DNA from: Thioalbus denitrificans | GTDB taxonomy: Bacteria; Pseudomonadota; Gammaproteobacteria; DSM-26407 | Assembly (NCBI RefSeq): GCF_003337735.1 | Contig: NZ_QPJY01000003.1 | Coordinates: 276,712 to 340,711 of the forward strand | Direction: 5' to 3' | Length of the DNA: 64,000 nt | Shown: positions 1-64,000 of the stretch, piece by piece | How the letters are laid out: the number at the start of each line of letters is the position of its first letter | Position numbering within the stretch: position 1 is the first letter of the stretch | The notes under the pieces: model-generated | Databases searched by the model: none | What the model saw: only the letters and a program-made list of their open reading frames with translations | Told to the model about the DNA's origin: nothing | Program-made: the position numbers and the translations under genes

Positions 1-731
1 ATTCGCAGGCGGTGTTCGAGGGGGACGATGAACCGCTCGAGGCCGCGCAGCGGCGCAAGCTGGATTACGCCATCGACGCCTGCGGGCTGAAGCCGGGCGA
101 CCGCGTCCTGGACGTGGGCGGCGGCTGGGGCGCGTTCACGGAACACGCCGGACGGCGCGGCATCCAGGTCACCTCGCTGACCATCTCGCGGCAGTCGGAG
201 CGGTTCCTGTCGGACCTGATTGACCGGCTGCGGCTTCCCTGCCGGGTGCTGAACCAGAACTTCCTCGAGCACGCCGCGCCGGAGCCCTATGACGGGATCG
301 TCATCCTGGGGGTGATGGAGCATATTCCCGACTATGCCGCCGCGCTGCGGCAGTACCAGCGGCTGCTGAAGCCGGGCGGCCGCGTCTATCTCGATGCCAG
401 CGCCTTCCGGGAGAAGTACGAGAAGGCGACGTTCATCTCCCGCTACATCTACCCGGGGGACCATTCCTTCTTCTGCCTGCCCGAGTTCCTGGGCGCGGCG
501 GCCGGGACACCCTTCGAGGTGCTGGCCGTGCACAACGATCGCCACAGCTACTACCTGACCTGCAAGGCCTGGGCCGAGAACCTGGAGGCCGCCCGGGACG
601 AGATCATCCACCGCTGGGGAGAGTCGCTCTACCGGCGCTTCCGGCTCTACCTGTGGGGCTCCGCCCAGGCCTTTCTCAGCCGCGGACTGGAAGCCTATCG
701 GGTGGTCCTGGAACTGCCGGCGGAGGCGTAG
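1..731 (+). CDS. Class I SAM-dependent methyltransferase, cyclopropane-fatty-acid-synthase-like (5' truncated)
   Basis: The reading frame is open to the window edge and the first codons read SQAVFEGDDEPLE, the conserved region preceding the SAM site in CFA-synthase-like enzymes, so the true start is upstream. The SAM-binding glycine motif VLDVGGGWGAF follows, and the next strands (EHIPDY, LKPGGRVYLD) fit the Rossmann methyltransferase fold. The GTG at 12 is internal rather than a start. Members of this group transfer a methyl or methylene group to lipid or small-molecule acceptors; the acceptor here is unknown. It ends 45 bp before the convergent pilus operon. Confidence 0.85.
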   Translation, partial: SQAVFEGDDEPLEAAQRRKLDYAIDACGLKPGDRVLDVGGGWGAFTEHAGRRGIQVTSLTISRQSERFLSDLIDRLRLPCRVLNQNFLEHAAPEPYDGIVILGVMEHIPDYAAALRQYQRLLKPGGRVYLDASAFREKYEKATFISRYIYPGDHSFFCLPEFLGAAAGTPFEVLAVHNDRHSYYLTCKAWAENLEAARDEIIHRWGESLYRRFRLYLWGSAQAFLSRGLEAYRVVLELPAEA

Positions 732-776
732 GGGGGGTCGGCGCCCGGACCCGCTGGACCGGTCACCCTTGTTTGC

Positions 777-1814
777 TCAGTAGAAAATCGTCACCGTGAC
801 GGTATCGCTGTAATTGCCGGCGGCGGGCGTGTTCTGGGGGCTCACCCGACTGTAGACGGTGACCGGCTGCACCGCACCGCTGCCGGTACCGGTCACGGTG
901 TCCACGTTCTCGGTGTTGCCCCAGCGCTGGCTGCGTCCGGAATCGCGGTAGAGCTCGTAGGTCACGTACTGGCCACCGCTGCTCTGCATGCGCCGGGTGG
1001 TGCCGCTGGCGTGGAGGCCGTCGTCGAGGCCGATCTGGTAGGGAGTGGTGTTGGTGCACTGGGGCGATATGGTCGCCGTGGTGTCGATGTTGGCGGTGAG
1101 CAACCCCTGGGTGCCGAAGTCGATGTCCTCGACCGCGAAGCCGGGGGCGCACTGGGCCTCGACCGTGGCGGTGGCGTCGAAGGGGAAGGTGTCGGTGCCG
1201 CCACCGCCACCGCCGCTGGTGCAACTCGCGGGGTAGGTCCCCAGGCCCAACAGCGCCTCGTTGTAGCGATACGACAGCCCCGTATGGGAGCCGGAGAAGC
1301 TGTTGGAATAGAGCCCGGGCACCAGCGCGGTCTGACCGGAGGGGACCCGGCCGTAAACGGTCAGACTGCCGGTCTTGGTCGTTCCGTTGCCGGAGAGCAG
1401 TGCGAAGGATACAGTCTGCTGGACCTCGGTGCCGGCACAGCCGGTCAGCGAGCCCCAGGTGCTGGTACGGCTGCTGTCCCGATAGAGCTGGAACGACATG
1501 GTGTTGCCACCGCTGGTCATGCGCCGCGGCGTACAGTTGCCACCCCCCGCGACGCCATCCTCGACACTGAAACACATTCGCACGAAGGACGCGTAGAGGC
1601 TGCCCAGAAAGCCGGAGTAGGTGCAGCTCCAGTCGATGGTCGCCGTAACGTCGACGTTGCCGTCGAAGGGGTCCACGAAACCGAACTGCACGTCGGTCAT
1701 GTCGGCACTGCAGGTGGTGGTCGCCTGCACGGGCGCCGCCGGCAGCAGCAGGGCGGCGGCCAGGGTGGGGCCGCCCCATCTCCGCAGGCACTGCCAGCAG
1801 GTTGGATTCCTCAT
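777..1814 (-). CDS. Csu-type fimbrial tip subunit/adhesin with two spore-coat-U domains
   Basis: The protein has 345 residues: an N-terminal signal peptide (AALLLPAAPVQA), then two spore coat U (SCPU) beta-sandwich domains joined by a glycine-rich linker (GGGGGG near residue 205). Each domain has the CS/C–C pattern and a terminal donor-type strand; the last one ends YSDTVTVTIFY. A double SCPU protein at the end of such an operon matches the tip adhesin CsuE of archaic chaperone–usher pili. The ATG overlaps the usher stop (ATGA, 1811–1814) and is preceded by GGAGGAGAAGCG, which rejects the longer upstream reading frame. Translation is probably coupled to the usher. The specific receptor is unknown. 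Confidence 0.88.
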   Translation of the reverse strand: MRNPTCWQCLRRWGGPTLAAALLLPAAPVQATTTCSADMTDVQFGFVDPFDGNVDVTATIDWSCTYSGFLGSLYASFVRMCFSVEDGVAGGGNCTPRRMTSGGNTMSFQLYRDSSRTSTWGSLTGCAGTEVQQTVSFALLSGNGTTKTGSLTVYGRVPSGQTALVPGLYSNSFSGSHTGLSYRYNEALLGLGTYPASCTSGGGGGGTDTFPFDATATVEAQCAPGFAVEDIDFGTQGLLTANIDTTATISPQCTNTTPYQIGLDDGLHASGTTRRMQSSGGQYVTYELYRDSGRSQRWGNTENVDTVTGTGSGAVQPVTVYSRVSPQNTPAAGNYSDTVTVTIFY

Positions 1815-4204
1815 CGCTTCTCCTCCACACATTCCAGCGGCCCGATCACCGGGATCCCCTGCGTCTCTTCCGGGTAGGGGAGCGCCACGGTGCAGCGGCC
1901 CCCGTCGCTGCGGATGACCGTGAGGGTGTTGTGGGGCGCCAGCCCCTCCAGGTAGGCCTGACCGTCGTAGCCGACCAGGGCCGGTTCGCCGCCGGCACCG
2001 TCCAGGAGGACCCGACTGCCCAGGGGGATCGGCGCGCCATGGCCGTCGTGGAGGATCAGTAGGGCGGCGCGCACCCGGCGCAGGCCGAAGTCGACGGTGA
2101 CGCCGGAGCGGTCGGCTGGCACGGCGGTGACCCGCGTGCGCTCCACCTGCACCTCCGCCGGGAGCTGCAGGGCATCGATGGAGACCCGGTTGGGCTGGTA
2201 GGCGTTGAGGCCGGTGACCAGGTAGTGGCCGCGGGCGTCGGTGCGGCCGATGGGGCGGTTCTCCAACTGTACCGGGACCTCGGCGATGCCGCCGGTGGAG
2301 ACCAGGGCGAAGCCGTCGGTTACGGGGCGGGCGGTGAACAGGTCGCGCTCCATCAGCACCAGGGCGCCGGCCGCGGAGCCGTAGGCGCTGTGGCTGTTGT
2401 TGATTGACCGCGTGCCGACGCGCAGTTCGGCCCAATCGCCGCGGTAACCCACCTCCGCCTGGTAGCTTTCGAGCGCCTCGCCCTGCTGGGTTTGGAGGCT
2501 CCAGCCCACGCCGCCGTCGGGGGGCACGGACTGGGTCAGGTAGGCGCTGTACTGGTTTCCGCCCTGGCGGTGGTTGACCGAGGCGCCCGCCGATCGCCGC
2601 CCCCCGAGGCTCGCCGAGATACCCGCGAAGGCAGTGTAGCCGCCCTCGCCGTCCAGCTCCCGCGTGGCGCCCAGGTGCAGGGAGAGCCCATCGGCGAGGC
2701 CAACGCTGTAGTTGGCGCCGAGGCTGCGGAAACGCCCCTCCTCGAGGGTGTCGAGGCGGCTGTAGTGGAGGGAGAGGCTGCCGCCGCGCCCCATGCCGTA
2801 GCCGATGAGCGCCCGTTCCGTGCGTCGGGGGGGCGCCCGGCCGTCGCGCGCCGCCAAATCGCGGTAGTCGTCGAAGGTGCGGGCAAGCTGGTAGTTGAAG
2901 GCCAGCCCGCCGCCTACCCAGCTGTAGCCCAGGCTGAGCTGGGTCCCCTCAGCGCCGCCGCCTTCCTCGCCGCTGCTGCTGCGGGCGTAGGCGCCATTGA
3001 CGCTGCCGAGGCGGCCGAGGCCGGCAACCGCCCCCACGCCCCCGGCGGCCAAGCCATCGCCCCCTTCGGCGTGGGCCTCCAGGGTCACTCCATCGGTCAG
3101 GCCGTAGCGCAGGCTGCCGCTGCCGACGAGCCCGTCGCGGTAGCTGAAGGACTTCAGGCCGTAGTCGGCGCGCACCCGGCCCAGTTCCAGGGAGTAGTCG
3201 CTGAGCCCCCGCCGCAGCAGGCGGGGCTCGTTGTAGTAGTCGAAGGCGATGGTGCGGCTTCGCCCGAGAGCGTCGGTGATCACCACCTGCGCCTGCCCGG
3301 TGCCGCTGACCCGGGGCAGCGTGTCGAGCTGGAACGGCCCCGGCAGCACCTCGCCCTGATACTGGCGGAGACCGCCCACATAGAGCTCCACCGCCGAGGG
3401 CAGGGCCGCCTCGCCGAAGAACTGGGGCAGCGGGCGGGTGATGAGCTCCGGCTGCAGGGCGAAACTGCGGCGCAACTGCACGCCGCCGAGACGCGTCGCC
3501 CGGCTCCAGGAGAGGCTGCCGCCGATGAAGTCGCCCACGGTCAGCGCCAGCAGCCGGTGCTGGGAGGACCAGGTCCAGGCGCTGTCGAGCCGGACATAGT
3601 CGCGGTCCTCGTCGCCGCCGTAGCGGGAGATGCCGGTGGTGGTGAGCACGCCCTGGGGGCCGAACAAGCGCAGCTCGGTGGTCGCCGCCAGGCTGCGGGC
3701 GCCCGCACCGGTAGTGCCGTAGATATCGTAGTTGAGCAGTGCGCCGGGGCTCACCGTGGCCGGCCACAGCCGTGTCTCGGGGCCGCCCAGGGTCTGCAGC
3801 TGACGGTCGAGGCGCGCGGTCGCGGCGTCGAGATAAAGACGCTGGTTGGGCGCGTCGTAGCGGTAGGTCAGGCCGGGCAGCCCGGCGAGATCGAGGTAGC
3901 GGTCCGCCGGCAGGTCGTCGAGCCGCAGGCCGATCTCCTGCAGGTGCGCTGGCCAGAGGTGGAGATGGCCGTCGGCGGTCGCGGGCACCTCCACCAGCCG
4001 CCCCGTATTCACCCTGTTGAGGAAAATCTCCAGGTAGAGCGTATGGGCGGCGCCTGCCAGCCCCGGCCCCTGCAGCAGCACGGGGGCGGCGGACGGCGGC
4101 TGGCCGCCCGGCCCGGCCAGGGCTGCCGCTCCGGCCAGGGCCATCGCGATCAGCACCGCAGCGCTAGGGAGCAGGCCACTCCAGCGGCAGCGCGGAGAGC
4201 GCAT
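1811..4204 (-). CDS. Outer-membrane fimbrial usher (FimD/PapC family, archaic Csu type)
   Basis: This 797-residue protein forms the outer-membrane pore through which pilus subunits are threaded and polymerised. The chosen ATG gives a classic signal peptide (LLPSAAVLIAMALAGAAALAG). An N-terminal chaperone-docking region follows (LEIFLNRVNTGRLVEVPA), then the plug-bearing 24-strand barrel with the family phrase YDIYGTTGAG and repeated aromatic strands, and C-terminal carboxypeptidase-like domains (VQLENRPIGRTDARGHYLVTGLNAYQPN). Length is normal for ushers. The start lies 41 bp inside the end of the chaperone gene; an ATG six codons further upstream is an alternative. It is the third gene of the four-gene operon. 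Confidence 0.93.
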   Translation of the reverse strand: MRSPRCRWSGLLPSAAVLIAMALAGAAALAGPGGQPPSAAPVLLQGPGLAGAAHTLYLEIFLNRVNTGRLVEVPATADGHLHLWPAHLQEIGLRLDDLPADRYLDLAGLPGLTYRYDAPNQRLYLDAATARLDRQLQTLGGPETRLWPATVSPGALLNYDIYGTTGAGARSLAATTELRLFGPQGVLTTTGISRYGGDEDRDYVRLDSAWTWSSQHRLLALTVGDFIGGSLSWSRATRLGGVQLRRSFALQPELITRPLPQFFGEAALPSAVELYVGGLRQYQGEVLPGPFQLDTLPRVSGTGQAQVVITDALGRSRTIAFDYYNEPRLLRRGLSDYSLELGRVRADYGLKSFSYRDGLVGSGSLRYGLTDGVTLEAHAEGGDGLAAGGVGAVAGLGRLGSVNGAYARSSSGEEGGGAEGTQLSLGYSWVGGGLAFNYQLARTFDDYRDLAARDGRAPPRRTERALIGYGMGRGGSLSLHYSRLDTLEEGRFRSLGANYSVGLADGLSLHLGATRELDGEGGYTAFAGISASLGGRRSAGASVNHRQGGNQYSAYLTQSVPPDGGVGWSLQTQQGEALESYQAEVGYRGDWAELRVGTRSINNSHSAYGSAAGALVLMERDLFTARPVTDGFALVSTGGIAEVPVQLENRPIGRTDARGHYLVTGLNAYQPNRVSIDALQLPAEVQVERTRVTAVPADRSGVTVDFGLRRVRAALLILHDGHGAPIPLGSRVLLDGAGGEPALVGYDGQAYLEGLAPHNTLTVIRSDGGRCTVALPYPEETQGIPVIGPLECVEEKR

Positions 4205-4952
4205 GTCGGACGGTTTCGCCATTGATGCGGATCCGGATCTCCTTGACGGCGGCCCACGTCCCGGCCTCCAGCTCCAGCGGCCAGCTGCGTTCGGTACCGG
4301 CCAGCACGTAACCGAGCAGGCCGGGCCGGGCGAACACCGTCTCTCCGGCGCCATCGAGAAGCCGCAGATCCGCCAGCTGGAGCCGCCGGGGGGTCGGATT
4401 CCGGGCCTGCAGGCGGACTGGGCCGGAGGGCGCCCGCTCCAGGGAGAGGCGGGCGGGCGCGGATGGCGCCGGGGCGCTTTCTGGGGCGACGAACACCGGC
4501 ACCGAGAAGCTCAGAACGAAGTTGAGGCCCGCACGCGGCGCCCCCGGCTCGGTCACCGCCGGCGGCAGTTCGTCCACCAGCAGGCGGAAGCTCTGCTCGC
4601 GGCCTGCGGGCGCCGGGGACGCCCCGGCGCGGGTGCGGATGATTCGCACCAACTGCCGCTGGCCCGGGGCGATGCGCGTCATGGGTGGGCTGACGGTGAG
4701 GCGGGTGCTGGGCGTCAGCCGGTCATCGCCCGCCTCCTGGGTCCACTGGAAAAGCCGCAGCTGGACGTCGACGGGCGTCGCACCGGTGTTGCGCAACCAC
4801 AGGCCCTGGACCCCTTGGCCCGCCGCGAACTCCACCCCCGCCGGCATCACGCTCAGGCCGGAGGCCCCGGCTGCCAGCGGCAGCACGGCCCACAGCAAAC
4901 CGGCTGCCACCCGCCGGCACAACTGCAGCAACGATGCCCAACGGCGCTTCAA
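4164..4952 (-). CDS. Periplasmic pilus chaperone (PapD/CsuC-like)
   Basis: A 262-residue two-domain immunoglobulin-like chaperone that would cap pilus subunits in the periplasm and deliver them to the usher. The signal peptide ends near GAS; the first domain begins SGLSVMPAGVEFAAGQGVQGLWLRNTG, and the G1-strand region reads PPMTRIAPGQRQLVRIIRT with an alternating hydrophobic pattern. RLLVDELPP before the second domain is typical of the family. It is encoded between the major subunit and the usher, with 146 bp separating it from the subunit gene. That gap holds a possible weak promoter (CTGACG, 17 bp, TAGCCT), so part of the operon could be transcribed separately. Confidence 0.9.
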   Translation of the reverse strand: MKRRWASLLQLCRRVAAGLLWAVLPLAAGASGLSVMPAGVEFAAGQGVQGLWLRNTGATPVDVQLRLFQWTQEAGDDRLTPSTRLTVSPPMTRIAPGQRQLVRIIRTRAGASPAPAGREQSFRLLVDELPPAVTEPGAPRAGLNFVLSFSVPVFVAPESAPAPSAPARLSLERAPSGPVRLQARNPTPRRLQLADLRLLDGAGETVFARPGLLGYVLAGTERSWPLELEAGTWAAVKEIRIRINGETVRHALSALPLEWPAP

Positions 4953-5098
4953 TGGAACACCCCGGCCCCTGATCCACCCGCCACGTACGCCCCCTGCCCT
5001 CTTCCCTGCACTGACGGGCGAAGGCTAGCACAGCCCCGCCCCGACGTCAGTCCCGGCCCGGGGCTGCCTGGCCGGCGCGACGGGCAGGTCGGCGCCGA

Positions 5099-5605
5099 TC
5101 AGTAGGTGACCGTCACCGTCACCGTGTCGGAGTAGGTGAGCGCAGGGGGGGTGTCCTGGATAGGGACGGTGCCGTAGACCGTGTAGGTCTCCTCCGCGCC
5201 GGTGCCGGTGCCTGCCTGGCTTTCGGTGTCGGCCAAGGTGCCCCAATGAGTGGTGTAGCTCGCGTCCTGGAACAGGTCGTAGCTGACGTTGTTGGCCCCA
5301 TTGACCATCTGCCGTGTGGTGGTGTCGCCGCCCGTACCCGGGTTGGCGCCGGCGTCGAGACCGATGTCGTAGGCGAGATTCTCGGTGCAGGTGACGTAGA
5401 TGCTTGAGGTCGCCGTCACCACGCTGGTCAAGGGACCCGCGGCCCCGAACGCCATATCGGTGGGGGCCGTCGTGATCTCGCAGGCATTCTGAATGGTGAT
5501 GGTGACATCGAATGTGTCGGTCACCGTCGCCGCCGTCGCGGTCAGCGGGAGTGTGCCGGCGATCAGCGCGGCGGCCAGCAGGGTCCGTCTATGCATGGTA
5601 CTCAT
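5099..5605 (-). CDS. Major pilin subunit, single spore-coat-U domain (CsuA/B-like)
   Basis: The 168-residue product has a signal peptide (RRTLLAAALIAGTLPLTATAA) and one SCPU domain with two cysteines in the first part (NACEITT and VTCTENLAYDIGLD). It ends in the alternating strand YSDTVTVTVTY, the same ending as the tip protein, as expected for donor-strand assembly. It is the first gene of the chaperone–usher operon and therefore the likely main shaft subunit. The start is fixed by AAAGGAGCTGACC directly before the ATG. Expression may respond to oxygen through the FNR-like box about 150 bp upstream. Confidence 0.9.
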   Translation of the reverse strand: MSTMHRRTLLAAALIAGTLPLTATAATVTDTFDVTITIQNACEITTAPTDMAFGAAGPLTSVVTATSSIYVTCTENLAYDIGLDAGANPGTGGDTTTRQMVNGANNVSYDLFQDASYTTHWGTLADTESQAGTGTGAEETYTVYGTVPIQDTPPALTYSDTVTVTVTY

Positions 5606-6007
5606 GGTCAGCTCCTTTCCCTGCCGCCGCCCCGGGCGAAGCGCTCCAGGACATCCGCAGGGCGTGAATTCGACGCGGTCTGAGCCATGGGGATTCTCTG
5701 TCCCCCACCGCCCGATTTTCCGCTTTCGTCCCTGAATCGGCCAATGCCGATGGTATTTATCATGATCAAGATAGATCAGTCCTGCGCCAATACCCACCAA
5801 CTCCGTCACAAAATCTGCAACATGTGTTACAGGGTCGGTCACAATTCGCACCCCCCTTGACCATAGATTTCCGGGTACCGCCCCATCGGGCAGGCACACC
5901 TCTGTCGGAGCGGGACGCCACCCTTCCCCCTTCCTCCTTCACCCGACCGCCGGGTAAAACGATATCCTGTGCGCCTCGCCCCCGGCAACGCCTGCAAGGA
6001 GTCCCCC
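5606..6007 (+). other. Divergent intergenic region, no gene
   Basis: This 402-bp stretch separates the minus-strand pilus operon from the plus-strand thioredoxin/HEAT gene. I see no supportable gene in it. Its middle (about 5740–5830) is markedly richer in A+T than the surroundings and carries an FNR-like palindrome, which suggests that the pilus promoter lies here. The plus-strand gene has its own ribosome-binding site (AAGGAGT) near the right edge. Confidence 0.6.
5756..5769 (-). promoter_or_regulatory. FNR/ANR-type operator upstream of pilus operon
   Basis: On the minus strand the site reads TTGATCATGATAAA, matching the FNR consensus TTGAT-N4-ATCAA at nine of ten defined positions. It lies about 150 bp before the major pilin ATG in an A+T-rich patch. 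The match is seen directly; oxygen control of the pili is inference, because no FNR protein with the iron–sulfur cysteines is encoded in this window. Confidence 0.5.
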
Positions 6008-6652
6008 ATGCCCACGCCCCCCGAAGCCCTGCTCCTCATCGCCCCCGGCTGCCCCCACTGCCCCGGCGTGCTGGCGCGGCTGTCGGAGCGGGTCAAGCAG
6101 GGACGGCTGGCGCGGCTGGAGGTGGTGAACGCCGCGCTGCTGCCGGAGCGGGCCGCGGAGCTCGGGGTCAGGAGCGTGCCCTGGACCCGGATCGGACCCT
6201 TCGAGCTCCAGGGCAACCTGGCGGAGGGGGAGATCGACCGCTGGATCGACGCCGCCGCCGCGGACACCGGCATGGATCTCTACCTCGCCGAGCTGCTGGA
6301 GCAGGGCGGGCTGGCGCGGGCCGAGGCGCTGGTGCGCGCCGCGCCGGAGCACCTGCCGGCGGTGCTGGGGCTGCTGGAGGCGGCGGAGATCCCCTTCAAC
6401 GTGCGCCTGGGCGCCAGCGCCCTGCTGGAGGGGCTGGCCGGCGGCGACGCGCTGCGCGCGCTGGTCCCGGAGCTGGCCCGGCTGGCCGGCCACGCCGAGC
6501 CGCGGGTGCGCGGCGACGCCTGCCACCTGCTGGGCCTGGCGGGCGATCCCGCCGCCCTGCCGGTCCTGGAACAGCGCCTGGAAGACGACGATCCCGAGGT
6601 GCGCGAGATCGCCGCCGAGTCCATCGAGCGGCTCGTCCCGGGTAACGGGTAA
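6008..6652 (+). CDS. Thioredoxin-fold protein fused to HEAT repeats
   Basis: The 214-residue product starts with a short thioredoxin/glutaredoxin-like domain (about residues 1–78): LLIAPGCPHCPGVLARL holds a CPHC redox motif and RSVPWT gives the cis-proline. The rest (about 85–214) is helical with HEAT/PBS-like repeats, clearest in HAEPRVRGDACHLLGLAGDPAALPVLEQRL and EDDDPEVREIAAESIERL. HEAT repeats are usually binding scaffolds, so the protein may target a redox domain to a partner; this is inference. No signal peptide is seen, so it is probably cytoplasmic. AAGGAGT eight bases before the ATG decides the start over an upstream ATG at 5969. Confidence 0.75.
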   Translation: MPTPPEALLLIAPGCPHCPGVLARLSERVKQGRLARLEVVNAALLPERAAELGVRSVPWTRIGPFELQGNLAEGEIDRWIDAAAADTGMDLYLAELLEQGGLARAEALVRAAPEHLPAVLGLLEAAEIPFNVRLGASALLEGLAGGDALRALVPELARLAGHAEPRVRGDACHLLGLAGDPAALPVLEQRLEDDDPEVREIAAESIERLVPGNG

Positions 6653-7049
6653 CCCGAAAGGCGTGTCCGGCGGGAATGGTGCGCAGAGCGCAGCCTACGC
6701 TGCGGCCTCTCCCTGAATTCACCTTGCAGGGTGCGCCGTGCGCACCGCTACCGCCCCCCCGGGCAATCCACATCTCCCCGTCCGCGATCTGTCCCTTCTC
6801 CCGCCCGCTTGCGCAAGATCCTTTCGCCGTCCGCATCGGATCCGCCCACCGCCTCCCGAGGCCGGAACCCCTTAACAATCATTTCATTAGCATATTATTA
6901 CCTGGTTAACACACTGTTTTACAAGCTCTATTTTGCTCCGCAACAATGCCTGAGCTTTCTTGTCAGATTTTGCAACGTCAACCATACTTGATTTATGTCG
7001 ATTTCCGGGATGGGGCCCATAGCCCAGCCAACCGGGGGGTAAGCGCCTG
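6653..7049 (+). other. Intergenic region with A+T-rich island before oxidase cluster
   Basis: No gene is supported in this 397-bp stretch. The first half has ordinary GC content; bases from about 6868 to 7000 are strikingly A+T rich for this genome and probably hold the promoter of the oxidase cluster. A TTGAT-TTAT-GTCGA motif at 6988–7001 resembles a site for Crp/Fnr-family regulators of the DNR type, but the match is imperfect. Confidence 0.5.
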
Positions 7050-7538
7050 ATGGTGATGCGTGGAAGCAATGCGGAGGATGCGGGTGAGACATTTCGTCTC
7101 CAACCCAACCGCTCCATGCGCTGGACCGACATCCAGCGCGTCCTGACCGTCTTCGGGCTGTTCACCGCGATGATTGCGGTGGCGGTCGCCGCCCTTGGCG
7201 CCTGGCCCGTCCTCCCCTTTACCGGCCTGGAGCTGCTCCTGCTCGCCGGCGCCTTCTATCTCAATGCCCGCCAGGGCAGCGCCCGCGAGGTGATCTCGCT
7301 CCATTCCGACCGGCTCGAGCTGTACCGCGGCAACGGCCGGCAGCACGACCGGCCCTATCGGCTCCCGCGCCCGTGGACCCGGGTGGAGCTGGCCCGCGAT
7401 CCCGCCGGCCGCTACCCGAGCCGGCTCTTTCTCAATGCCCACGGCCGCCGCCACGAGGTCGGGGCCTGGCTGCCGGAGCACGAGCGCAGGCGGCTCGCCC
7501 GGGATCTCACCCGGGCGCTCGGAACATCAGTGTCATAA
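7050..7538 (+). CDS. DUF2244 inner-membrane protein of the cytochrome oxidase locus
   Basis: A 162-residue protein opening with FRLQPNRSMRW, the conserved start of DUF2244, followed by two hydrophobic helices (about residues 32–52 and 54–72) and a basic soluble tail with the phrase VISLHSDRLELYRG. DUF2244 proteins are small membrane proteins often found beside aa3 oxidase genes; their function is not established. It is the first gene of the cluster, with coxB starting 88 bp downstream. ATG codons at 7050 and 7056 are both possible starts. Confidence 0.8.
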   Translation: MVMRGSNAEDAGETFRLQPNRSMRWTDIQRVLTVFGLFTAMIAVAVAALGAWPVLPFTGLELLLLAGAFYLNARQGSAREVISLHSDRLELYRGNGRQHDRPYRLPRPWTRVELARDPAGRYPSRLFLNAHGRRHEVGAWLPEHERRRLARDLTRALGTSVS

Positions 7539-7626
7539 CCAGTGCTGCAGGGATGTCGCCGGATACCCGGGTCGCCGGGGATCGGGCCGCGGAACAATTC
7601 AAGGGCAGGCGCATGGGGGACATCAC

Positions 7627-8817
7627 GTGGATAGGATGGTAAGACGCACCGCCGCTCTCGCCGCGGCGACGGGACTGATCGCGCCCGCCGGCGCACTGGC
7701 GGACTACGCCCTCAACCTGCGCCCCGGGGTCACCCCCATCAGCCGGGAGGTCTACGACCTGCACATGCTGATCCTCTGGATCTGCGTGGCCATCGGCGCG
7801 GTGGTGTTCGGGGCGATGGTCTACTCCATCATCCGCCACCGCAAGTCCCGCGGGGTCGAGGCGGCGCGCTTCCACGAGAACACCTCCGTGGAGATCCTCT
7901 GGACCCTCATCCCGGTGCTGATCCTGGTCTCCATGGCCATTCCCGCCACCCGCACCCTCATCGCCATGGAGGACACCCGCGACGCGGACCTCACCATCAA
8001 GGTGACCGGCTACCAGTGGAAGTGGCACTACGACTACCTGGGCGAGGACGTGAGCTTCTTCAGCACCCTGGCCACGCCCACCGAGGCCTTCCGCGACGCC
8101 TCCCTGCGCACCGCCGACTACCTGCTGGAGGTGGACAACCCGGTGGTGGTGCCGGTGGGCCGCAAGGTGCGCTTCCTCACCACCGCCAACGACGTGATCC
8201 ACTCCTGGTGGGTGCCCGACCTGGGCTGGAAGCGCGACGCCATTCCCGGCTTCATCAACGAGTCCTGGGCCCAGGTGGACGTGCCCGGGGTCTACCGCGG
8301 CCAGTGCGCCGAGCTGTGCGGCAAGGACCACGGCTTCATGCCGGTGGTGCTGGTGGCCAAGAGCGAGCCGGAGTACGAGGCCTGGCTGGCGCAGCAGAAG
8401 AGCGCCAAGGCCACCCGCGCCGCGGCGGCGGAGAAGACCTGGACCCTGGAGGAGCTGATGCAGCGGGGCGAGGCGGTCTACGCCAAGACCTGCGCCGTCT
8501 GCCACCAGGCCAACGGCCAGGGCGTGCCCGGCGCCTTCCCGCCCCTGGCCGCCGGCCACCCCTTCGCCGCCGGCGAGAACCTGCTCGCCCACCTGCGCGA
8601 GAGGGGCTTCCTGGACGCGGACGGCAACATCGTCCTCGGCCCCCTGGAGCAGCACATCGACATCGTCCTCAACGGCATCGAGGGCAGCGCCATGCAGGCC
8701 TTCCGCGATCAGCTGGACGACGCCGACCTGGCGGCGGTGATCACCTACGAGCGCAACAGTTTCGGCAACGACTCGGGCGAGCTGGTGCAGCCCGCGGCGG
8801 TGAAGGCGGCCCGTTGA
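7627..8817 (+). CDS. coxB: Cytochrome c oxidase subunit II with fused C-terminal cytochrome c (caa3 type)
   Basis: Subunit II receives electrons at the dinuclear CuA centre. The sequence shows a signal peptide (AAATGLIAPAGALA), two transmembrane helices (MLILWICVAIGAVVFGAMVYSI and ILWTLIPVLILVSMAI), the cupredoxin domain with YQWKWHYDY, and the full CuA ligand set in CAELCGKDHGFM. A cytochrome c domain follows, with the haem site CAVCH and a late methionine (AMQAF), which makes the enzyme caa3-like. I chose the GTG at 7627 because GGGGGA lies six bases upstream; ATG 7636 is the alternative. About 396 residues. Confidence 0.95.
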   Translation: MDRMVRRTAALAAATGLIAPAGALADYALNLRPGVTPISREVYDLHMLILWICVAIGAVVFGAMVYSIIRHRKSRGVEAARFHENTSVEILWTLIPVLILVSMAIPATRTLIAMEDTRDADLTIKVTGYQWKWHYDYLGEDVSFFSTLATPTEAFRDASLRTADYLLEVDNPVVVPVGRKVRFLTTANDVIHSWWVPDLGWKRDAIPGFINESWAQVDVPGVYRGQCAELCGKDHGFMPVVLVAKSEPEYEAWLAQQKSAKATRAAAAEKTWTLEELMQRGEAVYAKTCAVCHQANGQGVPGAFPPLAAGHPFAAGENLLAHLRERGFLDADGNIVLGPLEQHIDIVLNGIEGSAMQAFRDQLDDADLAAVITYERNSFGNDSGELVQPAAVKAAR

Positions 8818-8861
8818 ACCGCCACCGGCAGACCCGACGAAGCGAGGAGAGGAGCGAGCCC

Positions 8862-10442
8862 ATGACCACCACCACCGCAGCCCACGGGGAGCACACGGAG
8901 CACGGCCCGGCCCGGGGCCTGATGCGCTGGGTCACCACCACCAACCACAAGGACATCGGCACCCTCTACCTGCTGTTCGCGCTGACCATGTTCTTCGTCG
9001 GCGGTGCCATGGCCATGGTGATCCGCGCCGAGCTGTTCCAGCCCGGCCTGCAGTTCGTGGAACCGCAGTTCTTCAACCAGATGACCACCATGCACGCCCT
9101 GGTGATGATCTTCGGCGCGGTGATGCCCGCCTTCGTCGGGCTGGCCAACTGGCAGATCCCGATGATGATCGGCGCCCCCGACATGGCCCTGCCGCGGATG
9201 AACAACTGGAGCTTCTGGCTGCTGCCCTTCGCCTTCGCCATGCTGCTCTCCACCCTGTTCCTCACCGGCGGCGGCCCGGCCGGCGGCTGGACCATGTACC
9301 CGCCGCTGATGCTGCAGACCGGCGAGGCGCTGCCGTTCGTGATCTTCGCCGTGCACCTGATGGGCATCTCCTCGGTGATGGGCGCCATCAACGTCATCGT
9401 CACCGTGCTCAACATGCGCGCCCCCGGCATGACCCTGATGAAGATGCCGCTGTTCGTCTGGACCTGGCTCATCACCGCCTTCCTGCTCATCGCCGCCATG
9501 CCAGTGCTGGCCGGCGCGGTGACCATGCTGCTGACCGACCGCTACTTCGGCACCGCCTTCTTCAACGCCGCCGGCGGCGGCGACCCGGTGATGTACCAGC
9601 ACATCTTCTGGTTCTTCGGGCATCCCGAGGTGTACATCATGATCCTGCCGGCCTTCGGCATCGTCTCCCAGATCATCCCCACCTTCGCCCGCAAGCCGCT
9701 GTTCGGCTACAGCTCCATGGTCTACGCCACCGCCAGCATCGCCTTCCTCTCCTTCATCGTCTGGGCCCACCACATGTTCACCGTGGGCATGCCGCTGGCC
9801 GGCGAGCTGTTCTTCATGTACACCACCATGCTCATCGCCGTGCCCACCGGAGTGAAGGTGTTCAACTGGGTGGCCACCATGTGGCGCGGGTCCATGACCT
9901 TCGAGACCCCGATGCTGTTCGCCATCGCCTTCGTGTTCCTGTTCACCATCGGCGGCTTCTCGGGGCTGATGCTGGCCATCACCCCCGTGGACTTCCAGTA
10001 CCACGACACCTACTTCGTGGTGGCCCATTTCCACTACGTGCTGGTGACCGGCGCGATCTTCGCCATCATGGCCGCCGCCTACTTCTGGCTGCCCAAGTGG
10101 ACCGGTCACCGCTACGACGAGCGCCTGGGCCGGATCCACTTCTGGCTCTCGGCGGTGTCGGTGAACGTGCTGTTCTTCCCCCAGCACTTCCTCGGCCTGG
10201 CCGGCATGCCCCGGCGCATCCCCGACTACGCGGTGCAGTTCGCCGACTGGAACATGATCTCCAGCCTCGGCGGGTTCGCCTTCGGCGCGAGCCAGCTGCT
10301 GTTCCTCTACATCGTGGTGAAGACCATCCGCGGCGGCGCCCGCGCCGGCGCCGAGGTGTGGGAGGAGGCCCACGGCCTGGAGTGGACCCTGCCCTCGCCG
10401 CCGCCCTACCACAGCTTCACCGAAGCCCCGGAGGTGCGCTGA
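8862..10442 (+). CDS. coxA: Cytochrome c oxidase subunit I
   Basis: The 526-residue catalytic subunit of the aa3 haem–copper oxidase, which reduces O2 and pumps protons. Twelve hydrophobic helices are visible. Family landmarks are TTTNHKDIGTLY at the N-terminus, HALVMIFGAVMP, the CuB/Tyr region WFFGHPEVYIMILPAFG, the HHMFTVG histidine pair, and HDTYFVVAHFHYV with the haem ligands. The HPEVY cross-linked Tyr and the D-channel-type entry mark a type A oxidase. GAGGAGAGGAGCGAGCC precedes the ATG. Confidence 0.97.
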   Translation: MTTTTAAHGEHTEHGPARGLMRWVTTTNHKDIGTLYLLFALTMFFVGGAMAMVIRAELFQPGLQFVEPQFFNQMTTMHALVMIFGAVMPAFVGLANWQIPMMIGAPDMALPRMNNWSFWLLPFAFAMLLSTLFLTGGGPAGGWTMYPPLMLQTGEALPFVIFAVHLMGISSVMGAINVIVTVLNMRAPGMTLMKMPLFVWTWLITAFLLIAAMPVLAGAVTMLLTDRYFGTAFFNAAGGGDPVMYQHIFWFFGHPEVYIMILPAFGIVSQIIPTFARKPLFGYSSMVYATASIAFLSFIVWAHHMFTVGMPLAGELFFMYTTMLIAVPTGVKVFNWVATMWRGSMTFETPMLFAIAFVFLFTIGGFSGLMLAITPVDFQYHDTYFVVAHFHYVLVTGAIFAIMAAAYFWLPKWTGHRYDERLGRIHFWLSAVSVNVLFFPQHFLGLAGMPRRIPDYAVQFADWNMISSLGGFAFGASQLLFLYIVVKTIRGGARAGAEVWEEAHGLEWTLPSPPPYHSFTEAPEVR

Positions 10443-10452
10443 GGTGACGGCC

Positions 10453-10569
10453 ATGGACTCCCATCGCGACCCCCGCCGCCTGCGCCGCGCCAACCTGCGC
10501 CTGGCCTGGCTGCTGGGGCTGGTGGCCGTCGGCTTCCTGGTGGGATTCATCCTGGTGAACCTGCCATGA
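10453..10569 (+). CDS. 38-aa single-pass protein, cytochrome oxidase small assembly protein-like
   Basis: A short frame starting at ATG 10453 encodes a basic N-terminus (DSHRDPRRLRRANLRLAW) and one transmembrane helix (LLGLVAVGFLVGFILVNL). Its stop overlaps the ctaG start as ATGA (10566–10569), the same coupling used by other genes of this cluster, which strongly supports translation. Very short membrane peptides in this position, between coxA and ctaG, are annotated as small oxidase assembly proteins in other proteobacteria. Its biochemical role is unknown. Confidence 0.7.
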   Translation: MDSHRDPRRLRRANLRLAWLLGLVAVGFLVGFILVNLP

Positions 10570-11108
10570 GCGGGGACCGCGAGCGCGCCAACCGCCGCCT
10601 CACCCTGCGCATCCTCGCGGTGGCGGTGGCCATGTTCGGCTTCGGCTACGCCCTGGTGCCCCTCTACGACGTGTTCTGCGAGGTGACCGGGCTGAACGGC
10701 AAGACTGGCGGCCGGGCCGCGGCGACGGAGACCTACGCGGTGGACCCCGATCGCCTCGTGACGGTGGAGTTCCTGGCCACCGTCAACGGCGGCGAGCCCT
10801 GGACCTTCCGCCCCGCGGTGGCCCGGCTGCGGGTCCACCCCGGCCAGTCCTACGTGACCCACTACCTGGCGGCCAACCCCACCGGGCGGGCGGTGACGGT
10901 GCAGGCGGTGCCGAGCGTGGCGCCCGGCCTGGCCGCGCAGCATTTCCACAAGACCGAGTGCTTCTGCTTCCACCGCCAGGACTTCGCCGCCGGCGAGGCA
11001 CGGGAAATGCCCCTGGTGTTCACCATCGACCCGGCGCTGCCGCCGGAGGTGGGCACCGTGAGCCTGGCCTACACCCTGTTCGAACTGGGGGAGACCCGCG
11101 CCAACTGA
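10566..11108 (+). CDS. ctaG: Cytochrome c oxidase assembly protein Cox11/CtaG
   Basis: A 180-residue membrane-anchored copper chaperone that delivers copper to the CuB site of subunit I. One N-terminal helix (LRILAVAVAMFGFGYALVPLYDVFC) is followed by a periplasmic immunoglobulin-like domain. The copper-binding CFCF motif lies at residues 132–135 (TECFCFHRQ), and Cys38 in the conserved VPLYDVFCEVTG is also present. The gene is coupled to the upstream 38-aa peptide gene by an ATGA overlap and precedes coxC by 32 bp. Confidence 0.96.
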   Translation: MSGDRERANRRLTLRILAVAVAMFGFGYALVPLYDVFCEVTGLNGKTGGRAAATETYAVDPDRLVTVEFLATVNGGEPWTFRPAVARLRVHPGQSYVTHYLAANPTGRAVTVQAVPSVAPGLAAQHFHKTECFCFHRQDFAAGEAREMPLVFTIDPALPPEVGTVSLAYTLFELGETRAN

Positions 11109-11140
11109 CCGACGGCGCCCGAGGTTGATAGGAGAGAGCC

Positions 11141-12019
11141 ATGAACACGCACGCTGGACCGGCCTACTACGTGCCCCACGGCAGCCACTGGCCCATCGTC
11201 GGCTCGGTGGGCCTGACCACCCTGCTGGTGGGATTCGCCGTGCTGCTCAACGGCGCGGACCTCGGCGGCACGCTGATGGTGGCGGGGGTGGTCATCACCC
11301 TGGGGATGATGGCCGGCTGGTTCGGCACGGTGATCCGCGAAAGCGAGGGCGGCCGCTACAACGCCCAGGTGGACCGCTCCTTCCGCATGGGCATGGGCTG
11401 GTTCATCTTCTCCGAGGTGATGTTCTTCGCCGCCTTCTTCGGGGCGCTGTTCTATGCCCGCGAGTTCGCCGTGCCGTGGCTCGGCGGGGCCGGCGCCAAG
11501 GCCGCCACCCACTCCGTCCTGTGGCCCGACTTCCAGGCCCTGTGGCCACTGCTGCAGCCGCCGGACGCCAGCCGCTACGACGTGCCCGAGCAGGTGATCG
11601 GAGCCTGGGGCATCCCCGCCCTCAACACCCTGATCCTCCTCTCCAGCGGCGCCACCATCACCTGGGCCCACTGGGGGCTGAAGCAGGGCCGGCGCCGCCA
11701 GCTCACCCTCGGCCTGGCGCTGACCGTCGCGCTCGGGGTACTGTTCCTGGCCCTGCAGGCCTTCGAGTACGGCCACGCCTACCACGAGCTCAACCTGAAG
11801 CTGAGCTCGGGCATCTACGGCTCCACCTTCTTCATGCTCACCGGCTTCCACGGCGCCCACGTGACCATCGGCGCCATCATGCTCCTGGTGATGCTGCTGC
11901 GCAGCCTGCGCGGCCACTTCAGCCCCACCCACCACTTCGCCTTCGAGGCCGCCTCCTGGTACTGGCACTTCGTGGACGTGGTGTGGCTGGGCCTGTTCAT
12001 CACCGTCTACTGGCTGTGA
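11141..12019 (+). CDS. coxC: Cytochrome c oxidase subunit III
   Basis: A 292-residue, seven-helix structural subunit that stabilises the oxidase and supports proton uptake. The family phrases FRMGMGWFIFSEVMFFAAFFGALFY, GATITWAHWGLK, and TGFHGAHVTIGAIML near the C-terminus are clear, as is the final WYWHFVDVVWLGLFITVYWL. ATAGGAGAGAGCC precedes the ATG. It is the last structural oxidase gene before the oppositely oriented DUF2909 gene. Confidence 0.97.
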   Translation: MNTHAGPAYYVPHGSHWPIVGSVGLTTLLVGFAVLLNGADLGGTLMVAGVVITLGMMAGWFGTVIRESEGGRYNAQVDRSFRMGMGWFIFSEVMFFAAFFGALFYAREFAVPWLGGAGAKAATHSVLWPDFQALWPLLQPPDASRYDVPEQVIGAWGIPALNTLILLSSGATITWAHWGLKQGRRRQLTLGLALTVALGVLFLALQAFEYGHAYHELNLKLSSGIYGSTFFMLTGFHGAHVTIGAIMLLVMLLRSLRGHFSPTHHFAFEAASWYWHFVDVVWLGLFITVYWL

Positions 12020-12077
12020 GCCGCGCCATGCCCCACCTCGCCGCTCCCCGCCACGAGCCCCCGGCGCAGCTGCCGGA

Positions 12078-12314
12078 CTACCGGCCGCCGGCGGCCGTGG
12101 GCGGCTGCGGGAGCAGGCCGTGGGGGGTGATGAGCCCGCCGGCGAAGCCCGCCAGCAGCAGCACGAACAGCGCCAGCGAGAGCACGATGCGCACGGTGAG
12201 CGCCCGCACCGTGCGCCGGGAGTCGTCGCGATCGCGCACCAGGAAGAACAGCCCGGAGGCGAGGCTGAGGAGAATCCCCGCCAGCAGGAGCAGCAGCACG
12301 GCCTTGAACAGCAT
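12078..12314 (-). CDS. DUF2909 twin-transmembrane protein
   Basis: A 78-residue protein with two hydrophobic helices (LFKAVLLLLLAGILLSLASGLFFLV and VRIVLSLALFVLLLAGFAGGLI) separated by a charged loop, RDRDDSRRTVRALT, characteristic of DUF2909. Its function is unknown, but it accompanies cox clusters. It is encoded against the direction of all its neighbours, between coxC and SURF1. GAGGAGATCACCG before ATG 12314 decides this start over the longer open frame beginning at 12365. Confidence 0.78.
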   Translation of the reverse strand: MLFKAVLLLLLAGILLSLASGLFFLVRDRDDSRRTVRALTVRIVLSLALFVLLLAGFAGGLITPHGLLPQPPTAAGGR

Positions 12315-12380
12315 CGGTGATCTCCTCGCGTCCGGGGCGGTCGGGAAGGCGGCCCCCTGCTGCAACCATAGGAGAGCGCC

Positions 12381-13187
12381 ATGAGCCTGTCACGGGCCGG
12401 CCACGCCCCCCTGCGCCTGCGCCCCCGGCTGCTGCCGAGCCTGGCGGTGCTCCTGCTGCTGCCGCTGCTGCTGGGCCTCGGCGCCTGGCAGCTCGACCGG
12501 GCGGCGCAGAAGCGCGCCCTGGCCGCGGCGCTGAACGCGGCCGGCGACGCGCCGCCGGTGCAGATCCTGCCCGGCACCGACGCCGAGGCCGTGCGGGAGC
12601 TCGCCTACCGGCGGGTTGCGGCCTACGGCCGCTACGCCCCGGAGCGGCAGCTGCTGCTGGACAACCAGATCCACGACGGACGCCCCGGGTTCCGGGTCTT
12701 CACGCCCCTGCGGCTGGGCAACGGCCACAGCGCGGTGCTGGTGGACCGCGGCTGGCTGCCCATGGGCGCCACCCGCGACCAGCTCCCGGCGCTGGCGCTG
12801 GCGCTGGCGACCGACGATCGCCTGGTCCGGGGCCTGCTCACCCCGCCGCCCGACGTGGGGCTGCGCCTGGGCGACGGCATGGCGAACCCGGGCCGCTGGC
12901 CGCGCCTGGTGCAGTACCTGGACCCGACACGGCTGGCGCCGGAGCTCGGCGTGCGGCTGCTGCCGTACGTGATCCGGCTCGACCCGGGGGCGCCCGACGG
13001 CTACCTGCGCGAGCCCCCGGCGCTGCCCTTCGGCCCGGAGCGCCACCTCGGCTACGCGGTGCAGTGGTTCGCCCTGGCCGCCACCCTGGCGCTGCTGTGG
13101 CTGCGCTACTCGCTGGTGCGCGCGCCCGCCCCGGCGCGCCCCGAACCCACCGACACGGAGACCCCCGGCCATGTCCGCCACGGCTGA
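12381..13187 (+). CDS. SURF1 family cytochrome oxidase biogenesis protein
   Basis: A 268-residue protein with two terminal transmembrane helices (PSLAVLLLLPLLLGLGAWQ and VQWFALAATLALLWLRY) around a periplasmic domain. Characteristic phrases are LGAWQLDRAAQKRAL, LLDNQIHDGRPGFRVFTPL and AVLVDRGWLPMG. SURF1 proteins assist haem a insertion into subunit I. The stop overlaps the following Sco-like gene by 17 bp. AGGAGAGCGCC precedes the ATG. Confidence 0.93.
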   Translation: MSLSRAGHAPLRLRPRLLPSLAVLLLLPLLLGLGAWQLDRAAQKRALAAALNAAGDAPPVQILPGTDAEAVRELAYRRVAAYGRYAPERQLLLDNQIHDGRPGFRVFTPLRLGNGHSAVLVDRGWLPMGATRDQLPALALALATDDRLVRGLLTPPPDVGLRLGDGMANPGRWPRLVQYLDPTRLAPELGVRLLPYVIRLDPGAPDGYLREPPALPFGPERHLGYAVQWFALAATLALLWLRYSLVRAPAPARPEPTDTETPGHVRHG

Positions 13188-13779
13188 CGCCCGCCGTCCG
13201 CGCCTGCTGCTGCTCGGCCTCGGCGCCCTGTTCGTCGCACCGCTGGCCGCCGCCTGGCTGAGCCTCGCCCTGGGGCCGGCGTGGCAGCCCGCGGAGACCG
13301 TCAACCACGGCCGGCTGCTGCAGCCGGCCCGGCCCCTGCTGGCCGCGGGCCCCGGCGCCGCGGACAACCCCGCCGCCCCGCTGCTGCGGGGGCGCTGGAC
13401 CCTGGCCCTGCTCGCCGGGGCGGACTGCCCGCCGGAGTGCCGCGAGACCCTCGCCGCCAGCCGCCAGGTGTGGCTGGCCCTGAACAAGGACCAGGCGCGG
13501 GTGCAGCGGCTGCTGGTCACCACCGGGGCCCTGGCGCCCGCCACCCGGGACGCGCTGCTGCGGGACGACGGCACGCTCCTGGCCCGGGCCGACGCCGGGC
13601 TCGCCGCGCGGCTGCGTGACGCCCTGGCGACCGGCGACGACGCCCGCGCGCCCGGCGGCCCCCGGCTGCTGCTCATCGACCCCCTGGGCAACCTGGTGCT
13701 CGACTACGCCCCGCCGGTGGCGCCGCGGGGACTGCTCAAGGACCTGGAGCGGCTGCTCAAGGTCTCGCGCATCGGCTGA
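13171..13779 (+). CDS. Membrane-anchored Sco/TlpA-like protein with CPPEC motif
   Basis: A 202-residue protein with an N-terminal hydrophobic anchor (LLLLGLGALFVAPLAAAWLSLAL) and a predicted thioredoxin-like periplasmic domain. GADCPPECRETLAASRQVWLAL resembles the CxxxC copper site of Sco proteins, and LLLIDPLGNLVLDY resembles their LLVDPDG strand, but no matching DHS-type histidine is seen. Proteins of this kind sit between SURF1 and ctaA/ctaB in many gammaproteobacterial clusters and are usually called hypothetical. A thiol or copper-handling role in oxidase assembly is inference. It overlaps SURF1 by 17 bp. Confidence 0.75.
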   Translation: MSATADARRPRLLLLGLGALFVAPLAAAWLSLALGPAWQPAETVNHGRLLQPARPLLAAGPGAADNPAAPLLRGRWTLALLAGADCPPECRETLAASRQVWLALNKDQARVQRLLVTTGALAPATRDALLRDDGTLLARADAGLAARLRDALATGDDARAPGGPRLLLIDPLGNLVLDYAPPVAPRGLLKDLERLLKVSRIG

Positions 13780-13817
13780 GCGCCGGCGCCCACGTCAAGA
13801 CACGGAGGAGAGTGCCC

Positions 13818-14747
13818 ATGGCCAAGGCCTTCGCCACACCGCCGCCCCGCGGCATCGCCCTCGCGGCCACCTGGCGCGACTACCTGGGGCTGTGCAAGCT
13901 GCGGGTGGTGACGCTCATCGTCTTCACCGCCGTGGTGGGCATGCTGCTCTCGGTGCCCGGGGCGGTGCCCATGGACACCCTGGTGTTCGGCACCCTGGGC
14001 ATCGGGCTGGCCGCCGCCTCCGCCGCCGCCTTCAACCACGTGCTCGACCGCCGGATCGACGGGCGGATGGCGCGCACCCGCCACCGGCCGCTGCAGACCG
14101 GGGCGCTGGACGCGCCCCGGGCGCTCACCTTCGCCACCCTGCTCGGGGCGCTGGCCATGACCCTGCTGAGCACCCTGGTGAATCCCCTGACCGCCCTGCT
14201 CACCGGCGGCTCCCTCATCGGCTACGCGGTGGTCTACACGGTCTTCCTCAAGCGCGCCACGCCCCAGAACATCGTCATCGGCGGCGCCGCCGGGGCCGCG
14301 CCGCCGGTGCTCGGCTGGACCGCCGTGACCGGTAGCCTGGACCCCAACGCCCTGCTGCTATTCCTGATCATCTTCGTCTGGACCCCGCCCCACTTCTGGC
14401 CCCTGGCCATCGCCCGGCGAGAGGACTACGCCCGCGCCGACGTGCCCATGCTGCCGGTGACCCACGGGGTGGCCTTCACCACCCTGCAGGTGCTGTTCTA
14501 CACCCTGCTGCTGGTGATGGTGACCGGACTGCCCTACCTCACCGGCATGAGCGGCCCCCTTTACCTGGCCGTGGCCGTGGGGCTCGGAGCGCGCTACCTG
14601 CAGTTGGCCTGGCGGCTGCACCGCGGCAGCGACCCGCGCCAGGCCATGGCGGTGTTCCGCTACTCCATCCTCTACCTCAGCGTGCTGTTCGGCGCCCTGC
14701 TGGCAGATCACTACCTGCTGGCGTGGCTCCGCGGAGGGAGTGGATGA
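13818..14747 (+). CDS. ctaB: Protohaem IX farnesyltransferase (haem O synthase)
   Basis: A 309-residue UbiA-superfamily membrane prenyltransferase that attaches a farnesyl group to haem B, giving haem O, the precursor of haem A. The first prenyl-diphosphate motif is NHVLDRRIDGRMART, with RHRPLQTG following; FLIIFVWTPPHFWPLAIARREDY is diagnostic of the haem O synthase branch. Nine or so helices are visible. ATG 13818, eight bases after GGAGGA, is preferred to GTG 13812. The stop overlaps the DUF2970 start (ATGA). Confidence 0.96.
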   Translation: MAKAFATPPPRGIALAATWRDYLGLCKLRVVTLIVFTAVVGMLLSVPGAVPMDTLVFGTLGIGLAAASAAAFNHVLDRRIDGRMARTRHRPLQTGALDAPRALTFATLLGALAMTLLSTLVNPLTALLTGGSLIGYAVVYTVFLKRATPQNIVIGGAAGAAPPVLGWTAVTGSLDPNALLLFLIIFVWTPPHFWPLAIARREDYARADVPMLPVTHGVAFTTLQVLFYTLLLVMVTGLPYLTGMSGPLYLAVAVGLGARYLQLAWRLHRGSDPRQAMAVFRYSILYLSVLFGALLADHYLLAWLRGGSG

Positions 14748-14974
14748 ACGCGCCGGCGCCGCACCGCGGGCCCGGCCTGGGCCCCTGGCAGGTGCTCTCC
14801 AGCGCGGTGGCCGCGCTGCTCGGGGTGCAGAGCCAGCGCAACCGCGAACGGGACTTCCGCCACGGCCGGCCGCTGCCCTTCGTGGTGGCAGGGCTGGTCC
14901 TGACCCTGCTGTTCGTCCTGGCGGTGTTCGGCGTGGTGCAGCTGGTGCTGCACTTGGCCGGGACCACCGGCTGA
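14744..14974 (+). CDS. DUF2970 small membrane protein
   Basis: A 76-residue protein with the conserved start WQVLSSAVAALLGVQSQRNRERDF, followed by a single helix (PFVVAGLVLTLLFVLAVFGVVQLVL). DUF2970 proteins are short inner-membrane proteins of unknown role linked to oxidase clusters. The ATG overlaps the ctaB stop (ATGA, 14744–14747), so it is likely translated with ctaB; ctaA begins 11 bp downstream. Confidence 0.8.
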   Translation: MNAPAPHRGPGLGPWQVLSSAVAALLGVQSQRNRERDFRHGRPLPFVVAGLVLTLLFVLAVFGVVQLVLHLAGTTG

Positions 14975-14985
14975 GGGGGACGACC

Positions 14986-16005
14986 ATGCGCCGCGCCACC
15001 CTCCTCACCGCCCTGCTGGCCCTGGCCGTCATCCTGCTGGGCGCCTTTGTCCGCCTCTCCGACGCCGGGCTGGGCTGCCCCGACTGGCCCGGCTGCTACG
15101 GCCGGCTGACCGTCCCGGCGGGCGACGCGGCCACCGCGGCCGCCAACGCCGCCTTCCCCGACCGCCCCCTGGAGCACCCGAAGGCCTGGAAGGAGATGGT
15201 GCACCGCTACCTGGCCGGCTCCCTGGGGCTGGCCGTCATGGGGCTGGCCTTCACCGCCTGGCGCCGGCGCGCACCGGTGCGCGGCCCGGTCCTGGGCCTG
15301 GTGGGGCTGGTGCTGATCCAGGCCCTGCTGGGGATGTGGACCGTGACCCTGCTGGTGAAGCCGGCGGTGGTCACCGCCCACCTGCTGGGGGGGATCCTCA
15401 CCTGCGCCGGGCTCTGGTGGCTGGCACTGCGCCAGGAGCCGGCGCCGGCCCTGCTCTCCGGCGCCCGGGGGCTGCGGACCTGGGCCCTGCTGGCCCTGGG
15501 GCTGGTGCTGGTCCAGATCGCCCTGGGCGGCTGGACCAGCAGCAACTACGCGGCGCTCGGCTGCACCGAATTCCCCCGCTGCCACAGCGGGGCGTGGTGG
15601 CCGCCGACCGACTTCCGCGAGGCTTTCGTGCTCTGGCGCGGCACCGGGGTGAACTACGAGTACGGCGTCCTCGACGCCGCGGCCCGCACCGCCATCCACC
15701 TGGCCCACCGGCTGGGCGCGCTGGCGGTAGTGCTGGCGGTGGGCGGCCTGGTCCTGCGGCTGGCCGCCACCGGCATCCCCGCCCTGCGCCGCGTCGGCAT
15801 CGCGCTGGGCGGCATGCTGGCGCTGCAGGTGGCGCTGGGGATCGCCAACGTCCTGGGTGGACTGCCCCTGCCGGTGGCCGTGGCCCACACCGGCGGCGCC
15901 GCGCTGCTGGCCTGCACCCTGCTCAGCGCCGTCCGCCTGCTGCGGCCGCTGCCCGTCAGCCGGCCGCAGCGGAGCCCGGCGCGACTGCTGGGAGCGACCC
16001 GGTGA
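14986..16005 (+). CDS. ctaA: Haem A synthase (COX15/CtaA)
   Basis: A 339-residue, eight-helix enzyme that oxidises the C8 methyl of haem O to a formyl group, making haem A. Four histidine-bearing helices are seen (HRYLAG, TAHLLGG, HLAHRLGA, AHTGGA). Cysteine pairs occur in GLGCPDWPGCYG and GCTEFPRCHSG, matching the extracytoplasmic cysteines of the family. GAGGGGGACGACC precedes the ATG. The TGA overlaps the GTG start of sco1 (GTGA, 16002–16005). Confidence 0.95.
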   Translation: MRRATLLTALLALAVILLGAFVRLSDAGLGCPDWPGCYGRLTVPAGDAATAAANAAFPDRPLEHPKAWKEMVHRYLAGSLGLAVMGLAFTAWRRRAPVRGPVLGLVGLVLIQALLGMWTVTLLVKPAVVTAHLLGGILTCAGLWWLALRQEPAPALLSGARGLRTWALLALGLVLVQIALGGWTSSNYAALGCTEFPRCHSGAWWPPTDFREAFVLWRGTGVNYEYGVLDAAARTAIHLAHRLGALAVVLAVGGLVLRLAATGIPALRRVGIALGGMLALQVALGIANVLGGLPLPVAVAHTGGAALLACTLLSAVRLLRPLPVSRPQRSPARLLGATR

Positions 16006-16640
16006 ACGGCCCCGTCCGGCTGCTGCTCGTGCCCGCCTTCGCCGCCCTGGCGGCGGGGCTGTGGCTGGGCCTGGCGCAGGCGCCGGCCGCCGTGGATCCG
16101 CCCGCCACCCGGACCGCCACGGCCATCGACCCGCCGCGGCCCATCGCCCCCTTCACCCTCGCCCGGCCCGACGGCACCCCCTTCACCGCCGCCGACCTGC
16201 ACGGCCGCTGGACCCTGCTCACCTTCGGCTACGCCAGCTGCCCCGACGTCTGCCCCACCACCCTGGCCCTGCTCGACGGCATCAGCCGCGCGCTGCCCGC
16301 GCCTGCGCCCCGGGTGACGTTCGTGTCGGTGGACCCGGAGCGGGACACCCCCGCACGCCTGGGCGAGTTCGTGACCGCCTTCAATCCCGGCTTCCTCGGC
16401 GTCACCGGCAACCCTGCGGCCATCGCCGGGCTGGCCGGCCAGCTGGGCATTCCCTACGCCCGGGTGCCGCTGCCAGGCAGCGCCCTGGGGTACGTGATGG
16501 ATCACAGCGCGGCGGTGCTGCTGGTGGATCCCGACGGACGGCTTCGTGCGCTGTTCACCCCTCCCCTGGAGCCCGCGGCCATGGCGGAGGACATCCGGCT
16601 GCTGGAACGGCACTACCAGTCCCTGGTCAAACACCACTGA
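16002..16640 (+). CDS. SCO1/SenC copper chaperone for CuA
   Basis: A 212-residue protein with an N-terminal membrane anchor (LLLVPAFAALAAGLWLGLAQA) and a thioredoxin-like domain. The copper ligands are intact: CPDVCP in GYASCPDVCPTTL, and the histidine in YVMDHSAAVLLVDPDG. Such proteins metallate the CuA site of subunit II or keep its cysteines reduced. Translation starts at a GTG that overlaps the ctaA stop. In contrast to the protein at 13171–13779, this is a canonical Sco. Confidence 0.94.
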   Translation: MNGPVRLLLVPAFAALAAGLWLGLAQAPAAVDPPATRTATAIDPPRPIAPFTLARPDGTPFTAADLHGRWTLLTFGYASCPDVCPTTLALLDGISRALPAPAPRVTFVSVDPERDTPARLGEFVTAFNPGFLGVTGNPAAIAGLAGQLGIPYARVPLPGSALGYVMDHSAAVLLVDPDGRLRALFTPPLEPAAMAEDIRLLERHYQSLVKHH

Positions 16641-16679
16641 ACGCAACCGATGCCGCCCCGAACGGCAAGGAGGTGTGAC

Positions 16680-17468
16680 ATGCCCCAAGTGATGACCCAG
16701 AAAGACATCGCCCACGCCCTGCCGGCCGTGCGCGAGATCACCTACGATCATCCCTGGCGCTGGCTCGCCGCCGGCTGGTCCGACCTGCGCGCCAATCCGG
16801 GGCTGAGCCTGGGCTACGGCGCCGTGTTCGTGGTGGTGAGCTACCTCATCACCTACGCGCTCGTTACCGGCGAGATGTTCTTCCTGGTGCCGGCGCTGTC
16901 GGCAGGTTTCTTCCTGGTGGCCCCCCTGCTCGGCATCGGGCTCTATGCCGCGAGCCGCAGCCACGAGCTGGGCGTGCCCGCCCGTTTCGGCCAGCTGGCC
17001 GAGGCCTGGCGCGGCAACCACATCCACCTCACCGCCATGGGTCTGGCGCTGATGATCATGCTGCTGGTGTGGATGATGCTCGCCAACCTCATCTTCGCGC
17101 TGTTCTTCAGCGGCATCGTGCCCACCTGGGAGAACTTCATCCCCGAGGTGTTCCTCTCCGGCAACAGCCCCCTGTTCCTGCTCGCCGGCATCGGCGGCGG
17201 CGCGGTCATCGCCTTCTTCGTCTTCGCCATGAGCGCGGTCTCGGTCCCGATGCTGATGGACCGCCGGGTGGATGTGATGACCGCCATCCAGACCAGCCTG
17301 CACGCGGTACGGGTGAACCTGCTGCCCATGCTGCTGTGGGCGGTGCTCATCGTCCTGTTCGTGGGCGCCGGCCTGGCCACCTTCTACCTCGGCCTGCTGG
17401 TGACCATGCCCCTGGTGGGCCATGCCTCCTGGCACGCCTACCGCGACCTGGTGGAGCCGGAGCACTGA
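16680..17468 (+). CDS. DUF2189 multi-pass membrane protein
   Basis: A 262-residue protein with about six hydrophobic helices. After a soluble head it has the DUF2189 phrase DHPWRWLAAGWSDLRANPGLSLGYGAVFVVVSYLIT. DUF2189 genes commonly occur next to oxidase genes in proteobacteria; no biochemical role is known. AAGGAGGTGTGAC directly before the ATG is an almost ideal ribosome-binding site and excludes the upstream ATG 16650. It closes the oxidase cluster and is followed by a strong hairpin. Confidence 0.8.
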   Translation: MPQVMTQKDIAHALPAVREITYDHPWRWLAAGWSDLRANPGLSLGYGAVFVVVSYLITYALVTGEMFFLVPALSAGFFLVAPLLGIGLYAASRSHELGVPARFGQLAEAWRGNHIHLTAMGLALMIMLLVWMMLANLIFALFFSGIVPTWENFIPEVFLSGNSPLFLLAGIGGGAVIAFFVFAMSAVSVPMLMDRRVDVMTAIQTSLHAVRVNLLPMLLWAVLIVLFVGAGLATFYLGLLVTMPLVGHASWHAYRDLVEPEH

Positions 17469-17476
17469 TCCAGGCC

Positions 17477-17506
17477 CCCGGACCCGGGCTATGCCCCGGG
17501 TCCGGG
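17477..17506 (+). terminator. Hairpin at end of oxidase cluster
   Basis: A perfect 12-bp inverted repeat (CCCGGACCCGGG / CCCGGGTCCGGG) with a 6-nt loop begins eight bases after the DUF2189 stop. It is GC-rich and very stable but is not followed by a T run, so it may stop transcription poorly on its own, or may protect the transcript end. Confidence 0.6.
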
Positions 17507-17659
17507 ATGGCAACGATCACGAAGAATAGCGATATAAATCAGTTATTAGCCATCATCCCCGCTGATGCATGCCCGGGTTCCCGGGCAACTGTGGCCCCTG
17601 CCGCCCGATTGTGGGATAGTCCTCCTGCATCCACCCGTCAACCCGGCAGGTCAGCGGTC

Positions 17660-18376
17660 ATGAGTTCAGCGCGCATCACGGCACTCCGCCGTCTGGAGCT
17701 GTTCCAGAGCCTCCCGGAAAGCGGCCTTGCGCGGCTGACCCGCAACGCCGTCACCCTCAACCTTCCCCGTGCGGCCGATCTGTTCGGGCAGGGCGAGGAG
17801 CCGGAGTTTCTCCACGTGCTGCTGGAGGGGGGCGTCCAGCTCCTGGGCGGGGCGAGCGACGGCCGCGAAACGGTGGTGGAAGTGGTACGGCCCGTGGACT
17901 GCTTCATTCTCGCCGCCGTGCTCAGCAATGAACCCTACCTGATGACCGCGCGCACCCTGGAGCCGACCCGGGTGCTGCTCATTCCCGCCACGGAGCTGCG
18001 CCAGCAGCTGGCGGAGGATCCCCAGCTAGCCCTGACGCTGCTCGCCACCCTGTCCAAGCAGTACCGGGACATGGTCCGCAACATCAAGAACCTGAAGCTG
18101 CGCAGCGCCGTGCAGCGGCTCGGGTGCTACCTCGTGACCGAGTTCGGCGATGCCGCCGCCGGCACCGAGGTACGCCTGCCCGTCGACAAGAAGCTGCTCG
18201 CCTCCCATCTCGGCATGACGCCCGAAACCCTTTCCCGCGCCTTCAACGCCCTGCGCAGCCACGGCGCCACGGTCCATGGCGGCAGCGTCACCCTCACCGA
18301 TCCGGCCGCCCTCCGCGCCCTCTGCCAGCCGGACAACCTCATCGACATCCTCCACCCCGCGGACGAAGCGCAATAG
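17660..18376 (+). CDS. Crp/Fnr-family transcriptional regulator without iron–sulfur cysteines
   Basis: The 238-residue product has an N-terminal cyclic-nucleotide-binding-like barrel (ELFQSLPESGLARL through LIPATELRQQL), a long dimer helix, and a C-terminal winged helix with LPVDKKLLASHLGMTPETLSRAFNALRSHG, the Crp HTH pattern. There is no N-terminal cysteine cluster as in FNR, so it is more like DNR/NNR or cAMP-independent Crp types. Its place directly after the oxidase cluster suggests control of respiration, but the ligand and targets are unknown. Confidence 0.88.
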   Translation: MSSARITALRRLELFQSLPESGLARLTRNAVTLNLPRAADLFGQGEEPEFLHVLLEGGVQLLGGASDGRETVVEVVRPVDCFILAAVLSNEPYLMTARTLEPTRVLLIPATELRQQLAEDPQLALTLLATLSKQYRDMVRNIKNLKLRSAVQRLGCYLVTEFGDAAAGTEVRLPVDKKLLASHLGMTPETLSRAFNALRSHGATVHGGSVTLTDPAALRALCQPDNLIDILHPADEAQ

Positions 18377-18634
18377 CAACGGCAAGCCGGGGCACGGGCC
18401 GCCGCAGCGGCGCCGCGGCTGAGATGAGCGCCATCCGCACCAAGGCGCAATCCCCCCCATGGCCACGACGACATGGTCCGCGTTCCGACCTTCCCACCCC
18501 GCCGGGCTGAATGGTGCGGCAGGCGCGGACTACCGCCCGGCACCTGACACCCGCCAGCAGACGGCCGATACTTGGGAGCAGGGAATCCCCGCCCGGGATC
18601 GCCCGTACAGCCGGTATCGAGGGAGGCGGCAGCA

Positions 18635-20134
18635 ATGGATTTCGGCAACCTGCTGTGCATGATCAGCGCCCTGTTCCTGTTCCTGCTGGCGCTGGGCCTC
18701 ATCGGGGCGGCGCTGTTCCTGATCCTGTTCCTGCAGGACGTGCGCCAGACCGAACACACCATCCGCCGCAACTATCCGGTGGTGGGTCGCCTGCGCTACC
18801 TGCTCGAGCGGCTCGGGGAGGCGCTGCGCCAGTATTTCTTCACCCTGGAGCGGGAAGAGCTGCCCTTCGACCGCGCGACCCGCGGCTGGGTCTACCGCAT
18901 GTCGAAGAACCTGGGCGGCACCATCGGCTTCGGTTCCACCTACGATGTCCAGAAACCCGGCGCCCTGCTCTTCTGCAACGCCCCCTACCCCGTCCTCGAG
19001 GAGGAACGGATCCCGGCGCCGTCGCTGGTCATCGGCCCCGACGCCGCACAGCCGTTCACCGCCCGCAGCATCTTCAACATCGCCGGCATGAGCTACGGGG
19101 CGCTCTCCGCGCCGGCGGTGCGGGCGCTCTCCCGTGGCGCCCACGCGGCGGAGGTGTGGCTGAATACGGGAGAGGGCGGGCTGACCCCCCACCACCGGGA
19201 GGGGGGCAGCGACCTCATATTCCAGATCGGCACCGCCAAGTTCGGGGTCCATGATGCCGACGGACGCCTGGACCCCCGGCGCCTGCGCGAGGTGGCGCAG
19301 CACGTGAAGGCCTTCGAGCTGAAGCTGGCCCAGGGCGCCAAGCCGGGCCGGGGCGGCGTGCTGCCGGGGGTGAAGGTGACCCCGGAAGTGGCGGCGGTGC
19401 GCGGCATCCCCGTGGGGCAGAGCTGCTGCAGCCCCAACCGCCACCCGGAAATCACCGACGACGACACCCTCCTGGACATGATCGCCAGGATCCGGGACGC
19501 CACCGGGCGCCCGGTGGGCATCAAGATGGTGCTGGGCTGCGACACGGCCATCCTCGGTCTCTGCGAGGCGATTCTGCGCCGCGGGGAGATCCATGCGCCC
19601 GACTTCATCACCCTCGACGGCGGCGACGCCGGGACCGGGGCCGCGCCCCAGGTGCTGATGGACCACATGGGGCTCCCCCTCAACGAGTCCCTGCCCATGC
19701 TGGTGGACGCCCTGCACCAGGCCGGCCTGCGGGAGCGCATCCGGGTCATCGCCTCGGGCAAGCTGGTGGATACGGCGCGGGTGGCCTGGGCGCTCTCGGT
19801 GGGGGCCGACTTCGCGGTGACGGGCCGGGGCTTCATGTTCGCCCTGGGCTGCATCCAGGCCATGCGCTGCCACCTGGGCACCTGCCCCACCGGCGTCACC
19901 AGCCACTCGCCGCGGCTGCAGAAGGGGCTGGTGGTGGAGGAGAAGGCCATCCGGGTGGCGAACTACGCCCGGGCGGTCAACGGGGGCATCAACGAACTGG
20001 CCCACGCCTGCGGCCTGCTCCATGCCCGCCAGTTCCGGCGCGACAACGTGCGCGTGGTGCAGAGCCCCGGCCGCAGCATCCCCCTGGATGAACTCTACCC
20101 CTACCCCCGGGTCGGCGGGCCGGCCGGCGTCTGA
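18635..20134 (+). CDS. Membrane-anchored FMN-binding glutamate-synthase-like protein
   Basis: A 499-residue protein. An N-terminal transmembrane helix (LLCMISALFLFLLALGLIGAALFLILFL) precedes the FMN-binding alpha/beta barrel of the glutamate synthase large subunit (MSYGALSAPAVRALSRGA, NTGEGGLTPHH, LKLAQGAKPGRGGVLPGVKV, LDGGDAGTGAAP). The 3Fe-4S cysteines are present in LGCIQAMRCHLGTCPTG. The glutaminase domain is absent, so it is not a complete glutamate synthase; the substrate of this subfamily is uncertain. GAGGGAGGCGGCAGCA precedes the ATG. Confidence 0.87.
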   Translation: MDFGNLLCMISALFLFLLALGLIGAALFLILFLQDVRQTEHTIRRNYPVVGRLRYLLERLGEALRQYFFTLEREELPFDRATRGWVYRMSKNLGGTIGFGSTYDVQKPGALLFCNAPYPVLEEERIPAPSLVIGPDAAQPFTARSIFNIAGMSYGALSAPAVRALSRGAHAAEVWLNTGEGGLTPHHREGGSDLIFQIGTAKFGVHDADGRLDPRRLREVAQHVKAFELKLAQGAKPGRGGVLPGVKVTPEVAAVRGIPVGQSCCSPNRHPEITDDDTLLDMIARIRDATGRPVGIKMVLGCDTAILGLCEAILRRGEIHAPDFITLDGGDAGTGAAPQVLMDHMGLPLNESLPMLVDALHQAGLRERIRVIASGKLVDTARVAWALSVGADFAVTGRGFMFALGCIQAMRCHLGTCPTGVTSHSPRLQKGLVVEEKAIRVANYARAVNGGINELAHACGLLHARQFRRDNVRVVQSPGRSIPLDELYPYPRVGGPAGV

Positions 20135-20167
20135 ACCTCCCGCGCCGCGCCGCCGGGCGCCGGGGCT

Positions 20168-20197
20168 TTGCCTCGACCGCCAATCGTTGCGTATGAT
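20168..20197 (+). promoter_or_regulatory. Candidate sigma-70 promoter for thioredoxin gene
   Basis: TTGCCT (20168–20173) and TATGAT (20192–20197) are separated by 18 bp. This is the best promoter-like pair between the flavoprotein stop and the thioredoxin ATG. It predicts a leader of roughly 180 nt that would contain the palindromic element at 20227–20333. Confidence 0.45.
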
Positions 20198-20226
20198 CCG
20201 CCGGCCCCCGACGGACGGAGACCCCG

Positions 20227-20333
20227 GGAGCCTGGCGGACTTGAGCGATCGTAGCGAGCCGAGTGGGAGAGCAGGGACAGATGGGCCGCTGTCCCGCCGG
20301 CGCAGTAGATCAGCCTCAAGTCCGACAGGCTCC
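20227..20333. repeat. 107-bp nested palindromic element (MITE-like)
   Basis: The ends are 19-bp inverted repeats with one mismatch: GGAGCCTGGCGGACTTGAG at 20227–20245 against CTCAAGTCCGACAGGCTCC at 20315–20333. A second, inner palindrome, GGGACAG (20274–20280) / CTGTCCC (20289–20295), lies at the centre. No coding capacity and no clear target-site duplication are seen. It could be a non-autonomous mobile element or a structured RNA leader; without other copies this cannot be decided. Confidence 0.6.
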
Positions 20334-20386
20334 TAGTGTGCTGATTCTCTCCCGGAGGTACTTTCAGAGCCTCCAGGAGTGAAGCC

Positions 20387-20743
20387 ATGCATCATCCCAA
20401 CGCACCCTGCCCCCACATCTACACGGCCAACGAGCACGACTTCAAGGCGAACGTCCTGGAGGCCTCCCGCCAGACTCCGGTGCTGGTGGACTTCTGGGCC
20501 GACTGGTGCGGGCCCTGCACCGCCCTGACCCCGGTGCTGGAGAAGCTGGCGGCGGAGTACGACGGCCGCTTCCGGCTGGCCAAGGTGGAGGTGGACGAGG
20601 GCGAGAACATGCGCCTGGCAGGCCACTACCGCCTGCGCGGCTTCCCGACCGTGCTGCTGTTCCGGGACGGCGAGGAGGTGGCCCGCTTCGCCAGCGCCCG
20701 CCCCGTGCACTGGGTGCGGGAGTTCCTCGACGAGCATCTTTGA
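20387..20743 (+). CDS. Thioredoxin-family protein (WCGPC)
   Basis: A 118-residue cytoplasmic thioredoxin with the complete active site FWADWCGPCTALTPVLEKLA and the cis-proline in RGFPTVLLFRDGE. It differs from housekeeping thioredoxin by a short N-terminal extension with an extra cysteine (HHPNAPCPHIY), and by the ending HWVREFLDEHL. It probably reduces protein disulfides. No adjacent partner is obvious; the flavoprotein upstream is 252 bp away. CCAGGAGTGAAGCC precedes the ATG. Confidence 0.9.
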   Translation: MHHPNAPCPHIYTANEHDFKANVLEASRQTPVLVDFWADWCGPCTALTPVLEKLAAEYDGRFRLAKVEVDEGENMRLAGHYRLRGFPTVLLFRDGEEVARFASARPVHWVREFLDEHL

Positions 20744-20773
20744 TATCGATCGGACGAAATTCAGAGAAGCCTG

Positions 20774-20988
20774 GAATAGACAGGATTGACAGGATAAACA
20801 GGATTCGAGGGAAGCCTCGCTCATCCGAAGGTGTGCGCGGATTGCCCGGTGCGCAATGCCGCCGGCCAGGCCGCCCTCCTATTCGTGCCAAGAGGCCACA
20901 GCCAAGCAATAAAAACCCGGAATCATGACGGCCAATGGGAAACCCTGAGCTTTCCCAATCCTGTTAATCCTGTAAATCCTGTCTATTC
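20774..20988. repeat. Inverted-arm element built of GACAGGATT units
   Basis: Two 32-bp arms match in inverted orientation at 30 of 32 positions: 20774–20805 (units GACAGGATT, GACAGGATA, AACAGGATT) and 20957–20988 (AATCCTGTT, AATCCTGTA, AATCCTGTC). They enclose 151 bp of non-coding sequence. The element fills the space between the convergent thioredoxin and znuB genes and ends 11 bp before the znuB stop codon. Confidence 0.85.
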
Positions 20989-20999
20989 GATCCTGATCG

Positions 21000-21791
21000 T
21001 CACCCGCGCCCGGCCCGCGGCACGAGCCCGGTGAGGGCGAAGAGGAGGGCGGCGGCCACCACCACGGAGGGGCCGGCGGGGGTGTCGAAGCGCAGGGAGC
21101 CGGCCAGGCCGCCGGTGACGGCGAGGCCGCCGGCCAGCGCGGCGAGCGCGGCCATGGCCTCGGGCGTGCGGGAGAAGCGCCGGGCGGCGGCGGCGGGGAT
21201 GATGAGCAGCGAAGTGATGAGCAGGATGCCTACCACCTTCATGGCCAGCGCCACCACCACCGCCAGCAGCAGGGTGAGGGCCAGGCGCACGCGGACCACC
21301 GGCACGCCCTCCACCTGCGCCAGCTCCTCGTGCACGGTGATGGCCAGCAGCGGCCGCCACAGCAGCGCCAGCGCCCCCAGCACCACCAGCCCGCCGGCCC
21401 AGATGAGGGCCACGTCCCGCCAGCCCACCGCCAGGATGTCCCCGAACAGGAATCCCATCAGGTCCACCCGCAGGGTTTCCAGGAAGGCGAGCGTCACCAG
21501 CCCCAGCGACAGGGCGGTGTGGGCGAGGATGCCGAGCAGGGTGTCGCTGGCCAGGCGCTGCTGGCGCTGCAGCGCCAGCAGGACCAGGGCCACCGCGACG
21601 CAGGCGATCAGCACCCCGAGGTTGAGGTCGATGGAGAGCAGGTAGGCGAGCGCCACCCCCAGCAGGGCCGAGTGGGCCAGGGTGTCGCCGAAGTAGGCCA
21701 TGCGCCGCCACACGACGAAGGCGCCCAGCGGGCCGGCCACCAGCGCCACGCCCAGTCCCGCCAGCAGCGCCCGCAGCAGGAACTCATCCAT
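21000..21791 (-). CDS. znuB: Zinc ABC transporter permease ZnuB
   Basis: A 263-residue ABC-3 family permease with about eight hydrophobic helices ([28 protein letters not shown] and [32 protein letters not shown] are typical). It would pass zinc from a periplasmic binding protein into the cytoplasm using ZnuC. The ATG lies eight bases inside the end of znuC, and the three genes zur–znuC–znuB form one unit. No znuA is in the window. Confidence 0.93.
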
Positions 21792-22557
21792 GGCCGCTCT
21801 CCCGGTCCCGGCACGCCACCGTGTGCACGTGTCCGTCCACGTCGTGGACGTGGTCATGGTGATGGGTGTAGACCGCCAGCGCCGCCGCCTCCCGGGGCCC
21901 GAACAGGCGCAGGTACTCGGGGTGCCGGGTGACCGACTCCGGGTGGCCGGAGCAGCAGACGTGGGTGTTCAGGCAGACCACGTGGTCAGTGGCCGCCATC
22001 ACCAGGTGCAGGTCATGGGAGACCATCAGTACCCCGCAGCCCCGCCGCGCACGCAGCTCGCCGATGAGCCGGTAGAGCTCCGCCTGGCCGGTCACGTCCA
22101 CCCCCTGCACCGGCTCGTCCAGCACCAGCAGCTGCGGTTTGCGCAGCAGCGCCCGGGCCAGCATCACCCGCTGCAGCTCGCCCCCGGAGACCGACTGCAG
22201 CGGAGTGTCGATCACGTGCTCCGCCCCCACCTCGCGCAGCGCCGTGGTCAGGGCGGCGGCGTCGATGCCGCGCCCCGCCAGGCGCAGGAAGCGGCGCACC
22301 GTGAGCGGCAGCACCGGGTCCACCGCCAGACGCTGGGGCATGTAGCCCACCCGCAGCCCGGGCCGGCGGGTGACGCGGCCGGCATCGGGCGTGATGAGCC
22401 CCAGCAGCACCCGCACCAGGGTGGACTTGCCGGCGCCGTTGGGACCGATGAGGGTGACGATCTCCCCCTCGTTCACCACCAGCGCCACCCGGTCGAGCAC
22501 GCGCCGGCCGGCGAAGCCGAGCACCACCTCCCGCGCCTCCAGCAGGGGGGTGCTCAT
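21784..22557 (-). CDS. znuC: Zinc ABC transporter ATP-binding protein ZnuC with His-rich tail
   Basis: A 257-residue ATPase with Walker [10 protein letters not shown], signature [17 protein letters not shown], Walker B QLLVLDEP and the switch histidine SHDLH. The C-terminal tail is rich in histidine and aspartate ([16 protein letters not shown]) and holds a CxxD segment, plausibly a zinc-binding regulatory tail. The start overlaps the zur stop (ATGA). It sits between zur and znuB under the Zur operator. Confidence 0.95.
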
Positions 22558-23060
22558 TCGCCCTCCCCCTCCGCCGCCTGGCAGCGGGGACAGAGCCCCT
22601 GCACCTCCACCAGCGCCTGCTCCACCCGGAAGCGGGTATCGGCGGCGGAGGCGCTGATGCGCCGGTCCAGGGCGTGATCGTGCAGCTCCGCCACCCGTCC
22701 GCAGTGACGGCAGATGAGGAACTGGCCGCAGTGGGGCGCGCCGGGCTCGTTGCAGCCGATATAGGCGTTCAGGGAGGGCAGCCGGTGCACCAGCCGTTCC
22801 TGCACCAGGAAATCGAGCGCCCGGTAGACCGTGGGCGGGGCGGCGGAGCGGCCGTCGCGGCGGAGCTCCTCCAGCACCGCGTAGGCGCCCACCGGCCGGT
22901 GGCTGCGCCAGACCAGCTCCAGCACCCGCCGGCGCAGGGGCGTGAGCCGCAGGCCGCGCTCCCGGCACAGCAGCTCGGCGGAGGCGAGGGCCGCCTCGAC
23001 GCAGGCATGGTGGTCGTGCCCCCCCGCCGGGAAGAGGCCGGGCTTGCCGTCATCGGTCAT
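22554..23060 (-). CDS. zur: Zinc uptake regulator Zur (Fur family)
   Basis: A 168-residue Fur-family repressor. The winged helix includes [31 protein letters not shown] and [13 protein letters not shown]; the dimer domain carries the structural-zinc cysteine pairs CRHCG and CPRCQ, and [10 protein letters not shown] at the N-terminus supplies extra metal ligands. It heads the znuC–znuB operon and probably represses it when zinc is sufficient. GGAGACGTTCC before ATG 23060 supports this start over the upstream ATG 23099, which would overlap the operator. Confidence 0.92.
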
Positions 23061-23083
23061 GGAACGTCTCCGGGAAGCTTGAT

Positions 23084-23098
23084 TGTTACATTGTAACA
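23084..23098. promoter_or_regulatory. Zur operator
   Basis: The palindrome TGTTACATTGTAACA fits the core of known Zur/Fur-type operators in gammaproteobacteria (TGTTATA-type half sites). It lies 24 bp before the zur ATG, so autoregulation of zur–znuC–znuB is likely. The divergent aroF gene starts 160 bp away on the other side. Confidence 0.75.
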
Positions 23099-23257
23099 TT
23101 CAACCTCGGGGCACGGCAGCGGAACACCGGGCATTCCGGTGCGGGAGAAGCCAATCCCCCGCTTGCCGTGATGAAACCCGGCGCCCGATTCCTGATAGAA
23201 TTCCCGTTTCGCGGCAGCGGGCTCCCGCTGCCAGGGGTGAGCAGACAGGATTCCACC

Positions 23258-24274
<1,017 letters not shown>

Positions 24275-24277
24275 TTC

Positions 24278-24322
24278 CCAGTAGCCAGTAGCCCGCTACT
24301 GGCTACTGGCTACTGGCTACTG
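24278..24322. terminator. Heptamer-repeat hairpin between convergent aroF and ubiA
   Basis: Two CCAGTAG heptamers (24278–24292) pair perfectly over 15 bp with CTACTGG heptamers (24295–24309); two further CTACTGG-type units follow (24310–24322). The structure fills almost all of the 52-bp gap between the two stop codons and is followed by AAAA on the plus strand. It can serve as a bidirectional terminator. It is built of tandem units, unlike an ordinary terminator stem. Confidence 0.7.
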
Positions 24323-24326
24323 AAAA

Positions 24327-25202
24327 CTACAAATAATCCAGCACCAGCCCGGCGAACACCGCCAGGCCGTACCAGTTGTTGTTGAGGAAGGCGGTGAAGC
24401 AGCGCACCGGGTCGCGGTCGCGGATGAGCCACTGCTGGTAGAGGGAGAGCCCGGCGGCGACCGCCAGCCCCAGGTAGTAGAACAGCCCCAACTCCGCCTG
24501 CCGCCCCACCAGCACCAGGTTCACCAGCATCAGCGCCTGCAGCAGGCCGATGATGGCGCGGTCGGCGCGGCCGAAGAGGATGGCGGTGGACTTCACCCCG
24601 ATCTTGAGGTCGTCCTCCCGGTCCACCATGGCGTACATGGTGTCGTAGACCACCGCCCAGATGACCGCCGCCAGGAACACGAGCCAGGCGATGGGCGGCA
24701 CCGCGCCGGTCTGGGCGGCGAAGGCCATGGGGACGGCCCAGCCGAACGCCGTGCCCAGCCCCACCTGGGGCAGGCTGGTGTAGCGTTTGAGGAACGGATA
24801 GCCCGCCGCCAGCCCCACCGCCACGAAGGCCAGCGCGATGGTGAGGGGGTTGAGCAGCAGCACCAGGGCGAAGGCCAGCACCACCAACGCACCGAACACC
24901 CACAGCGCCTCGCCCGGCGAGACCTTGCCGGTGGCGATGGGCCGGGCGGTGGTGCGCCGGACGTGCGGGTCGAAGTCGCGGTCGGCGTAGTCGTTGATGA
25001 CGCAGCCGGCGGAGCGCATCACCACCGCCCCCACCGTGAACACCAGCAGCACCCGCAGATCGGGGGCGCCGGCGCCGGCGATCCAGAGCGCCCAGTACAT
25101 GGGCCAGGCCAGCAGCAGGATGCCGATGGGGCGGTGCAGCCGCATCAACAGGGCGTACTCGGTCAGGCGTTCGCCGGTGTTGTGGAGGGTGAGGCCGGTC
25201 AT
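24327..25202 (-). CDS. ubiA: 4-hydroxybenzoate polyprenyltransferase UbiA
   Basis: A 291-residue membrane prenyltransferase that joins the polyprenyl chain to 4-hydroxybenzoate in ubiquinone synthesis. Both aspartate motifs are present ([15 protein letters not shown] and [13 protein letters not shown]), with eight or nine helices. It is transcribed after ubiC with a 24-bp gap, so substrate formation and prenylation are encoded together. Confidence 0.96.
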
Positions 25203-25226
25203 GTTCGGAACGTAATGCAGTCTGTC

Positions 25227-25871
25227 TCAGCGCAGGACAGGGGCCGGGCGGTCCGTCAGGCGCCGGCGGTTCCGGGCGGATTGTAGCCGAAACCGGCCCG
25301 CTTCGCCGCCCGTGGGCAATGTCGGCAGGAACACCTCGCTCACCAGCAGCGGACGCCCATGGACCGAGAAGACCGAGCGCCGGCCCCAGATGGGCGGGCC
25401 CGAATCGCTCCCCGTGGCGGCGTGGTAGCCCCCGTCGCCGGGCTGGATGCGCACCAGCTCGAACAGGGTCCGGCGCAGGCTCGGCTGGGCGAACAGCCAG
25501 GCGCCGAGGGAACGGTTGCCCAGGTGGTCCAGCCGCCGCTCCCGGCCGCGCAGGGTGGTGGCGGGGATCACGCTGCGGGCGTAGACCCAGGGCTCCCCGT
25601 CGCAGCAGAGCAGCACCTCGCGGATCACCGCCCGGCCCCGATCACGCAGCCCCAGCGCGCGCATCTCCCCCCAGTGGGGCCGCCCCCGGCCCTGGGCCAG
25701 CACCCGCACCGAGAAGCGCCCGTGACAGGCGCACTGCAGCCGCCGGGTCAGGGAGCCGGGGTCCAGCAGCCAGCCGCGCATGAGCGCCGGAATGGCGTCG
25801 CGGGGATACTGGTAGCGCGGCCGCCAGTTCGGTTCGCGGGCGTGGATGAGATGTCGGATGTCGTGGGGCAA
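25227..25871 (-). CDS. ubiC: Chorismate lyase UbiC
   Basis: Converts chorismate to 4-hydroxybenzoate and pyruvate. Family phrases are REVLLCCDGEPWVYARSVIP, LGNRSLGAWLF and WGRRSVFSVHGRPLLVSEVFLP, which includes the conserved Arg/Glu residues of the pocket. The start is uncertain: no ATG lies in frame near the expected N-terminus. I give TTG 25871 (about 214 residues, close to family length); another TTG further upstream, in LLPSPVRVSC, is possible. The longer open frame to 26159 runs into the next gene and is unlikely to be all coding. Confidence 0.85.
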   Translation of the reverse strand: MPHDIRHLIHAREPNWRPRYQYPRDAIPALMRGWLLDPGSLTRRLQCACHGRFSVRVLAQGRGRPHWGEMRALGLRDRGRAVIREVLLCCDGEPWVYARSVIPATTLRGRERRLDHLGNRSLGAWLFAQPSLRRTLFELVRIQPGDGGYHAATGSDSGPPIWGRRSVFSVHGRPLLVSEVFLPTLPTGGEAGRFRLQSARNRRRLTDRPAPVLR

Positions 25872-25999
25872 GGGAAGCGCCGCATCACTGCAGGAGACAC
25901 GAACCGGCGATGGCAACAGCCGCCGTACCGGGAAGGAGGAGAGGATACGGGATGGAGCCGGGAACTGACAAGGCGCCGCCCCGGGATTAGCCCGCGGCC

Positions 26000-26593
26000 C
26001 TACTCGTCCATCTGGAACCGGATCCCGGCGGGAATCCGGAACAGCGCATCCTCCAGTTCCACGTTGGCCGCGTTGCAGGGACGGTCGCTGGAGGCCGCAT
26101 CCCGGAAGTACATGCGAACCTCGCTCCGCTCGCCGCCCTGCTCCTGCACGTTCACCCACATGCCGGGCAGGGAGGTCTCCCGGGAGAGGTAGACGAGGGA
26201 TTTCTCGCCCGGGAAGCGATCGAGGATATAGACATCATAATCGACCCCCTCCACCGTCGCCGTCCCGCCGTGTTCGCCCCGCTCCCGGACTTCGGCGATC
26301 TGCCGGATGAGCCCCCGGCCGGCCAGGCCGCCGCCCAGCAGGCGCCGCGCGCCGGTCGCCTCGCCCACCGCCCAGGTGAACAGCACGCTGCCCCGCTGGA
26401 TGGAGACCACCTTGCGGGTGTCGGTGGTCACCTCGCTGCGCACCGCGTCGTCCCGGGCCCAGACCTCGGCCGCGATGCCCTCCCCCTCCCCCGCCACGGA
26501 GACCAGGGTGCAGTGCAGTGACACCAGTGGTTCGGCCGCCGCAACGGGTGCCGCGAGGGACAGGGCGAGAAGAAGAGGGTACAGCATTCTCAT
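26000..26593 (-). CDS. Exported protein of unknown function, LolA-like fold suspected
   Basis: A 197-residue protein with a signal peptide (LLLALSLAAPVAAAEP). The mature part suggests a curved beta-sheet: VWARDDAVRSEVTTDTRKVVSIQRGSVLFTWAV and KSLVYLSRETSLPGMWVNVQEQGG resemble proteins with the LolA/LolB or DUF4412-like fold that bind lipid. It has one cysteine in the middle and one near the C-terminus. It lies upstream of ubiC on the same strand, but the open frames overlap, so the relation is unclear. No function is assigned. Confidence 0.65.
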   Translation of the reverse strand: MRMLYPLLLALSLAAPVAAAEPLVSLHCTLVSVAGEGEGIAAEVWARDDAVRSEVTTDTRKVVSIQRGSVLFTWAVGEATGARRLLGGGLAGRGLIRQIAEVRERGEHGGTATVEGVDYDVYILDRFPGEKSLVYLSRETSLPGMWVNVQEQGGERSEVRMYFRDAASSDRPCNAANVELEDALFRIPAGIRFQMDE

Positions 26594-26637
26594 TCGGGGT
26601 CATCCCTCGAAGCGGGCGGTCGTGATCCGCGGGTGGG

Positions 26638-26673
26638 CCGGCGCATCCCGCCTGTATACGGAAGATGCGCCGG
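26638..26673. terminator. Hairpin downstream of FadL-like porin gene
   Basis: CCGGCGCATC and GATGCGCCGG form a perfect 10-bp stem around a 16-nt loop, about 35 bp after the porin stop codon on the minus strand. No T run follows, so it may act in transcript stabilisation rather than termination. Confidence 0.4.
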
Positions 26674-26708
26674 GCAGCCCATGACTTATCGCAATGGCGA
26701 ACCCGGCC

Positions 26709-28166
26709 TCAGAACCGGTGCACGTAGTTGACCCGCCAGGTGAGCTGCCCATGATCACTGGCCACGCCGGCGTCGTTGGTCTGGGTGACCTCGGGCGCAT
26801 AGGCCACGGCCATGCCGAGTTGGCTGTGGTCATTGAACGCATAGCCGAACCCCGCCGTGTAGTGACGCTCCACGATGGCCGGGAAGAGGGGATTCAGGTA
26901 GGCGCCGGGAATCGGGTTGGTGGCCACGTTCATGCCCAGCCGCACCGTCAGCGCCGGCGTGACCCGGTACTGGCCGCCGAAAGCGAACACGTACTGGTCG
27001 TCCCAGTCCTGGTAGAGGGTGCTGTCGAGGCGGGTGCCGGCGAAATCCCCGTTGGCGGGGGTGTCGTCCGCGGTGAAGACCATGCGGAAATCGCTCATGG
27101 CGCCGGACCAGTTGATACGGGTCACGTCGGCCGCCAGCATCAGGCGCCCGTTCACCCGCCAGGCGGCGCCGAGGCCGTAGGTTTCCGGCCACTGGAAGTC
27201 CTTCACCGTCACCTCGCCGCTCACCGGGATGGTCTGGGTCGCGGTGCCGCCCCCGGTGTCGAAATCGGCGCGGAAGCTGAGCGTGGCGTCACCCGCCTCC
27301 AGATCGCTGATGCGGGTCTTGCTGTGGTAGCTGGCGCCCACGGTCAGGCTGTCGTTCACCCGGTAGACCAGCCCCAGCTTGGCGCCGTAACCGATGCCCA
27401 CCGCCTCGCCGGTGAAGTGGCTGTGGTTGGAGAAGTCGAACCGCGCCCAGTGCACGTCCTGGATCATGCCGCCGCCGATCATGGCGTTGAAGCCGTCCAC
27501 CATGGTGCCGCTCGCCTCGCCGAGCTGGTGGCTCATGGGATTGACCAGGTCGGCGAACTGGGCGCCGGAGAGGTCCATCTGCAGATCCATGCCCGCCCAG
27601 ACCAGGTCGAGCTGGGCGGCGAGCCCCAGCCGCTCGCCCACCTCCACGGCTACCGGGAGCATCAGCCGGCCAACGCCCACCTCGCTGCGAATCTCCTGGC
27701 CGCTCAGCTGGGTCGGATTGTTCATCATGGACAGGCCGCCGTAGAAGAGGTCCGCGGGATCGTCCGCGCGGCCGTACTCCGTCCCCATGCCGCCCTGGGC
27801 CAGTACCGCGGCGCCGTAGGTGATGCCGCCCCGCTTGCGCATGTAGGAGACGGAGGGCATGTAGTAGGCGGTGCCGTCCGACTCGGAACGCGCCCCCGCC
27901 GCATCGTAGCGGGATGCGACGTCGGGGCCGAGCACGGTGAGGCCGAGGCCCAATCGATCCAGATCGCCGCCCGGGAGCGAGAGGGTGGCGGGGTTGTTCA
28001 TCACCGCCGAGTTGCCGGCATCGTAGGCGTATGCGGCGCCGCCCATGCCGCCGGCGCGGGCGCCGTAGGCCTCCATGTTCATGCCGTTGGTGGCCAGCGC
28101 CTGGGTCGGCGCCGCGAGGACGGCGGCGAGCGTGGCCGCCACCGGAAAAAGACGTTTCTCCTGCAT
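26709..28166 (-). CDS. FadL/TodX-type outer-membrane transport protein
   Basis: A 485-residue long-chain fatty acid or hydrocarbon porin family member. The signal peptide ends TQALA, and the mature start, TNGMNMEAYGARAGGMGGAAYAYDAGNSAVMNNPATL, contains the hallmark NPA motif of the plug domain. Alternating aromatic strands lead to the barrel ending TWRVNYVHRF. It would import hydrophobic substrates. ATG 28166, seven bases after GAGGGG, is preferred to GTG 28169. The upstream leader is unusually A+T rich. Confidence 0.92.
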   Translation of the reverse strand: MQEKRLFPVAATLAAVLAAPTQALATNGMNMEAYGARAGGMGGAAYAYDAGNSAVMNNPATLSLPGGDLDRLGLGLTVLGPDVASRYDAAGARSESDGTAYYMPSVSYMRKRGGITYGAAVLAQGGMGTEYGRADDPADLFYGGLSMMNNPTQLSGQEIRSEVGVGRLMLPVAVEVGERLGLAAQLDLVWAGMDLQMDLSGAQFADLVNPMSHQLGEASGTMVDGFNAMIGGGMIQDVHWARFDFSNHSHFTGEAVGIGYGAKLGLVYRVNDSLTVGASYHSKTRISDLEAGDATLSFRADFDTGGGTATQTIPVSGEVTVKDFQWPETYGLGAAWRVNGRLMLAADVTRINWSGAMSDFRMVFTADDTPANGDFAGTRLDSTLYQDWDDQYVFAFGGQYRVTPALTVRLGMNVATNPIPGAYLNPLFPAIVERHYTAGFGYAFNDHSQLGMAVAYAPEVTQTNDAGVASDHGQLTWRVNYVHRF

Positions 28167-28425
28167 CACGAATCCCCTCGGTTACAATTCTTTCTGTTTA
28201 TATATGTATTTGATATGTTTATGGTTTTGATGCCATGCCGCCGACGGTCCGGTAGCGGGCAAAAAGAACCGCGGAGTCTAGCAGCAAGTTCTGCAGGAGT
28301 ATATTCGCCGCCTCCGGACGCCCCCGGACCCTGTCAGCCCGGGGCGCCCGACCCGGGCCCGGGCCTCCGCCGGGATGTACTAGAGTTAAAGTGGACTGTC
28401 AGCAATATAAGAACGAGAAACCAGA

Positions 28426-29331
28426 ATGTTCCGGATCAGCCAGGATGAATTCCGCGCCATCATCCAGCAACTGGACATGGCCATCAGGAATCACGAGGAG
28501 TGGTTCAGCTCCCTCAACCGCCAGATGCTCTGCCGACTGCCCTTCGACCAGCGGGATCTCCACGAGAATGCCTACCGCGAATGCCTGTTCGGGCAGTGGC
28601 TCTATCAGCACTCACACCCGGCGTTGCGCGACCACCCGGCCTTCGAGTCCATCGAAAAGGAGCATCAGCGCATGCACCAGCTCGCAGCCCGGGTGCTGGT
28701 GGCCGCCCAGGAGTCGGGCAGCGCCCAACCCGATGACTATGACCACTTCTCCAACTCCCTGCAGCGCCTGCGGCTGGAAGTCCAGACGCTGAAGCGCGAG
28801 CTCGAGACAACCTACTACAACCGCGACAGCCTCACCGGCGCCAACACCCGTGTCGGCATGCTCACCTACCTGCGCGAACAGCTGGAGCTGGTCAAGCGCG
28901 GAAGTCAGCAACTCACCATCTCGATGATGGACCTCGACCATTTCAAGACCCTCAACGACGCCCATGGCCACGTCGTCGGGGACCGGGTCCTGGCCGGTGT
29001 CGCCCGCTTCCTGCTCGACAACATCCGGCCCTATGATCGCCTGTACCGCTATGGCGGCGAGGAGTTCCTGCTGAGCCTGTCCCACACGGGCGCAGCCGAG
29101 GCCCTGACCATGATCGAGCGCCTGCGCAACGGCATCGAGCGGCACGAAATCGTCATCGATGGGGATGAAAGGCTGCAGGTCACCGCGTCCTTCGGCCTGT
29201 TCGAGGTGACGGCCGGCAGCTCCATCGAGGAGGCCGTCCATCGCGCCGACCAGGCGCTGTACCAGGCCAAGCTCCTGGGCCGCAACCAGGCCCGGCTGTG
29301 GACCGCCGAGCTGGCGGACGGCGCGGTGTGA
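28426..29331 (+). CDS. Diguanylate cyclase with N-terminal CZB zinc-sensing domain (DgcZ-like)
   Basis: A 301-residue cytoplasmic protein. The first 125 residues form a chemoreceptor zinc-binding domain: His23, Cys53, His80 and His84 match the His–Cys–His–His zinc site of E. coli DgcZ almost number for number. The GGDEF domain has the catalytic RYGGEEF (about residue 205) and MDLDHFKTLND for metal binding. The family makes c-di-GMP and is inhibited by zinc. A zinc-response operon (zur–znu) lies 5 kb away. It is convergent with the HD-GYP phosphodiesterase gene. Confidence 0.92.
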   Translation: MFRISQDEFRAIIQQLDMAIRNHEEWFSSLNRQMLCRLPFDQRDLHENAYRECLFGQWLYQHSHPALRDHPAFESIEKEHQRMHQLAARVLVAAQESGSAQPDDYDHFSNSLQRLRLEVQTLKRELETTYYNRDSLTGANTRVGMLTYLREQLELVKRGSQQLTISMMDLDHFKTLNDAHGHVVGDRVLAGVARFLLDNIRPYDRLYRYGGEEFLLSLSHTGAAEALTMIERLRNGIERHEIVIDGDERLQVTASFGLFEVTAGSSIEEAVHRADQALYQAKLLGRNQARLWTAELADGAV

Positions 29332-29407
29332 TGAACCAGTGGCGGGATCGTTCCGGCGTGAGGCGATCCCGTCGCGCCCCACCGGAAACCATGCCGGTGC
29401 GGAAAAC

Positions 29408-31681
29408 TCAATCGAGGCGGTAATCCCGCTCCCGGAACAACCGGATGCAGGCATCGACCACCCGGGTGTCGAAGCGGATGCCCCGGCCGGCCTGGATCTC
29501 TTTCAACGCCGGCTCCAGCCCCAGGGCGGGACGATAGGGGCGGTGGCTGGCCATGGCCTCCACCACGTCTGCCACGGCGAGGATGCGGGCCTCGAGCAGG
29601 ATCCCGTCGCCCTCCAGGCCCTGCGGATAGCCGCTGCCGTCGAGTCGCTCATGATGCTGCAGGATCATCAGCGACAGGGGCCAGGGCGACTCCACCCCCT
29701 TCATGATTTCGTAGCCGACCTCCGGATGCGCCCGGATTACCAGGAATTCGGCCTCCGATAGTGCCCCGGGCCGGGCCAGGTATTCGGCCGGCACGGTGAT
29801 CTTGCCGATGTCGTGAATCAGGCCGCCGATGCGGATGCCCTCGATACGCTGCCCGTCCAGCCCCATTTCCTCCGCGATGGCGACGGCAAGCGCCGCCACC
29901 CGCTGCTGATGGCCGGCGGTGTAGGGGTCGCGCTTCTCCACCGTGAGGGCCACCGCCTCGATGGTCTGCAGCAGCACCTTCTGCAGGGCGGCATTGGCGG
30001 CGTCCCGCTCCCGGGCGATGCGCAGCGAGCGCAGGCCGAAGGTGATGTCTCCGGCCAGTTCCTCCATCAGCCCGATTTCCTGGGCATCGAAAGCCTCCGC
30101 GTCCGCGGCGTAGACATTCAGCACCCCGTAGGCACGACCCTGATCCAGCAGGGGGACCACCAGGGAGGCATGGAAGCCGTGCGCCAGCGCCATCCCGCGC
30201 CAGGGGGCGAAACAGGGGTCGGTCGCCGTATCGCGCACCACCTGGGTCCGGCCGCTGCGGATGGCCGTGCCCGAGGGTCCGGCCCCGAGCAGGCCCTCGC
30301 CCCAGTGAATGGCAATCCCGTCCAGGTAGCTGCGATCCCCGTCCGTCCCCGCCGACGCCACGGGCACAATCCGTTGCTCGCCACCCGTTTCCGCCTCGCC
30401 GATCCAGGCCAGTCGGTAGCCGCCGGTCTCCACCAGGGTCCGGCAGATCTCCCGGCGGAGCCCGTCCTCGTCCCGGGCCCGCACCAGCGCCTCGTTGCAG
30501 GCGCTCAGGGTGCGCAGCGCCCGGTTGGTGCGTCGCAGCGTCTCCTCCGCCCGCCTGCGTCCGGTGATGTCACGCAACACCCCGACGGCGTGCCAGCGCC
30601 CGTCCACCTGCAGCGAGGAGACGGAAAGCTCCATGGGAAACTCGGTTCCGTCCTTGCGCAGCGCCTCCAGCTCCAGGGTCTTCCCGATGGCCGCACCGGT
30701 GCCATGGGCGGTGAAGGCGGCGAAGGCTTCCCTGTGGGTCTCATGATAGCGCTCCGGCGCCAGCATCCGGTGCAGGTTCCTTCCCAGCACCTCGTGCTCC
30801 GCGTAGCCGAAGATCCGCTGGGCGGCGGGATTCCAGTAGGTCAGCCTGCCCCGGTCGTCGATCATCAGGATGGCATCCAGCGCCGACTGGCTGATGCGGC
30901 GGAACTTCTCCTCGCTCTCCTCCAGCGCCCGCTCGGCCTGCTTCTGCAGTGTGATATCGGTGGTGAGACCGGCGATGAGTCCGCTGCCGCCCTCGCGCTC
31001 GGGCACCGGGAAGCCACGGTCGCGAACCCAGCGCACGGCGCCGTCCGGCCGCACGATGCGATACTCGCTTTCCCACTGCAACGGAGGAAAAGCGGACACC
31101 CGCTTCCGGATCGCTTCGCGATCATCGGGATGAATGGCCTCCAGAAACGAGTGCGGGCTGGCGTACAGGCCATCACAGCTGCGCCCGAACACCTGCTCGT
31201 AGGCCGGATTCACGTAGAGCACCTGCCCGAGTCCCGGCGTGCCGATCCAGAACACGTCGTCGATGGTCTCGGTAATCAGCCGGAACCGGTCCTCGATGCG
31301 CTGCCGGTCGGTGGCGTTGATGCTGGAGCCGATGATCCGGGTAATGCGTCCCGTCTCGTCCCGCACGGGCGTGAGTCGGGTCAGCCACCACCCCTCCTCC
31401 CCGTTCACCACCAGGCGTTCCCGGTAGCGCACGGTTTCGCCGGCCTCGAGGCAGCGCTCGTAGTTGGCGCGGAAGGCGGCAGCCTGCAACCCCGAGTGCG
31501 CAGGCAGCTCCTCCGGCGCCCGCCCGAGAAAATCCTCGCGCCGAAGTCCGGTGGCATGGGCCACGGCTTCATTCACATCCAGGTAGGTGAAGCGGCCGCT
31601 GTCCCCGACCTGGATGACGAACACCGGTGAATCGACCGCGTCTATGATCTGCCGGAAATGCTGCGTGCTGTCCATGCCCAT
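29408..31681 (-). CDS. PAS–PAS–PAS–GAF–HD-GYP phosphodiesterase
   Basis: A protein of about 757 residues. Three PAS modules come first (IIDAVDSPVFVIQVGD, LITETIDDVFWIG, ISQSALDAILMIDDRGRLTYWNPAAQRIFGYAEHE), then a GAF domain (ACNEALVRARDEDGLRREICRTL), and a complete HD-GYP domain with HDIGK and HHERLDGSGYPQGL. HD-GYP enzymes degrade c-di-GMP to pGpG or GMP. No membrane helix is seen, so it should sense cytoplasmic signals. The start is ambiguous: ATGs at 31735, 31681 and 31675. It opposes the adjacent cyclase both in orientation and in activity. Confidence 0.9.
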   Translation of the reverse strand: MGMDSTQHFRQIIDAVDSPVFVIQVGDSGRFTYLDVNEAVAHATGLRREDFLGRAPEELPAHSGLQAAAFRANYERCLEAGETVRYRERLVVNGEEGWWLTRLTPVRDETGRITRIIGSSINATDRQRIEDRFRLITETIDDVFWIGTPGLGQVLYVNPAYEQVFGRSCDGLYASPHSFLEAIHPDDREAIRKRVSAFPPLQWESEYRIVRPDGAVRWVRDRGFPVPEREGGSGLIAGLTTDITLQKQAERALEESEEKFRRISQSALDAILMIDDRGRLTYWNPAAQRIFGYAEHEVLGRNLHRMLAPERYHETHREAFAAFTAHGTGAAIGKTLELEALRKDGTEFPMELSVSSLQVDGRWHAVGVLRDITGRRRAEETLRRTNRALRTLSACNEALVRARDEDGLRREICRTLVETGGYRLAWIGEAETGGEQRIVPVASAGTDGDRSYLDGIAIHWGEGLLGAGPSGTAIRSGRTQVVRDTATDPCFAPWRGMALAHGFHASLVVPLLDQGRAYGVLNVYAADAEAFDAQEIGLMEELAGDITFGLRSLRIARERDAANAALQKVLLQTIEAVALTVEKRDPYTAGHQQRVAALAVAIAEEMGLDGQRIEGIRIGGLIHDIGKITVPAEYLARPGALSEAEFLVIRAHPEVGYEIMKGVESPWPLSLMILQHHERLDGSGYPQGLEGDGILLEARILAVADVVEAMASHRPYRPALGLEPALKEIQAGRGIRFDTRVVDACIRLFRERDYRLD

Positions 31682-32211
31682 CCATTGTGTGTGCGGCGCC
31701 GGGTACGAACCGGGGCGGCCGGGCGGAAACCCCATGAAGGATAGCCCTTCACCGGCTGGGAGGCATCCCGGTTGTGTTTACGGCACCCGCGCCGGGCATG
31801 GCCGCTCCGAACACCGGGGCACGGCTCCCACACACGGGAACCGCCGGAAATGCCGCGCCTGTTCCCCACCATAGCTCCACCGCCTCGCCATGGCGCGACG
31901 GGGATTCGGCCGGGTCCGGCGACTTCCCGTCCGCGGCCCGGAGTGCCGCGATCTGATTGGAGCCGGCCATAACTGGCACGGGCCGTGACGGCGCGCGCAC
32001 GGGGATGCCCGCGGCGGCGGTGGAAACGGACTGTGGAAGGGGTCTGATGCCGGCGGGGCCGTGGAATAGCCCGCCGCGGATGCGTGTCCCGCTCCCTGGG
32101 TCGGCAGGTTGCCATGACCTATCCATGTCGTTCCTGTGGTTGGGCAAAGCCTGGGCGCTGGATGCGCGCCAGGCAAGGACCGCGGGGCGGACCGCGCGGG
32201 ACCAACCCTCC
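31682..32211. other. Intergenic region, no gene recognised
   Basis: About 530 bp between the HD-GYP gene and a convergently facing lipoprotein gene carry no open frame with coding character. The GC content is high throughout, no clear repeat is visible, and I found no RNA gene. The 5' part would contain the HD-GYP promoter on the minus strand. Confidence 0.5.
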
Positions 32212-32757
32212 CTACGGGACCAGGCGGGTGAAGACCACCGGGTCGTCCCACTCCAGCAGAACGCCTTCGCGCTCCGAGGTCAGCAGTTCCATCTGCTCCG
32301 CGCTGAGCGGCTGCAGCACCACGTCGTCATCCTCGGTCACACTGCCCGGAAGGCGGCCCTCCTCCACCAGCCGTTTGAACTTCCCGGGATCGGGGCGCCA
32401 GACGATGACCTGGTTGCCCTCCTTCTCCACCCGGGCCCAGAGGTAGCGCCCAGGCTCGCCCTCCGCCTCCAGGTTGCCGAACGTCCAGCCGGCGGAGCGC
32501 CGCAGCTGCACGGTGTAGGACTCCATCGCGAGACGCCCCCCGGACTCCTCCACCCAGCCCACCTCGAGCAGCCCCTGCGCCGGATTCACCACCCGGATGG
32601 TCACCGCGCCATCCTTGTGAATCCAGGTTCCCGCCCACGCCTCTTCGGGCAATGCAACGGGATCCTCGCCGAGGGGCTGCAGGGTCGCGACCGTGCTGCA
32701 TCCCGTCGCCAGCAGCAGCCAGGCCAACAAAGCCGGAAACAGACGCGGTTTCATCAT
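32212..32757 (-). CDS. Predicted lipoprotein of unknown function
   Basis: A 181-residue protein with a lipoprotein signal: LFPALLAWLLLATGC places the lipid-modified cysteine at residue 20. The mature part is a compact, probably beta-rich domain (AWAGTWIHKDGAVTIRVVNPAQGLLEVGWVEE) ending VVFTRLVP. I do not recognise the family. It is transcribed behind the RD-repeat lipoprotein with 12 bp between them, so the two probably form an operon at the cell envelope. Confidence 0.7.
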   Translation of the reverse strand: MMKPRLFPALLAWLLLATGCSTVATLQPLGEDPVALPEEAWAGTWIHKDGAVTIRVVNPAQGLLEVGWVEESGGRLAMESYTVQLRRSAGWTFGNLEAEGEPGRYLWARVEKEGNQVIVWRPDPGKFKRLVEEGRLPGSVTEDDDVVLQPLSAEQMELLTSEREGVLLEWDDPVVFTRLVP

Positions 32758-32769
32758 CCACCTCCCTGT

Positions 32770-33498
32770 TCACTGCCGAGCGGGATAACGCCACTCATCG
32801 TCGCCGGAGGGCGGCGCGTGCTCGCTCCGCTCGATACGGTCGCGGTAGCCTTCAAAATCGCGATCGGTCTCGTCCTCCTCATCGCGAACCCGGTCCTGCC
32901 GGCGCTCCGGTTCCCGGGCACGATCGCGATCGGCATCCGGAGCAGGGTGCGGATCCCGCGCACGCTCCCCGGGCCGGCGGTCACGATCACCGGCACGGTC
33001 GCCGTCCCGGGTGCGGCCCGACTCCCGATCCCCGCTCCCATCCCGCTCCCGGTCATAGTCCCGCTCCCGGTCATAGTCCCGGTCCCGGTCGTAGTCGCGG
33101 TCCCGGTCCCGGTCGTAGTCGCGGTCCCGATCCCGGTCGTAGTCGCGGTTGCGATCCCGCCACCAATCGGGATAACGCTCCCGCTCCAGCCGGTGACGCT
33201 CGTCGTCATGCCGCCGCTGCAGCCAGGGCGGCAGCCGGTCCGGACGATGCCAGGGGCCCACATGGCGCTTGCTGCGCTCCCACAGGCCGCGATGCTCCCG
33301 GTAGTAGTAGTCGTCCCACCAGTAGAGACCGGGATACCCCACCACCCAGTAGAGATCCAGCCTGGGGTCGTAGTCGAGGTACATCCCGTCCCAGTTGCGG
33401 TAGCGATGGCTCCGCTCCGGCTCCACCACGGCACAGGCGCCCAGGGCCAGAACGGCGGCCAGCACCAGGATCGCTGAAATCAGTCTGAGGTTGCGCAT
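32770..33498 (-). CDS. Predicted lipoprotein with Arg-Asp-Tyr repeats
   Basis: A 242-residue protein. VLAAVLALGAC gives a lipobox with cysteine 22. A short aromatic region follows (YLDYDPRLDLYWVVGYPGLYWWDDYYY), then a low-complexity stretch of RDRDRDYD and RDRDYD units (about residues 115–152) and further RD/RE-rich sequence to the end. The DNA encoding it is a degenerate 18–24 bp tandem repeat near 33045–33165. The mixed-charge tail is probably unstructured. Its function is unknown; it is probably co-transcribed with the following lipoprotein gene. Confidence 0.7.
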   Translation of the reverse strand: MRNLRLISAILVLAAVLALGACAVVEPERSHRYRNWDGMYLDYDPRLDLYWVVGYPGLYWWDDYYYREHRGLWERSKRHVGPWHRPDRLPPWLQRRHDDERHRLERERYPDWWRDRNRDYDRDRDRDYDRDRDRDYDRDRDYDRERDYDRERDGSGDRESGRTRDGDRAGDRDRRPGERARDPHPAPDADRDRAREPERRQDRVRDEEDETDRDFEGYRDRIERSEHAPPSGDDEWRYPARQ

Positions 33499-33671
33499 GG
33501 AAGGATTCCTGCCGGCAGCTGCGGCGGGCGCCTGCGGCCTGCCCCTGATCCCAAGCTAGACCCTCGCCCCGGCCTGCGCAAGGAGCACCGGGCGCGATCG
33601 CCGCGGGTGAACGAACCGGGCCACCGGGTTGTCACAGGGGATATGGACCGGACGGACCGGTACAGGGAGGC

Positions 33672-33923
33672 ATGCGGATGGGCGGTTACAACGGCATGGG
33701 CGGGTTCGGCTGGGGTTTCGGCGGTCCGCTCATGATCCTGGTCTGGATCCTGCTGTTCGCGGGCATCGTCGTGCTGGTGAAATGGCTCGTCACGGGCAAT
33801 CGCGGCGGCCCGCCGGCCGCCGGCCGCACCGCGCTGGAGATCCTCGAGGAGCGTTACGCCCGGGGCGAGATCGATCGGGAGGAGTACCGGCAGAAACGCG
33901 AGGACCTTGAGCGCGGGGTGTAG
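33672..33923 (+). CDS. Small SHOCT-domain membrane protein
   Basis: An 83-residue protein: a glycine-rich N-terminus (MGGYNGMGGFGWGFGG), one transmembrane helix (MILVWILLFAGIVVLVKWLV) and a C-terminal SHOCT motif (ALEILEERYARGEIDREEYRQKREDL). SHOCT segments are short helical oligomerisation or tethering modules. CAGGGAGGC precedes the ATG. Function unknown. Confidence 0.8.
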   Translation: MRMGGYNGMGGFGWGFGGPLMILVWILLFAGIVVLVKWLVTGNRGGPPAAGRTALEILEERYARGEIDREEYRQKREDLERGV

Positions 33924-34005
33924 CGGGCGCCGGGCCGTGGCCGCTGACATGCCCCTCTCAGCGCCGGGAACGTGGCCCCCGGCCGTACCCCGCCCCGCTC
34001 ATGGC

Positions 34006-34341
34006 TCAGGGCGAGGAGATATCCCAGAAGGTGCTGTTCCAGTCCGGCCGGCGCGGGAACCGGGGAATGCCCCGATCGGCGGACTCGATGGTGGCCGCAC
34101 CGATGCGGGGCGGGGGCAGCGGGGTCCGCGCATCGTCCTGCCGCTCCTCGGCGGTCGGCATTGCCGGGGTGTCGGCGCGGGTCATGGGCGCGCTTTCCCC
34201 CTCGTCCTTCTCCATGGCGGCGCAGCCGCCCATGGCCACGACCGCCGCCACCAGGGCCGGGAAAAGAACGGCCGGCAGCCGCAGCATGGCCGGGCCGGGT
34301 TCCGCCGGGCGTGTCGCATCGAATCGGCCTTGAGTCCGCAT
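34006..34341 (-). CDS. Small lipoprotein ending in the FPRRPxWxxTFWDISSP motif
   Basis: A protein of about 111 residues. LRLPAVLFPALVAAVVAMGGC is a lipoprotein signal, and the mature part is short, acidic and proline-rich. Its last 17 residues, FPRRPDWNSTFWDISSP, match the end of the next upstream gene product closely. ATG 34341, after GGAGGAGCGG, is preferred; ATG 34287 would give a shorter signal. It is the last gene of a three-gene exported operon (barrel protein, coiled-coil lipoprotein, this protein). I do not recognise the family. Confidence 0.65.
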   Translation of the reverse strand: MRTQGRFDATRPAEPGPAMLRLPAVLFPALVAAVVAMGGCAAMEKDEGESAPMTRADTPAMPTAEERQDDARTPLPPPRIGAATIESADRGIPRFPRRPDWNSTFWDISSP

Positions 34342-34391
34342 CATCCGCTCCTCCGTCTGCACAAGTTTCACTGCCGCCTCCACCCCCGCCG

Positions 34392-35456
34392 TCAGGGCGA
34401 CGAGATGTCCCAGAAGGTGTCGCCCCAACCGGGCCGCCGGGGGAATTCGGGCACCGCCTCGCCACAGGCCCGCAGGGCGGACAGGGCCAGCTGCTGCGCC
34501 TCGTAGGCGGCGTCCTGGGCGCTGCGGGTGTGGGAGGCCAGGCTCGAGGCACTCTCCGAGATCCCGGCCCGGGCCGTCTCAATCATCGACCGCAGCCAGC
34601 CGGCCGAGGGATCGCCTTCCCGGGTCAGGCCGGTGAAGTTCATTCCGGTCAGGAAACCGCCGGATTCGCGGCCCAGGCCGAACACGGCCGCACGGGCCCG
34701 GTCCATGGCATCACTGTAACCGGTGAAGTTGATGGGAATGCCCCGCATCTCCCGATCGAAGACGGCGCTCTTGGCCTCCTCCATGGCCCGGCGGCCGTCG
34801 GCCACCTGCACCGGGACCCGCCGCGCCTCCGCCTGCCACGCCGCGACGATGTCGCCCATCTCCGCCGCGGAATAGGTGTCGTCGTAGCGGGAGAAGGCGG
34901 GATAGGCCGCACGCAGCTCGCCCATGATGTCGGCGATGTCCTCGACGCTCTGCCCCACCTCGTCGGCCACCTCCTTGGCCGCGTCGATGTAGCGGGTGAA
35001 CCGCGCCAGGTTGCCCTGCTCATCCCAGGCCTTGTTCATCAGCTCCGTGAGCTCGGCCCGGGCGGACAGCAGCCGGTTGGTGGCCTCCCGCAGCCGTTCC
35101 GCAACGGCTTCCATCTCGCCCAGCGCATTGAGGGCGTACTGCAGCGACGCGTAGGCCTCCTCGGCCTGCCGCGCATGCTCCTGCGCGTATCCCCGCTGCT
35201 CGCTCACCCGGCCGGCCAGGTTCTCCTCCGCGGCCGCCGGGCAGTCGCCCCGACTCTCCACCAGCCGCCCTGCATTTTCCGCGCGCTCGGCCGCCTCCCG
35301 GGCGACGGCGATGTTCTGCCCCGCCTGGTAGGGCGTGAGGGCCTGCGCCGCCGCGCCCTCGTCCAGGGTCGCGCAGCCGGCCAGGGCCGCGGCCAGGCCG
35401 AGGACCAGCACGCCCCCGGCAATCCGCGCCACCTGCCTGCTGATCTGCCCGAACAT
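34392..35456 (-). CDS. Coiled-coil lipoprotein ending in the FPRRPxWxxTFWDISSP motif
   Basis: A 354-residue protein with a lipoprotein signal (VLVLGLAAALAGC, Cys28) and a long alanine/glutamate-rich helical region suggesting an antiparallel coiled coil (AREAAERAENAGRLVESRG, EEAYASLQYALNALGEMEAVAERLREATNRLLSARAEL). The last 17 residues are FPRRPGWGDTFWDISSP, shared with the small lipoprotein encoded 47 bp downstream. It follows the beta-barrel gene by 25 bp. I know no family with this ending; a periplasmic or surface spacer role for the helical part is inference. Confidence 0.7.
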   Translation of the reverse strand: MFGQISRQVARIAGGVLVLGLAAALAGCATLDEGAAAQALTPYQAGQNIAVAREAAERAENAGRLVESRGDCPAAAEENLAGRVSEQRGYAQEHARQAEEAYASLQYALNALGEMEAVAERLREATNRLLSARAELTELMNKAWDEQGNLARFTRYIDAAKEVADEVGQSVEDIADIMGELRAAYPAFSRYDDTYSAAEMGDIVAAWQAEARRVPVQVADGRRAMEEAKSAVFDREMRGIPINFTGYSDAMDRARAAVFGLGRESGGFLTGMNFTGLTREGDPSAGWLRSMIETARAGISESASSLASHTRSAQDAAYEAQQLALSALRACGEAVPEFPRRPGWGDTFWDISSP

Positions 35457-35481
35457 GATCTCCCCCTCCGGGAAGCCGGGT

Positions 35482-36504
35482 TCAGAACCGGTAGGTGATG
35501 CCGATTCCGAACTCGGCGCGGTCGGCCTTGAACTCCGGCTGGCTGGCGTCGTAGCGGCTCTTGGTGTAGTAGGCGTCGGCCGTCCAGCTGCGGTCGATCT
35601 GCCACAGCAGCTCGGCGCCGTAGCGGGTGATGTCCTGGTCGGTGCGCCCGGGTGGCGCGATGAAGCCGACGAAGCCGTCGTAGTCCCGGTTGTCCCGGCT
35701 CACCTCGAGCCCCAGCCACAGCGGTCCGTACAGGTGGCTCTCGAAGCGGCCGGTGAAGATGTTGGCGTCGTACTCGAAGTTGCTGCCGTCGGCATTGTTG
35801 ACCGCGCGGGTATAGGAGACGCTCACCGACCGCAGCCGATCGTCCCAGTAGTAGGTCGCCGACAGCCCGAAGGCGTGGCGGGTGGCGTCGCGGTCATCCA
35901 GGGTCGGGTCGGGAAACTCCACCTCGAAGTCGTCCCGGCCATAGGTGTAGCTGGCACCGATGGTCAGATCCGGGCGCGGGTTCACCGCGGCCTTGAGCTT
36001 GAGGTCATGGCTCTTGAGACCACCGGCGTGCACCGGCAGCCATTCGCGGCGGAAGCCGTAGGAGATGCCGACCTGGGCGGGCATGCCGTTGGCCAGCCGG
36101 AAATGGCGCAGGGCGAACAGGCTGGGGTTCAGGGCGATCAGGTCGTACTGCTCCGGCGGATCGTAGGCCGGGTTCGGCGTTCCGGTCTCGCTGTAGGCGA
36201 GCCGGTCCAGCGTCAGCGCGACACCCGCGGTCCAGTCGGCGGACTGCACCAGGCGGTAGGTGGCATCGAGGGAGATCCCGCCAAAGGCGCTCTCGCGCTC
36301 ACCCGAGAAGAAGGTGGCATCGGGCGCCAGCGGCACGTTGTCGTTGTGGCCGACGAACAGCCGGATGGATGCGTCCCAGGGACGCATCTCCGGCAACCCG
36401 GCCTCCGGCTCGGGGCCCGCCGAGGGACTCTCGAAATCCGCCAGGGCGGCGGCAGGGCAGAACAGGCCGATGCAGCAGACGGCCGACAAGGCGTGATGTC
36501 GCAT
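35482..36504 (-). CDS. Outer-membrane beta-barrel protein of unknown function
   Basis: A 340-residue protein with a signal peptide (LSAVCCIGLFCPAAALADF) and about a dozen alternating amphipathic strands (FVGHNDNVPLAPD, GGISLDATYRLVQSADWTAGVALTLDRLAY, FGLSATYYWDDRLRSVSVSYTR), ending in the barrel signature EFGIGITYRF with a terminal Phe. The GHNDNV phrase occurs in several outer-membrane barrels. It heads the operon with the two FWDISSP lipoproteins, so it may anchor or export them; that is inference. GATGGAGGGGGGTACC precedes the ATG. Confidence 0.75.
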   Translation of the reverse strand: MRHHALSAVCCIGLFCPAAALADFESPSAGPEPEAGLPEMRPWDASIRLFVGHNDNVPLAPDATFFSGERESAFGGISLDATYRLVQSADWTAGVALTLDRLAYSETGTPNPAYDPPEQYDLIALNPSLFALRHFRLANGMPAQVGISYGFRREWLPVHAGGLKSHDLKLKAAVNPRPDLTIGASYTYGRDDFEVEFPDPTLDDRDATRHAFGLSATYYWDDRLRSVSVSYTRAVNNADGSNFEYDANIFTGRFESHLYGPLWLGLEVSRDNRDYDGFVGFIAPPGRTDQDITRYGAELLWQIDRSWTADAYYTKSRYDASQPEFKADRAEFGIGITYRF

Positions 36505-36734
36505 GGTACCCCCCTCCATCGAGCCTGAGCCGTACCGGTGACCGGTGCCGTCCAGGCCAGAGCCCGTCAAGGATTCTTCGCCAACATCCTGGCTGCAGGC
36601 GACGGCCTCTCACGCGCTGGTGACCTTGTCAGCGTCTGTTTACCTGTCCGTGGACATGATGACCACACAAACAGCCTGCTATTGTTCTTCTAGTCGACAA
36701 TCAATCCCCTGGCAAGGTATTTATCCGCCGCGAT

Positions 36735-37220
36735 TTATTGCCCAAACAACCAGTTACCGCTGTCGGCGGTCAGCAGCTCCGCGCCGCTCTCCAGCCCGCC
36801 ATCCACCACCTCCGCCAGGCAGAGGTCCCGGTCACCGGAGTCGAACCGCGCCTCCACCCGGCAGTCGAGCCAGCCGGGAGTGTTCTCCAGCAGGGGGGAG
36901 CCGGTGACGGGGGACAGGCCATGGGTGAGCCCGGCGAGCTTGTCGATGTCGCGGCCGGTGCGGGTGCCGAAGCGCCAGGCGCGGTCGAACTGGTCCGGGG
37001 CGAGGAGGTGCAGGGCGAAGGCGCCGGATGCCTGCACCAGGCCGGCGGTGTGGTGGTGACGGGCCAGCGCGATCACGACCCGGGGCAGCCCGGGGATGAT
37101 GGAGGCCCGGACCACGAAGCTGGCGACGAGGCCGCCGCGGCGCCCGCCGGCCTGCGCGGTGACCAGCCACAGCGGCGGATCGATGCGCTCGAAGAGCGAC
37201 TGGATGCGGTCGGGATCCAT
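36735..37220 (-). CDS. Flavin reductase-like domain protein
   Basis: A 161-residue FMN-binding split-barrel protein. PPLWLVTAQAGGRRGGLVASFVVRASIIPGLPRVVIAL is the typical N-terminal pattern, and HHTAGLVQASGAFALHLLAPDQ and LDCRVEARFDSGDRDLCLAEVVDG continue it. Members reduce free flavins with NAD(P)H or act as flavin-dependent reductases; the partner is unknown. It lies between unrelated genes and ends TWLFGQ-like at the edge of an A+T-rich gap. Confidence 0.82.
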   Translation of the reverse strand: MDPDRIQSLFERIDPPLWLVTAQAGGRRGGLVASFVVRASIIPGLPRVVIALARHHHTAGLVQASGAFALHLLAPDQFDRAWRFGTRTGRDIDKLAGLTHGLSPVTGSPLLENTPGWLDCRVEARFDSGDRDLCLAEVVDGGLESGAELLTADSGNWLFGQ

Positions 37221-37253
37221 GGACGGACCCGGGTTCGCGCCGGTCCCGACTCG

Positions 37254-38039
37254 TCACGGACCGGCGTTCGCCTCCAGCCAGCCGCTCACCGCCGCCAGCA
37301 GGGCGTCGTCCCGGCCGTCGAAGAAGTGGTTGGCGCCGTCCACCTGCTGCCGGGTGTAGGCATCGTTGCCCGCCTGCGCCGCGGCGGCGGCGCGCAGGCC
37401 CGCGCTGCCCACCACGTCCTCAAGGTCGGCGCTGCCGTAGAGGTCGAGCACCGGCAGGGTGATCCGCGCCAGCGAGCGGGCGTTGTCGGTGCGCCCGGGG
37501 CGGGTCGCGCCGGCGCCCATGCCAATGCCCACGAAGGCGGCCACGCCGCGATCGCCGCCGGCCAGGTAGTCGCTGGCCATGGCCGCGCCCATGCTGTGGG
37601 CCACCACCACGACCGTCCCGTAGCCCCGCTCCTTCAGGTAGGCGATGCCGGCGTCCAGGCGCGGGGCCACCTCGTCCATCAGCGGCAGGTAGTCCTCGCC
37701 GGCGGCCTCGTTGCCGAGGATGGGCAGTTGCAGGGAGAGGGTGGTCCAGCCGTGCTCGGGGAGCCGGGCGCGCAGCGGCTGCACCACCTGGGGCCAGTCG
37801 GGGTGGGCGCCGATGCCGTGCAGCACGATGGCGGCGCGGGAGGCGCCGTCGGCCTCGGTGAGGATGCCGAGGAAGGGGGTGGCGCCCGCCTCCAGCCGGA
37901 TCGCCTCGCCGTCGATGAGGGCGTCGACGATCTGGTCGGCCCAGCGCTGCTCCTTGGCCAGGTCGCTGGCCATTGCGCAGGGTGCTGCGAGCAGGGCCAG
38001 CAGGCCGAGCAGGGGCATCAGGACACTTTTATGGTGCAT
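37254..38039 (-). CDS. Exported alpha/beta hydrolase (DUF3530)
   Basis: A 261-residue protein with a signal peptide (LMPLLGLLALLAAPCAMA). The hydrolase core has the DUF3530 phrases AIVLHGIGAHPDWPQVVQPLRARLPEHGWTTLSLQLP and the nucleophile elbow VVVAHSMGAAMA (AHSMG), with an acid in LDLYGSADLEDV and a late histidine in DGANHFF. The substrate is unknown; it probably acts in the periplasm. GGAGGAAACCCCC precedes ATG 38039 and decides against the upstream ATGs. Confidence 0.82.
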   Translation of the reverse strand: MHHKSVLMPLLGLLALLAAPCAMASDLAKEQRWADQIVDALIDGEAIRLEAGATPFLGILTEADGASRAAIVLHGIGAHPDWPQVVQPLRARLPEHGWTTLSLQLPILGNEAAGEDYLPLMDEVAPRLDAGIAYLKERGYGTVVVVAHSMGAAMASDYLAGGDRGVAAFVGIGMGAGATRPGRTDNARSLARITLPVLDLYGSADLEDVVGSAGLRAAAAAQAGNDAYTRQQVDGANHFFDGRDDALLAAVSGWLEANAGP

Positions 38040-38162
38040 GGGGGTTTCCTCCATCGGGGTCTCGCGTCGGAGCGCGCTGTTGCTCTTGTAATGGTATCGG
38101 CCCGGATGCACGGGCCCCTGGTGGCATAGGTTATGCCGGGCCGGGACCGGAAAGGCAAGGGC

Positions 38163-40262
38163 TCACACGCCGCCGTAGCGGGTGCCGTCGCCGAGCCAGC
38201 GGCGCACCAGGGGCGCGGCCCGGTCGGGGTGGCGCGCGAGCAGATCCCCGGCGGCCCGCGCCACCCGGTCGAGCAGCGGACGGTCGCGCAGCACGTCGGC
38301 GATGCGGAAGTTGAGCATGCCCGTCTGGCGGGTCCCGAGCAGCTCGCCGGGGCCGCGGATTTCGAGATCCTTGCGCGCGATGAGGAAGCCGTCGCCGGAG
38401 TCGCGCAGCACCTGCAGCCGCTCCCGGGCGGTCCCGGTCAGCGGGGCGTGGTACATGAGCACGCAGTGGCTGGCCGCCGCGCCGCGCCCCACCCGGCCGC
38501 GCAGCTGGTGCAGCTGGGCCAGCCCCAGTCGCTCGGCGTTTTCGATGATCATCAGCGTGGCGTTGGGCACGTCCACCCCCACCTCGATGACGGTGGTGGC
38601 CACCAGCAGCTGGGTCCCGCCCGCCTGGAAGGCGGCCATGGCCGCCTCCTTCTCCGCCGGCTTCATGCGCCCGTGCACCAGCCCCACCCGCAGGTCGGGG
38701 AAGGACTCCACGAGCTGGCGGTGGGTCTCCTCGGCGGCCTGGCACTGGAGCGCCTCGGACTCCTCGATCAGGGTGCAGACCCAGTAGGCCTGGCGCCCCT
38801 CCCGGCACACCGCCCGCACCCGCTCCATCACCTCCTCGCGGCGGGTGTCGGGCACCACCACGGTGGTCACCGGGGTGCGCCCCGGGGGCAGCTCGTCGAT
38901 TACCGAGACATCGAGATCGGCGTAGGCGGTCTGGGCCAGGGTGCGGGGAATGGGCGTGGCGGTCATGATGAGCTGGTGGGGACTGAGGCGCCCGCGCTTG
39001 CCCTTCTCGTGCAGGGCCAGGCGCTGGTGGACGCCGAAGCGGTGCTGCTCGTCCACCACCACCAGCCCGAGGTCGGCGAAGCGCACCTCGGCCTGGAACA
39101 GGGCGTGGGTGCCCACCACCACCCGGGCCGTGCCGTCGGCCATGGCGGCGATCACCGCCTCCCGCGCCTTGCCCTTGAGCCGCCCGGAGAGCCAGGCGCA
39201 GGCGACGCCGAGGGGCTCCAGCCAGGCGCTGAAGTTGCGGAAGTGCTGCTCCGCCAGAAGCTCGGTGGGGGCCATCACCGCCGCCTGCCGCCCACCCTCC
39301 ACCGCGGCGAGCACGGCGGCGGCGGCCACCACCGTCTTGCCCGAGCCCACGTCCCCCTGCACCAGCCGCAGCATGGGGTGGGGCTGCCCCAGGTCGGCGG
39401 CGATCTCCCCGTTGACCCGGGCCTGGGCCCCGGTGAGGGTGAAGGGCAGGCCCTCCAGGAAGCGCCGGCGCAGGGCGCCGTCGCCGCCCAGCACCGGGGC
39501 CCGGCGGGCGCGCACCACCGCGCGCAGCTGGCGCAGGCTCACCTGGTGGGCCAGCAGCTCCTCGAAGGCGAGCCGCTGCTGGGCGGGATGGCGGCCCGCG
39601 GCCAGCTCCTCCAGGGGCGCGTCGGGCGGCGGCCGGTGCACGTAGGCCAGCGCCGCGGCCAGGGGCGGCAGCCGGTAGCGGCGCAGCAGTTCCAGGGGCA
39701 GCAGCTCCGCCACGGCCTCCTGCTCCAGCCGCGGCAGCACCTGGTCCACCAGGCCGCGCAGGCGCGCCTGGGTCACCCCCTCGGTGACCGGGTAGACGGG
39801 GGTCAGGCGGTCCTCCACCGGAATCGGCGCATCGGCCGCCACCTTGCGGTACTCGGGATGGACCATCTCCAGGGCGTGGGGGCCCTGGCGCACCTCGCCG
39901 TAGCAGCGCAGGCGCGCGCCGCGGGTGAGCGCCGTCTTCTGGGCGCCGGTGAAATAGAAGAACCGCAGGGTGAGGAAGCCGGTGCCGTCATTGATGCGCA
40001 CCAGCAGGCTGCGGCGGCGGCCGAAGACCACGTCGGCCACCTCGACCTCCCCCTCCACCACCGCGGTGTCGCCGTGGCGCAGGCTGCCCAGCGGGCGCAC
40101 CCGGGTGCGGTCCTCGTAGCGCAGCGGCAGGTGGAAGAGCAGATCCTGCACCGTGACCAGCCCAAGCCGCTCCAGACGGCGGGCGAACGCCTCCCCCACC
40201 CCCTTGAGGCGGGTCAGGGGCTGGCTGGCGAGGTCGGGGGGCCGCTCCGGGCTGGCATCCAT
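38163..40262 (-). CDS. recG: ATP-dependent DNA helicase RecG
   Basis: A 699-residue branched-DNA helicase that reverses stalled forks and processes recombination intermediates. The N-terminal wedge/OB domain is followed by helicase motifs: Q-like LTGAQARVNGEI, Walker A GDVGSGKT, DEQHRFGVHQR (DExH), MTATPIPRTLA and the C-terminal TRAG region with DVPNATLMIIENAERLGLAQLHQLRGRVGRG. Length is normal. It diverges from ampG with 73 bp between the starts. Confidence 0.97.
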   Translation of the reverse strand: MDASPERPPDLASQPLTRLKGVGEAFARRLERLGLVTVQDLLFHLPLRYEDRTRVRPLGSLRHGDTAVVEGEVEVADVVFGRRRSLLVRINDGTGFLTLRFFYFTGAQKTALTRGARLRCYGEVRQGPHALEMVHPEYRKVAADAPIPVEDRLTPVYPVTEGVTQARLRGLVDQVLPRLEQEAVAELLPLELLRRYRLPPLAAALAYVHRPPPDAPLEELAAGRHPAQQRLAFEELLAHQVSLRQLRAVVRARRAPVLGGDGALRRRFLEGLPFTLTGAQARVNGEIAADLGQPHPMLRLVQGDVGSGKTVVAAAAVLAAVEGGRQAAVMAPTELLAEQHFRNFSAWLEPLGVACAWLSGRLKGKAREAVIAAMADGTARVVVGTHALFQAEVRFADLGLVVVDEQHRFGVHQRLALHEKGKRGRLSPHQLIMTATPIPRTLAQTAYADLDVSVIDELPPGRTPVTTVVVPDTRREEVMERVRAVCREGRQAYWVCTLIEESEALQCQAAEETHRQLVESFPDLRVGLVHGRMKPAEKEAAMAAFQAGGTQLLVATTVIEVGVDVPNATLMIIENAERLGLAQLHQLRGRVGRGAAASHCVLMYHAPLTGTARERLQVLRDSGDGFLIARKDLEIRGPGELLGTRQTGMLNFRIADVLRDRPLLDRVARAAGDLLARHPDRAAPLVRRWLGDGTRYGGV

Positions 40263-40335
40263 GGAAGAAAGTGTATGCCAGCCGGGCGCCGCGCAGAAAC
40301 CGGCGTTTGACCTGGCGTGCTACCATCCCTGCCCC

Positions 40336-41631
40336 ATGGGCCCCTCCTCCTTCAGCCGCTGGTTCGAGGCCGCCGCGGTCTACCGTGACCGGCGCATGCT
40401 GGCGATCCTGCTGCTGGGCTTCTCCAGCGGCCTGCCCCTGGCGCTGAGCTTCCAGACCCTGTCGGTGTGGCTCACCGAGAGCGGCGTGGACAAGACCGCC
40501 ATCGGCCTGTTCGCCCTGGTGGGGCTGCCCTATACCCTCAAGTTCCTCTGGGCGCCGCTCATGGACCGCCTGCCGCTGCCGCTGTTCGGCCGCCTGGGGC
40601 GGCGCCGCGGCTGGGGCATCGCCACCCAGCTGGCGCTGATGGGCGCGGTGCTGGGGCTGGGCGCCAGCGACCCGGCGGCGGACCCCTGGCTCACCGCCGC
40701 CCTGGCCATGGGGGTGGCGTTCTGCTCCGCCAGCCAGGACATCGTGGTGGACGCCTACCGGGTGGACATCCTCGAGGAGCGCAGCTACGGCGCCGGGGCG
40801 GCCACCATCGTGCTCGGCTACCGGATGGGCATGCTCGTCTCGGGGGCCGGCGCGCTCTATCTCGCCGACTGGTTCGGCTGGCAGGCTGCCTACACCGCCA
40901 TGGCGGCGCTGGTGGCCGTGGGCATCGCCACCCTGCTGCTGAGCCCCGAGCCCCGCGCCCCGGAGCCGGAACCGGCGCCCGCCGGCACGCCCGGGCGCCG
41001 CCACTGGCTGCGGGAGATGGTGGTGGATCCCTTCGCCGATTTCATGCGCCGACCTGAGTGGTTGCTGATCCTGCTCTTCATCCTGCTCTACAAGTTCGGC
41101 GACGCGGTGGCGGGGGTGATGTCCAACCCCTTCTACATCGAGATGGGGTTCAGCAAGTCGGAGATCGCCAGCGTCAGCAAGATCTTCGGCCTCGGCGCCA
41201 CCATCGCCGGCGGCTTCCTGGGCGGCGTGGTGGTGAGCCGGATGGGGGTGATGAAGAGCCTGCTGGTATGCGGCTTCCTGCAGATGGCCTCGAACCTGAT
41301 GTTCGTGGTGCAGGCGCAGGCCGGCTACCACCTGGGCCTGCTCACCCTCACCATCGGACTGGAGAACCTGAGCGGCGGCATGGGCACGGCGGCCTTCGTG
41401 GCCTATCTCTCGGGACTGTGCAACCCCGCCTACACCGCCACCCAGTACGCCCTGCTCTCCTCCTTCATGGCCTTCGGCCGCACGGTGCTGGCATCCTCGG
41501 GCGGCTGGCTCGCCGAGCGCCTGGACTGGGTGCTGTTCTTCCTGCTCAGCACCGCCGCGGCGCTGCCCGGACTGCTGCTGCTCGCCTGGCTGATGGGTCG
41601 CGCGCCGCGGCCGCGGGCGGCCGCACCGTGA
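40336..41631 (+). CDS. ampG: AmpG-family muropeptide permease (MFS)
   Basis: A 431-residue, 12–14-helix major facilitator. AILLLGFSSGLPLALSFQTLSVWLTESGVDKTAIGLFALVGLPYTLKFLWAPLMDR and ASQDIVVDAYRVDILEERSYGAGAA are diagnostic of AmpG, which imports GlcNAc-anhydroMurNAc peptides for cell-wall recycling. It starts at ATG 40336; the open frame continues upstream but would overlap recG on the other strand. Confidence 0.93.
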   Translation: MGPSSFSRWFEAAAVYRDRRMLAILLLGFSSGLPLALSFQTLSVWLTESGVDKTAIGLFALVGLPYTLKFLWAPLMDRLPLPLFGRLGRRRGWGIATQLALMGAVLGLGASDPAADPWLTAALAMGVAFCSASQDIVVDAYRVDILEERSYGAGAATIVLGYRMGMLVSGAGALYLADWFGWQAAYTAMAALVAVGIATLLLSPEPRAPEPEPAPAGTPGRRHWLREMVVDPFADFMRRPEWLLILLFILLYKFGDAVAGVMSNPFYIEMGFSKSEIASVSKIFGLGATIAGGFLGGVVVSRMGVMKSLLVCGFLQMASNLMFVVQAQAGYHLGLLTLTIGLENLSGGMGTAAFVAYLSGLCNPAYTATQYALLSSFMAFGRTVLASSGGWLAERLDWVLFFLLSTAAALPGLLLLAWLMGRAPRPRAAAP

Positions 41632-41794
41632 CCGCGTGCCGACTCGCCCCCCGGGGCCGCCGGGCGGGCCGGGAGGGTGAAGCAGTACACAACTCGGGGC
41701 CGCCAGGCCCACTGGGACTTGCCAGGGCTCCGCCTTCCTGCTGTCATGCAATTCCGGGAACCTGACCGGCACCCTGCGAGCCGAGGAGACAAGG

Positions 41795-43225
41795 ATGCGC
41801 CGAAATCCCCTCACCGCCCTGGGCGGGCTTCTGCTGATGGCCGCCGCCGGCGCCGCGGCGTCGGCGGAACTCGCCAGCACGCTGGACGATCAGCGCGAAG
41901 TGGCGGTGACCATCTACAACAACGACCTGGCCCTGGTGCGCGACCGCCGCGAGGTGACGCTGCCCGCCGGCGCCGGCCGGCTGGCCTGGGGCGAGGTGAG
42001 CGCGCGGCTGCAGCCGGAGACGGCGCTGCTGCGCGACCTGGACCACCCCGAGGGTTTCCGGGTAGTGGAGCAGAACTTCGACTTCGACCTGCTGACACCG
42101 GAAAAGCTGCTGGAGAAATACGTGGGGCGGCAGGTGGAGGTGGTGCGCACCCACCCCACCACCGGGGCGGAGACCCGGGAGCCGGCGGAGGTGCTGAGCG
42201 TGGCGGGCGGGGTGGTGCTGCGGCTCGGGGATCGCATCGAGACCGGCGTGCCCGGCCGGCTGGTCTTCCCGGGCGTGCCCGGGAACCTGCGCGAGCGCCC
42301 CACCCTGGTGCTGGACCTGGAGTCCGGCGCCGCCGGAGCGCGGCGCCTGGAGCTCGCCTACCTCACCGGCGGACTCGGCTGGCAGGCCGACTACGTGGCC
42401 GAACTCAACACCACCGATGACGCCCTGGACCTGAACGGCTGGGTCACCCTCACCAACACCAGCGGCACCGGCTACCGCGACGCCCGCCTCCAGCTGGTGG
42501 CGGGCGACGTGAACCGGGTGGCGCCGGAGCGCGGCCCGCAGCTGCGGCGGACGTTGGCCATGGCTGCCGCCCCGGCCCCGGAGATGGCCGAGGAGGCGCT
42601 GTTCGAGTACCACCTCTACAGCCTCGATCGCCCCACCACCCTGGCCGACAACCAGACCAAGCAGGTGGCCCTGCTGGGCGCGGAACGGATCCCGGCGCGC
42701 AAGGAGTACCTCCTCGAGGGCCAGCCCTATTACTACCGCGGCGGCTACGGCCAGATCGGCGACAAGCTGAAACCGGCGGTCTACCTCGAGTTCGACAACC
42801 GCGAGGCGGCGGGGCTCGGCCTGCCCCTGCCGCGCGGCGTCATCCGCATCTACAAGCAGGACAGCCGCGGCCAGCCCCAGTTCGTGGGCGAGGACCGCAT
42901 CGACCACACGCCCCGCGACGAGACCGTGCGGCTGCGCCTCGGCCAGGCCTTCGACATCACCGCCGAGCGGGTGCAGACCGACTACCGGCGCCTGCCCGGG
43001 CGCAGCAAGGAGGAACAGGTGTTCGAAACCGCGTTCCGCCTCACCCTGCGCAACGCCAAGGAGGAGGCGGTGACGGTGAAGGTGCGCGAACCGGTGCCGG
43101 GCGACTGGACGCTGGTGGAGGAGTCCCACCCGCACACCAGGACCGCGGCCCACACGGCGGAGTGGTCGCTGCCGGTGCCGGCCCGCGGCGAGGCGGTGCT
43201 GACCTACCGGGTGCGCAGCCGCTGA
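41795..43225 (+). CDS. Exported DUF4139 domain protein
   Basis: A 476-residue protein with a signal peptide (ALGGLLLMAAAGAAASA). VTIYNNDLALVRDRREVTLPAG is the typical start of the family, and the DUF4139 region runs from LAYLTGGLGWQADYVAELNTTDDALDLNGWVTLTNTSG to VKVREPVPGDWTLVEESH. The fold is likely all-beta and periplasmic; function unknown. It is followed within 47 bp by the membrane-anchored response regulator, possibly the same transcript. Confidence 0.85.
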   Translation: MRRNPLTALGGLLLMAAAGAAASAELASTLDDQREVAVTIYNNDLALVRDRREVTLPAGAGRLAWGEVSARLQPETALLRDLDHPEGFRVVEQNFDFDLLTPEKLLEKYVGRQVEVVRTHPTTGAETREPAEVLSVAGGVVLRLGDRIETGVPGRLVFPGVPGNLRERPTLVLDLESGAAGARRLELAYLTGGLGWQADYVAELNTTDDALDLNGWVTLTNTSGTGYRDARLQLVAGDVNRVAPERGPQLRRTLAMAAAPAPEMAEEALFEYHLYSLDRPTTLADNQTKQVALLGAERIPARKEYLLEGQPYYYRGGYGQIGDKLKPAVYLEFDNREAAGLGLPLPRGVIRIYKQDSRGQPQFVGEDRIDHTPRDETVRLRLGQAFDITAERVQTDYRRLPGRSKEEQVFETAFRLTLRNAKEEAVTVKVREPVPGDWTLVEESHPHTRTAAHTAEWSLPVPARGEAVLTYRVRSR

Positions 43226-43272
43226 ATCGGCGACCGCAACTCCGGCAACCAGAGAGCAACGGGAGAACGACG

Positions 43273-44502
43273 ATGCGCAAGGCGCTGGTGGTGGATGACT
43301 CGCGGCTGGCCCGGGTGAGCCTCAGCCGCATGCTGGAGAGGCGCGGGTTCGAGGTGGACGGGGTGGAGTCGGGCGAGGAGGCGCTGGCCTACCTGGAGAC
43401 CCACACGCCCGAGGTGGTGTTCATGGACTACATGATGCCGCAGATGAGCGGCCACGAGGCCACCCGCGCCATTACCGGCAACCCCGCCACCGCCAGGGTG
43501 CCGGTGGTGATGTGCACCTCCCAGGACACCCCCGAGGACCGCGCCGAGGCCGAGCGCAGCGGCGCCCGCGGCTTCATCACCAAGCCGGCCAGCGACCAGG
43601 ACCTGGACGAGGTGCTGGCGCTGCTCTCCACCGCACCGGCGGCCCCCGCGCCCGCCGCGGCGGAACCGGCTCCCGCGGCGCCGGCGGCGGACCTCGAGGC
43701 CACGGTGCGGGCGACGGTGGAACGCCTCGGCGCCACCCTGGACGAGCGCCTCGAACAGGCCCTCGCCGTCCGTGCGGCGGCCATCGAGGAGAGCACCCGC
43801 ACCCTCGCCGCCCGGGCCGCGGCGGAGGTGGAGAAGCGGATGCGGGAGTCGATCGACGGCCTCCAGCACCGGGCCGTTCCCGACGGCGCCGACCTGCTGG
43901 CCGGGCTGGATCTGGAGGGCCGCATCGCCAGCCAGGTCGGCACCGCCCTGGAGCAGGCGGGCGCCGGTCTCGCGCAAGAGGTGTTGGCCGATCCCCGCCT
44001 GGGCGCAATGGTGACCGAGGCGGTGGATACCCGGCTCCAGTCCCTGCACGGCGAGGTGGTGGAGGCGGTGCTGGCCGACCCGCGCCTGCGGCCGGCCGAC
44101 CCCCCCGTCCGGCAGCCCCCGGACATGGAGGCCCTGCTGGCGGACCCGCGCCTGGGCGCGGCGGTGGCCGACGAGGTGAGCACCCGCCTCCAGTCCCTGC
44201 GCGGCGAGGTGGTGGAGGCGGTGCTGGCCGACCCGCGCCTGCGGCCGGCCGACACCGCCGTCCAGGAGCCGCCGGATCTGGACGAGCTGCTGGCGGACCC
44301 GCGCCTGGCCCAGGCCATCGCCACCCGGGTGGAGTCGCAACTGGCTGATCAGGCGCAGGAGCCGGCCGGGGAAACCCCGGCGGCAGCGGCGGACATGGAA
44401 ACGCTGCAGGCCGCCGTGGCCGGCGCCCGCCGGCAGGCGGGTGTGGCCCTGGGCGCGGCCCTGGTGGCGCTGGCTCTGCTCGTCGTCAGCTGGATCGCCT
44501 GA
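43273..44502 (+). CDS. Response regulator receiver protein with repeat stalk and C-terminal membrane anchor
   Basis: A 409-residue protein of unusual architecture. Residues 1–118 form a CheY-like receiver domain (Asp8/Asp9, phosphoacceptor Asp52 in VVFMDYMMPQMSG, Ser83, Lys104). An Ala/Pro linker and a helical region follow, then a 51-residue repeat at 238–288 and 289–339 with a third partial copy from 340, each starting LADPRL and containing RLQSL-GEVVEAVLADPRLRPAD. The last 20 residues are one transmembrane helix (GVALGAALVALALLVVSWIA). No DNA-binding or enzyme domain is present. Confidence 0.8.
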   Translation: MRKALVVDDSRLARVSLSRMLERRGFEVDGVESGEEALAYLETHTPEVVFMDYMMPQMSGHEATRAITGNPATARVPVVMCTSQDTPEDRAEAERSGARGFITKPASDQDLDEVLALLSTAPAAPAPAAAEPAPAAPAADLEATVRATVERLGATLDERLEQALAVRAAAIEESTRTLAARAAAEVEKRMRESIDGLQHRAVPDGADLLAGLDLEGRIASQVGTALEQAGAGLAQEVLADPRLGAMVTEAVDTRLQSLHGEVVEAVLADPRLRPADPPVRQPPDMEALLADPRLGAAVADEVSTRLQSLRGEVVEAVLADPRLRPADTAVQEPPDLDELLADPRLAQAIATRVESQLADQAQEPAGETPAAAADMETLQAAVAGARRQAGVALGAALVALALLVVSWIA

Positions 44503-44516
44503 GCCGGGAGCGGAAG

Positions 44517-45293
44517 ATGGGTATCGGCCTCATCGTCATCGGCGACGAAATCCTCTCCGGCAAGCGCCGGGACAAGCACCTGGCGCGGACCATCGAGCTG
44601 CTGGACAAGCGCGGCCTCGAGCTCGCCTGGTGCCGCTACGTGGGCGACGACGGCGAACTCCTCACCCGCACCCTGATGGAGACCATGGCGAGCGGCGACA
44701 TCGTCTTCAGCTGCGGCGGCATCGGCGCCACCCCGGACGACCGGACCCGCCAGTGCGCCGCCCGCGCCGAGGGGGTGGCCCTGGTGCGCCACCCGGAGGC
44801 GGTGGCGGAGCTGGAGGCGCAGTTCGGCGCGGAGGCCTACCCGCACCGGATCCTGATGGCCGAGCTGCCGGAGAACGCGCGGCTCATCCCCAACCCGGTC
44901 AACCGGGTGCCGGGCTTCAGTCTCGGCGATCACCACTTCCTGCCCGGTTTCCCGCAGATGGCCTGGCCCATGCTGGAGTGGGTGCTGGACACCCGCTACC
45001 CCCACCTGCACCGGGACACCCCCGCGGTGGAGCAGGCCCTGTGGGTACTCGACACCAGCGAGAGCGCCCTGCTGCCGGTGATGGAGTCCGTCATCGCGGC
45101 CCACCCGGACACCCGGCTCTACAGCCTGCCCCATATCGCCCCGGATGGGCGGCGGCACATCGAGCTGGGGCTGCGCGGCGAGGCGGCGGCGGTCGGCGCG
45201 GCGATGGCGCAGCTGCGCGCCGGGCTGTCAGCCGTCGGCGTGACCTGCCACGACACCCTCCCCCCGGATCGCCGCCACGACGCGACGGGCTGA
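44517..45293 (+). CDS. CinA-like molybdopterin-binding domain protein
   Basis: A 258-residue protein with the MoaB/MogA-type domain that forms the N-terminal half of CinA: GLIVIGDEILSGKRRDKHLARTIELLDKRGLELAWCRYVGDD and FSCGGIGATPDDRTRQCAAR. The remainder (GFSLGDHHFLPGFPQMAWPML) is the CinA linker region. The C-terminal nicotinamide-nucleotide deamidase domain is absent. The usual annotation is competence/damage-inducible protein A-like; activity unknown. It starts 14 bp after the response regulator gene. Confidence 0.85.
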   Translation: MGIGLIVIGDEILSGKRRDKHLARTIELLDKRGLELAWCRYVGDDGELLTRTLMETMASGDIVFSCGGIGATPDDRTRQCAARAEGVALVRHPEAVAELEAQFGAEAYPHRILMAELPENARLIPNPVNRVPGFSLGDHHFLPGFPQMAWPMLEWVLDTRYPHLHRDTPAVEQALWVLDTSESALLPVMESVIAAHPDTRLYSLPHIAPDGRRHIELGLRGEAAAVGAAMAQLRAGLSAVGVTCHDTLPPDRRHDATG

Positions 45294-45349
45294 ACCGTCC
45301 GTCCCGGGTCGCCGGGAGGGGACGAGCCCGCGCCGGCTCACCGGCGGGA

Positions 45350-45826
45350 TCACTCGACCGGCTCGATCCGCAGGCCCTCGATGTCGTGGCGCAGGGTGAA
45401 GTCGATGGGCACCCGCCGGGCGATGGTCTCCTTGATGCGGTAGGCATCGTACTCCGGCGTGTCGGGACGCAGGCGCAGGGCGCGCACGGGGATGGCGGGG
45501 TCCTCGCGGGTGGCGCCGGCCAGTTCCTCCAGCTTCACCACCGGGATGAGCTCGCCCTCCAGCAGCCGCTCGTAGGCGCGGTACATGCTGGCCTCCTCGC
45601 CGTCATGGATGAAGGTCAGGTGGTGCCAGCGCCCGGGCGGCTTGAGGTAGCCGATGATGGGTCCGATGCCCTCGATGTTGTGGTCGAGCCCGGTGAATTC
45701 CTGGGCGATCCAGACCCGCAGCCGCTTCTCCTCCAGGGAGACGGTGAAGGTGCCGAGCCGCTTCTGCTCGGGAAGGTAGATGTAGACGGAGTTCTGCAGC
45801 TCCTTCAGGTTCAGAAAGTCGAGCAT
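45350..45826 (-). CDS. Conserved-looking hypothetical protein
   Basis: A 158-residue soluble protein, no signal or membrane segment. It starts MLDFLNLKELQNSVYIYLPEQKRLGTF and contains HNIEGIGPIIGYLKPPGRWHHLTFIHDGEEASMYRAYERLLEG; the even composition and coding character suggest a real gene, but I do not recognise the family. CAAGGGG lies seven bases before ATG 45826. It converges with the CinA-like gene and stands alone. Confidence 0.65.
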   Translation of the reverse strand: MLDFLNLKELQNSVYIYLPEQKRLGTFTVSLEEKRLRVWIAQEFTGLDHNIEGIGPIIGYLKPPGRWHHLTFIHDGEEASMYRAYERLLEGELIPVVKLEELAGATREDPAIPVRALRLRPDTPEYDAYRIKETIARRVPIDFTLRHDIEGLRIEPVE

Positions 45827-46003
45827 GGACAACCCCTTGCGACGGCCGTGGCGGACCCCGGTGCCCGCACCCCAATGTTAGTGTAGTGCAGCCCGGGCCC
45901 GGTGCCGCATCCACGCCCACAATGGTGCAGCACACCCCGCGGTGGCGACAGCGACGGAGTTCTCACCCCGGGCGGGTTTCCTCCACCGGGCGCAAAACAC
46001 CCC

Positions 46004-46672
46004 TCAGGGCTTGTGGGGCCAGGCCTGCCAGCGCGGGATGCCCTCCGCGTCCAGGGGCGGGTAGTCGATGCCATGCGCGCGGCAGTGGGCGGCCACGTCC
46101 GGGTAGCCCCACTCGAACAGGGTCCGCCCGTAGCGCTCCGGATCGAGCCGGACGGCGGCATAGAGCCCCGCGGCCTCGCGCTGGCGCTGCGCCTCGTAGA
46201 GCAGCAGGGCGGTGGCCACCGAGACATTGAGGGAGGTGACCATGCCCAGCATCGGGATGGTGACCAGGCTGTCGGCCAGGGCCAGGGCCGCGGGGCTCAC
46301 GCCAGGCAGTTCCGCGCCCATGAGCAGGGCGGTGGGGCCGGTGTAGTCCAGCGTGCGGAAATCCACCGACGCCGGCCCGGGGTGGGCGGCCACCACCCGG
46401 CAGCCCGCTGCCCTGACCCGGTCGATGGCCGCCGCCACGCCGGGATGCTCCACCACCGGCACCCAGCGCCGCGCACCGGCGGCGCTGGTGGCCTTGCGGT
46501 GGACATAGCCGCGCGCCTTCACCGCGTGCACCTCCGCCACGCCCACCGCGTCGCAGCTGCGCAGGATGGCGGCGATGTTGTGGGGCTTGTGGACCTCGTC
46601 GAGCACCACCAGCAGGTCCGGCTGGCGCCGATCGAGAACGGCCCGCAGCCGCCGGTAGCGCTCCGGCGTCAC
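46004..46672 (-). CDS. trmH: tRNA (guanosine-18-2'-O)-methyltransferase TrmH
   Basis: A 222-residue SPOUT methyltransferase that modifies G18 in the tRNA D-loop. Visible motifs are VLDEVHKPHNIAAILRSCDAVGV (motif 1 Asn), LMGAELPGVSPAALALAD (motif 2, where the usual GQEKTG/GAE segment carries LPG) and VTIPMLGMVTSLNVSVATALLLYEAQRQR (motif 3, knot). The length is normal. It follows ridA on the minus strand with only seven bases between stop and start. Confidence 0.93.
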   Translation of the reverse strand: MTPERYRRLRAVLDRRQPDLLVVLDEVHKPHNIAAILRSCDAVGVAEVHAVKARGYVHRKATSAAGARRWVPVVEHPGVAAAIDRVRAAGCRVVAAHPGPASVDFRTLDYTGPTALLMGAELPGVSPAALALADSLVTIPMLGMVTSLNVSVATALLLYEAQRQREAAGLYAAVRLDPERYGRTLFEWGYPDVAAHCRAHGIDYPPLDAEGIPRWQAWPHKP

Positions 46673-46679
46673 GGCCGGC

Positions 46680-47066
46680 TCAGGCGCCCGTCACCAGCAC
46701 CGCGTCCATCTCCACCGCCGCGCCCTTGGGCAGGGACGCCACGCCGATGGCCGCGCGGGCCGGGTAGGGTTCCTGGAAGTAGCGCGCCATCACCTCGTTG
46801 ACCAGGGCGAAGTGGGCGAGATCGGTGAGGAAGATGTTGAGCTTCACCACGTCGGCCAGGCTGCCGCCGGCGGCCCGGGCCACCGCCTGGAGGTTGTCGA
46901 ACACGCGCGTGATCTGCGCCTCCATCCCCCCGTCCACCAGCGCCATGGTCCGCGGGTCGAGGGGAATCTGGCCGGAGAGGTAGACGGTGTCGCCCACCCT
47001 GACCGCCTGGGAGTAGGTGCCGATGGCCTGGGGCGCCTCGGGCGTGCTGATCACTTCACGGGCCAT
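46680..47066 (-). CDS. ridA: RidA family enamine/imine deaminase
   Basis: A 128-residue trimeric YjgF/YER057c protein that hydrolyses reactive enamines from PLP enzymes. Family sequence throughout: [31 protein letters not shown], and [22 protein letters not shown] with the conserved Arg. It lies between spoT and trmH, with the repeat-bearing gap 47067–47262 separating it from spoT. Confidence 0.95.
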
Positions 47067-47106
47067 GAAAGTCTCCTGTCGTCTCGGGTAACGGGGATGT
47101 ACGCTC

Positions 47107-47249
47107 TGCCACAGAGGTCACGGAGAACACCGGTTCGCTCAGGGAAACAAGCCGGCTGATCACCCACCCGGGCAGCTCCGCCCGGGGTAAACGGGCGGAG
47201 CTGTCTCCCACCAGTGCGATGCTCCGTGATCTCCGTGTCCTCTGTGGCA
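47107..47249. repeat. Inverted-arm element with CACAGAGG/CACGGAGA units
   Basis: Arms at 47107–47131 and 47225–47249 match in inverted orientation at 22 of 25 positions (TGCCACAGAGG, then CACGGAGA and CAC units). Inside lies a separate perfect 11-bp hairpin, CAGCTCCGCCC (47173–47183) / GGGCGGAGCTG (47193–47203). The element occupies most of the gap between spoT and ridA, so any spoT–ridA co-transcript would contain it. Confidence 0.8.
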
Positions 47250-47262
47250 AATGGGAACGGCT

Positions 47263-49530
47263 TCAGTCGCGGCCCTTGCGGTTCTCCTTGTCCTTGCGCC
47301 GGCTGTCGCGGAAGGTACCGGTGCGCTGGATGCGGGCCACCGAGCGGTTGGCGCGCAGGCGGCGCATGATGCGGGCCAGGTGGCGGCGGCTGCTGACCGA
47401 GAGGACGAAGGTGATGGTGCTGTAGCGCCCGTCGCGCTCCTCCATGGAGACGTTGTCGATGTTGGAGCCCTCCGCGGCGATGGCGGCGGCCAGTGTCGCC
47501 AGCGTGCCGCGCTGGTTGGCCACGTCCACCCGGATCTCGGCGGCGAATTCCCCCTGCACCGGATCCTCCCACTGCACCTCGAGCCACTTCTCGGGGTGGT
47601 CGCGATACTCGGCCACGTTCTTGCACGTCTCCACGTGGATGGTGATGCCGCGCCCGGCGCTGACGAAGCCGATGACCGGATCGCCGGGGATGGGCCGGCA
47701 GCACCTGGCGAAGTTCACCACCATCCCCTCCGTGCCGCGGATGGCCAGCGGCCGGGTGGGTGAAGGCGCGGCGGGCTCCCCGGCCTCTCCCTCCCCTTCG
47801 CCCGCGGGCACGAGGCGCCGGGCCACGAACAGGGCCATGCGGTTGCCGAGCCCGATATCCGCCAGCAGCTGGTCCAGGTTCTCGAGCTTGAACTCGGCCA
47901 GCACCCCCTCCACCCGCCCCGCGGGCAGCGTGTCCAGGCTCTGCAGGAAGGCCGACAGGGCCCGCTCGAGCAGCCGCCGGCCCAGGGTCACCGACTCCGA
48001 CTGGCGCTGGTGCTTGAGGAAGTGGCGGATGTTGGCGCGGGCCTTGCCCGTGACCACGAAGTTGAGCCAGGCGGGATTGGGGCGGGCGCCCGGGGCGGTG
48101 ATGACCTCCACCGTCTGCCCGTTGGCCAGCGGCGTGCTCAGCGGCGCCAGCCGCCGGTCGATCTTGGTGGCCACGCAGGTGGCGCCCACGTCGGTGTGCA
48201 CCGCGTAGGCGAAGTCCACGGCCGTGGCGCCGCGCGGCAACTCCATGATGCGGCCCTTGGGGGTGAAGACGTAGACCTCGTCCGGGAACAGGTCGATCTT
48301 CACGTTCTCGAGAAACTCCAGCGAGTTGCCGGCGTTCTGCTGCATCTCCAGCAGGCTCTTCAGCCACTCCCGGGCGCGGATCTGGGCGCGGTTGCCGGCC
48401 TCGTCGTCGGACTTGTAGAGCCAGTGGGCGGAGATGCCGTTCTCGGCCATGTGATCCATCTCCTCGGTGCGGATCTGGATCTCGATGGGTACGCCGTAGG
48501 GGCCGAACAGCACGGTGTGCAGGGACTGGTAGCCATTGGCCTTGGGAATGGCGATGTAGTCCTTGAAGCGCCCGGGCACGGGCTTGTAGAGGTTGTGCAC
48601 CGCGCCCAGCACCCGGTAGCAGGTGTCCACCCGGTCGACGATGATGCGGAAGGCGTAGACGTCCATCACCTCGGAGACCGAGAGGTGCTTGGTCTGCATC
48701 TTCTTGTAGAGGCTGTAGAGGTGCTTCTCGCGCCCGATCACCAGCCCCTCCAGGCTCTCCTGGTGCAGCCGGCGCTTCAGCGCCCGCTCGATGCGGCTGA
48801 CGATCTCGCCGCGGTTGCCGCGGGCGCGGCGCACCGCCTCCTTGAGCACCCGGTAGCGCATGGGGTGCAGCGCCGCGAAGCCGAGCTCCTCCAGCTCCAC
48901 GCGCATGCTGTTCATCCCCAGGCGGTTGGCCACGGGGGCGTAGATCTCGAGGGTCTCGGTGGCGATGCGGCGACGCTTGGCCGGCGACAGGGCGCCGAGG
49001 GTGCGCATGTTGTGGAGGCGGTCGGCCAGCTTGACCAGGATCACGCGGATGTCCCGGGTCATGGCCAGCATCATCTTGCGGAAGTTCGCCGCCTGGGCCT
49101 CGGCCCGGTTCTCGAACTCGATCTGGGTCAGCTTGCTGACCCCGTCCACCAGCTCGGCCACCTCCTCGCCGAACTGCTCGGCCAGGCGCTCCTTCTGGGT
49201 GCCGGTGTCCTCGAGCACGTCGTGGAGGATGGCGGCGAGGATGCTCTCGTGGTCCATGCGCATCTCGGCGAGGATGCGGGCCACGGAGATGGGGTGGTAG
49301 ATGTAGGGCTCGCCGGTCTGCCGGTACTGGCCCTCGTGGGCCTCGGCGGAGAAGAGATAGGCCTGGTAGACCAGGGCGACCTTGTCGGAATCGAGATAGG
49401 ACTCCAGCAGGTCGCAGAGATCGCTGATGAGATAGACGGGCCCCCCGGTGGGGGGGCCGAAGACATCGTCGGAAACGCTGTTCACACCGCGCGTGGTCTC
49501 CGCTGGGCGCTCAGGCTCCGGTCTCGCCAC
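47263..49530 (-). CDS. spoT: Bifunctional (p)ppGpp synthetase/hydrolase SpoT
   Basis: A 755-residue stringent-response enzyme. The hydrolase domain has the HD signature HDVLEDT and [14 protein letters not shown]; the synthetase domain contains [23 protein letters not shown] and [31 protein letters not shown] ([31 protein letters not shown]) and a C-terminal ACT domain follow. The start lies 20 bp within the end of rpoZ, as is typical for rpoZ–spoT. Confidence 0.96.
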
Positions 49531-49798
49531 CGGGCTGGGTCTCTTCCCGCGCCTCTTCCTCGTTCACCATGGACTCCATGGCGTGCTCGCGGGCCGTGAC
49601 CTCCTCGAAGATCTCGAAGCCCACGTTGCCCGCGGCGATCTCGCGCAGGGCGACCACGGTGGCCTTGTCGTTCTCCCAGTCCACGGTGGGGTCCGCGGCG
49701 GTGCTGGTGAGCTGGCGGGCCCGCTTGGTGGCCGCCAGCACCAGCTGGAAGCGGTTGGGAATATTATTCAGGCAATCTTCTACGGTGATGCGGGCCAT
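49511..49798 (-). CDS. rpoZ: RNA polymerase omega subunit
   Basis: A 95-residue subunit: [30 protein letters not shown] is diagnostic, and [18 protein letters not shown] gives the conserved core. Omega helps assemble RNA polymerase and forms part of the ppGpp site. The coding end overlaps spoT by 20 bp; gmk lies 57 bp upstream on the same strand. Confidence 0.97.
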
Positions 49799-49855
49799 GG
49801 ACTCTGCTACTCCTGGGTAAATTCCGGGGGATTGAACAGTTTACTCAATGCAATG

Positions 49856-50654
<799 letters not shown>

Positions 50655-51521
50655 TCACTCAATATTCTGCACCTGCTCGCGCATCTGCTCGATGAGGACC
50701 TTGAGCTCCACGGAGCTGCGGGTGGTCTCGGCGTCCTGGCTCTTGGAGCCGAGGGTGTTCGCCTCCCGGTTCAGCTCCTGCATGAGGAAGTCCAGGCGCC
50801 GGCCCACCGCCCCGCCCTGCTTGAGCACCCGGCCCACCTCCTTGACGTGGGCGCCGAGCCGGTCCATCTCCTCGGTGACGTCGATCTTCTGGGCCAGCAG
50901 GACCATCTCCTGCTCCAGCCGGGCGGGATCGAGCTCGGCGCGCACCTCCTCGAGCCGGGCCAGCAGCCGCTCGCGCTGGGCGGCGAGCACCTCCGGCACC
51001 CGGGTCCGGACCCGCTCCACCTCGGCACCCACCGCCGCGAGTCGCTCCTCGATGAATCCGCGCAGCTGGGCACCCTCCCGGGCCCGCGCCTCCAGCAGCT
51101 CGGCGATCGCCTCGTCGAGCAGTTCCAGCAGCGCCGCCTTGAGCGTTTCCGGATCGGCCTGCTCGGTGCGGATGACCCCGGGCCAGCGCAGTACGTCCAT
51201 GGAGCTCACCGGCGCCGGATTGTAGAGCAGGCTGTCCACCTCGCGGCTGGCGTGGACCACCTGGCGGGCGAGCTCCACGTCCAGGCTGACGCCCGCCGCG
51301 GCCGCCTCGCCGGTCTGCAGCCGCAGCCCCGCCTCCACCTTGCCGCGCTTGAGCGCCGTGCGCAGCCGCTCGCGCACCACCCCCTCCAGGTCGCGCACCG
51401 ACTCGGGCATGCGCACCCCGGCCTCCAGGTAGCGATGGTTGACGGAGCGCAGCTCCCAGGCGGCCGTGCCCCACTCCCCCTGGCGCTCACAGCGCGCGAA
51501 GGCCGTCATGCTATGGATCAT
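50655..51521 (-). CDS. yicC: YicC/YloC-family endoribonuclease
   Basis: A 288-residue protein with MIHSMTAFAR at the start, SVNHRYLEAGVRMPE, and the conserved C-terminal signature LGAHVKEVGRVLKQGGAVGRRLDFLMQELNREANTLGSKSQDAE. YicC proteins are endoribonucleases affecting RNA turnover. It is divergent from rph, a typical pairing, with 174 bp between starts. Confidence 0.93.
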   Translation of the reverse strand: MIHSMTAFARCERQGEWGTAAWELRSVNHRYLEAGVRMPESVRDLEGVVRERLRTALKRGKVEAGLRLQTGEAAAAGVSLDVELARQVVHASREVDSLLYNPAPVSSMDVLRWPGVIRTEQADPETLKAALLELLDEAIAELLEARAREGAQLRGFIEERLAAVGAEVERVRTRVPEVLAAQRERLLARLEEVRAELDPARLEQEMVLLAQKIDVTEEMDRLGAHVKEVGRVLKQGGAVGRRLDFLMQELNREANTLGSKSQDAETTRSSVELKVLIEQMREQVQNIE

Positions 51522-51654
51522 GCGAGAAGCTCCCCAGGAAATGAGGGTCTATGGTAGCGCCCGGGCGGCCATCGCCCAAGAGGCGGAGGGAATTGCGCGT
51601 CGCCTGTCGCCGGCCGGCCGTCCCGACGCCACCTCATCCTGCCCCCATAACCGG

Positions 51655-51660
51655 TATAAT
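51655..51660 (+). promoter_or_regulatory. -10 element before rph
   Basis: A perfect TATAAT hexamer lies 35 bp before the rph ATG. The expected -35 position has no convincing hexamer, so the promoter call rests on the -10 box and its spacing to the gene. Confidence 0.4.
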
Positions 51661-51695
51661 CCCCGGTCAACCCATCGACAGGAAAGGAAGAATTC

Positions 51696-52415
51696 ATGCG
51701 ACCCAGTGGACGCGCGCCGGACGAGCTTCGCCCCATCACCATCACCCGCCACTACACCAAGCATGCCGAGGGCTCGGTGCTGGTGGAGTTCGGCGACACC
51801 AAGGTGATCTGCACCGCGAGCGTGGAGGAGCGGGTGCCGCCGTTCCTGCGCAACGCGGGCCGCGGCTGGGTGACCGCCGAGTACAGCATGCTGCCGCGGG
51901 CCACCACCTCCCGCGGCGGCCGCGAGGCGGCCCGCGGCCGCCAGGGCGGGCGGACGCTGGAGATCCAGCGCCTCATCGGCCGCTCGCTGCGGGCCTGCGT
52001 GGACACCGAGGCCCTGGGCGAGCGCACCGTCACGCTGGACTGCGACGTGATCCAGGCCGACGGCGGCACCCGCACCGCCTCCATCACCGGCGCCTACGTG
52101 GCGCTGCGCGACGCGGTGGCCTGGCTGCGCGGGCGCAAGCTCCTGCGCCGGGATCCGCTGCACGGCTACCTCGCCTCGGTGTCGGTGGGCATCTACCAGG
52201 GCGTGCCGGTGCTGGATCTCGACTACGCCGAGGACTGCAACGCCGAGACCGACATGAACGTGGTGATGAACGACCAGGGCGCCTTCATCGAGGTGCAGGG
52301 TACCGCCGAGGGCCACGCCTTCCGGCGCGAGGAGCTGGATTCCATGCTGGATCTGGCCCGCTCCGGCATCGCGGATCTCATCGAGCACCAGAAGGCGGCC
52401 CTGGCGGCGGACTGA
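51696..52415 (+). CDS. rph: Ribonuclease PH
   Basis: A 239-residue phosphorolytic 3'-5' exoribonuclease that trims tRNA ends. Sequence landmarks: [90 protein letters not shown], and [18 protein letters not shown] with the metal-binding acids. Full length, and not the frameshifted form seen in some E. coli strains. AGGAAAGGAAGAATTC precedes the ATG. Confidence 0.97.
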
Positions 52416-52447
52416 CCCGGCCCGGCCCGCCCGCCCGCGGCGCCGGT

Positions 52448-52477
52448 TTGTCCGGTCCCGCGGGCGCCGGTTATCAT
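52448..52477 (+). promoter_or_regulatory. Candidate promoter of pyrE
   Basis: TTGTCC (52448–52453) and TATCAT (52472–52477) are spaced 18 bp apart, with a leader of about 43 nt before the pyrE ATG. The spacer contains GGCGCCGG repeats that could form a small stem. Confidence 0.4.
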
Positions 52478-52525
52478 TGCGCCTCGTCCCGCCAACACCA
52501 CCCGGGCGCCACGCCCCCAGGAACC

Positions 52526-53170
52526 ATGGAAGCCTACCAGAGAGAATTCCTGCAGTTCGCCATCGACCAGAAGGTGCTGCGCTTCGGCGAGTTCACCCTC
52601 AAGTCCGGCCGCAAGAGCCCCTATTTCTTCAATGCCGGCCTGTTCAACAGCGGCGGCGCCCTGGCCCGCCTCGGCCGCTTCTACGCCGCGGCCCTGGAGG
52701 CCAGCGGGGTGGCGGTGGACATGCTCTTCGGACCCGCCTACAAGGGCATCCCCCTGGCGGCGGCCTGCGCCATCGCGCTGGCCGATCACCACGGCCGCGA
52801 CCTGCCCTGGGCCTTCAACCGCAAGGAGGCCAAGGACCACGGCGAGGGCGGCAGCACGGTGGGCGCGCCGCTCGCCGGGCGGGTCCTGATCGTGGACGAT
52901 GTCATCACCGCCGGCACCGCGGTGCGTGAGTCCATGGCCATCCTCGAGGCCGCCGGCGCCCGTCCGGCCGGGGTGCTCATCGCGCTGGACCGCCAGGAGC
53001 GGGGCCAGGGCGCGGAGTCGGCCATCCAGGAGGTGGAGCGCACCTACGGCATCCCGGTGGTGAGCATCGTCCGCCTCGAGCACCTGGTGCGCTTCCTCGA
53101 GGAGCAGCCCGGCAACGGGGAGCTGGTGGAGCGGGTCAGCGCCTATCGCGCCGAGTACGGTGCCGCCTGA
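52526..53170 (+). CDS. pyrE: Orotate phosphoribosyltransferase
   Basis: A 214-residue enzyme converting orotate and PRPP to OMP in pyrimidine synthesis. The PRPP loop is [39 protein letters not shown] and [13 protein letters not shown] are also typical, as is the flexible loop [21 protein letters not shown] precedes the ATG. It lies between rph and a DUF4124 gene. Confidence 0.97.
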
Positions 53171-53219
53171 GCCGCCCCGCGGCGGCGGGAACCGGCACTG
53201 ATGATCCGGGAGTCTGACC

Positions 53220-53918
53220 ATGTTGCAGCGTAACCTTCCGCCCCTGGTCCTGTTCCTGGCGCTCGCCCTGGCGGCGGCCACGGGGGTCCAGGCCGCGGGG
53301 CAGCAGCGCTTCTACCGCTACCAGGACGATCAGGGCGTCACGGTCCTGAACAACACCATTCCGCCCGAGTACGTGAGCCGGGGCTACGAGGTGGTGGACG
53401 CCCATGGCCGGGTGGTGGAGACGGTGCCACCGGCCAAGTCGGCGGAGGAGATCGCCGCCGAGACGGCGGCCCGGGAGCGACGCGAGGCGGAGCAGCGGGA
53501 GGCCGAGCGCCAGGCCCGGGAACAGGCGCAGAAGGATCAGCGGCTGCTCATCACCTACGTCAGCGAGAGCGACCTCATCGCCATGCGCGACAGCAAGCTG
53601 GCCGTGCTGGAGAGCCAGATTCACCTGGCGGAGGAGAAGATCGGGCGGTTGCGGGAACAACTGCAGCAGCAGCAGGCCGCGGCGGCGAACCACGAGCGCG
53701 CCGGACGGACGGTGCCCGGGAACCTGCTGGCCGACATCGCCAGCACCCGCCAGCAGATCACCGACAACCGCAACTTCATGGAGGAACGCCGCCGGCAGCG
53801 GACCGAGCTGGAGACGCAGTTCGCCGCCGACCTGGAGCGCTACCGCGAGCTCAGGGCGCTCCCGGAGGCACGGCAGCGGGCCCTGAAGCGGGGCGAGGCG
53901 CCGACGCTCAAGCGCTGA
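53220..53918 (+). CDS. Exported DUF4124 protein with coiled coil
   Basis: A 232-residue protein. The signal peptide (LFLALALAAATGVQA) is followed by the DUF4124 segment RFYRYQDDQGVTVLNNTIPPEYVSRGYEVVDAHGRVVETV, then a long glutamate/arginine/glutamine-rich coiled coil (ETAARERREAEQREAERQAREQAQ and LESQIHLAEEKIGRLREQLQQQQAAA). Probably periplasmic; role unknown. The last 11 bp overlap the convergent slmA gene. Confidence 0.82.
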   Translation: MLQRNLPPLVLFLALALAAATGVQAAGQQRFYRYQDDQGVTVLNNTIPPEYVSRGYEVVDAHGRVVETVPPAKSAEEIAAETAARERREAEQREAERQAREQAQKDQRLLITYVSESDLIAMRDSKLAVLESQIHLAEEKIGRLREQLQQQQAAAANHERAGRTVPGNLLADIASTRQQITDNRNFMEERRRQRTELETQFAADLERYRELRALPEARQRALKRGEAPTLKR

Positions 53919-54501
53919 ACACCCCGCGGGCGAGCACCGCCCACTGCTCCGGCCAGCCCTCGGTGGGCGGGCGCTCGAACCCGCTGCGCACGAACTGGCG
54001 CAGCCGACCCTCCGCCGCGGCCAGCAGCAGGCCCGCCGCCACCGGAACCGCCACCGGCAGGGCCGCCCCCGAGCGCATCTCCCCCTCCCGCAGGATCTGC
54101 TTGAGCTGCGTCTCCACCCGGGCGAAGAACTGCGCCACCCGCTCGCGCAGGCGCGCGGTCTCCCCGGTCAGGGCATCGCCGGTGAGCAGCCGGGTGATGC
54201 CCGGGTTGCGGGCGGAGAAGGCCAGCAGCAGGGACAGCACCTTCTCGCAGCGATCCGCCGCCTCCGGCTCCTCGGCGAGAATGATCCCCACCCGGCTGAA
54301 GACCGTCTCCTCGATGAAGGCGATGAGGTCCTCGTACATGCGCGCCTTGCTGGGGAAGTGGCGGTAGAGCGCCGCCTCGGAGACGCCCACCTCCGCGGCC
54401 AGCGCGGCGGTGGTGATGCGCTCGCCCGGATGGGTCTCCAGCATGTGCGCGAGCGCCTCCAGGATCTGCTGCCGGCGCGGAGAGCTGTTCGGTCTGGCCA
54501 T
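53908..54501 (-). CDS. slmA: SlmA-like nucleoid occlusion factor (TetR family)
   Basis: A 197-residue TetR-fold protein. The helix–turn–helix region is RITTAALAAEVGVSEAALYRHFPSKARMYEDLIAFIEETV, and the later helices (GFSARNPGI-like FSARNPGITRLLTGDAL, FFARVETQLKQILREGEMR) follow E. coli SlmA closely. SlmA binds chromosomal sites and blocks FtsZ over the nucleoid. The chosen ATG 54501 gives the family length. It is followed upstream by the doubly nested repeat region and argB. Confidence 0.9.
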   Translation of the reverse strand: MARPNSSPRRQQILEALAHMLETHPGERITTAALAAEVGVSEAALYRHFPSKARMYEDLIAFIEETVFSRVGIILAEEPEAADRCEKVLSLLLAFSARNPGITRLLTGDALTGETARLRERVAQFFARVETQLKQILREGEMRSGAALPVAVPVAAGLLLAAAEGRLRQFVRSGFERPPTEGWPEQWAVLARGVFSA

Positions 54502-54851
54502 GGTTGTCCGTCGGTTGGTATCCACTGCCCGCTGATCTCACCACGAAGGCACGAAGGACACGAAGAAAAGACCAAAGACTGTTTAACCGCAGATTACGCA
54601 GATTTTCGCAGATTATCCGTGGGCAGGGGCGGGCCAGTCGAATTCCCCGGACGCCGGCGGGTCCCATGGGCCGCTCGTTCCCGTTCAAAGACGCACCACC
54701 GCTGGATGACTGCCTCCGCACGACCACCCTACAGAAAAATCATCAGCGTAATCTGCGTAATCTGCGTAATCTGCGGATAGTTCTCTCTTCGTGTCCTTCG
54801 TGCCTTCGTGGTGGGCTCTTCTGCGTTGTAAGCGCCTGCTCTCCGGGCCGG
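54502..54851. other. Gene-free gap slmA–argB filled by repeat element
   Basis: This 350-bp gap has no supportable gene. Nearly all of it is the two-layer inverted-arm element at 54539–54813, leaving about 37 bp on each side. Any argB transcript reading on to slmA, on the same strand, would pass through it. Confidence 0.7.
54539..54813. repeat. Nested inverted-arm element: CACGAAGGA outside, GCAGATTAC inside
   Basis: The outer arms are a perfect 27-bp inverted repeat (54539–54565 and 54787–54813), made of CACGAAGG-type units. Within them are a second pair of arms of another unit: ACCGCAGATTACGCAGATT at about 54586–54619, and GCGTAATCTGCGTAATCTGC at 54746–54776. The central 126 bp are non-repetitive. 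The whole lies between slmA and argB. Confidence 0.9.
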
Positions 54852-55923
<1,072 letters not shown>

Positions 55924-55971
55924 AGAGATTCATGAAATCCCGGGGCTGGCAGCCTGCCGGACTTGATGCTG

Positions 55972-58473
55972 CTAGAACGGCAGCTCCAGGTCGGGCTTGA
56001 CCGCCAGCAGCCGCTGGCGGAACAGCTCCTGGATGCGCGCCAGGGCCAGTTCGTTGTCGGCCTCGAAGCGCAGCACCAGGCTGGGCATGGTATTGGAGGG
56101 GCGCACCAGGCCCCAGCCATCCTCGAAGTCCACCCGCACCCCGTCGATGGTGTTCACCTCCCCGCCCTCGAAGCGCGCCTGCTCCACCAGCCGCTGCATG
56201 AAGGCGAACTTCTCCCCGTCGGCGATGGGGGCGTTGAGCTCCGGCGTGCTCAGCGCATCGGGCAGCTCGCCGAAGATCACGGCGGTCGGCCGCGGATCGA
56301 GGCTCAGTATCTCCAGCAGCCGGCCGGCGGCGTAAATCGCGTCGTCGAAGCCGTACCAGCGCTCGCGGAAGAAGATGTGGCCGCTCATCTCCCCGGCCAG
56401 CAGCGCACCGGTCTCCTGCATGCGGGCCTTGATGAGGGAGTGGCCGGTCTTGTACATCACCGGGCGCCCGCTGTGCTCGGCGATGACCCGGCCGAGATGG
56501 CGCGTGCACTTGACGTCGTAGACGATGTCCGCCCCCGGATTGCGGCTCAGCACATCGGCGGCGAAAAGCATCATCTGCCGGTCGGGCCAGATGATGGTCC
56601 CGTCCGAGTCGACCACCCCCAGCCGGTCGCCGTCGCCGTCGAAAGCGAGCCCCAGGTCGGCCCCGTTCAGCGTCACCGCGTCGATGAGGTCCTGCAGGTT
56701 GCGCGGCTGGCCCGGATCCGGATGGTGGTTGGGAAAGCGGCCATCCACCTCGCAGAACAGCTCGATGACCTCGCAGCCCAGCGCCCGGATCAGCCGCGGG
56801 GCCACCGTCGCGGCGGCACCGTTGCCGCAGTCCACCACCACCTTCAGGGAGCGCGCCAGGCCGATGTCCTCCTCGATGGCCCGCCCGTAGTCGGAGAGGA
56901 TGTCCCGCTCCTCGAAGGCACCCTCCCCGTCGACGAACTCGCCCTGCGCCACCCGCCGGCGCAGGTCCTGGATCGCCTCGCCGCTCAGGGTCTCGCCGGC
57001 CAGCACGATCTTCATGCCGTTGTACTCGGGCGGATTGTGGCTGCCGGTCACCATGACCCCGGAGCTGTAGCCCACGGTATGGGTGGCGAAGTAGAGCGCG
57101 GGCGTGGGCACCACGCCCACATCGATGACGTTCAGCCCCGTCTGCTGCAGCCCGTGTCTCAGCGCCGCCGCCAGGTCGGGGCCCGAGAGGCGCCCGTCGC
57201 GGCCCACGACGACGCCCTCCTCGCCCTGTTCCAGCGCGGCGGTGCCGATGGCCCGGCCGATGCGCTCGGCCCCCTCGACCGTCAGGCTCTCACCGACTAC
57301 GCCACGGATGTCATAGGCCCGGAAAATGGCCGGGTCCATCCCGGCGGCCCCGACCGCCACCGCGCCGGCAGGTTCGGGCTCGACGTCGGCGGTGACCGGC
57401 TCGACCGCTGGGGGAGATGGCGCAGGCGCCTCCGGCGCCTGTGCCCGTGGCGGCGGAGCGGCACGGCGCTGGGTCAGCAGGCGGGTGAAGCCGGGACCCC
57501 AGGTCTCAGCCACTTCCCGGCTCCGGGCCAGCCGGAACGCCGGCACCGCCACTTCGCTCTCGCCGCCCACGTAGCGCTCCGCCCAGCGCATCAGCGTATC
57601 CAGATCGGCATTGAGCGCCGAGCCGAGTCGCCGCACGGTGTTGAGAACCACCAGCAACAGGACCAACGCCATTCCGCCCACCACCAGCCACAGCAGCAGC
57701 CGCGGCGGCAGGCCGAGATCGATCCCTGCCGCGGCCGGCGGCCAGTACTGGACCTGCCAGCCGCGCGCCCCCAGGTCGAGGGCGTAGGCCGGGCGCCCCT
57801 GGGGTTCCCCGGCCTCCCCGTGCCGCGCCAGGATCACCTCCTGGCTGCCCACCCGCTGGACCAGCCGGACGACGCCACCGGCCTTCGGCGCCCCGTCCAG
57901 GGCCTGCTGCAGGACCGCCATGTCGAGGGTGGCGAGCAGCACGCCGGAACCGGCGGGCAGGGGGGCGGCGAGATTGAGCTGCATCCCCCCGTCGCCGTGG
58001 TGGGCCTCGATGAGCGCGGTGCCCCGATCAGCGGCCTGGCGCGCCAGCGCCAGCGCGGCGAAGCCCAGGCTCCCGCCCGGCGCCGCTTCCGGATCGTCCA
58101 GCCCCGGCGGCAGCAGCCGCACGCGCCGGGCGCCGGGGAACCGCGCCGCCAGCGACTGCTCCCGGGCGGCGAGGGCCGCCCGGTCACCGGCGGCGACGAG
58201 CGCCGGCAGGCCGGGTTCGCCCGCCGCCAGGCGCAGCAGCTCCAGCCGGCTGTCGACCACCCCGTTCACCCGGTCGGCGAAGGTGTCGGCCACGACGGCA
58301 TCGCGGGCGTCGACCTCCGCGGTCTCCTGCGGGGCCAGCAGGCGGTCGAGCACGAAGGCGGTCCCGGCCAGCACCGCGAGCAGGATGAACGCCGGGGGCA
58401 GCAGCAAGGCCCCAATCCGTCCGCCATCCCGGCTCCGTTGCGCCCCGGACCGCTCAGCCGTTTTCCGCGCCAA
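55972..58473 (-). CDS. Phosphomannomutase/phosphoglucomutase (AlgC type) with N-terminal membrane sensor half
   Basis: About 833 residues. The C-terminal 460 form a complete alpha-D-phosphohexomutase: IFRAYDIRGVVGESLT, catalytic serine loop VMVTGSHNPPEYNGMK, metal loop LAFDGDGDRLGVVD and phosphate-binding VRPSNTMPSLVLRFEA. The N-terminal half has two membrane helices (LLLPPAFILLAVLAGTAFVL and LLLWLVVGGMALVLLLVVL) around a periplasmic sensor-like domain, then a Pro/Ala linker. Related long forms exist in pseudomonads. It supplies mannose- or glucose-1-phosphate. The start is uncertain: TTG 58473, after GGAGGGG, is used; GTG 58479 and GTG 58536 are alternatives. Confidence 0.88.
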   Translation of the reverse strand: MARKTAERSGAQRSRDGGRIGALLLPPAFILLAVLAGTAFVLDRLLAPQETAEVDARDAVVADTFADRVNGVVDSRLELLRLAAGEPGLPALVAAGDRAALAAREQSLAARFPGARRVRLLPPGLDDPEAAPGGSLGFAALALARQAADRGTALIEAHHGDGGMQLNLAAPLPAGSGVLLATLDMAVLQQALDGAPKAGGVVRLVQRVGSQEVILARHGEAGEPQGRPAYALDLGARGWQVQYWPPAAAGIDLGLPPRLLLWLVVGGMALVLLLVVLNTVRRLGSALNADLDTLMRWAERYVGGESEVAVPAFRLARSREVAETWGPGFTRLLTQRRAAPPPRAQAPEAPAPSPPAVEPVTADVEPEPAGAVAVGAAGMDPAIFRAYDIRGVVGESLTVEGAERIGRAIGTAALEQGEEGVVVGRDGRLSGPDLAAALRHGLQQTGLNVIDVGVVPTPALYFATHTVGYSSGVMVTGSHNPPEYNGMKIVLAGETLSGEAIQDLRRRVAQGEFVDGEGAFEERDILSDYGRAIEEDIGLARSLKVVVDCGNGAAATVAPRLIRALGCEVIELFCEVDGRFPNHHPDPGQPRNLQDLIDAVTLNGADLGLAFDGDGDRLGVVDSDGTIIWPDRQMMLFAADVLSRNPGADIVYDVKCTRHLGRVIAEHSGRPVMYKTGHSLIKARMQETGALLAGEMSGHIFFRERWYGFDDAIYAAGRLLEILSLDPRPTAVIFGELPDALSTPELNAPIADGEKFAFMQRLVEQARFEGGEVNTIDGVRVDFEDGWGLVRPSNTMPSLVLRFEADNELALARIQELFRQRLLAVKPDLELPF

Positions 58474-58504
58474 TTTCACCCCTCCGCGCCATCCTGAATC
58501 CGGC

Positions 58505-58960
58505 TCAGTGCCGGCCGGAACTGCCGAAACCGCCACCGCCGCGCTCGCTGGACTCGAACTCGCCCACCACCCGGAACCGGGCCTGCACCACGGGAACGAA
58601 GACCATCTGCGCGATGCGCTCGCCGGGCTGGATGGTGAAGGTGTCCTCCCCCCGGTTCCAGCAGGAGACCATCACCTCGCCCTGGTAGTCCGAATCGATG
58701 AGACCCACCAGGTTGCCGAGCACGATTCCGTGCTTGTGGCCCAGCCCGGAGCGGGGCAGCAGCACCGCCGCCAGCCCCTTGTCGCCGATATGGATGGCGA
58801 TGCCCGTGCCGATGAGGCGGGTCTCGCCGGGGTGGAGGGTGAGCGGCATATCCAGGCAGGCCCGGAGATCCACGCCGGCGGCGCCGTCCGTGGCGTGCTC
58901 CGGCAACGGAAACGCCTCGCCCACCCGCGGGTCCAGCACCTTCAGTTCAATCTCGCGCAT
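58505..58960 (-). CDS. dut: dUTP diphosphatase
   Basis: A 151-residue trimeric dUTPase keeping uracil out of DNA. All five motifs are seen: [54 protein letters not shown] and the terminal [13 protein letters not shown]. The ATG lies 14 bp inside the end of coaBC, the usual arrangement. Confidence 0.97.
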
Positions 58961-60146
58961 GCAGTCTCTCGCAGATGATGTCCATGAGCGCCCGGGCCAG
59001 CTCGCGCTTGCTGCCGGAACCGAGTGCCCGCTCTCCCCCCGGCCAGAGCACCGTCAGGGTGTTGTCGTCACGATCGAAGCCCTGCCCCTCGCCCACGGCG
59101 TTGGCGGCGACGAGGTCCAGCCCCTTGGCCTCCAGCTTGCCGCGGGCATAGCCGATCACATCGTGGGTCTCGGCGGCGAAACCCACGCAAAAGGGCCGCT
59201 CCGGCAAGGCCGCCACCGTGGCCAGGATGTCCGGGTTGCGCTCCAGTACCAGCTCCATCCGCTCACTGTCCTTCTTGATCTTCCGATCGGCGGATACGGC
59301 CGGGCGGTAGTCGGCCACCGCGGCGGTGGCGATGAAGAGATCGGCGCCGGCCACCTCGGCGAGCACCGCATCCAGCATCTCCGCGGCGCTGGTCACCTCC
59401 ACCCGCCGCACGCCCGGCGGCGGTGCAAGCGCAACGGGGCCGCTCACCAGCACCACCTCGGCGCCGGCCGCCGCCGCCGCGGCGGCCACCGCGTAGCCCA
59501 TCTTCCCGGAGCTGCGGTTGCTCAGGTAGCGGACCGGGTCCAGGGCTTCGCGGGTGGGCCCCGCGGTCACCACCGCCCGGCGCCCGGCAAGAGGCCGCGG
59601 CCCCCAGAGCTCCGCCAGCCCCCGGACCAGCTCCCGGGGCTCGAGCATCCGCCCGGGACCGGTCTCGCCGCAGGCCTGCCCCCCCGCGGCCGGCCCCAGC
59701 AGCCGCACGCCGCGCCGGGCCAGGCATACCGCGTTGTCCCGGGTGGCCTCCGCGGCCCACATCTGCCGGTTCATGGCCGGCGCCAGCACGATGGGCGCGG
59801 CGGTGGCGAGACAGAGGGTGGCGAGCAGGTCGTCGGCCAGCCCGTGGGCCAGCCGGGCCATGAAGTCTGCGCTGGCCGGCGCCACCAGCACCGCGTCGGC
59901 CCAGCGGGCCAGCTCGATGTGGCCCATGGCCGCCTCGGCCTCGGTATCGAGCAGGGTGGTGTGCACCCGGTGGCCGGAGAGCGCCTGGAAGGTGAGCGGG
60001 GTGACGAAGGCCTGGGCCGCCGCCGTCATCGCCACCCGCACCTCGGCCCCGGCGTCGCGCAGCCGCCGCACCAGCTCGGCGCTCTTGTAGGCGGCGATGC
60101 CCCCGGTGACACCGAGCAGGATGCGCTTGTGGGCAAGTTCGGACAT
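58947..60146 (-). CDS. coaBC: Bifunctional phosphopantothenoylcysteine decarboxylase/synthetase CoaBC (Dfp)
   Basis: A 399-residue enzyme with two steps of coenzyme A synthesis. The N-terminal FMN-dependent CoaC half has [21 protein letters not shown], the active histidine in [14 protein letters not shown] and PAMNRQMW. The CoaB half has [31 protein letters not shown] and a late Lys. ATG 60146 gives family length; the open frame extends upstream without a start of better context. It overlaps dut by 14 bp. Confidence 0.96.
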
Positions 60147-60567
60147 GGGCAACGGCGGCGGATCCCGGCAGTGGTGGGGAGTCCCCGAAAAGATACAGCA
60201 TCCAATGTACCGTTTCACTCCTGACGGGAGGACCAGCGCCACACCCCGCCCTCAGGATTGGCACGAGGCAAGAACGGCTTACCGCAGATTGACGTTGATT
60301 GGCGTTGATTTTCTGCCCGCAACCCATTGGGAGCCATCGCGCTACCCGGGCCATTGCAGTTGGTGCCGCGCCGGCTACGACTTTTCCGGCAGCGGAAGCG
60401 GCCGGCATCTGGCAGGGACTACCCGCTTCCCCCCATGAAATCCACGTCAATCAACGCCAATCTGCAGTTAAACTGTTTTTTCCTGTCGATGCCCACGCAT
60501 CGCGCGATGGATGCCTTATATTCAGCCACGGCGGCAGGAGGCCGCCTTGACCCAGGGAGGGGACACC
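60147..60567. other. Divergent gap coaBC–radC, repeat-bearing, no gene
   Basis: This 421-bp region separates divergent coaBC and radC. It contains the inverted-arm repeat at 60280–60470, and no supportable gene. The left 130 bp should hold the coaBC promoter and the right 100 bp that of radC. Confidence 0.6.
60280..60470. repeat. Inverted-arm element with GACGTTGATTG units, left of radC
   Basis: The left arm (60280–60312) contains CCGCAGATTGACGTTGATT followed by GGCGTTGATT. The right arm (60438–60470) is its inverted, imperfect copy, ACGTCAATCAACGCCAATC with TGCAGTT. About 26 of 31 aligned bases agree. The 125-bp core is unique sequence. A second copy of the same arm type lies to the right of radC. 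Confidence 0.8.
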
Positions 60568-61242
60568 ATGGCCATTACCGACTGGCCTGCGGCCGAACGG
60601 CCGCGGGAGCGGCTGCTGGGGCTCGGAGCGGGCGCCCTGTCCGACGCCGAGCTGCTGGCGATCTTTCTGCGCACCGGGGTGGCGGGCAAGACCGCGGTGG
60701 ACCTGGCGCGGGACCTGCTGGCGGAGTTCGGCGGGCTGCGCCCCCTGCTCACCGCCGATGCCCGCAGCTTCTGCCGGGCCCGGGGACTGGGCCCGGCCAA
60801 GTACGCCCAGCTGCAGGCGGTGCTGGAGATGGGGCGGCGGCACCTGCACGAGACCCTGGCCCGGGGCGAGCCGCTGACCAGCCCGGCGACGACCCGCCGC
60901 TACCTGGCGGCGCGCCTGCGCGACCATCCCCACGAGGTCTTCGCCTGCCTGTTCCTGGACAACCGCCACCGCCTCATCGCCTACGAGGAGCTGTTCCGCG
61001 GCACCATCGACGGGGCCAGCGTGCACCCCCGCGAGGTGGTCCGCCGCTCCCTGGCCCTGAACGCCGCGGCCCTGATCCTGGCCCACAACCACCCCTCGGG
61101 CGTGGCCGAGCCCAGCACCGCCGACGCCGGCATCACCCGCCGGCTGCGCGACGCGCTGGCGCTGGTGGACGTGCGGGTGCTCGACCATGTCATCGTCGGC
61201 GACGGCGAGTGCGTCTCCCTGGCCGAGCGGGGCCTGGTGTGA
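60568..61242 (+). CDS. radC: RadC family JAMM-domain protein
   Basis: A 224-residue protein. A helix–hairpin–helix-like N-terminus ([39 protein letters not shown]) is followed by the JAMM metalloprotease-like domain with [15 protein letters not shown] and the zinc motif [21 protein letters not shown]. The biochemical function of RadC proteins is unclear despite the DNA-repair name. GGGAGGGGACACC decides ATG 60568 over ATG 60511. It is bracketed by two copies of one repeat type. Confidence 0.93.
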
Positions 61243-61271
61243 CCTCGACACTGGCAACGGAAGGCGCAGCA

Positions 61272-61450
61272 ACCGCAGATTGACGTTGATTGACGCTGAT
61301 TTTTCCCTGTACTGCATAGCGCCTGCCGGTCCCCGGGAGTCGGGGGAATCCTTTCGTGGCCCGGGGCGACCCACCCGTGCTCGCGTCCCCGCCATGGCCA
61401 CGGGGGCGGCGCGCCGGTAAAATCAACGAAAATCAGCGTCAATCTGCGGT
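61272..61450. repeat. Inverted-arm element with GACGTTGATTG units, right of radC
   Basis: Arms 61272–61303 (ACCGCAGATTGACGTTGATT followed by GACGCTGATTTT) and 61419–61450 match inverted at 28 of 32 positions. The 115-bp interior differs from that of the copy at 60280–60470, while the arms are of the same type. It begins 30 bp after the radC stop codon. Confidence 0.85.
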
Positions 61451-61502
61451 CTAATGATATTTTTCAGGGGCCGCACCCCCACAGCGAAAATCGCCGACAG
61501 TC

Positions 61503-61532
61503 TTGCATCGGAACGTCCGGGTCTGGTATAAA
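61503..61532 (+). promoter_or_regulatory. Promoter of rpmB–rpmG
   Basis: TTGCAT (61503–61508) and TATAAA (61527–61532) are 18 bp apart, and the -10 box is preceded by TGG (extended -10 type). It lies 54 bp before the rpmB ATG and downstream of the repeat element, so the ribosomal protein genes have their own promoter. Confidence 0.6.
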
Positions 61533-61586
61533 GCCCAGCTCGCCGTACCGGTATGCTGCCGGGAAAGAATCATGGAGGCTGTAGCG

Positions 61587-61823
61587 ATGTCCAGAGTTTG
61601 TCAGGTCACCGGCAAGCGCCCGGTGGCAGGGAACAACGTTTCCCACGCCCACAACAAGACCCGTCGCCGTTTTCTGCCCAACCTGCACGATCGCCGGTTC
61701 TGGGTCGAGAGCGAGAAGCGCTGGGTGAGCCTGCGCGTCTCCGGCAAGGGCCTGCGCATCATCGACAAGAAGGGCATCGACGCGGTCCTCACCGACCTGC
61801 GCGCCCGCGGTGAGAAGGTCTAA
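61587..61823 (+). CDS. rpmB: 50S ribosomal protein L28
   Basis: A 78-residue basic protein starting [39 protein letters not shown], the universal L28 N-terminus, and ending RGEKV. No zinc-binding four-cysteine set is present (one cysteine only), so it is the zinc-independent form. GGAGGCTGTAGCG precedes the ATG; rpmG follows after 15 bp. Confidence 0.98.
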
Positions 61824-61838
61824 GGGAGGCTAACCGCC

Positions 61839-62006
61839 ATGGCAAAATCCGCTCGCGACAAGATCAAGCTGGTGTCCAGCGCCGAGACCGGTCACTTCTA
61901 CACGACCACCAAGAACAAGAAGACCACGCCCAACAAGCTGGAAATGAAGAAGTACGATCCGGTGGTGCGCAAGCACGTGCTCTACAAGGAAGCGAAGATC
62001 AAGTAA
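61839..62006 (+). CDS. rpmG: 50S ribosomal protein L33
   Basis: A 55-residue protein read directly from the sequence: it begins [21 protein letters not shown], continues with TTKNKK and [20 protein letters not shown], and ends AKIK. All cysteines are missing, so it is the zinc-free paralogue type. AAGGGAGGCTAACCGCC gives a strong ribosome-binding site. The rpmB–rpmG order is typical, and a strong terminator follows. Confidence 0.97.
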
Positions 62007-62030
62007 TCCGCTTCCGCGCACTACGGCCTC

Positions 62031-62066
62031 CACGAAAAAGCCCGGCCTGAGCCGGGCTTTTTCGTG
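62031..62066. terminator. Bidirectional intrinsic terminator
   Basis: A perfect 16-bp stem (CACGAAAAAGCCCGGC / GCCGGGCTTTTTCGTG) with the loop CTGA. A and T runs on either side of the GC core make it work in both directions, ending rpmB–rpmG on the plus strand and the desaturase gene on the minus strand. Confidence 0.95.
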
Positions 62067-62096
62067 GGCCGGGGAAACCCGCCGACTCCCGGCGGG

Positions 62097-63275
62097 TCAG
62101 GCCGACCCCAGGGAGTAGCCGCGCAGCCGGGCGGCGAACCGCTGCAGCGCCTGGATGCCGGTCGCCTCGGCCTGGGCGCACCACTCCTGGAGCGCCTCCA
62201 GGCGCTCCTTCTGGGAGGCGGCCGAGCGGTTCCACACCGCCTGCAGCCGTTCGCGGAACTGGTACACCACCTTCAGCTCGCCGCTGCGCTCGAGCACCGC
62301 CTGCAGGCGCCGGCGTGCCTCCTCGCTCACCAGGGATTCGTCCCGCACCAGAGCCGCGCGGGCCTGGCGCAGCCGGCCGCGCACGGAGGCGTCCGCCCGG
62401 GCCATCTCCTCGCGCAGCACCGGCAGGGCCACCTCGCGCCCGTACCGGGCCAGCACCTGGAAGCGGTTGCTCAGCACCGCGCCCAGGGTGTCCACGTCCG
62501 GCAGCATCTTCCCCGGCCGGAACACCGTCTGCGGGGAGACGTTCCTGACCCGGGCCAGCCCCAGGGCCTGGAACAGGCGGATGTACATCCAGCCGATGTC
62601 GAACTCCCACCAGTGGTAGGAGAGGCGGGCCGAGCCGCCGTGGGCGTGGTGGTTGTTGTGCAGTTCCTCGCCGCCGATGAGGATGCCCCAGGGCACCAGG
62701 TTGGTGGAGGCGTCCGGGCACTCGAAGTTGCGGTAGCCCCACCAGTGCCCCAGGCCGTTGATGACCCCGGCGGCGAACAGCGGAATCCAGATCATCTGTA
62801 CCGCCCAGACGGTGATGCCCGCCGCTCCGAACAGCAGCAGATCGAGGCCAAGCATGAGCACGATGCCCAGCCCGCTGTGGCGGCCGTAGAGGTTGCGCTC
62901 GATCCAGTCGTCGGGGGTGCCGCGGCCGAACTGCTCCAGCATCGCCTCGTCGCGGGTGGCCTCGCGGTAGACCTCCGCCCCCGTCCACAGCACCTTGCGG
63001 ATGCCCAGCACCTGCGGGCTGTGGGGGTCGGACTCGGTTTCGCAGGCGGCATGGTGCTTGCGGTGCACCGCCACCCATTCGCGGGTCACCATGCCGCTGG
63101 TCAGCCACAGCCAGAAACGGAAGAAGTGGCTCACGACCGGGTGCAGGGTCAGGGCCCGGTGGGCCTGGTGACGGTGCAGGAAGACGGTCACGGCGACGAT
63201 GGTCACGTGGGTCAGCAGCAGGGTGGCGGCGATGAGGCCGCCGAGGGACAGGTCGAGCAGTCCGTTCAGTATCAT
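62097..63275 (-). CDS. Acyl-CoA/acyl-lipid fatty acid desaturase
   Basis: A 392-residue membrane di-iron desaturase. Three histidine boxes are intact: HRHQAHR, HRKHH and HNNHH (in GGEELHNNHHAHGGSARLSYHWWEFDIGWMYI). Four hydrophobic helices surround them. The C-terminal 110 residues are a helical extension (EEMARADASVRGRLRQARAALVRDE) longer than in plain delta-9 enzymes. It introduces a double bond in membrane fatty acids. ATG 63275 is chosen; the ribosome-binding site is weak. Confidence 0.93.
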   Translation of the reverse strand: MILNGLLDLSLGGLIAATLLLTHVTIVAVTVFLHRHQAHRALTLHPVVSHFFRFWLWLTSGMVTREWVAVHRKHHAACETESDPHSPQVLGIRKVLWTGAEVYREATRDEAMLEQFGRGTPDDWIERNLYGRHSGLGIVLMLGLDLLLFGAAGITVWAVQMIWIPLFAAGVINGLGHWWGYRNFECPDASTNLVPWGILIGGEELHNNHHAHGGSARLSYHWWEFDIGWMYIRLFQALGLARVRNVSPQTVFRPGKMLPDVDTLGAVLSNRFQVLARYGREVALPVLREEMARADASVRGRLRQARAALVRDESLVSEEARRRLQAVLERSGELKVVYQFRERLQAVWNRSAASQKERLEALQEWCAQAEATGIQALQRFAARLRGYSLGSA

Positions 63276-63520
63276 GGGTGTCTGGTTCCGAGGGGAGACT
63301 GCCGGGCGCGGCGGCAATAACTTACAAACGCCATAGGGTATAGAGCCCGATGGTAGCCGAGGGGAGCCACCAGGTCCAGCTTTATCGGCCCACGCACCCC
63401 GGGGCAGGCGACCGGTCCGCCGCTGGGCAACCGTTTATCAATCAGCGGGTTGGAAATCGACCGACCCACGACCCAGGGCCGTGACCACCCCAGAACCGCC
63501 GGGAGTCGTACACCCGGCCC

Positions 63521-63550
63521 TTGAGTGCGCAGTCACCGAGGGGGAATAAT
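63521..63550 (+). promoter_or_regulatory. Promoter-like pair very close to ABC ATPase start
   Basis: TTGAGT (63521–63526) and AATAAT (63545–63550) are 18 bp apart. The -10 box ends only eight bases before the ATG, which would give a leaderless or nearly leaderless transcript; no good ribosome-binding site is seen at normal distance. Both facts are suggestive only. Confidence 0.3.
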
Positions 63551-63558
63551 ACGCGGCC

Positions 63559-64000
63559 ATGGACGATACCCTGATCCGCGTCGAACACCTCTCCCGCCAC
63601 TTCGGCGCGCTCCGGGCCGTTGACGGCGTGAGCTTCGAGGTGCGCCGGGGGGAGGTGCTGGGCTTTCTCGGGCCCAACGGCGCCGGCAAGTCCACCACCA
63701 TGCAGATGCTCACCGGCAACCTGGCCCCCACTACGGGCCGCATCACCCTCAACGGCATCGACCTGCTGGAGTGCCCCCGGGCCGCCAAGGCCTGCGTGGG
63801 CTACCTGCCCGAGCAGCCCCCGCTCTACCGGGAGCTGACGGTGGACGAGTACCTGGCCCTGTGCGCCCGGATCAACCGCATCCCCCGGCGGGAGGCGCGG
63901 GCCGCCGTCGGGCGGGCGAAGTCCCGCTGCGGCCTGGAGTCGGCGGGCGGGCGCCTCATCGGCAACCTCTCCAAGGGCTACCAGCAGCGGGTCGGCATCG
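63559..64000 (+). CDS. ABC transporter ATP-binding protein (truncated by window end)
   Basis: The first 147 residues of an ATPase are present. [51 protein letters not shown] contains Walker A; the Q-loop is VGYLPEQPPLYRELTV and the signature NLSKGYQQRVGI is reached just before the end. The Q-loop wording PEQPPLY and the order resemble Gld/Nos-type exporters of the ABC-2 class (GldA-like). Walker B and the partner permease should lie beyond the window. Confidence 0.9.
   Translation, partial: MDDTLIRVEHLSRHFGALRAVDGVSFEVRRGEVLGFLGPNGAGKSTTMQMLTGNLAPTTGRITLNGIDLLECPRAAKACVGYLPEQPPLYRELTVDEYLALCARINRIPRREARAAVGRAKSRCGLESAGGRLIGNLSKGYQQRVGI

Follow-up and report, generated by a model that had tools for sequence, protein, structure and literature searches.

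The Slam translocator has a barrel of about 14 strands, and the substrates known for it are characterised by an 8-stranded barrel domain instead of a short tail. General sorting or cleavage signals usually mark many proteins per genome; Tsp/Prc prefers non-polar ends and DegS binds YxF-type ends. For type XI secretion (Slam/SlipAM; PF04575, PF24575), targeting by the C terminus of the substrate is an established idea (PMC8406197). The locus described here lies in a window of 64,000 nucleotides of Thioalbus denitrificans, the whole stretch of DNA that was analysed. With the type XI systems it shares a barrel of about 14 predicted strands, adjacent lipoprotein genes and, in relatives of its barrel, a TPR domain. 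It differs in a barrel without SlipAM match or TPR, and in lipoproteins that have a short linear tail instead of a TbpB-type barrel domain, which a domain search did not find in lipoproteins 1 and 2 (lipoprotein 1 was modelled as helical). SlipAM (PF04575) did not match the window barrel at E values up to 1, and the best SlipAM match in the same genome, a TPR-barrel paralog, reached 11.3 bits against a cut-off of 22. With scores under the cut-off, membership in Slam fails; the likeness in overall layout, with TPR, lipoprotein genes next door and a barrel of about 14 strands, serves as a lead only.

Other described systems resemble the locus in single traits. Exopolysaccharide export barrels with TPR (PgaA) have the TPR-plus-barrel plan of the window barrel's relatives, and of the EpsL-type barrels EpsL matches the window barrel weakly (15.7 bits, cut-off 275), but the called genes that surround the operon include none for polysaccharides. 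PEP-CTERM, GlyGly-CTERM and the type IX CTD present a conserved extreme C terminus on otherwise unlike exported proteins; here, however, two proteins only are concerned, without a terminal transmembrane segment or an Arg cluster, and in contrast to C-terminal sorting tags a dedicated processing enzyme was not seen near this operon. Chaperone-usher fimbrial subunits are likewise envelope proteins with a common C terminus beside an outer-membrane partner, but are homologous over whole domains, whereas the lipoproteins share the tail only. TPR-plus-barrel proteins encoded beside FecR-domain or acidic secreted proteins (BBP2_2-like, TIGR03016-like) are true homologues of the window barrel and have secreted neighbours, yet the neighbours examined lack the tail and several members have the TPR domain that is missing in the window barrel.

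The probable operon and its shared tail

The first-pass annotation had described a barrel gene followed by genes for lipoproteins of 354 and 111 residues, and the genes were located accordingly (Table 1), in the order barrel, lipoprotein 1, lipoprotein 2 on the minus strand. The codirectional genes are separated by 25 bp and by 47-50 bp, and a purine-rich Shine-Dalgarno-like stretch lies ahead of all three starts. Gaps and purine-rich stretches fit with a single operon, and the three genes are probably co-transcribed; a sigma-70 consensus site was not found in a promoter scan at the locus. The sense frames have GC3 values of 0.91, 0.91 and 0.86, typical of real genes. A non-coding or antisense artefact was ruled out, as a 508-aa antisense ORF lacked coding-type codon-position GC.

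Table 1. Features of the barrel-lipoprotein locus (positions in the window)
Feature	Position	Strand	Description
Outer-membrane beta-barrel gene	35482..36504	minus	ATG 36504, stop 35482; 340 aa; C-terminal end GIGITYRF
Lipoprotein 1 gene	34392..35456	minus	354 aa; lipobox LAGC; mostly helical body
Lipoprotein 2 gene	34006..34344	minus	112 aa from ATG 34344, 111 aa from adjacent ATG 34341
Lipoprotein 1 C-terminal tail	34395..34454	minus	VPEFPRRPGWGDTFWDISSP
Lipoprotein 2 C-terminal tail	34009..34068	minus	IPRFPRRPDWNSTFWDISSP

By inspection, both lipoproteins have a signal peptide and a lipobox cysteine (LAGC in lipoprotein 1, MGGC in lipoprotein 2), the lipobox of lipoprotein 2 being weaker by a deviation at -3. 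Both have Ala at +2, so that retention in the outer membrane is expected and an outer-membrane location is likely. The body of lipoprotein 2 is short and Pro/Ala-rich. A single-sequence model of lipoprotein 1 (mean pLDDT 57.8) was helical: long helices towards both termini were predicted with confidence, the middle was modelled poorly, and the tail contained a short helix. Relatives of lipoprotein 1 were not detectable, including in pattern scans of an 84,980-species collection; against solved structures neither its sequence nor its fold gave a significant match, the best fold match having an E value of 0.15. Plasmid sequences matched neither the barrel nor lipoprotein 1. A further lipoprotein gene in the window (32770-33498, minus) codes for a Tyr/Trp-rich protein with an imperfect DRDRDYDRDRD tandem repeat and no Pfam match.

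BLASTP of lipoprotein 1 against lipoprotein 2 gave a good alignment confined to the last 20 residues, of which 15 are identical (E 4e-10; motif FPRRPxWxxTFWDISSP). The mature bodies scored 26 against 28 ± 4 for shuffles and are thus unrelated, so that the first-pass observation of 15 identical tail residues out of 20 on unrelated bodies was borne out. Among 1770 pairs of C-terminal 20-mers from the 60 called genes of the window, the two tails ranked first; the next strong pair (13/20) came from two homologous fimbrial subunits, and the remaining pairs had at most 7 identities. A simple composition model put the probability of at least 15 of 20 identities by chance at less than 1e-7 if the genes are adjacent and at less than 1e-4 when all pairs are counted, and a chance origin of the likeness is excluded. 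The fimbrial pair belongs to a chaperone-usher operon (780-5605, minus), in which the C-terminal stretch YSDTVTVT is common to two spore-coat-U-like subunits; it provides a natural control for shared tails.

The 15 shared residues showed 5 silent differences, against 5.57 expected for codons drawn independently from the codon usage of the window. At least 5 silent differences have a probability of 1e-4 at 10 % of saturation and of 0.12 at half saturation, which is still allowed. Near-randomised silent sites together with 15 of 20 residues kept point to an old tail that is conserved as protein sequence. DNA identity of the two 3' ends drops to background just beyond the stop codon; this and the silent-site divergence, which would be far smaller after a recent event, rule out that the 3' ends were duplicated recently as DNA. 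Serine is encoded by TCN in both tails, though AGC is the commonest codon, and this, on the basis of just two serine positions, suggests common descent of the tail, not convergence. Of the earlier claim for a functional tail, this much stood: with silent sites near-randomised, residues kept and an operon-like run behind the barrel, the tail looks functional and not like a copying artefact.

Distribution of the tail and relatives of the barrel

Searched with a profile of the tail, the 4.14 Mb genome gave exactly two significant hits, those of lipoproteins 1 and 2. The tail is genuine and old, and within the genome it is confined to this operon. A profile search of 369 genomes of the same class yielded no significant match, with hits near noise only, and the tail was not found in 398 genomes of the same phylum. 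Pattern scans of 84,980 species genomes gave no confirmed relative; these scans demand near-exact peptide stretches, so that diverged tails could be missed, and may leave out the window's own or very near genomes. Viral contigs had no confirmed tail match and no PHROG family was credible; together with the lack of plasmid matches to the barrel and to lipoprotein 1, this led to the rejection of a plasmid or viral origin. The letters of the tail gave no result in the literature. A tail-like match in another genome (G110:C139) was a 20-residue open frame and was dismissed as chance. The one other genome that represents the order is of the same genus and closely similar, with recG being 99 % identical. 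In it, contigs break off at window positions 33761 and 37398; the whole locus falls inside an assembly gap (33761-37397), and absence there is uninformative. Unlike a sorting tag, the tail occurs in two significant copies in the same operon instead of on many proteins per genome, and recurrence across genomes with a cognate enzyme was not seen in the profile searches or in the restrictive pattern scans.

The window barrel has a signal peptide and a C-terminal aromatic beta-signal, and a crude amphipathic scan gave about 14 strand peaks. Pfam OMP_b-brl and BBP2_2 match it weakly, below the cut-off, and its NCBIfam hits are likewise sub-threshold. A single-sequence AlphaFold model, for which no alignment was used, was unusable with a pLDDT of 33, and the barrel profile had no match among solved structures. 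In a single-sequence search, homologues appeared in genome G110 (E 4.2e-17) and as a paralog in the same genome (E 7.9e-5), with about 24-25 % identity; the barrel profile matched in 23 of the 369 class genomes. Several homologues, including the own-genome paralog, have an N-terminal TPR domain, which is absent in the window barrel and also missing from the barrel copies G110:C93 and G226:C11. Judged by sequence, the window barrel is a divergent, TPR-less relative of gammaproteobacterial TPR-plus-barrel proteins (BBP2-like).

The barrel relatives are flanked by genes for FecR-domain proteins, by genes for acidic secreted proteins with sigma/anti-sigma genes, or by housekeeping genes, and some occur without a secreted or tail-type neighbour. 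In the loci examined, the tail was not seen among the neighbours. Genome G110 has two paralogous barrels whose downstream neighbours code for proteins with a segment in common (34 of 79 residues identical, E 9e-6) in otherwise different bodies; this resembles the lipoprotein case, but plain paralogy explains it equally. The first-pass annotation had suggested a new secretion or surface-display system, to be pursued by searching for the motif and listing the genes beside each hit, and to be given up if the motif was found in no other genome. No other genome with the tail was found within the limits of the searches, in a lineage that is almost unsampled, nor did the tail stand beside the examined barrel relatives. 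The proposal of a new system is not borne out: it is weakened by the absence of the tail elsewhere and is not established.

Possible roles of the tail

We tentatively favour the tail as an operon-specific docking peptide through which the two lipoproteins would bind a single partner in the envelope, for which the barrel is a plausible candidate. The locus would then be a three-gene envelope operon with two outer-membrane lipoproteins bearing the same docking peptide, FPRRPxWxxTFWDISSP. An N-terminal lipid would anchor each lipoprotein in the outer membrane and each tail would insert into one shared binding site, most economically the periplasmic face or the lumen of the barrel encoded immediately upstream; a single barrel complex might then have lipoproteins 1 and 2 as accessory subunits, either one in place of the other or both together. 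In favour of docking we counted the tail identity far above chance, the silent-site result, the presence of two copies only, the close codirectional genes, the secreted-protein genes beside barrel relatives elsewhere and the shared segment in G110. Two copies in one operon speak more for a dedicated docking peptide than for a general signal of sorting or cleavage. Against docking we counted that the tail was found in no other genome searched, that barrel relatives also occur without such a neighbour, and that the G110 case may be plain paralogy. We infer both that the tail binds at all and that its partner is the barrel; peptidoglycan, LPS, a chaperone or another protein would suit docking as well.

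A rather unlikely alternative is a remnant of paralogy: lipoprotein 2 would stem from a duplicate of lipoprotein 1 that lost its middle part but kept the signal peptide and the tail, and the tail would serve a local function of the two lipoproteins (folding, dimerisation or self-association, for instance) in which the barrel has no role. The two genes are adjacent in tandem, and the TCN serine codons in both tails suggest common descent. The proteins also show some likeness at both ends, since a weak match at the lipobox (GCATL--DEG versus GCAAMEKDEG, E 2.0; DNA repeat D3, about 69 %) joins the tail; however, this match is not significant, the mature bodies are no closer than shuffles, and the near-randomised silent sites indicate that something holds the tail specifically. 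Export or surface display seems improbable; in this reading the barrel would be a translocator of the Slam-like (type XI) kind, and its two lipoprotein substrates would be marked by the tail for flipping to the cell surface. Substrates of type XI secretion are targeted via the C terminus (PMC8406197), the predicted strand number of about 14 is that of Slam, and the barrel relatives share a Slam-like TPR-plus-barrel architecture, in one case with a sub-threshold TPR_Slam match (26.2 bits against 35.2). Against display stand the SlipAM scores of the window barrel and of its own-genome paralog, the loss of the TPR part from the window barrel, the short tail in place of the 8-stranded domain of known Slam substrates, and the absence of other substrates from the genome. 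We give little credence to a minimal substrate-tag system peculiar to a single lineage with sparse sampling: the barrel, descended from a Slam-like one and without TPR, would recognise the tail as a dedicated linear C-terminal signal and display two unrelated lipoproteins. A cleavage or degradation tag, or an attachment signal for peptidoglycan or LPS, unconnected with the barrel, is highly improbable: the tail is placed at the extreme C terminus and is aromatic, Arg-rich and Pro-capped, but the Ser-Ser-Pro end is unlike Tsp/Prc- or DegS-type ends, a transmembrane segment as in PEP-CTERM or GlyGly-CTERM does not follow, and the genome has two copies only.

If the docking reading is true and the tail binds the barrel, a short portable peptide would bring lipoproteins to a barrel, the tail would help in studies of what determines the specificity of barrel-lipoprotein complexes, and the poorly described TPR-plus-barrel family would gain lipoprotein partners. 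Otherwise, what is left is an orphan operon whose conserved tail lacks an explanation.

Gene sets beside related barrels

The own-genome TPR-plus-barrel paralog (contig C8; L040, 7726-10289) is followed by a gene for a 108-aa secreted protein, and the locus also has a divergent secreted protein with the C-terminal end GFNPQPEPPAVGR; Pfam matched neither of these two secreted proteins. The two G110 loci (L041, 1-1732; L042, 3-2412) code for TPR-barrels with a FecR-domain protein or a small secreted protein downstream, whose shared segment has a YKQEP motif and a Pro-rich end. At two loci (L076, L078) the gene after the TPR-barrel probably codes for a secreted protein of FecR type, and very large repeat-rich adhesin-type proteins come next. 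A set of a sigma and/or anti-sigma-like gene (Cys-rich N terminus), an acidic secreted protein and a TPR or plain barrel recurs at five loci of diverse gammaproteobacteria (L077, L082, L083, L086, L087) and, with names assigned by inspection, looks like an undescribed envelope module.

Follow-up and report, generated by a model that had tools for sequence, protein, structure and literature searches.

The nested inverted repeat that lies between slmA and argB in Thioalbus denitrificans appears to be one member of a dispersed family of palindromic, non-coding elements of ~230-300 bp, which resemble REPINs and MITEs and whose arms drive the inversion and exchange of their interiors. We give this reading a probability of roughly 0.6. 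The element is repeated in the genome and modular in its build, and comparison with a sister species reveals changes by single units, interiors inverted in place, and differing interiors at the same sites.

In the window, the stretch of 64,000 nucleotides that was analysed, two genes on the minus strand flank the element: argB (acetylglutamate kinase; 54852-55748; TIGR00761, 248.2 bits, cut-off 151.3) upstream, with its stop codon ~35 nt from the element, and slmA (nucleoid occlusion factor; 53908-54501; NF007015, 267.8 bits, cut-off 120) downstream. The nested inverted arms at 54539-54813 are real. An inverted-repeat comparison recovers an outer pair of 33 nt at 94% and inner pairs of 21 nt at 95% and 17 nt at 100%, all within 54534-54818. 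As a first-pass annotation of this DNA had claimed, the outer arms match perfectly (over 28 of 28 nt, where it had counted 27) and the inner arms face each other. The left outer arm (54539-54566, plus strand), composed of three units of family A (CACGAAGG units) at 8- and 9-nt spacing, is the exact reverse complement of the right outer arm (54786-54813, minus strand). A linker that is purine-rich and then reads TTTAA (54567-54586, plus strand) leads to the left inner arm (54587-54615, plus strand), in which the comparison places three units of family B (GCAGATTAC units). The right inner arm (54741-54776, minus strand), in mirror orientation, holds four B units and is joined to its outer arm by a short form of the linker (54777-54785, minus strand). 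Between the inner arms is a core (54616-54740) that has no detectable relative among 66 elements compared.

A long hairpin is predicted on both strands, with z-scores of -10.0 as RNA and -11.5 as DNA against 200 shuffles. Because this folding far exceeds that of the shuffles, and because the arms recur many times genome-wide, a chance origin of the nested arms is excluded. A search of Rfam gave no match at any family's own cut-off, and two chance hits. In relatives of other families in which both ends of the slmA-argB gap were matched, the gap measures ~36-57 nt (G009, G036, G034 and G012) or ~245 nt (G015).

Other repeats are present in the window. Two B-type inverted pairs without A arms lie at 60297-60462 and 61272-61450, a pair of family C (ACAGGATT units) at 20774-20988, and a pair of CACAGAGG/CACGGAG units at 47107-47249. 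An array at ~50400-50600 translates as a THSRTHA-like repeat, near which matches to the sister species break; the frames flanking it are, we presume from their translations, gmk-like and yicC-like. Just upstream of argB, at 55790-55930, is an inverted CGCCAAG-type pair that is absent from the sister species. We considered this site as a clean empty site and rejected it, since the sister has ~30 nt of other sequence there.

The architecture seen at slmA-argB is repeated across the genome. A pattern of two A units occurs at 172 places and one of two B units at 335, and the reversed control patterns occur at 0. Used as a query, the slmA-argB element finds 161 matches genome-wide, and the A-linker-B arm is found in mirror image in at least 41 elements of the same genome (hereafter A>B, outer family first). 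The order of A and B is equal in both arms across the 37 elements listed, except in L031, whose left arm is degenerate. In 34 of 39 elements both arms have a recognisable second B unit. Most of the listed A>B elements have a linker of similar type joining A to B, and the ends of the elements read TTCACC or near variants. Furthermore, there are four pairs of elements that are copies of each other throughout but stand in unrelated surroundings: L003/L013 (93% over 272 nt), L041/L044 (88%), L010/L028 (87%) and L002/L007 (85%). Like MITEs, the elements are short and non-coding, with terminal inverted repeats and multiple copies in unrelated flanks (the four pairs, 85-93%). Because the element is repeated at least 40 times in the genome, its nesting at slmA-argB is the standard build and not a one-off accident.

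Core sequences were compared for the 41 A>B elements together with elements of other architectures, which make up the set of 66. Among the A>B elements, 15 fall into one group (joined by one B-only element), six form three pairs, and 20 are singletons. The motif of the shared core, allowing up to five mismatches, is present in 11 of 41 A>B elements and 1 of 10 that are B-only or carry C outside B (C>B), and in none of 11 A-only elements or of four in which A surrounds C (A>C). The proposal that one element had been inserted into another, or had grown symmetrically, at slmA-argB is not supported by these counts, given that A-linker-B is standard in at least 41 elements, 15 of which share a core group. 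In a census of 304 kb (the window and 12 further stretches of 20 kb each), few such inverted pairs were found outside the window; therefore the density is uneven, and that sample gives no architecture frequencies. A-unit matches also look clustered among the matches listed, being sparse in C1:0-300 kb and C2:0-500 kb (contigs of G000) and numerous beyond.

The arms are modular: each of A and B is found by itself too, and A can also surround C. The description of the element as two nested unit families is thus sound, in that these are separable modules. C-like units lie outside B in two elements, and at L199 an A element is enclosed by arms of family D (CGCCAAG/CGCAAAG units, the CGCAAAGA type). 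The orders observed, D>A, A>B, A>C and C>B, fit a single linear order in a small sample picked by A or B. The left part of one A>C element (L194) is apparently duplicated in tandem. The first-pass annotation had also considered that inner and outer arms might always occur together as one unit; they do in A>B elements, but each also occurs elsewhere without the other.

Could the nested build have arisen by successive insertions, in which each locus had its own entry of a B element into an A core? The ingredients for such events exist in the A-only and B-only elements, in the A element between CGCAAAGA-type arms at L199, and in B-only L129, which has core sequence in common with A>B element L004 (87.5% over 32 nt). 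However, separate insertions predict that the linkers are halves of unrelated A cores, whereas a similar linker type recurs, and A>B elements occur as whole-unit copies. We regard this explanation as improbable.

The two arms of an element share variants beyond the consensus. Five non-consensus bases are common to both outer arms, against 1.5 expected from shuffled arms (p 0.005), and a further 31 differences are on one side only (both counts from 31 usable elements out of 39). In 12 of 34 elements the two arms carry the same second B unit, against 4.0 expected (0 of 5000 shuffles). This sharing is compatible with subfamilies, with arm-to-arm copying, or with both. Dating the inner and outer pairs by arm divergence, as had been suggested, would mislead, since arms undergo slippage and have variants in common within one element.

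The genome of a sister species (MAG STE_91, JAQVKR01; G001) carries the slmA-argB element at the same site. Its core has zero substitutions, and the whole element is identical apart from one A unit more in one outer arm and one B unit fewer in the opposite inner arm, the right one, each difference being one 9-bp unit. Units therefore slip singly and not in pairs, and single-unit differences in opposite arms and directions are not what symmetric growth would leave. Other length changes in unit steps are of 18 nt (L013) and 9 nt (L023), and at L012 an expansion is confined to one arm. We tried 19 site pairs; L046 lacked a flank, and three sites were added from the sister side, giving 21 sites with both flanks. 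An element is present in both species at all 21, and among these sites no empty site was found within the genus; no excision product was found. A separate repeat of ~270 bp (L114:14500-14771) sits between two flank matches, and the sister genome has ~25 more copies of it, whole or partial, at 80-99%.

At the 21 orthologous sites, the interiors are collinear at 12, inverted in place at three, and without convincing alignment in either direction at six. The inverted interiors are 98% (L002), 92% (L021) and 90% (L008) identical in inverted orientation, and the sister copy of L008 has GGAGG for GAAGG in units 2 and 3 of both arms. For reference, collinear interiors score 284-416 and inverted ones 273-358. 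At L047, where G000 has B and G001 has C, both outer boundaries coincide to the base. The inner pair thus differs as a whole, so that on the scale of entire elements arms are gained or lost in pairs; the first-pass view that arms arise as pairs is correct to this extent, but not for units, which slip singly.

The other non-matching interiors score far lower than the reference values: 86 direct and 114 inverted at L042 (best shuffle 52), 70 and 118 at L011 (best shuffle 42), where the G001 copy is eroded, 39 and 39 at L183/L101 (best shuffle 41), 88 and 54.5 at L320/L102, and 62 and 59.5 at L324/L098 (best shuffle 35.5). The residual alignment at L042, L320/L102 and L324/L098 presumably comes from the B arms. 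At the L324/L098 site, the sister interior matches L007, located elsewhere, at 82% identity over 194 nt. L183 and L044, 4 kb apart, have a nearly identical interior with different right linkers and flanks; because they differ by several bases, more than most collinear elements show, this exchange may predate the species split. Interiors are mostly either near-identical or different, which favours replacement over gradual decay. Some swaps and inversions could be assembly errors, because G001 is a fragmented, thin assembly (510 contigs, 87% complete, ~3-fold coverage according to contig names), though two wrong joins per locus would be needed.

The six non-matching interiors might also mean that, without any recombination between elements, each species independently received a different family member at that site. 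Against this, the boundaries at L047 coincide to the base although the flanks carry no strong motif beyond ~6 nt outside the first A unit, which makes repeated independent insertion at the same base unlikely. In addition, L042 has a CTAACC end in both species, and that A is rare at this position (2 of 74 arms), and the interiors inverted in place require an event within the site in any case. We consider independent insertion distinctly improbable.

The collinear elements have changed less than their surroundings. At the 12 collinear sites there are 7 substitutions in 820 nt of outer arm, 15 in 1018 nt of linker and inner arm, and 15 in 1309 nt of core. The total of 37 in 3147 is lower than in near flanks (27/1149, p 0.007) and further out (641/15259, p 3e-20), where flank counts include the three inverted loci; L012 accounts for 18 of the 37 changes. 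Cores are conserved like arms (15/1309 versus 22/1838, p 1.0). Such equal conservation is not expected of a freely drifting core, and it counts against the mobile-family explanation that we prefer.

The lower counts inside the elements speak for a selected structure, such as a 3'-UTR stabiliser, a terminator or a source of sRNA, that is held by purifying selection and whose mobility is long past. The strong predicted hairpin also counts for it, as does genomic position judged by a crude gene caller. Of 40 elements, 27 have a gene 3' end on one side and a 5' end on the other, 10 are flanked by 3' ends on both sides and one by 5' ends, and two have an open frame running into the element; counting these two, a gene 3' end adjoins 39 of 40. 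Divergent gaps hold 1 of 40 elements, compared with 26 of 174 intergenic gaps in the 304 kb counted with a similar caller (p 0.004-0.012), a scarcity that counts for the mobile-family reading. The position just past stop codons, together with the strong predicted hairpin, suggests a tolerated or useful 3'-UTR structure, and the element may act within the 3' UTR. Nevertheless, interiors are flipped and exchanged with no evident sequence constraint, no Rfam family corresponds to the element, and the 12 sites were chosen for collinearity, which itself lowers their rate. A selected structure is on balance unlikely as the full account, and it is compatible with our preferred reading of a mobile family, not exclusive of it.

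What might have moved the elements? Seven Y1_Tnp (RAYT-type) genes are present in the genome, several with other repeats near their ends, and the elements have the inverted conserved arms, variable spacer, hairpin and extragenic position given for REPINs (PMC3116915). A REPIN proper, whose arms are recognised by a Y1 transposase of this genome, is very improbable all the same, as none of the seven genes has arms directly beside it; on this ground we rejected RAYT as the mover. L056 alone among these loci has an A/B stretch, roughly 0.8 kb distant. The Y1_Tnp genes at L055, L056 and L057 have palindromic REP-like repeats of the GTAGGGCGGGATTCATCCCGCC, GTAGGAGCGGCTTCCAGCCGC and GTAGGATGGGCAAAGCGCAGC types close by, several of them in arrays. 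A search for the Y1_Tnp family revealed no transposase for the element. The surroundings of arms that had no listed partner, 20 stretches in all, showed no long core with a gene and thus no autonomous copy, and elements were short where a partner was seen. When the flanks of 37 elements were compared, words of 2-10 nt did not match clearly more often than expected, whichever boundary offset was taken; such lack of the target-site duplication expected of a MITE fits some mechanisms and proves none.

Taking the mobile family as the preferred explanation, we propose the following course. Each arm is a fixed composite of outer tandem A units, a purine-rich linker and inner tandem B units, and the element would have spread as a non-autonomous, REPIN- or MITE-like unit moved in trans by an enzyme. 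The near-identical arms would then serve as recombination substrates, such that recombination between the arms of one element flips its interior, and recombination with another element swaps inner arms and core together. Arm identity of ~28-35 nt is near the minimum for RecA recombination. The nested families might have come about by such cassette exchange; alternatively, a B (or C) element may have been inserted earlier into an A element, and the composite then amplified. Comparison of only two sister species yields single-unit slippage, in-place inversion and different interiors between fixed outer arms, and therefore the origin of mosaic repeats can be tested by sequencing one genus.

Related sequences occur beyond the genus. 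A three-unit A arm (up to one mismatch) is found in 4 of 369 genomes of the class, and in number only in two of this genus. Searching the named genome collection for an exact A-gap-B arm gives 24 stretches, of which 16 are in the sister MAG and eight elsewhere: Opitutae (1), Burkholderiales (1), Phycisphaerae (2), Kiritimatiellaeota (3) and Chloroflexi (1). The Burkholderiales match (L138), in apparent coding sequence, reads as chance and was set aside. When ten loci were given the inverted-repeat test, mirrored A arms appeared only at L144 (Phycisphaeraceae) and at the gammaproteobacterial L160, and L155 had another unit family. Three plasmid records have arm matches of 31-35 nt only, with Gemmatirosa and Anabaena among the hosts, and phages gave no arm matches. 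A scan of viral contigs returned at least 120 stretches; among the matches listed, the viral-collection contigs L217 and L268 have six and five A-unit matches. On sequence similarity alone, A and B sequences in distant phyla could reflect transfer, common descent or convergence. A broader class might be envisaged, spread over Gammaproteobacteria, Planctomycetes, Verrucomicrobia/Kiritimatiellota, Chloroflexi, Gemmatimonadota and Cyanobacteria, in which recurring families of 8-9 bp units serve as interchangeable arm modules, and in which outer arms anchor a site while inner arms and core are exchanged or flipped as cassettes by a dedicated mechanism that would create matching arms pairwise as well; we hold this extension to be doubtful. 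Six A or B motif strings had no match in the literature searched, which is no proof of their absence from print, and the one match for six related unit strings was irrelevant; searching by subject led to work on REPs, REPINs, MITEs and foldback elements.

Among known systems, REPINs are REP doublets that form hairpins, and their description (PMC3116915) gives two inverted conserved repeats, a less conserved spacer, a hairpin in single-stranded DNA or mRNA, extragenic location, high copy number and non-autonomy. The present elements likewise have a less conserved spacer enclosed by two inverted conserved repeats, a predicted hairpin and an extragenic position. However, REPIN arms are single short REPs in that account (PMC3116915), whereas arms here are composites of 70-80 nt built from 8-9 bp tandem units of two families; no RAYT carries arms beside it, and from one sister species to the other the interiors have been flipped or swapped. 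The foldback transposon Tetris of Drosophila (PMC4079207) has internal repeats of ~220 bp and target-site duplications of 8-10 bp. It shares with our element long inverted repeats made of tandem subrepeats around a middle that varies in composition and size, with no transposase found in either, but it is eukaryotic and has the target-site duplications that are lacking here. BrickBuilt, a MITE of Porphyromonas gingivalis with small inverted-repeat ends, is also a bacterial, MITE-like intergenic element that holds a tandem array; its 23-nt units form one array (PMC4596501), in contrast to the mirrored arrays of two families described here.

In the way it works, the present element resembles a REPIN or a foldback element, although it lacks the RAYT linkage of the first and the target duplication described for the second. 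In BIME mosaics, REPs are reportedly spaced regularly with alternating orientations; there too short palindromic modules stand in composite arrangement, but here different families are nested as mirror-image pairs. Bacterial short palindromic repeats are usually handled as single units, whereas here two unit families build one arm, and the same units recur in distant phyla.
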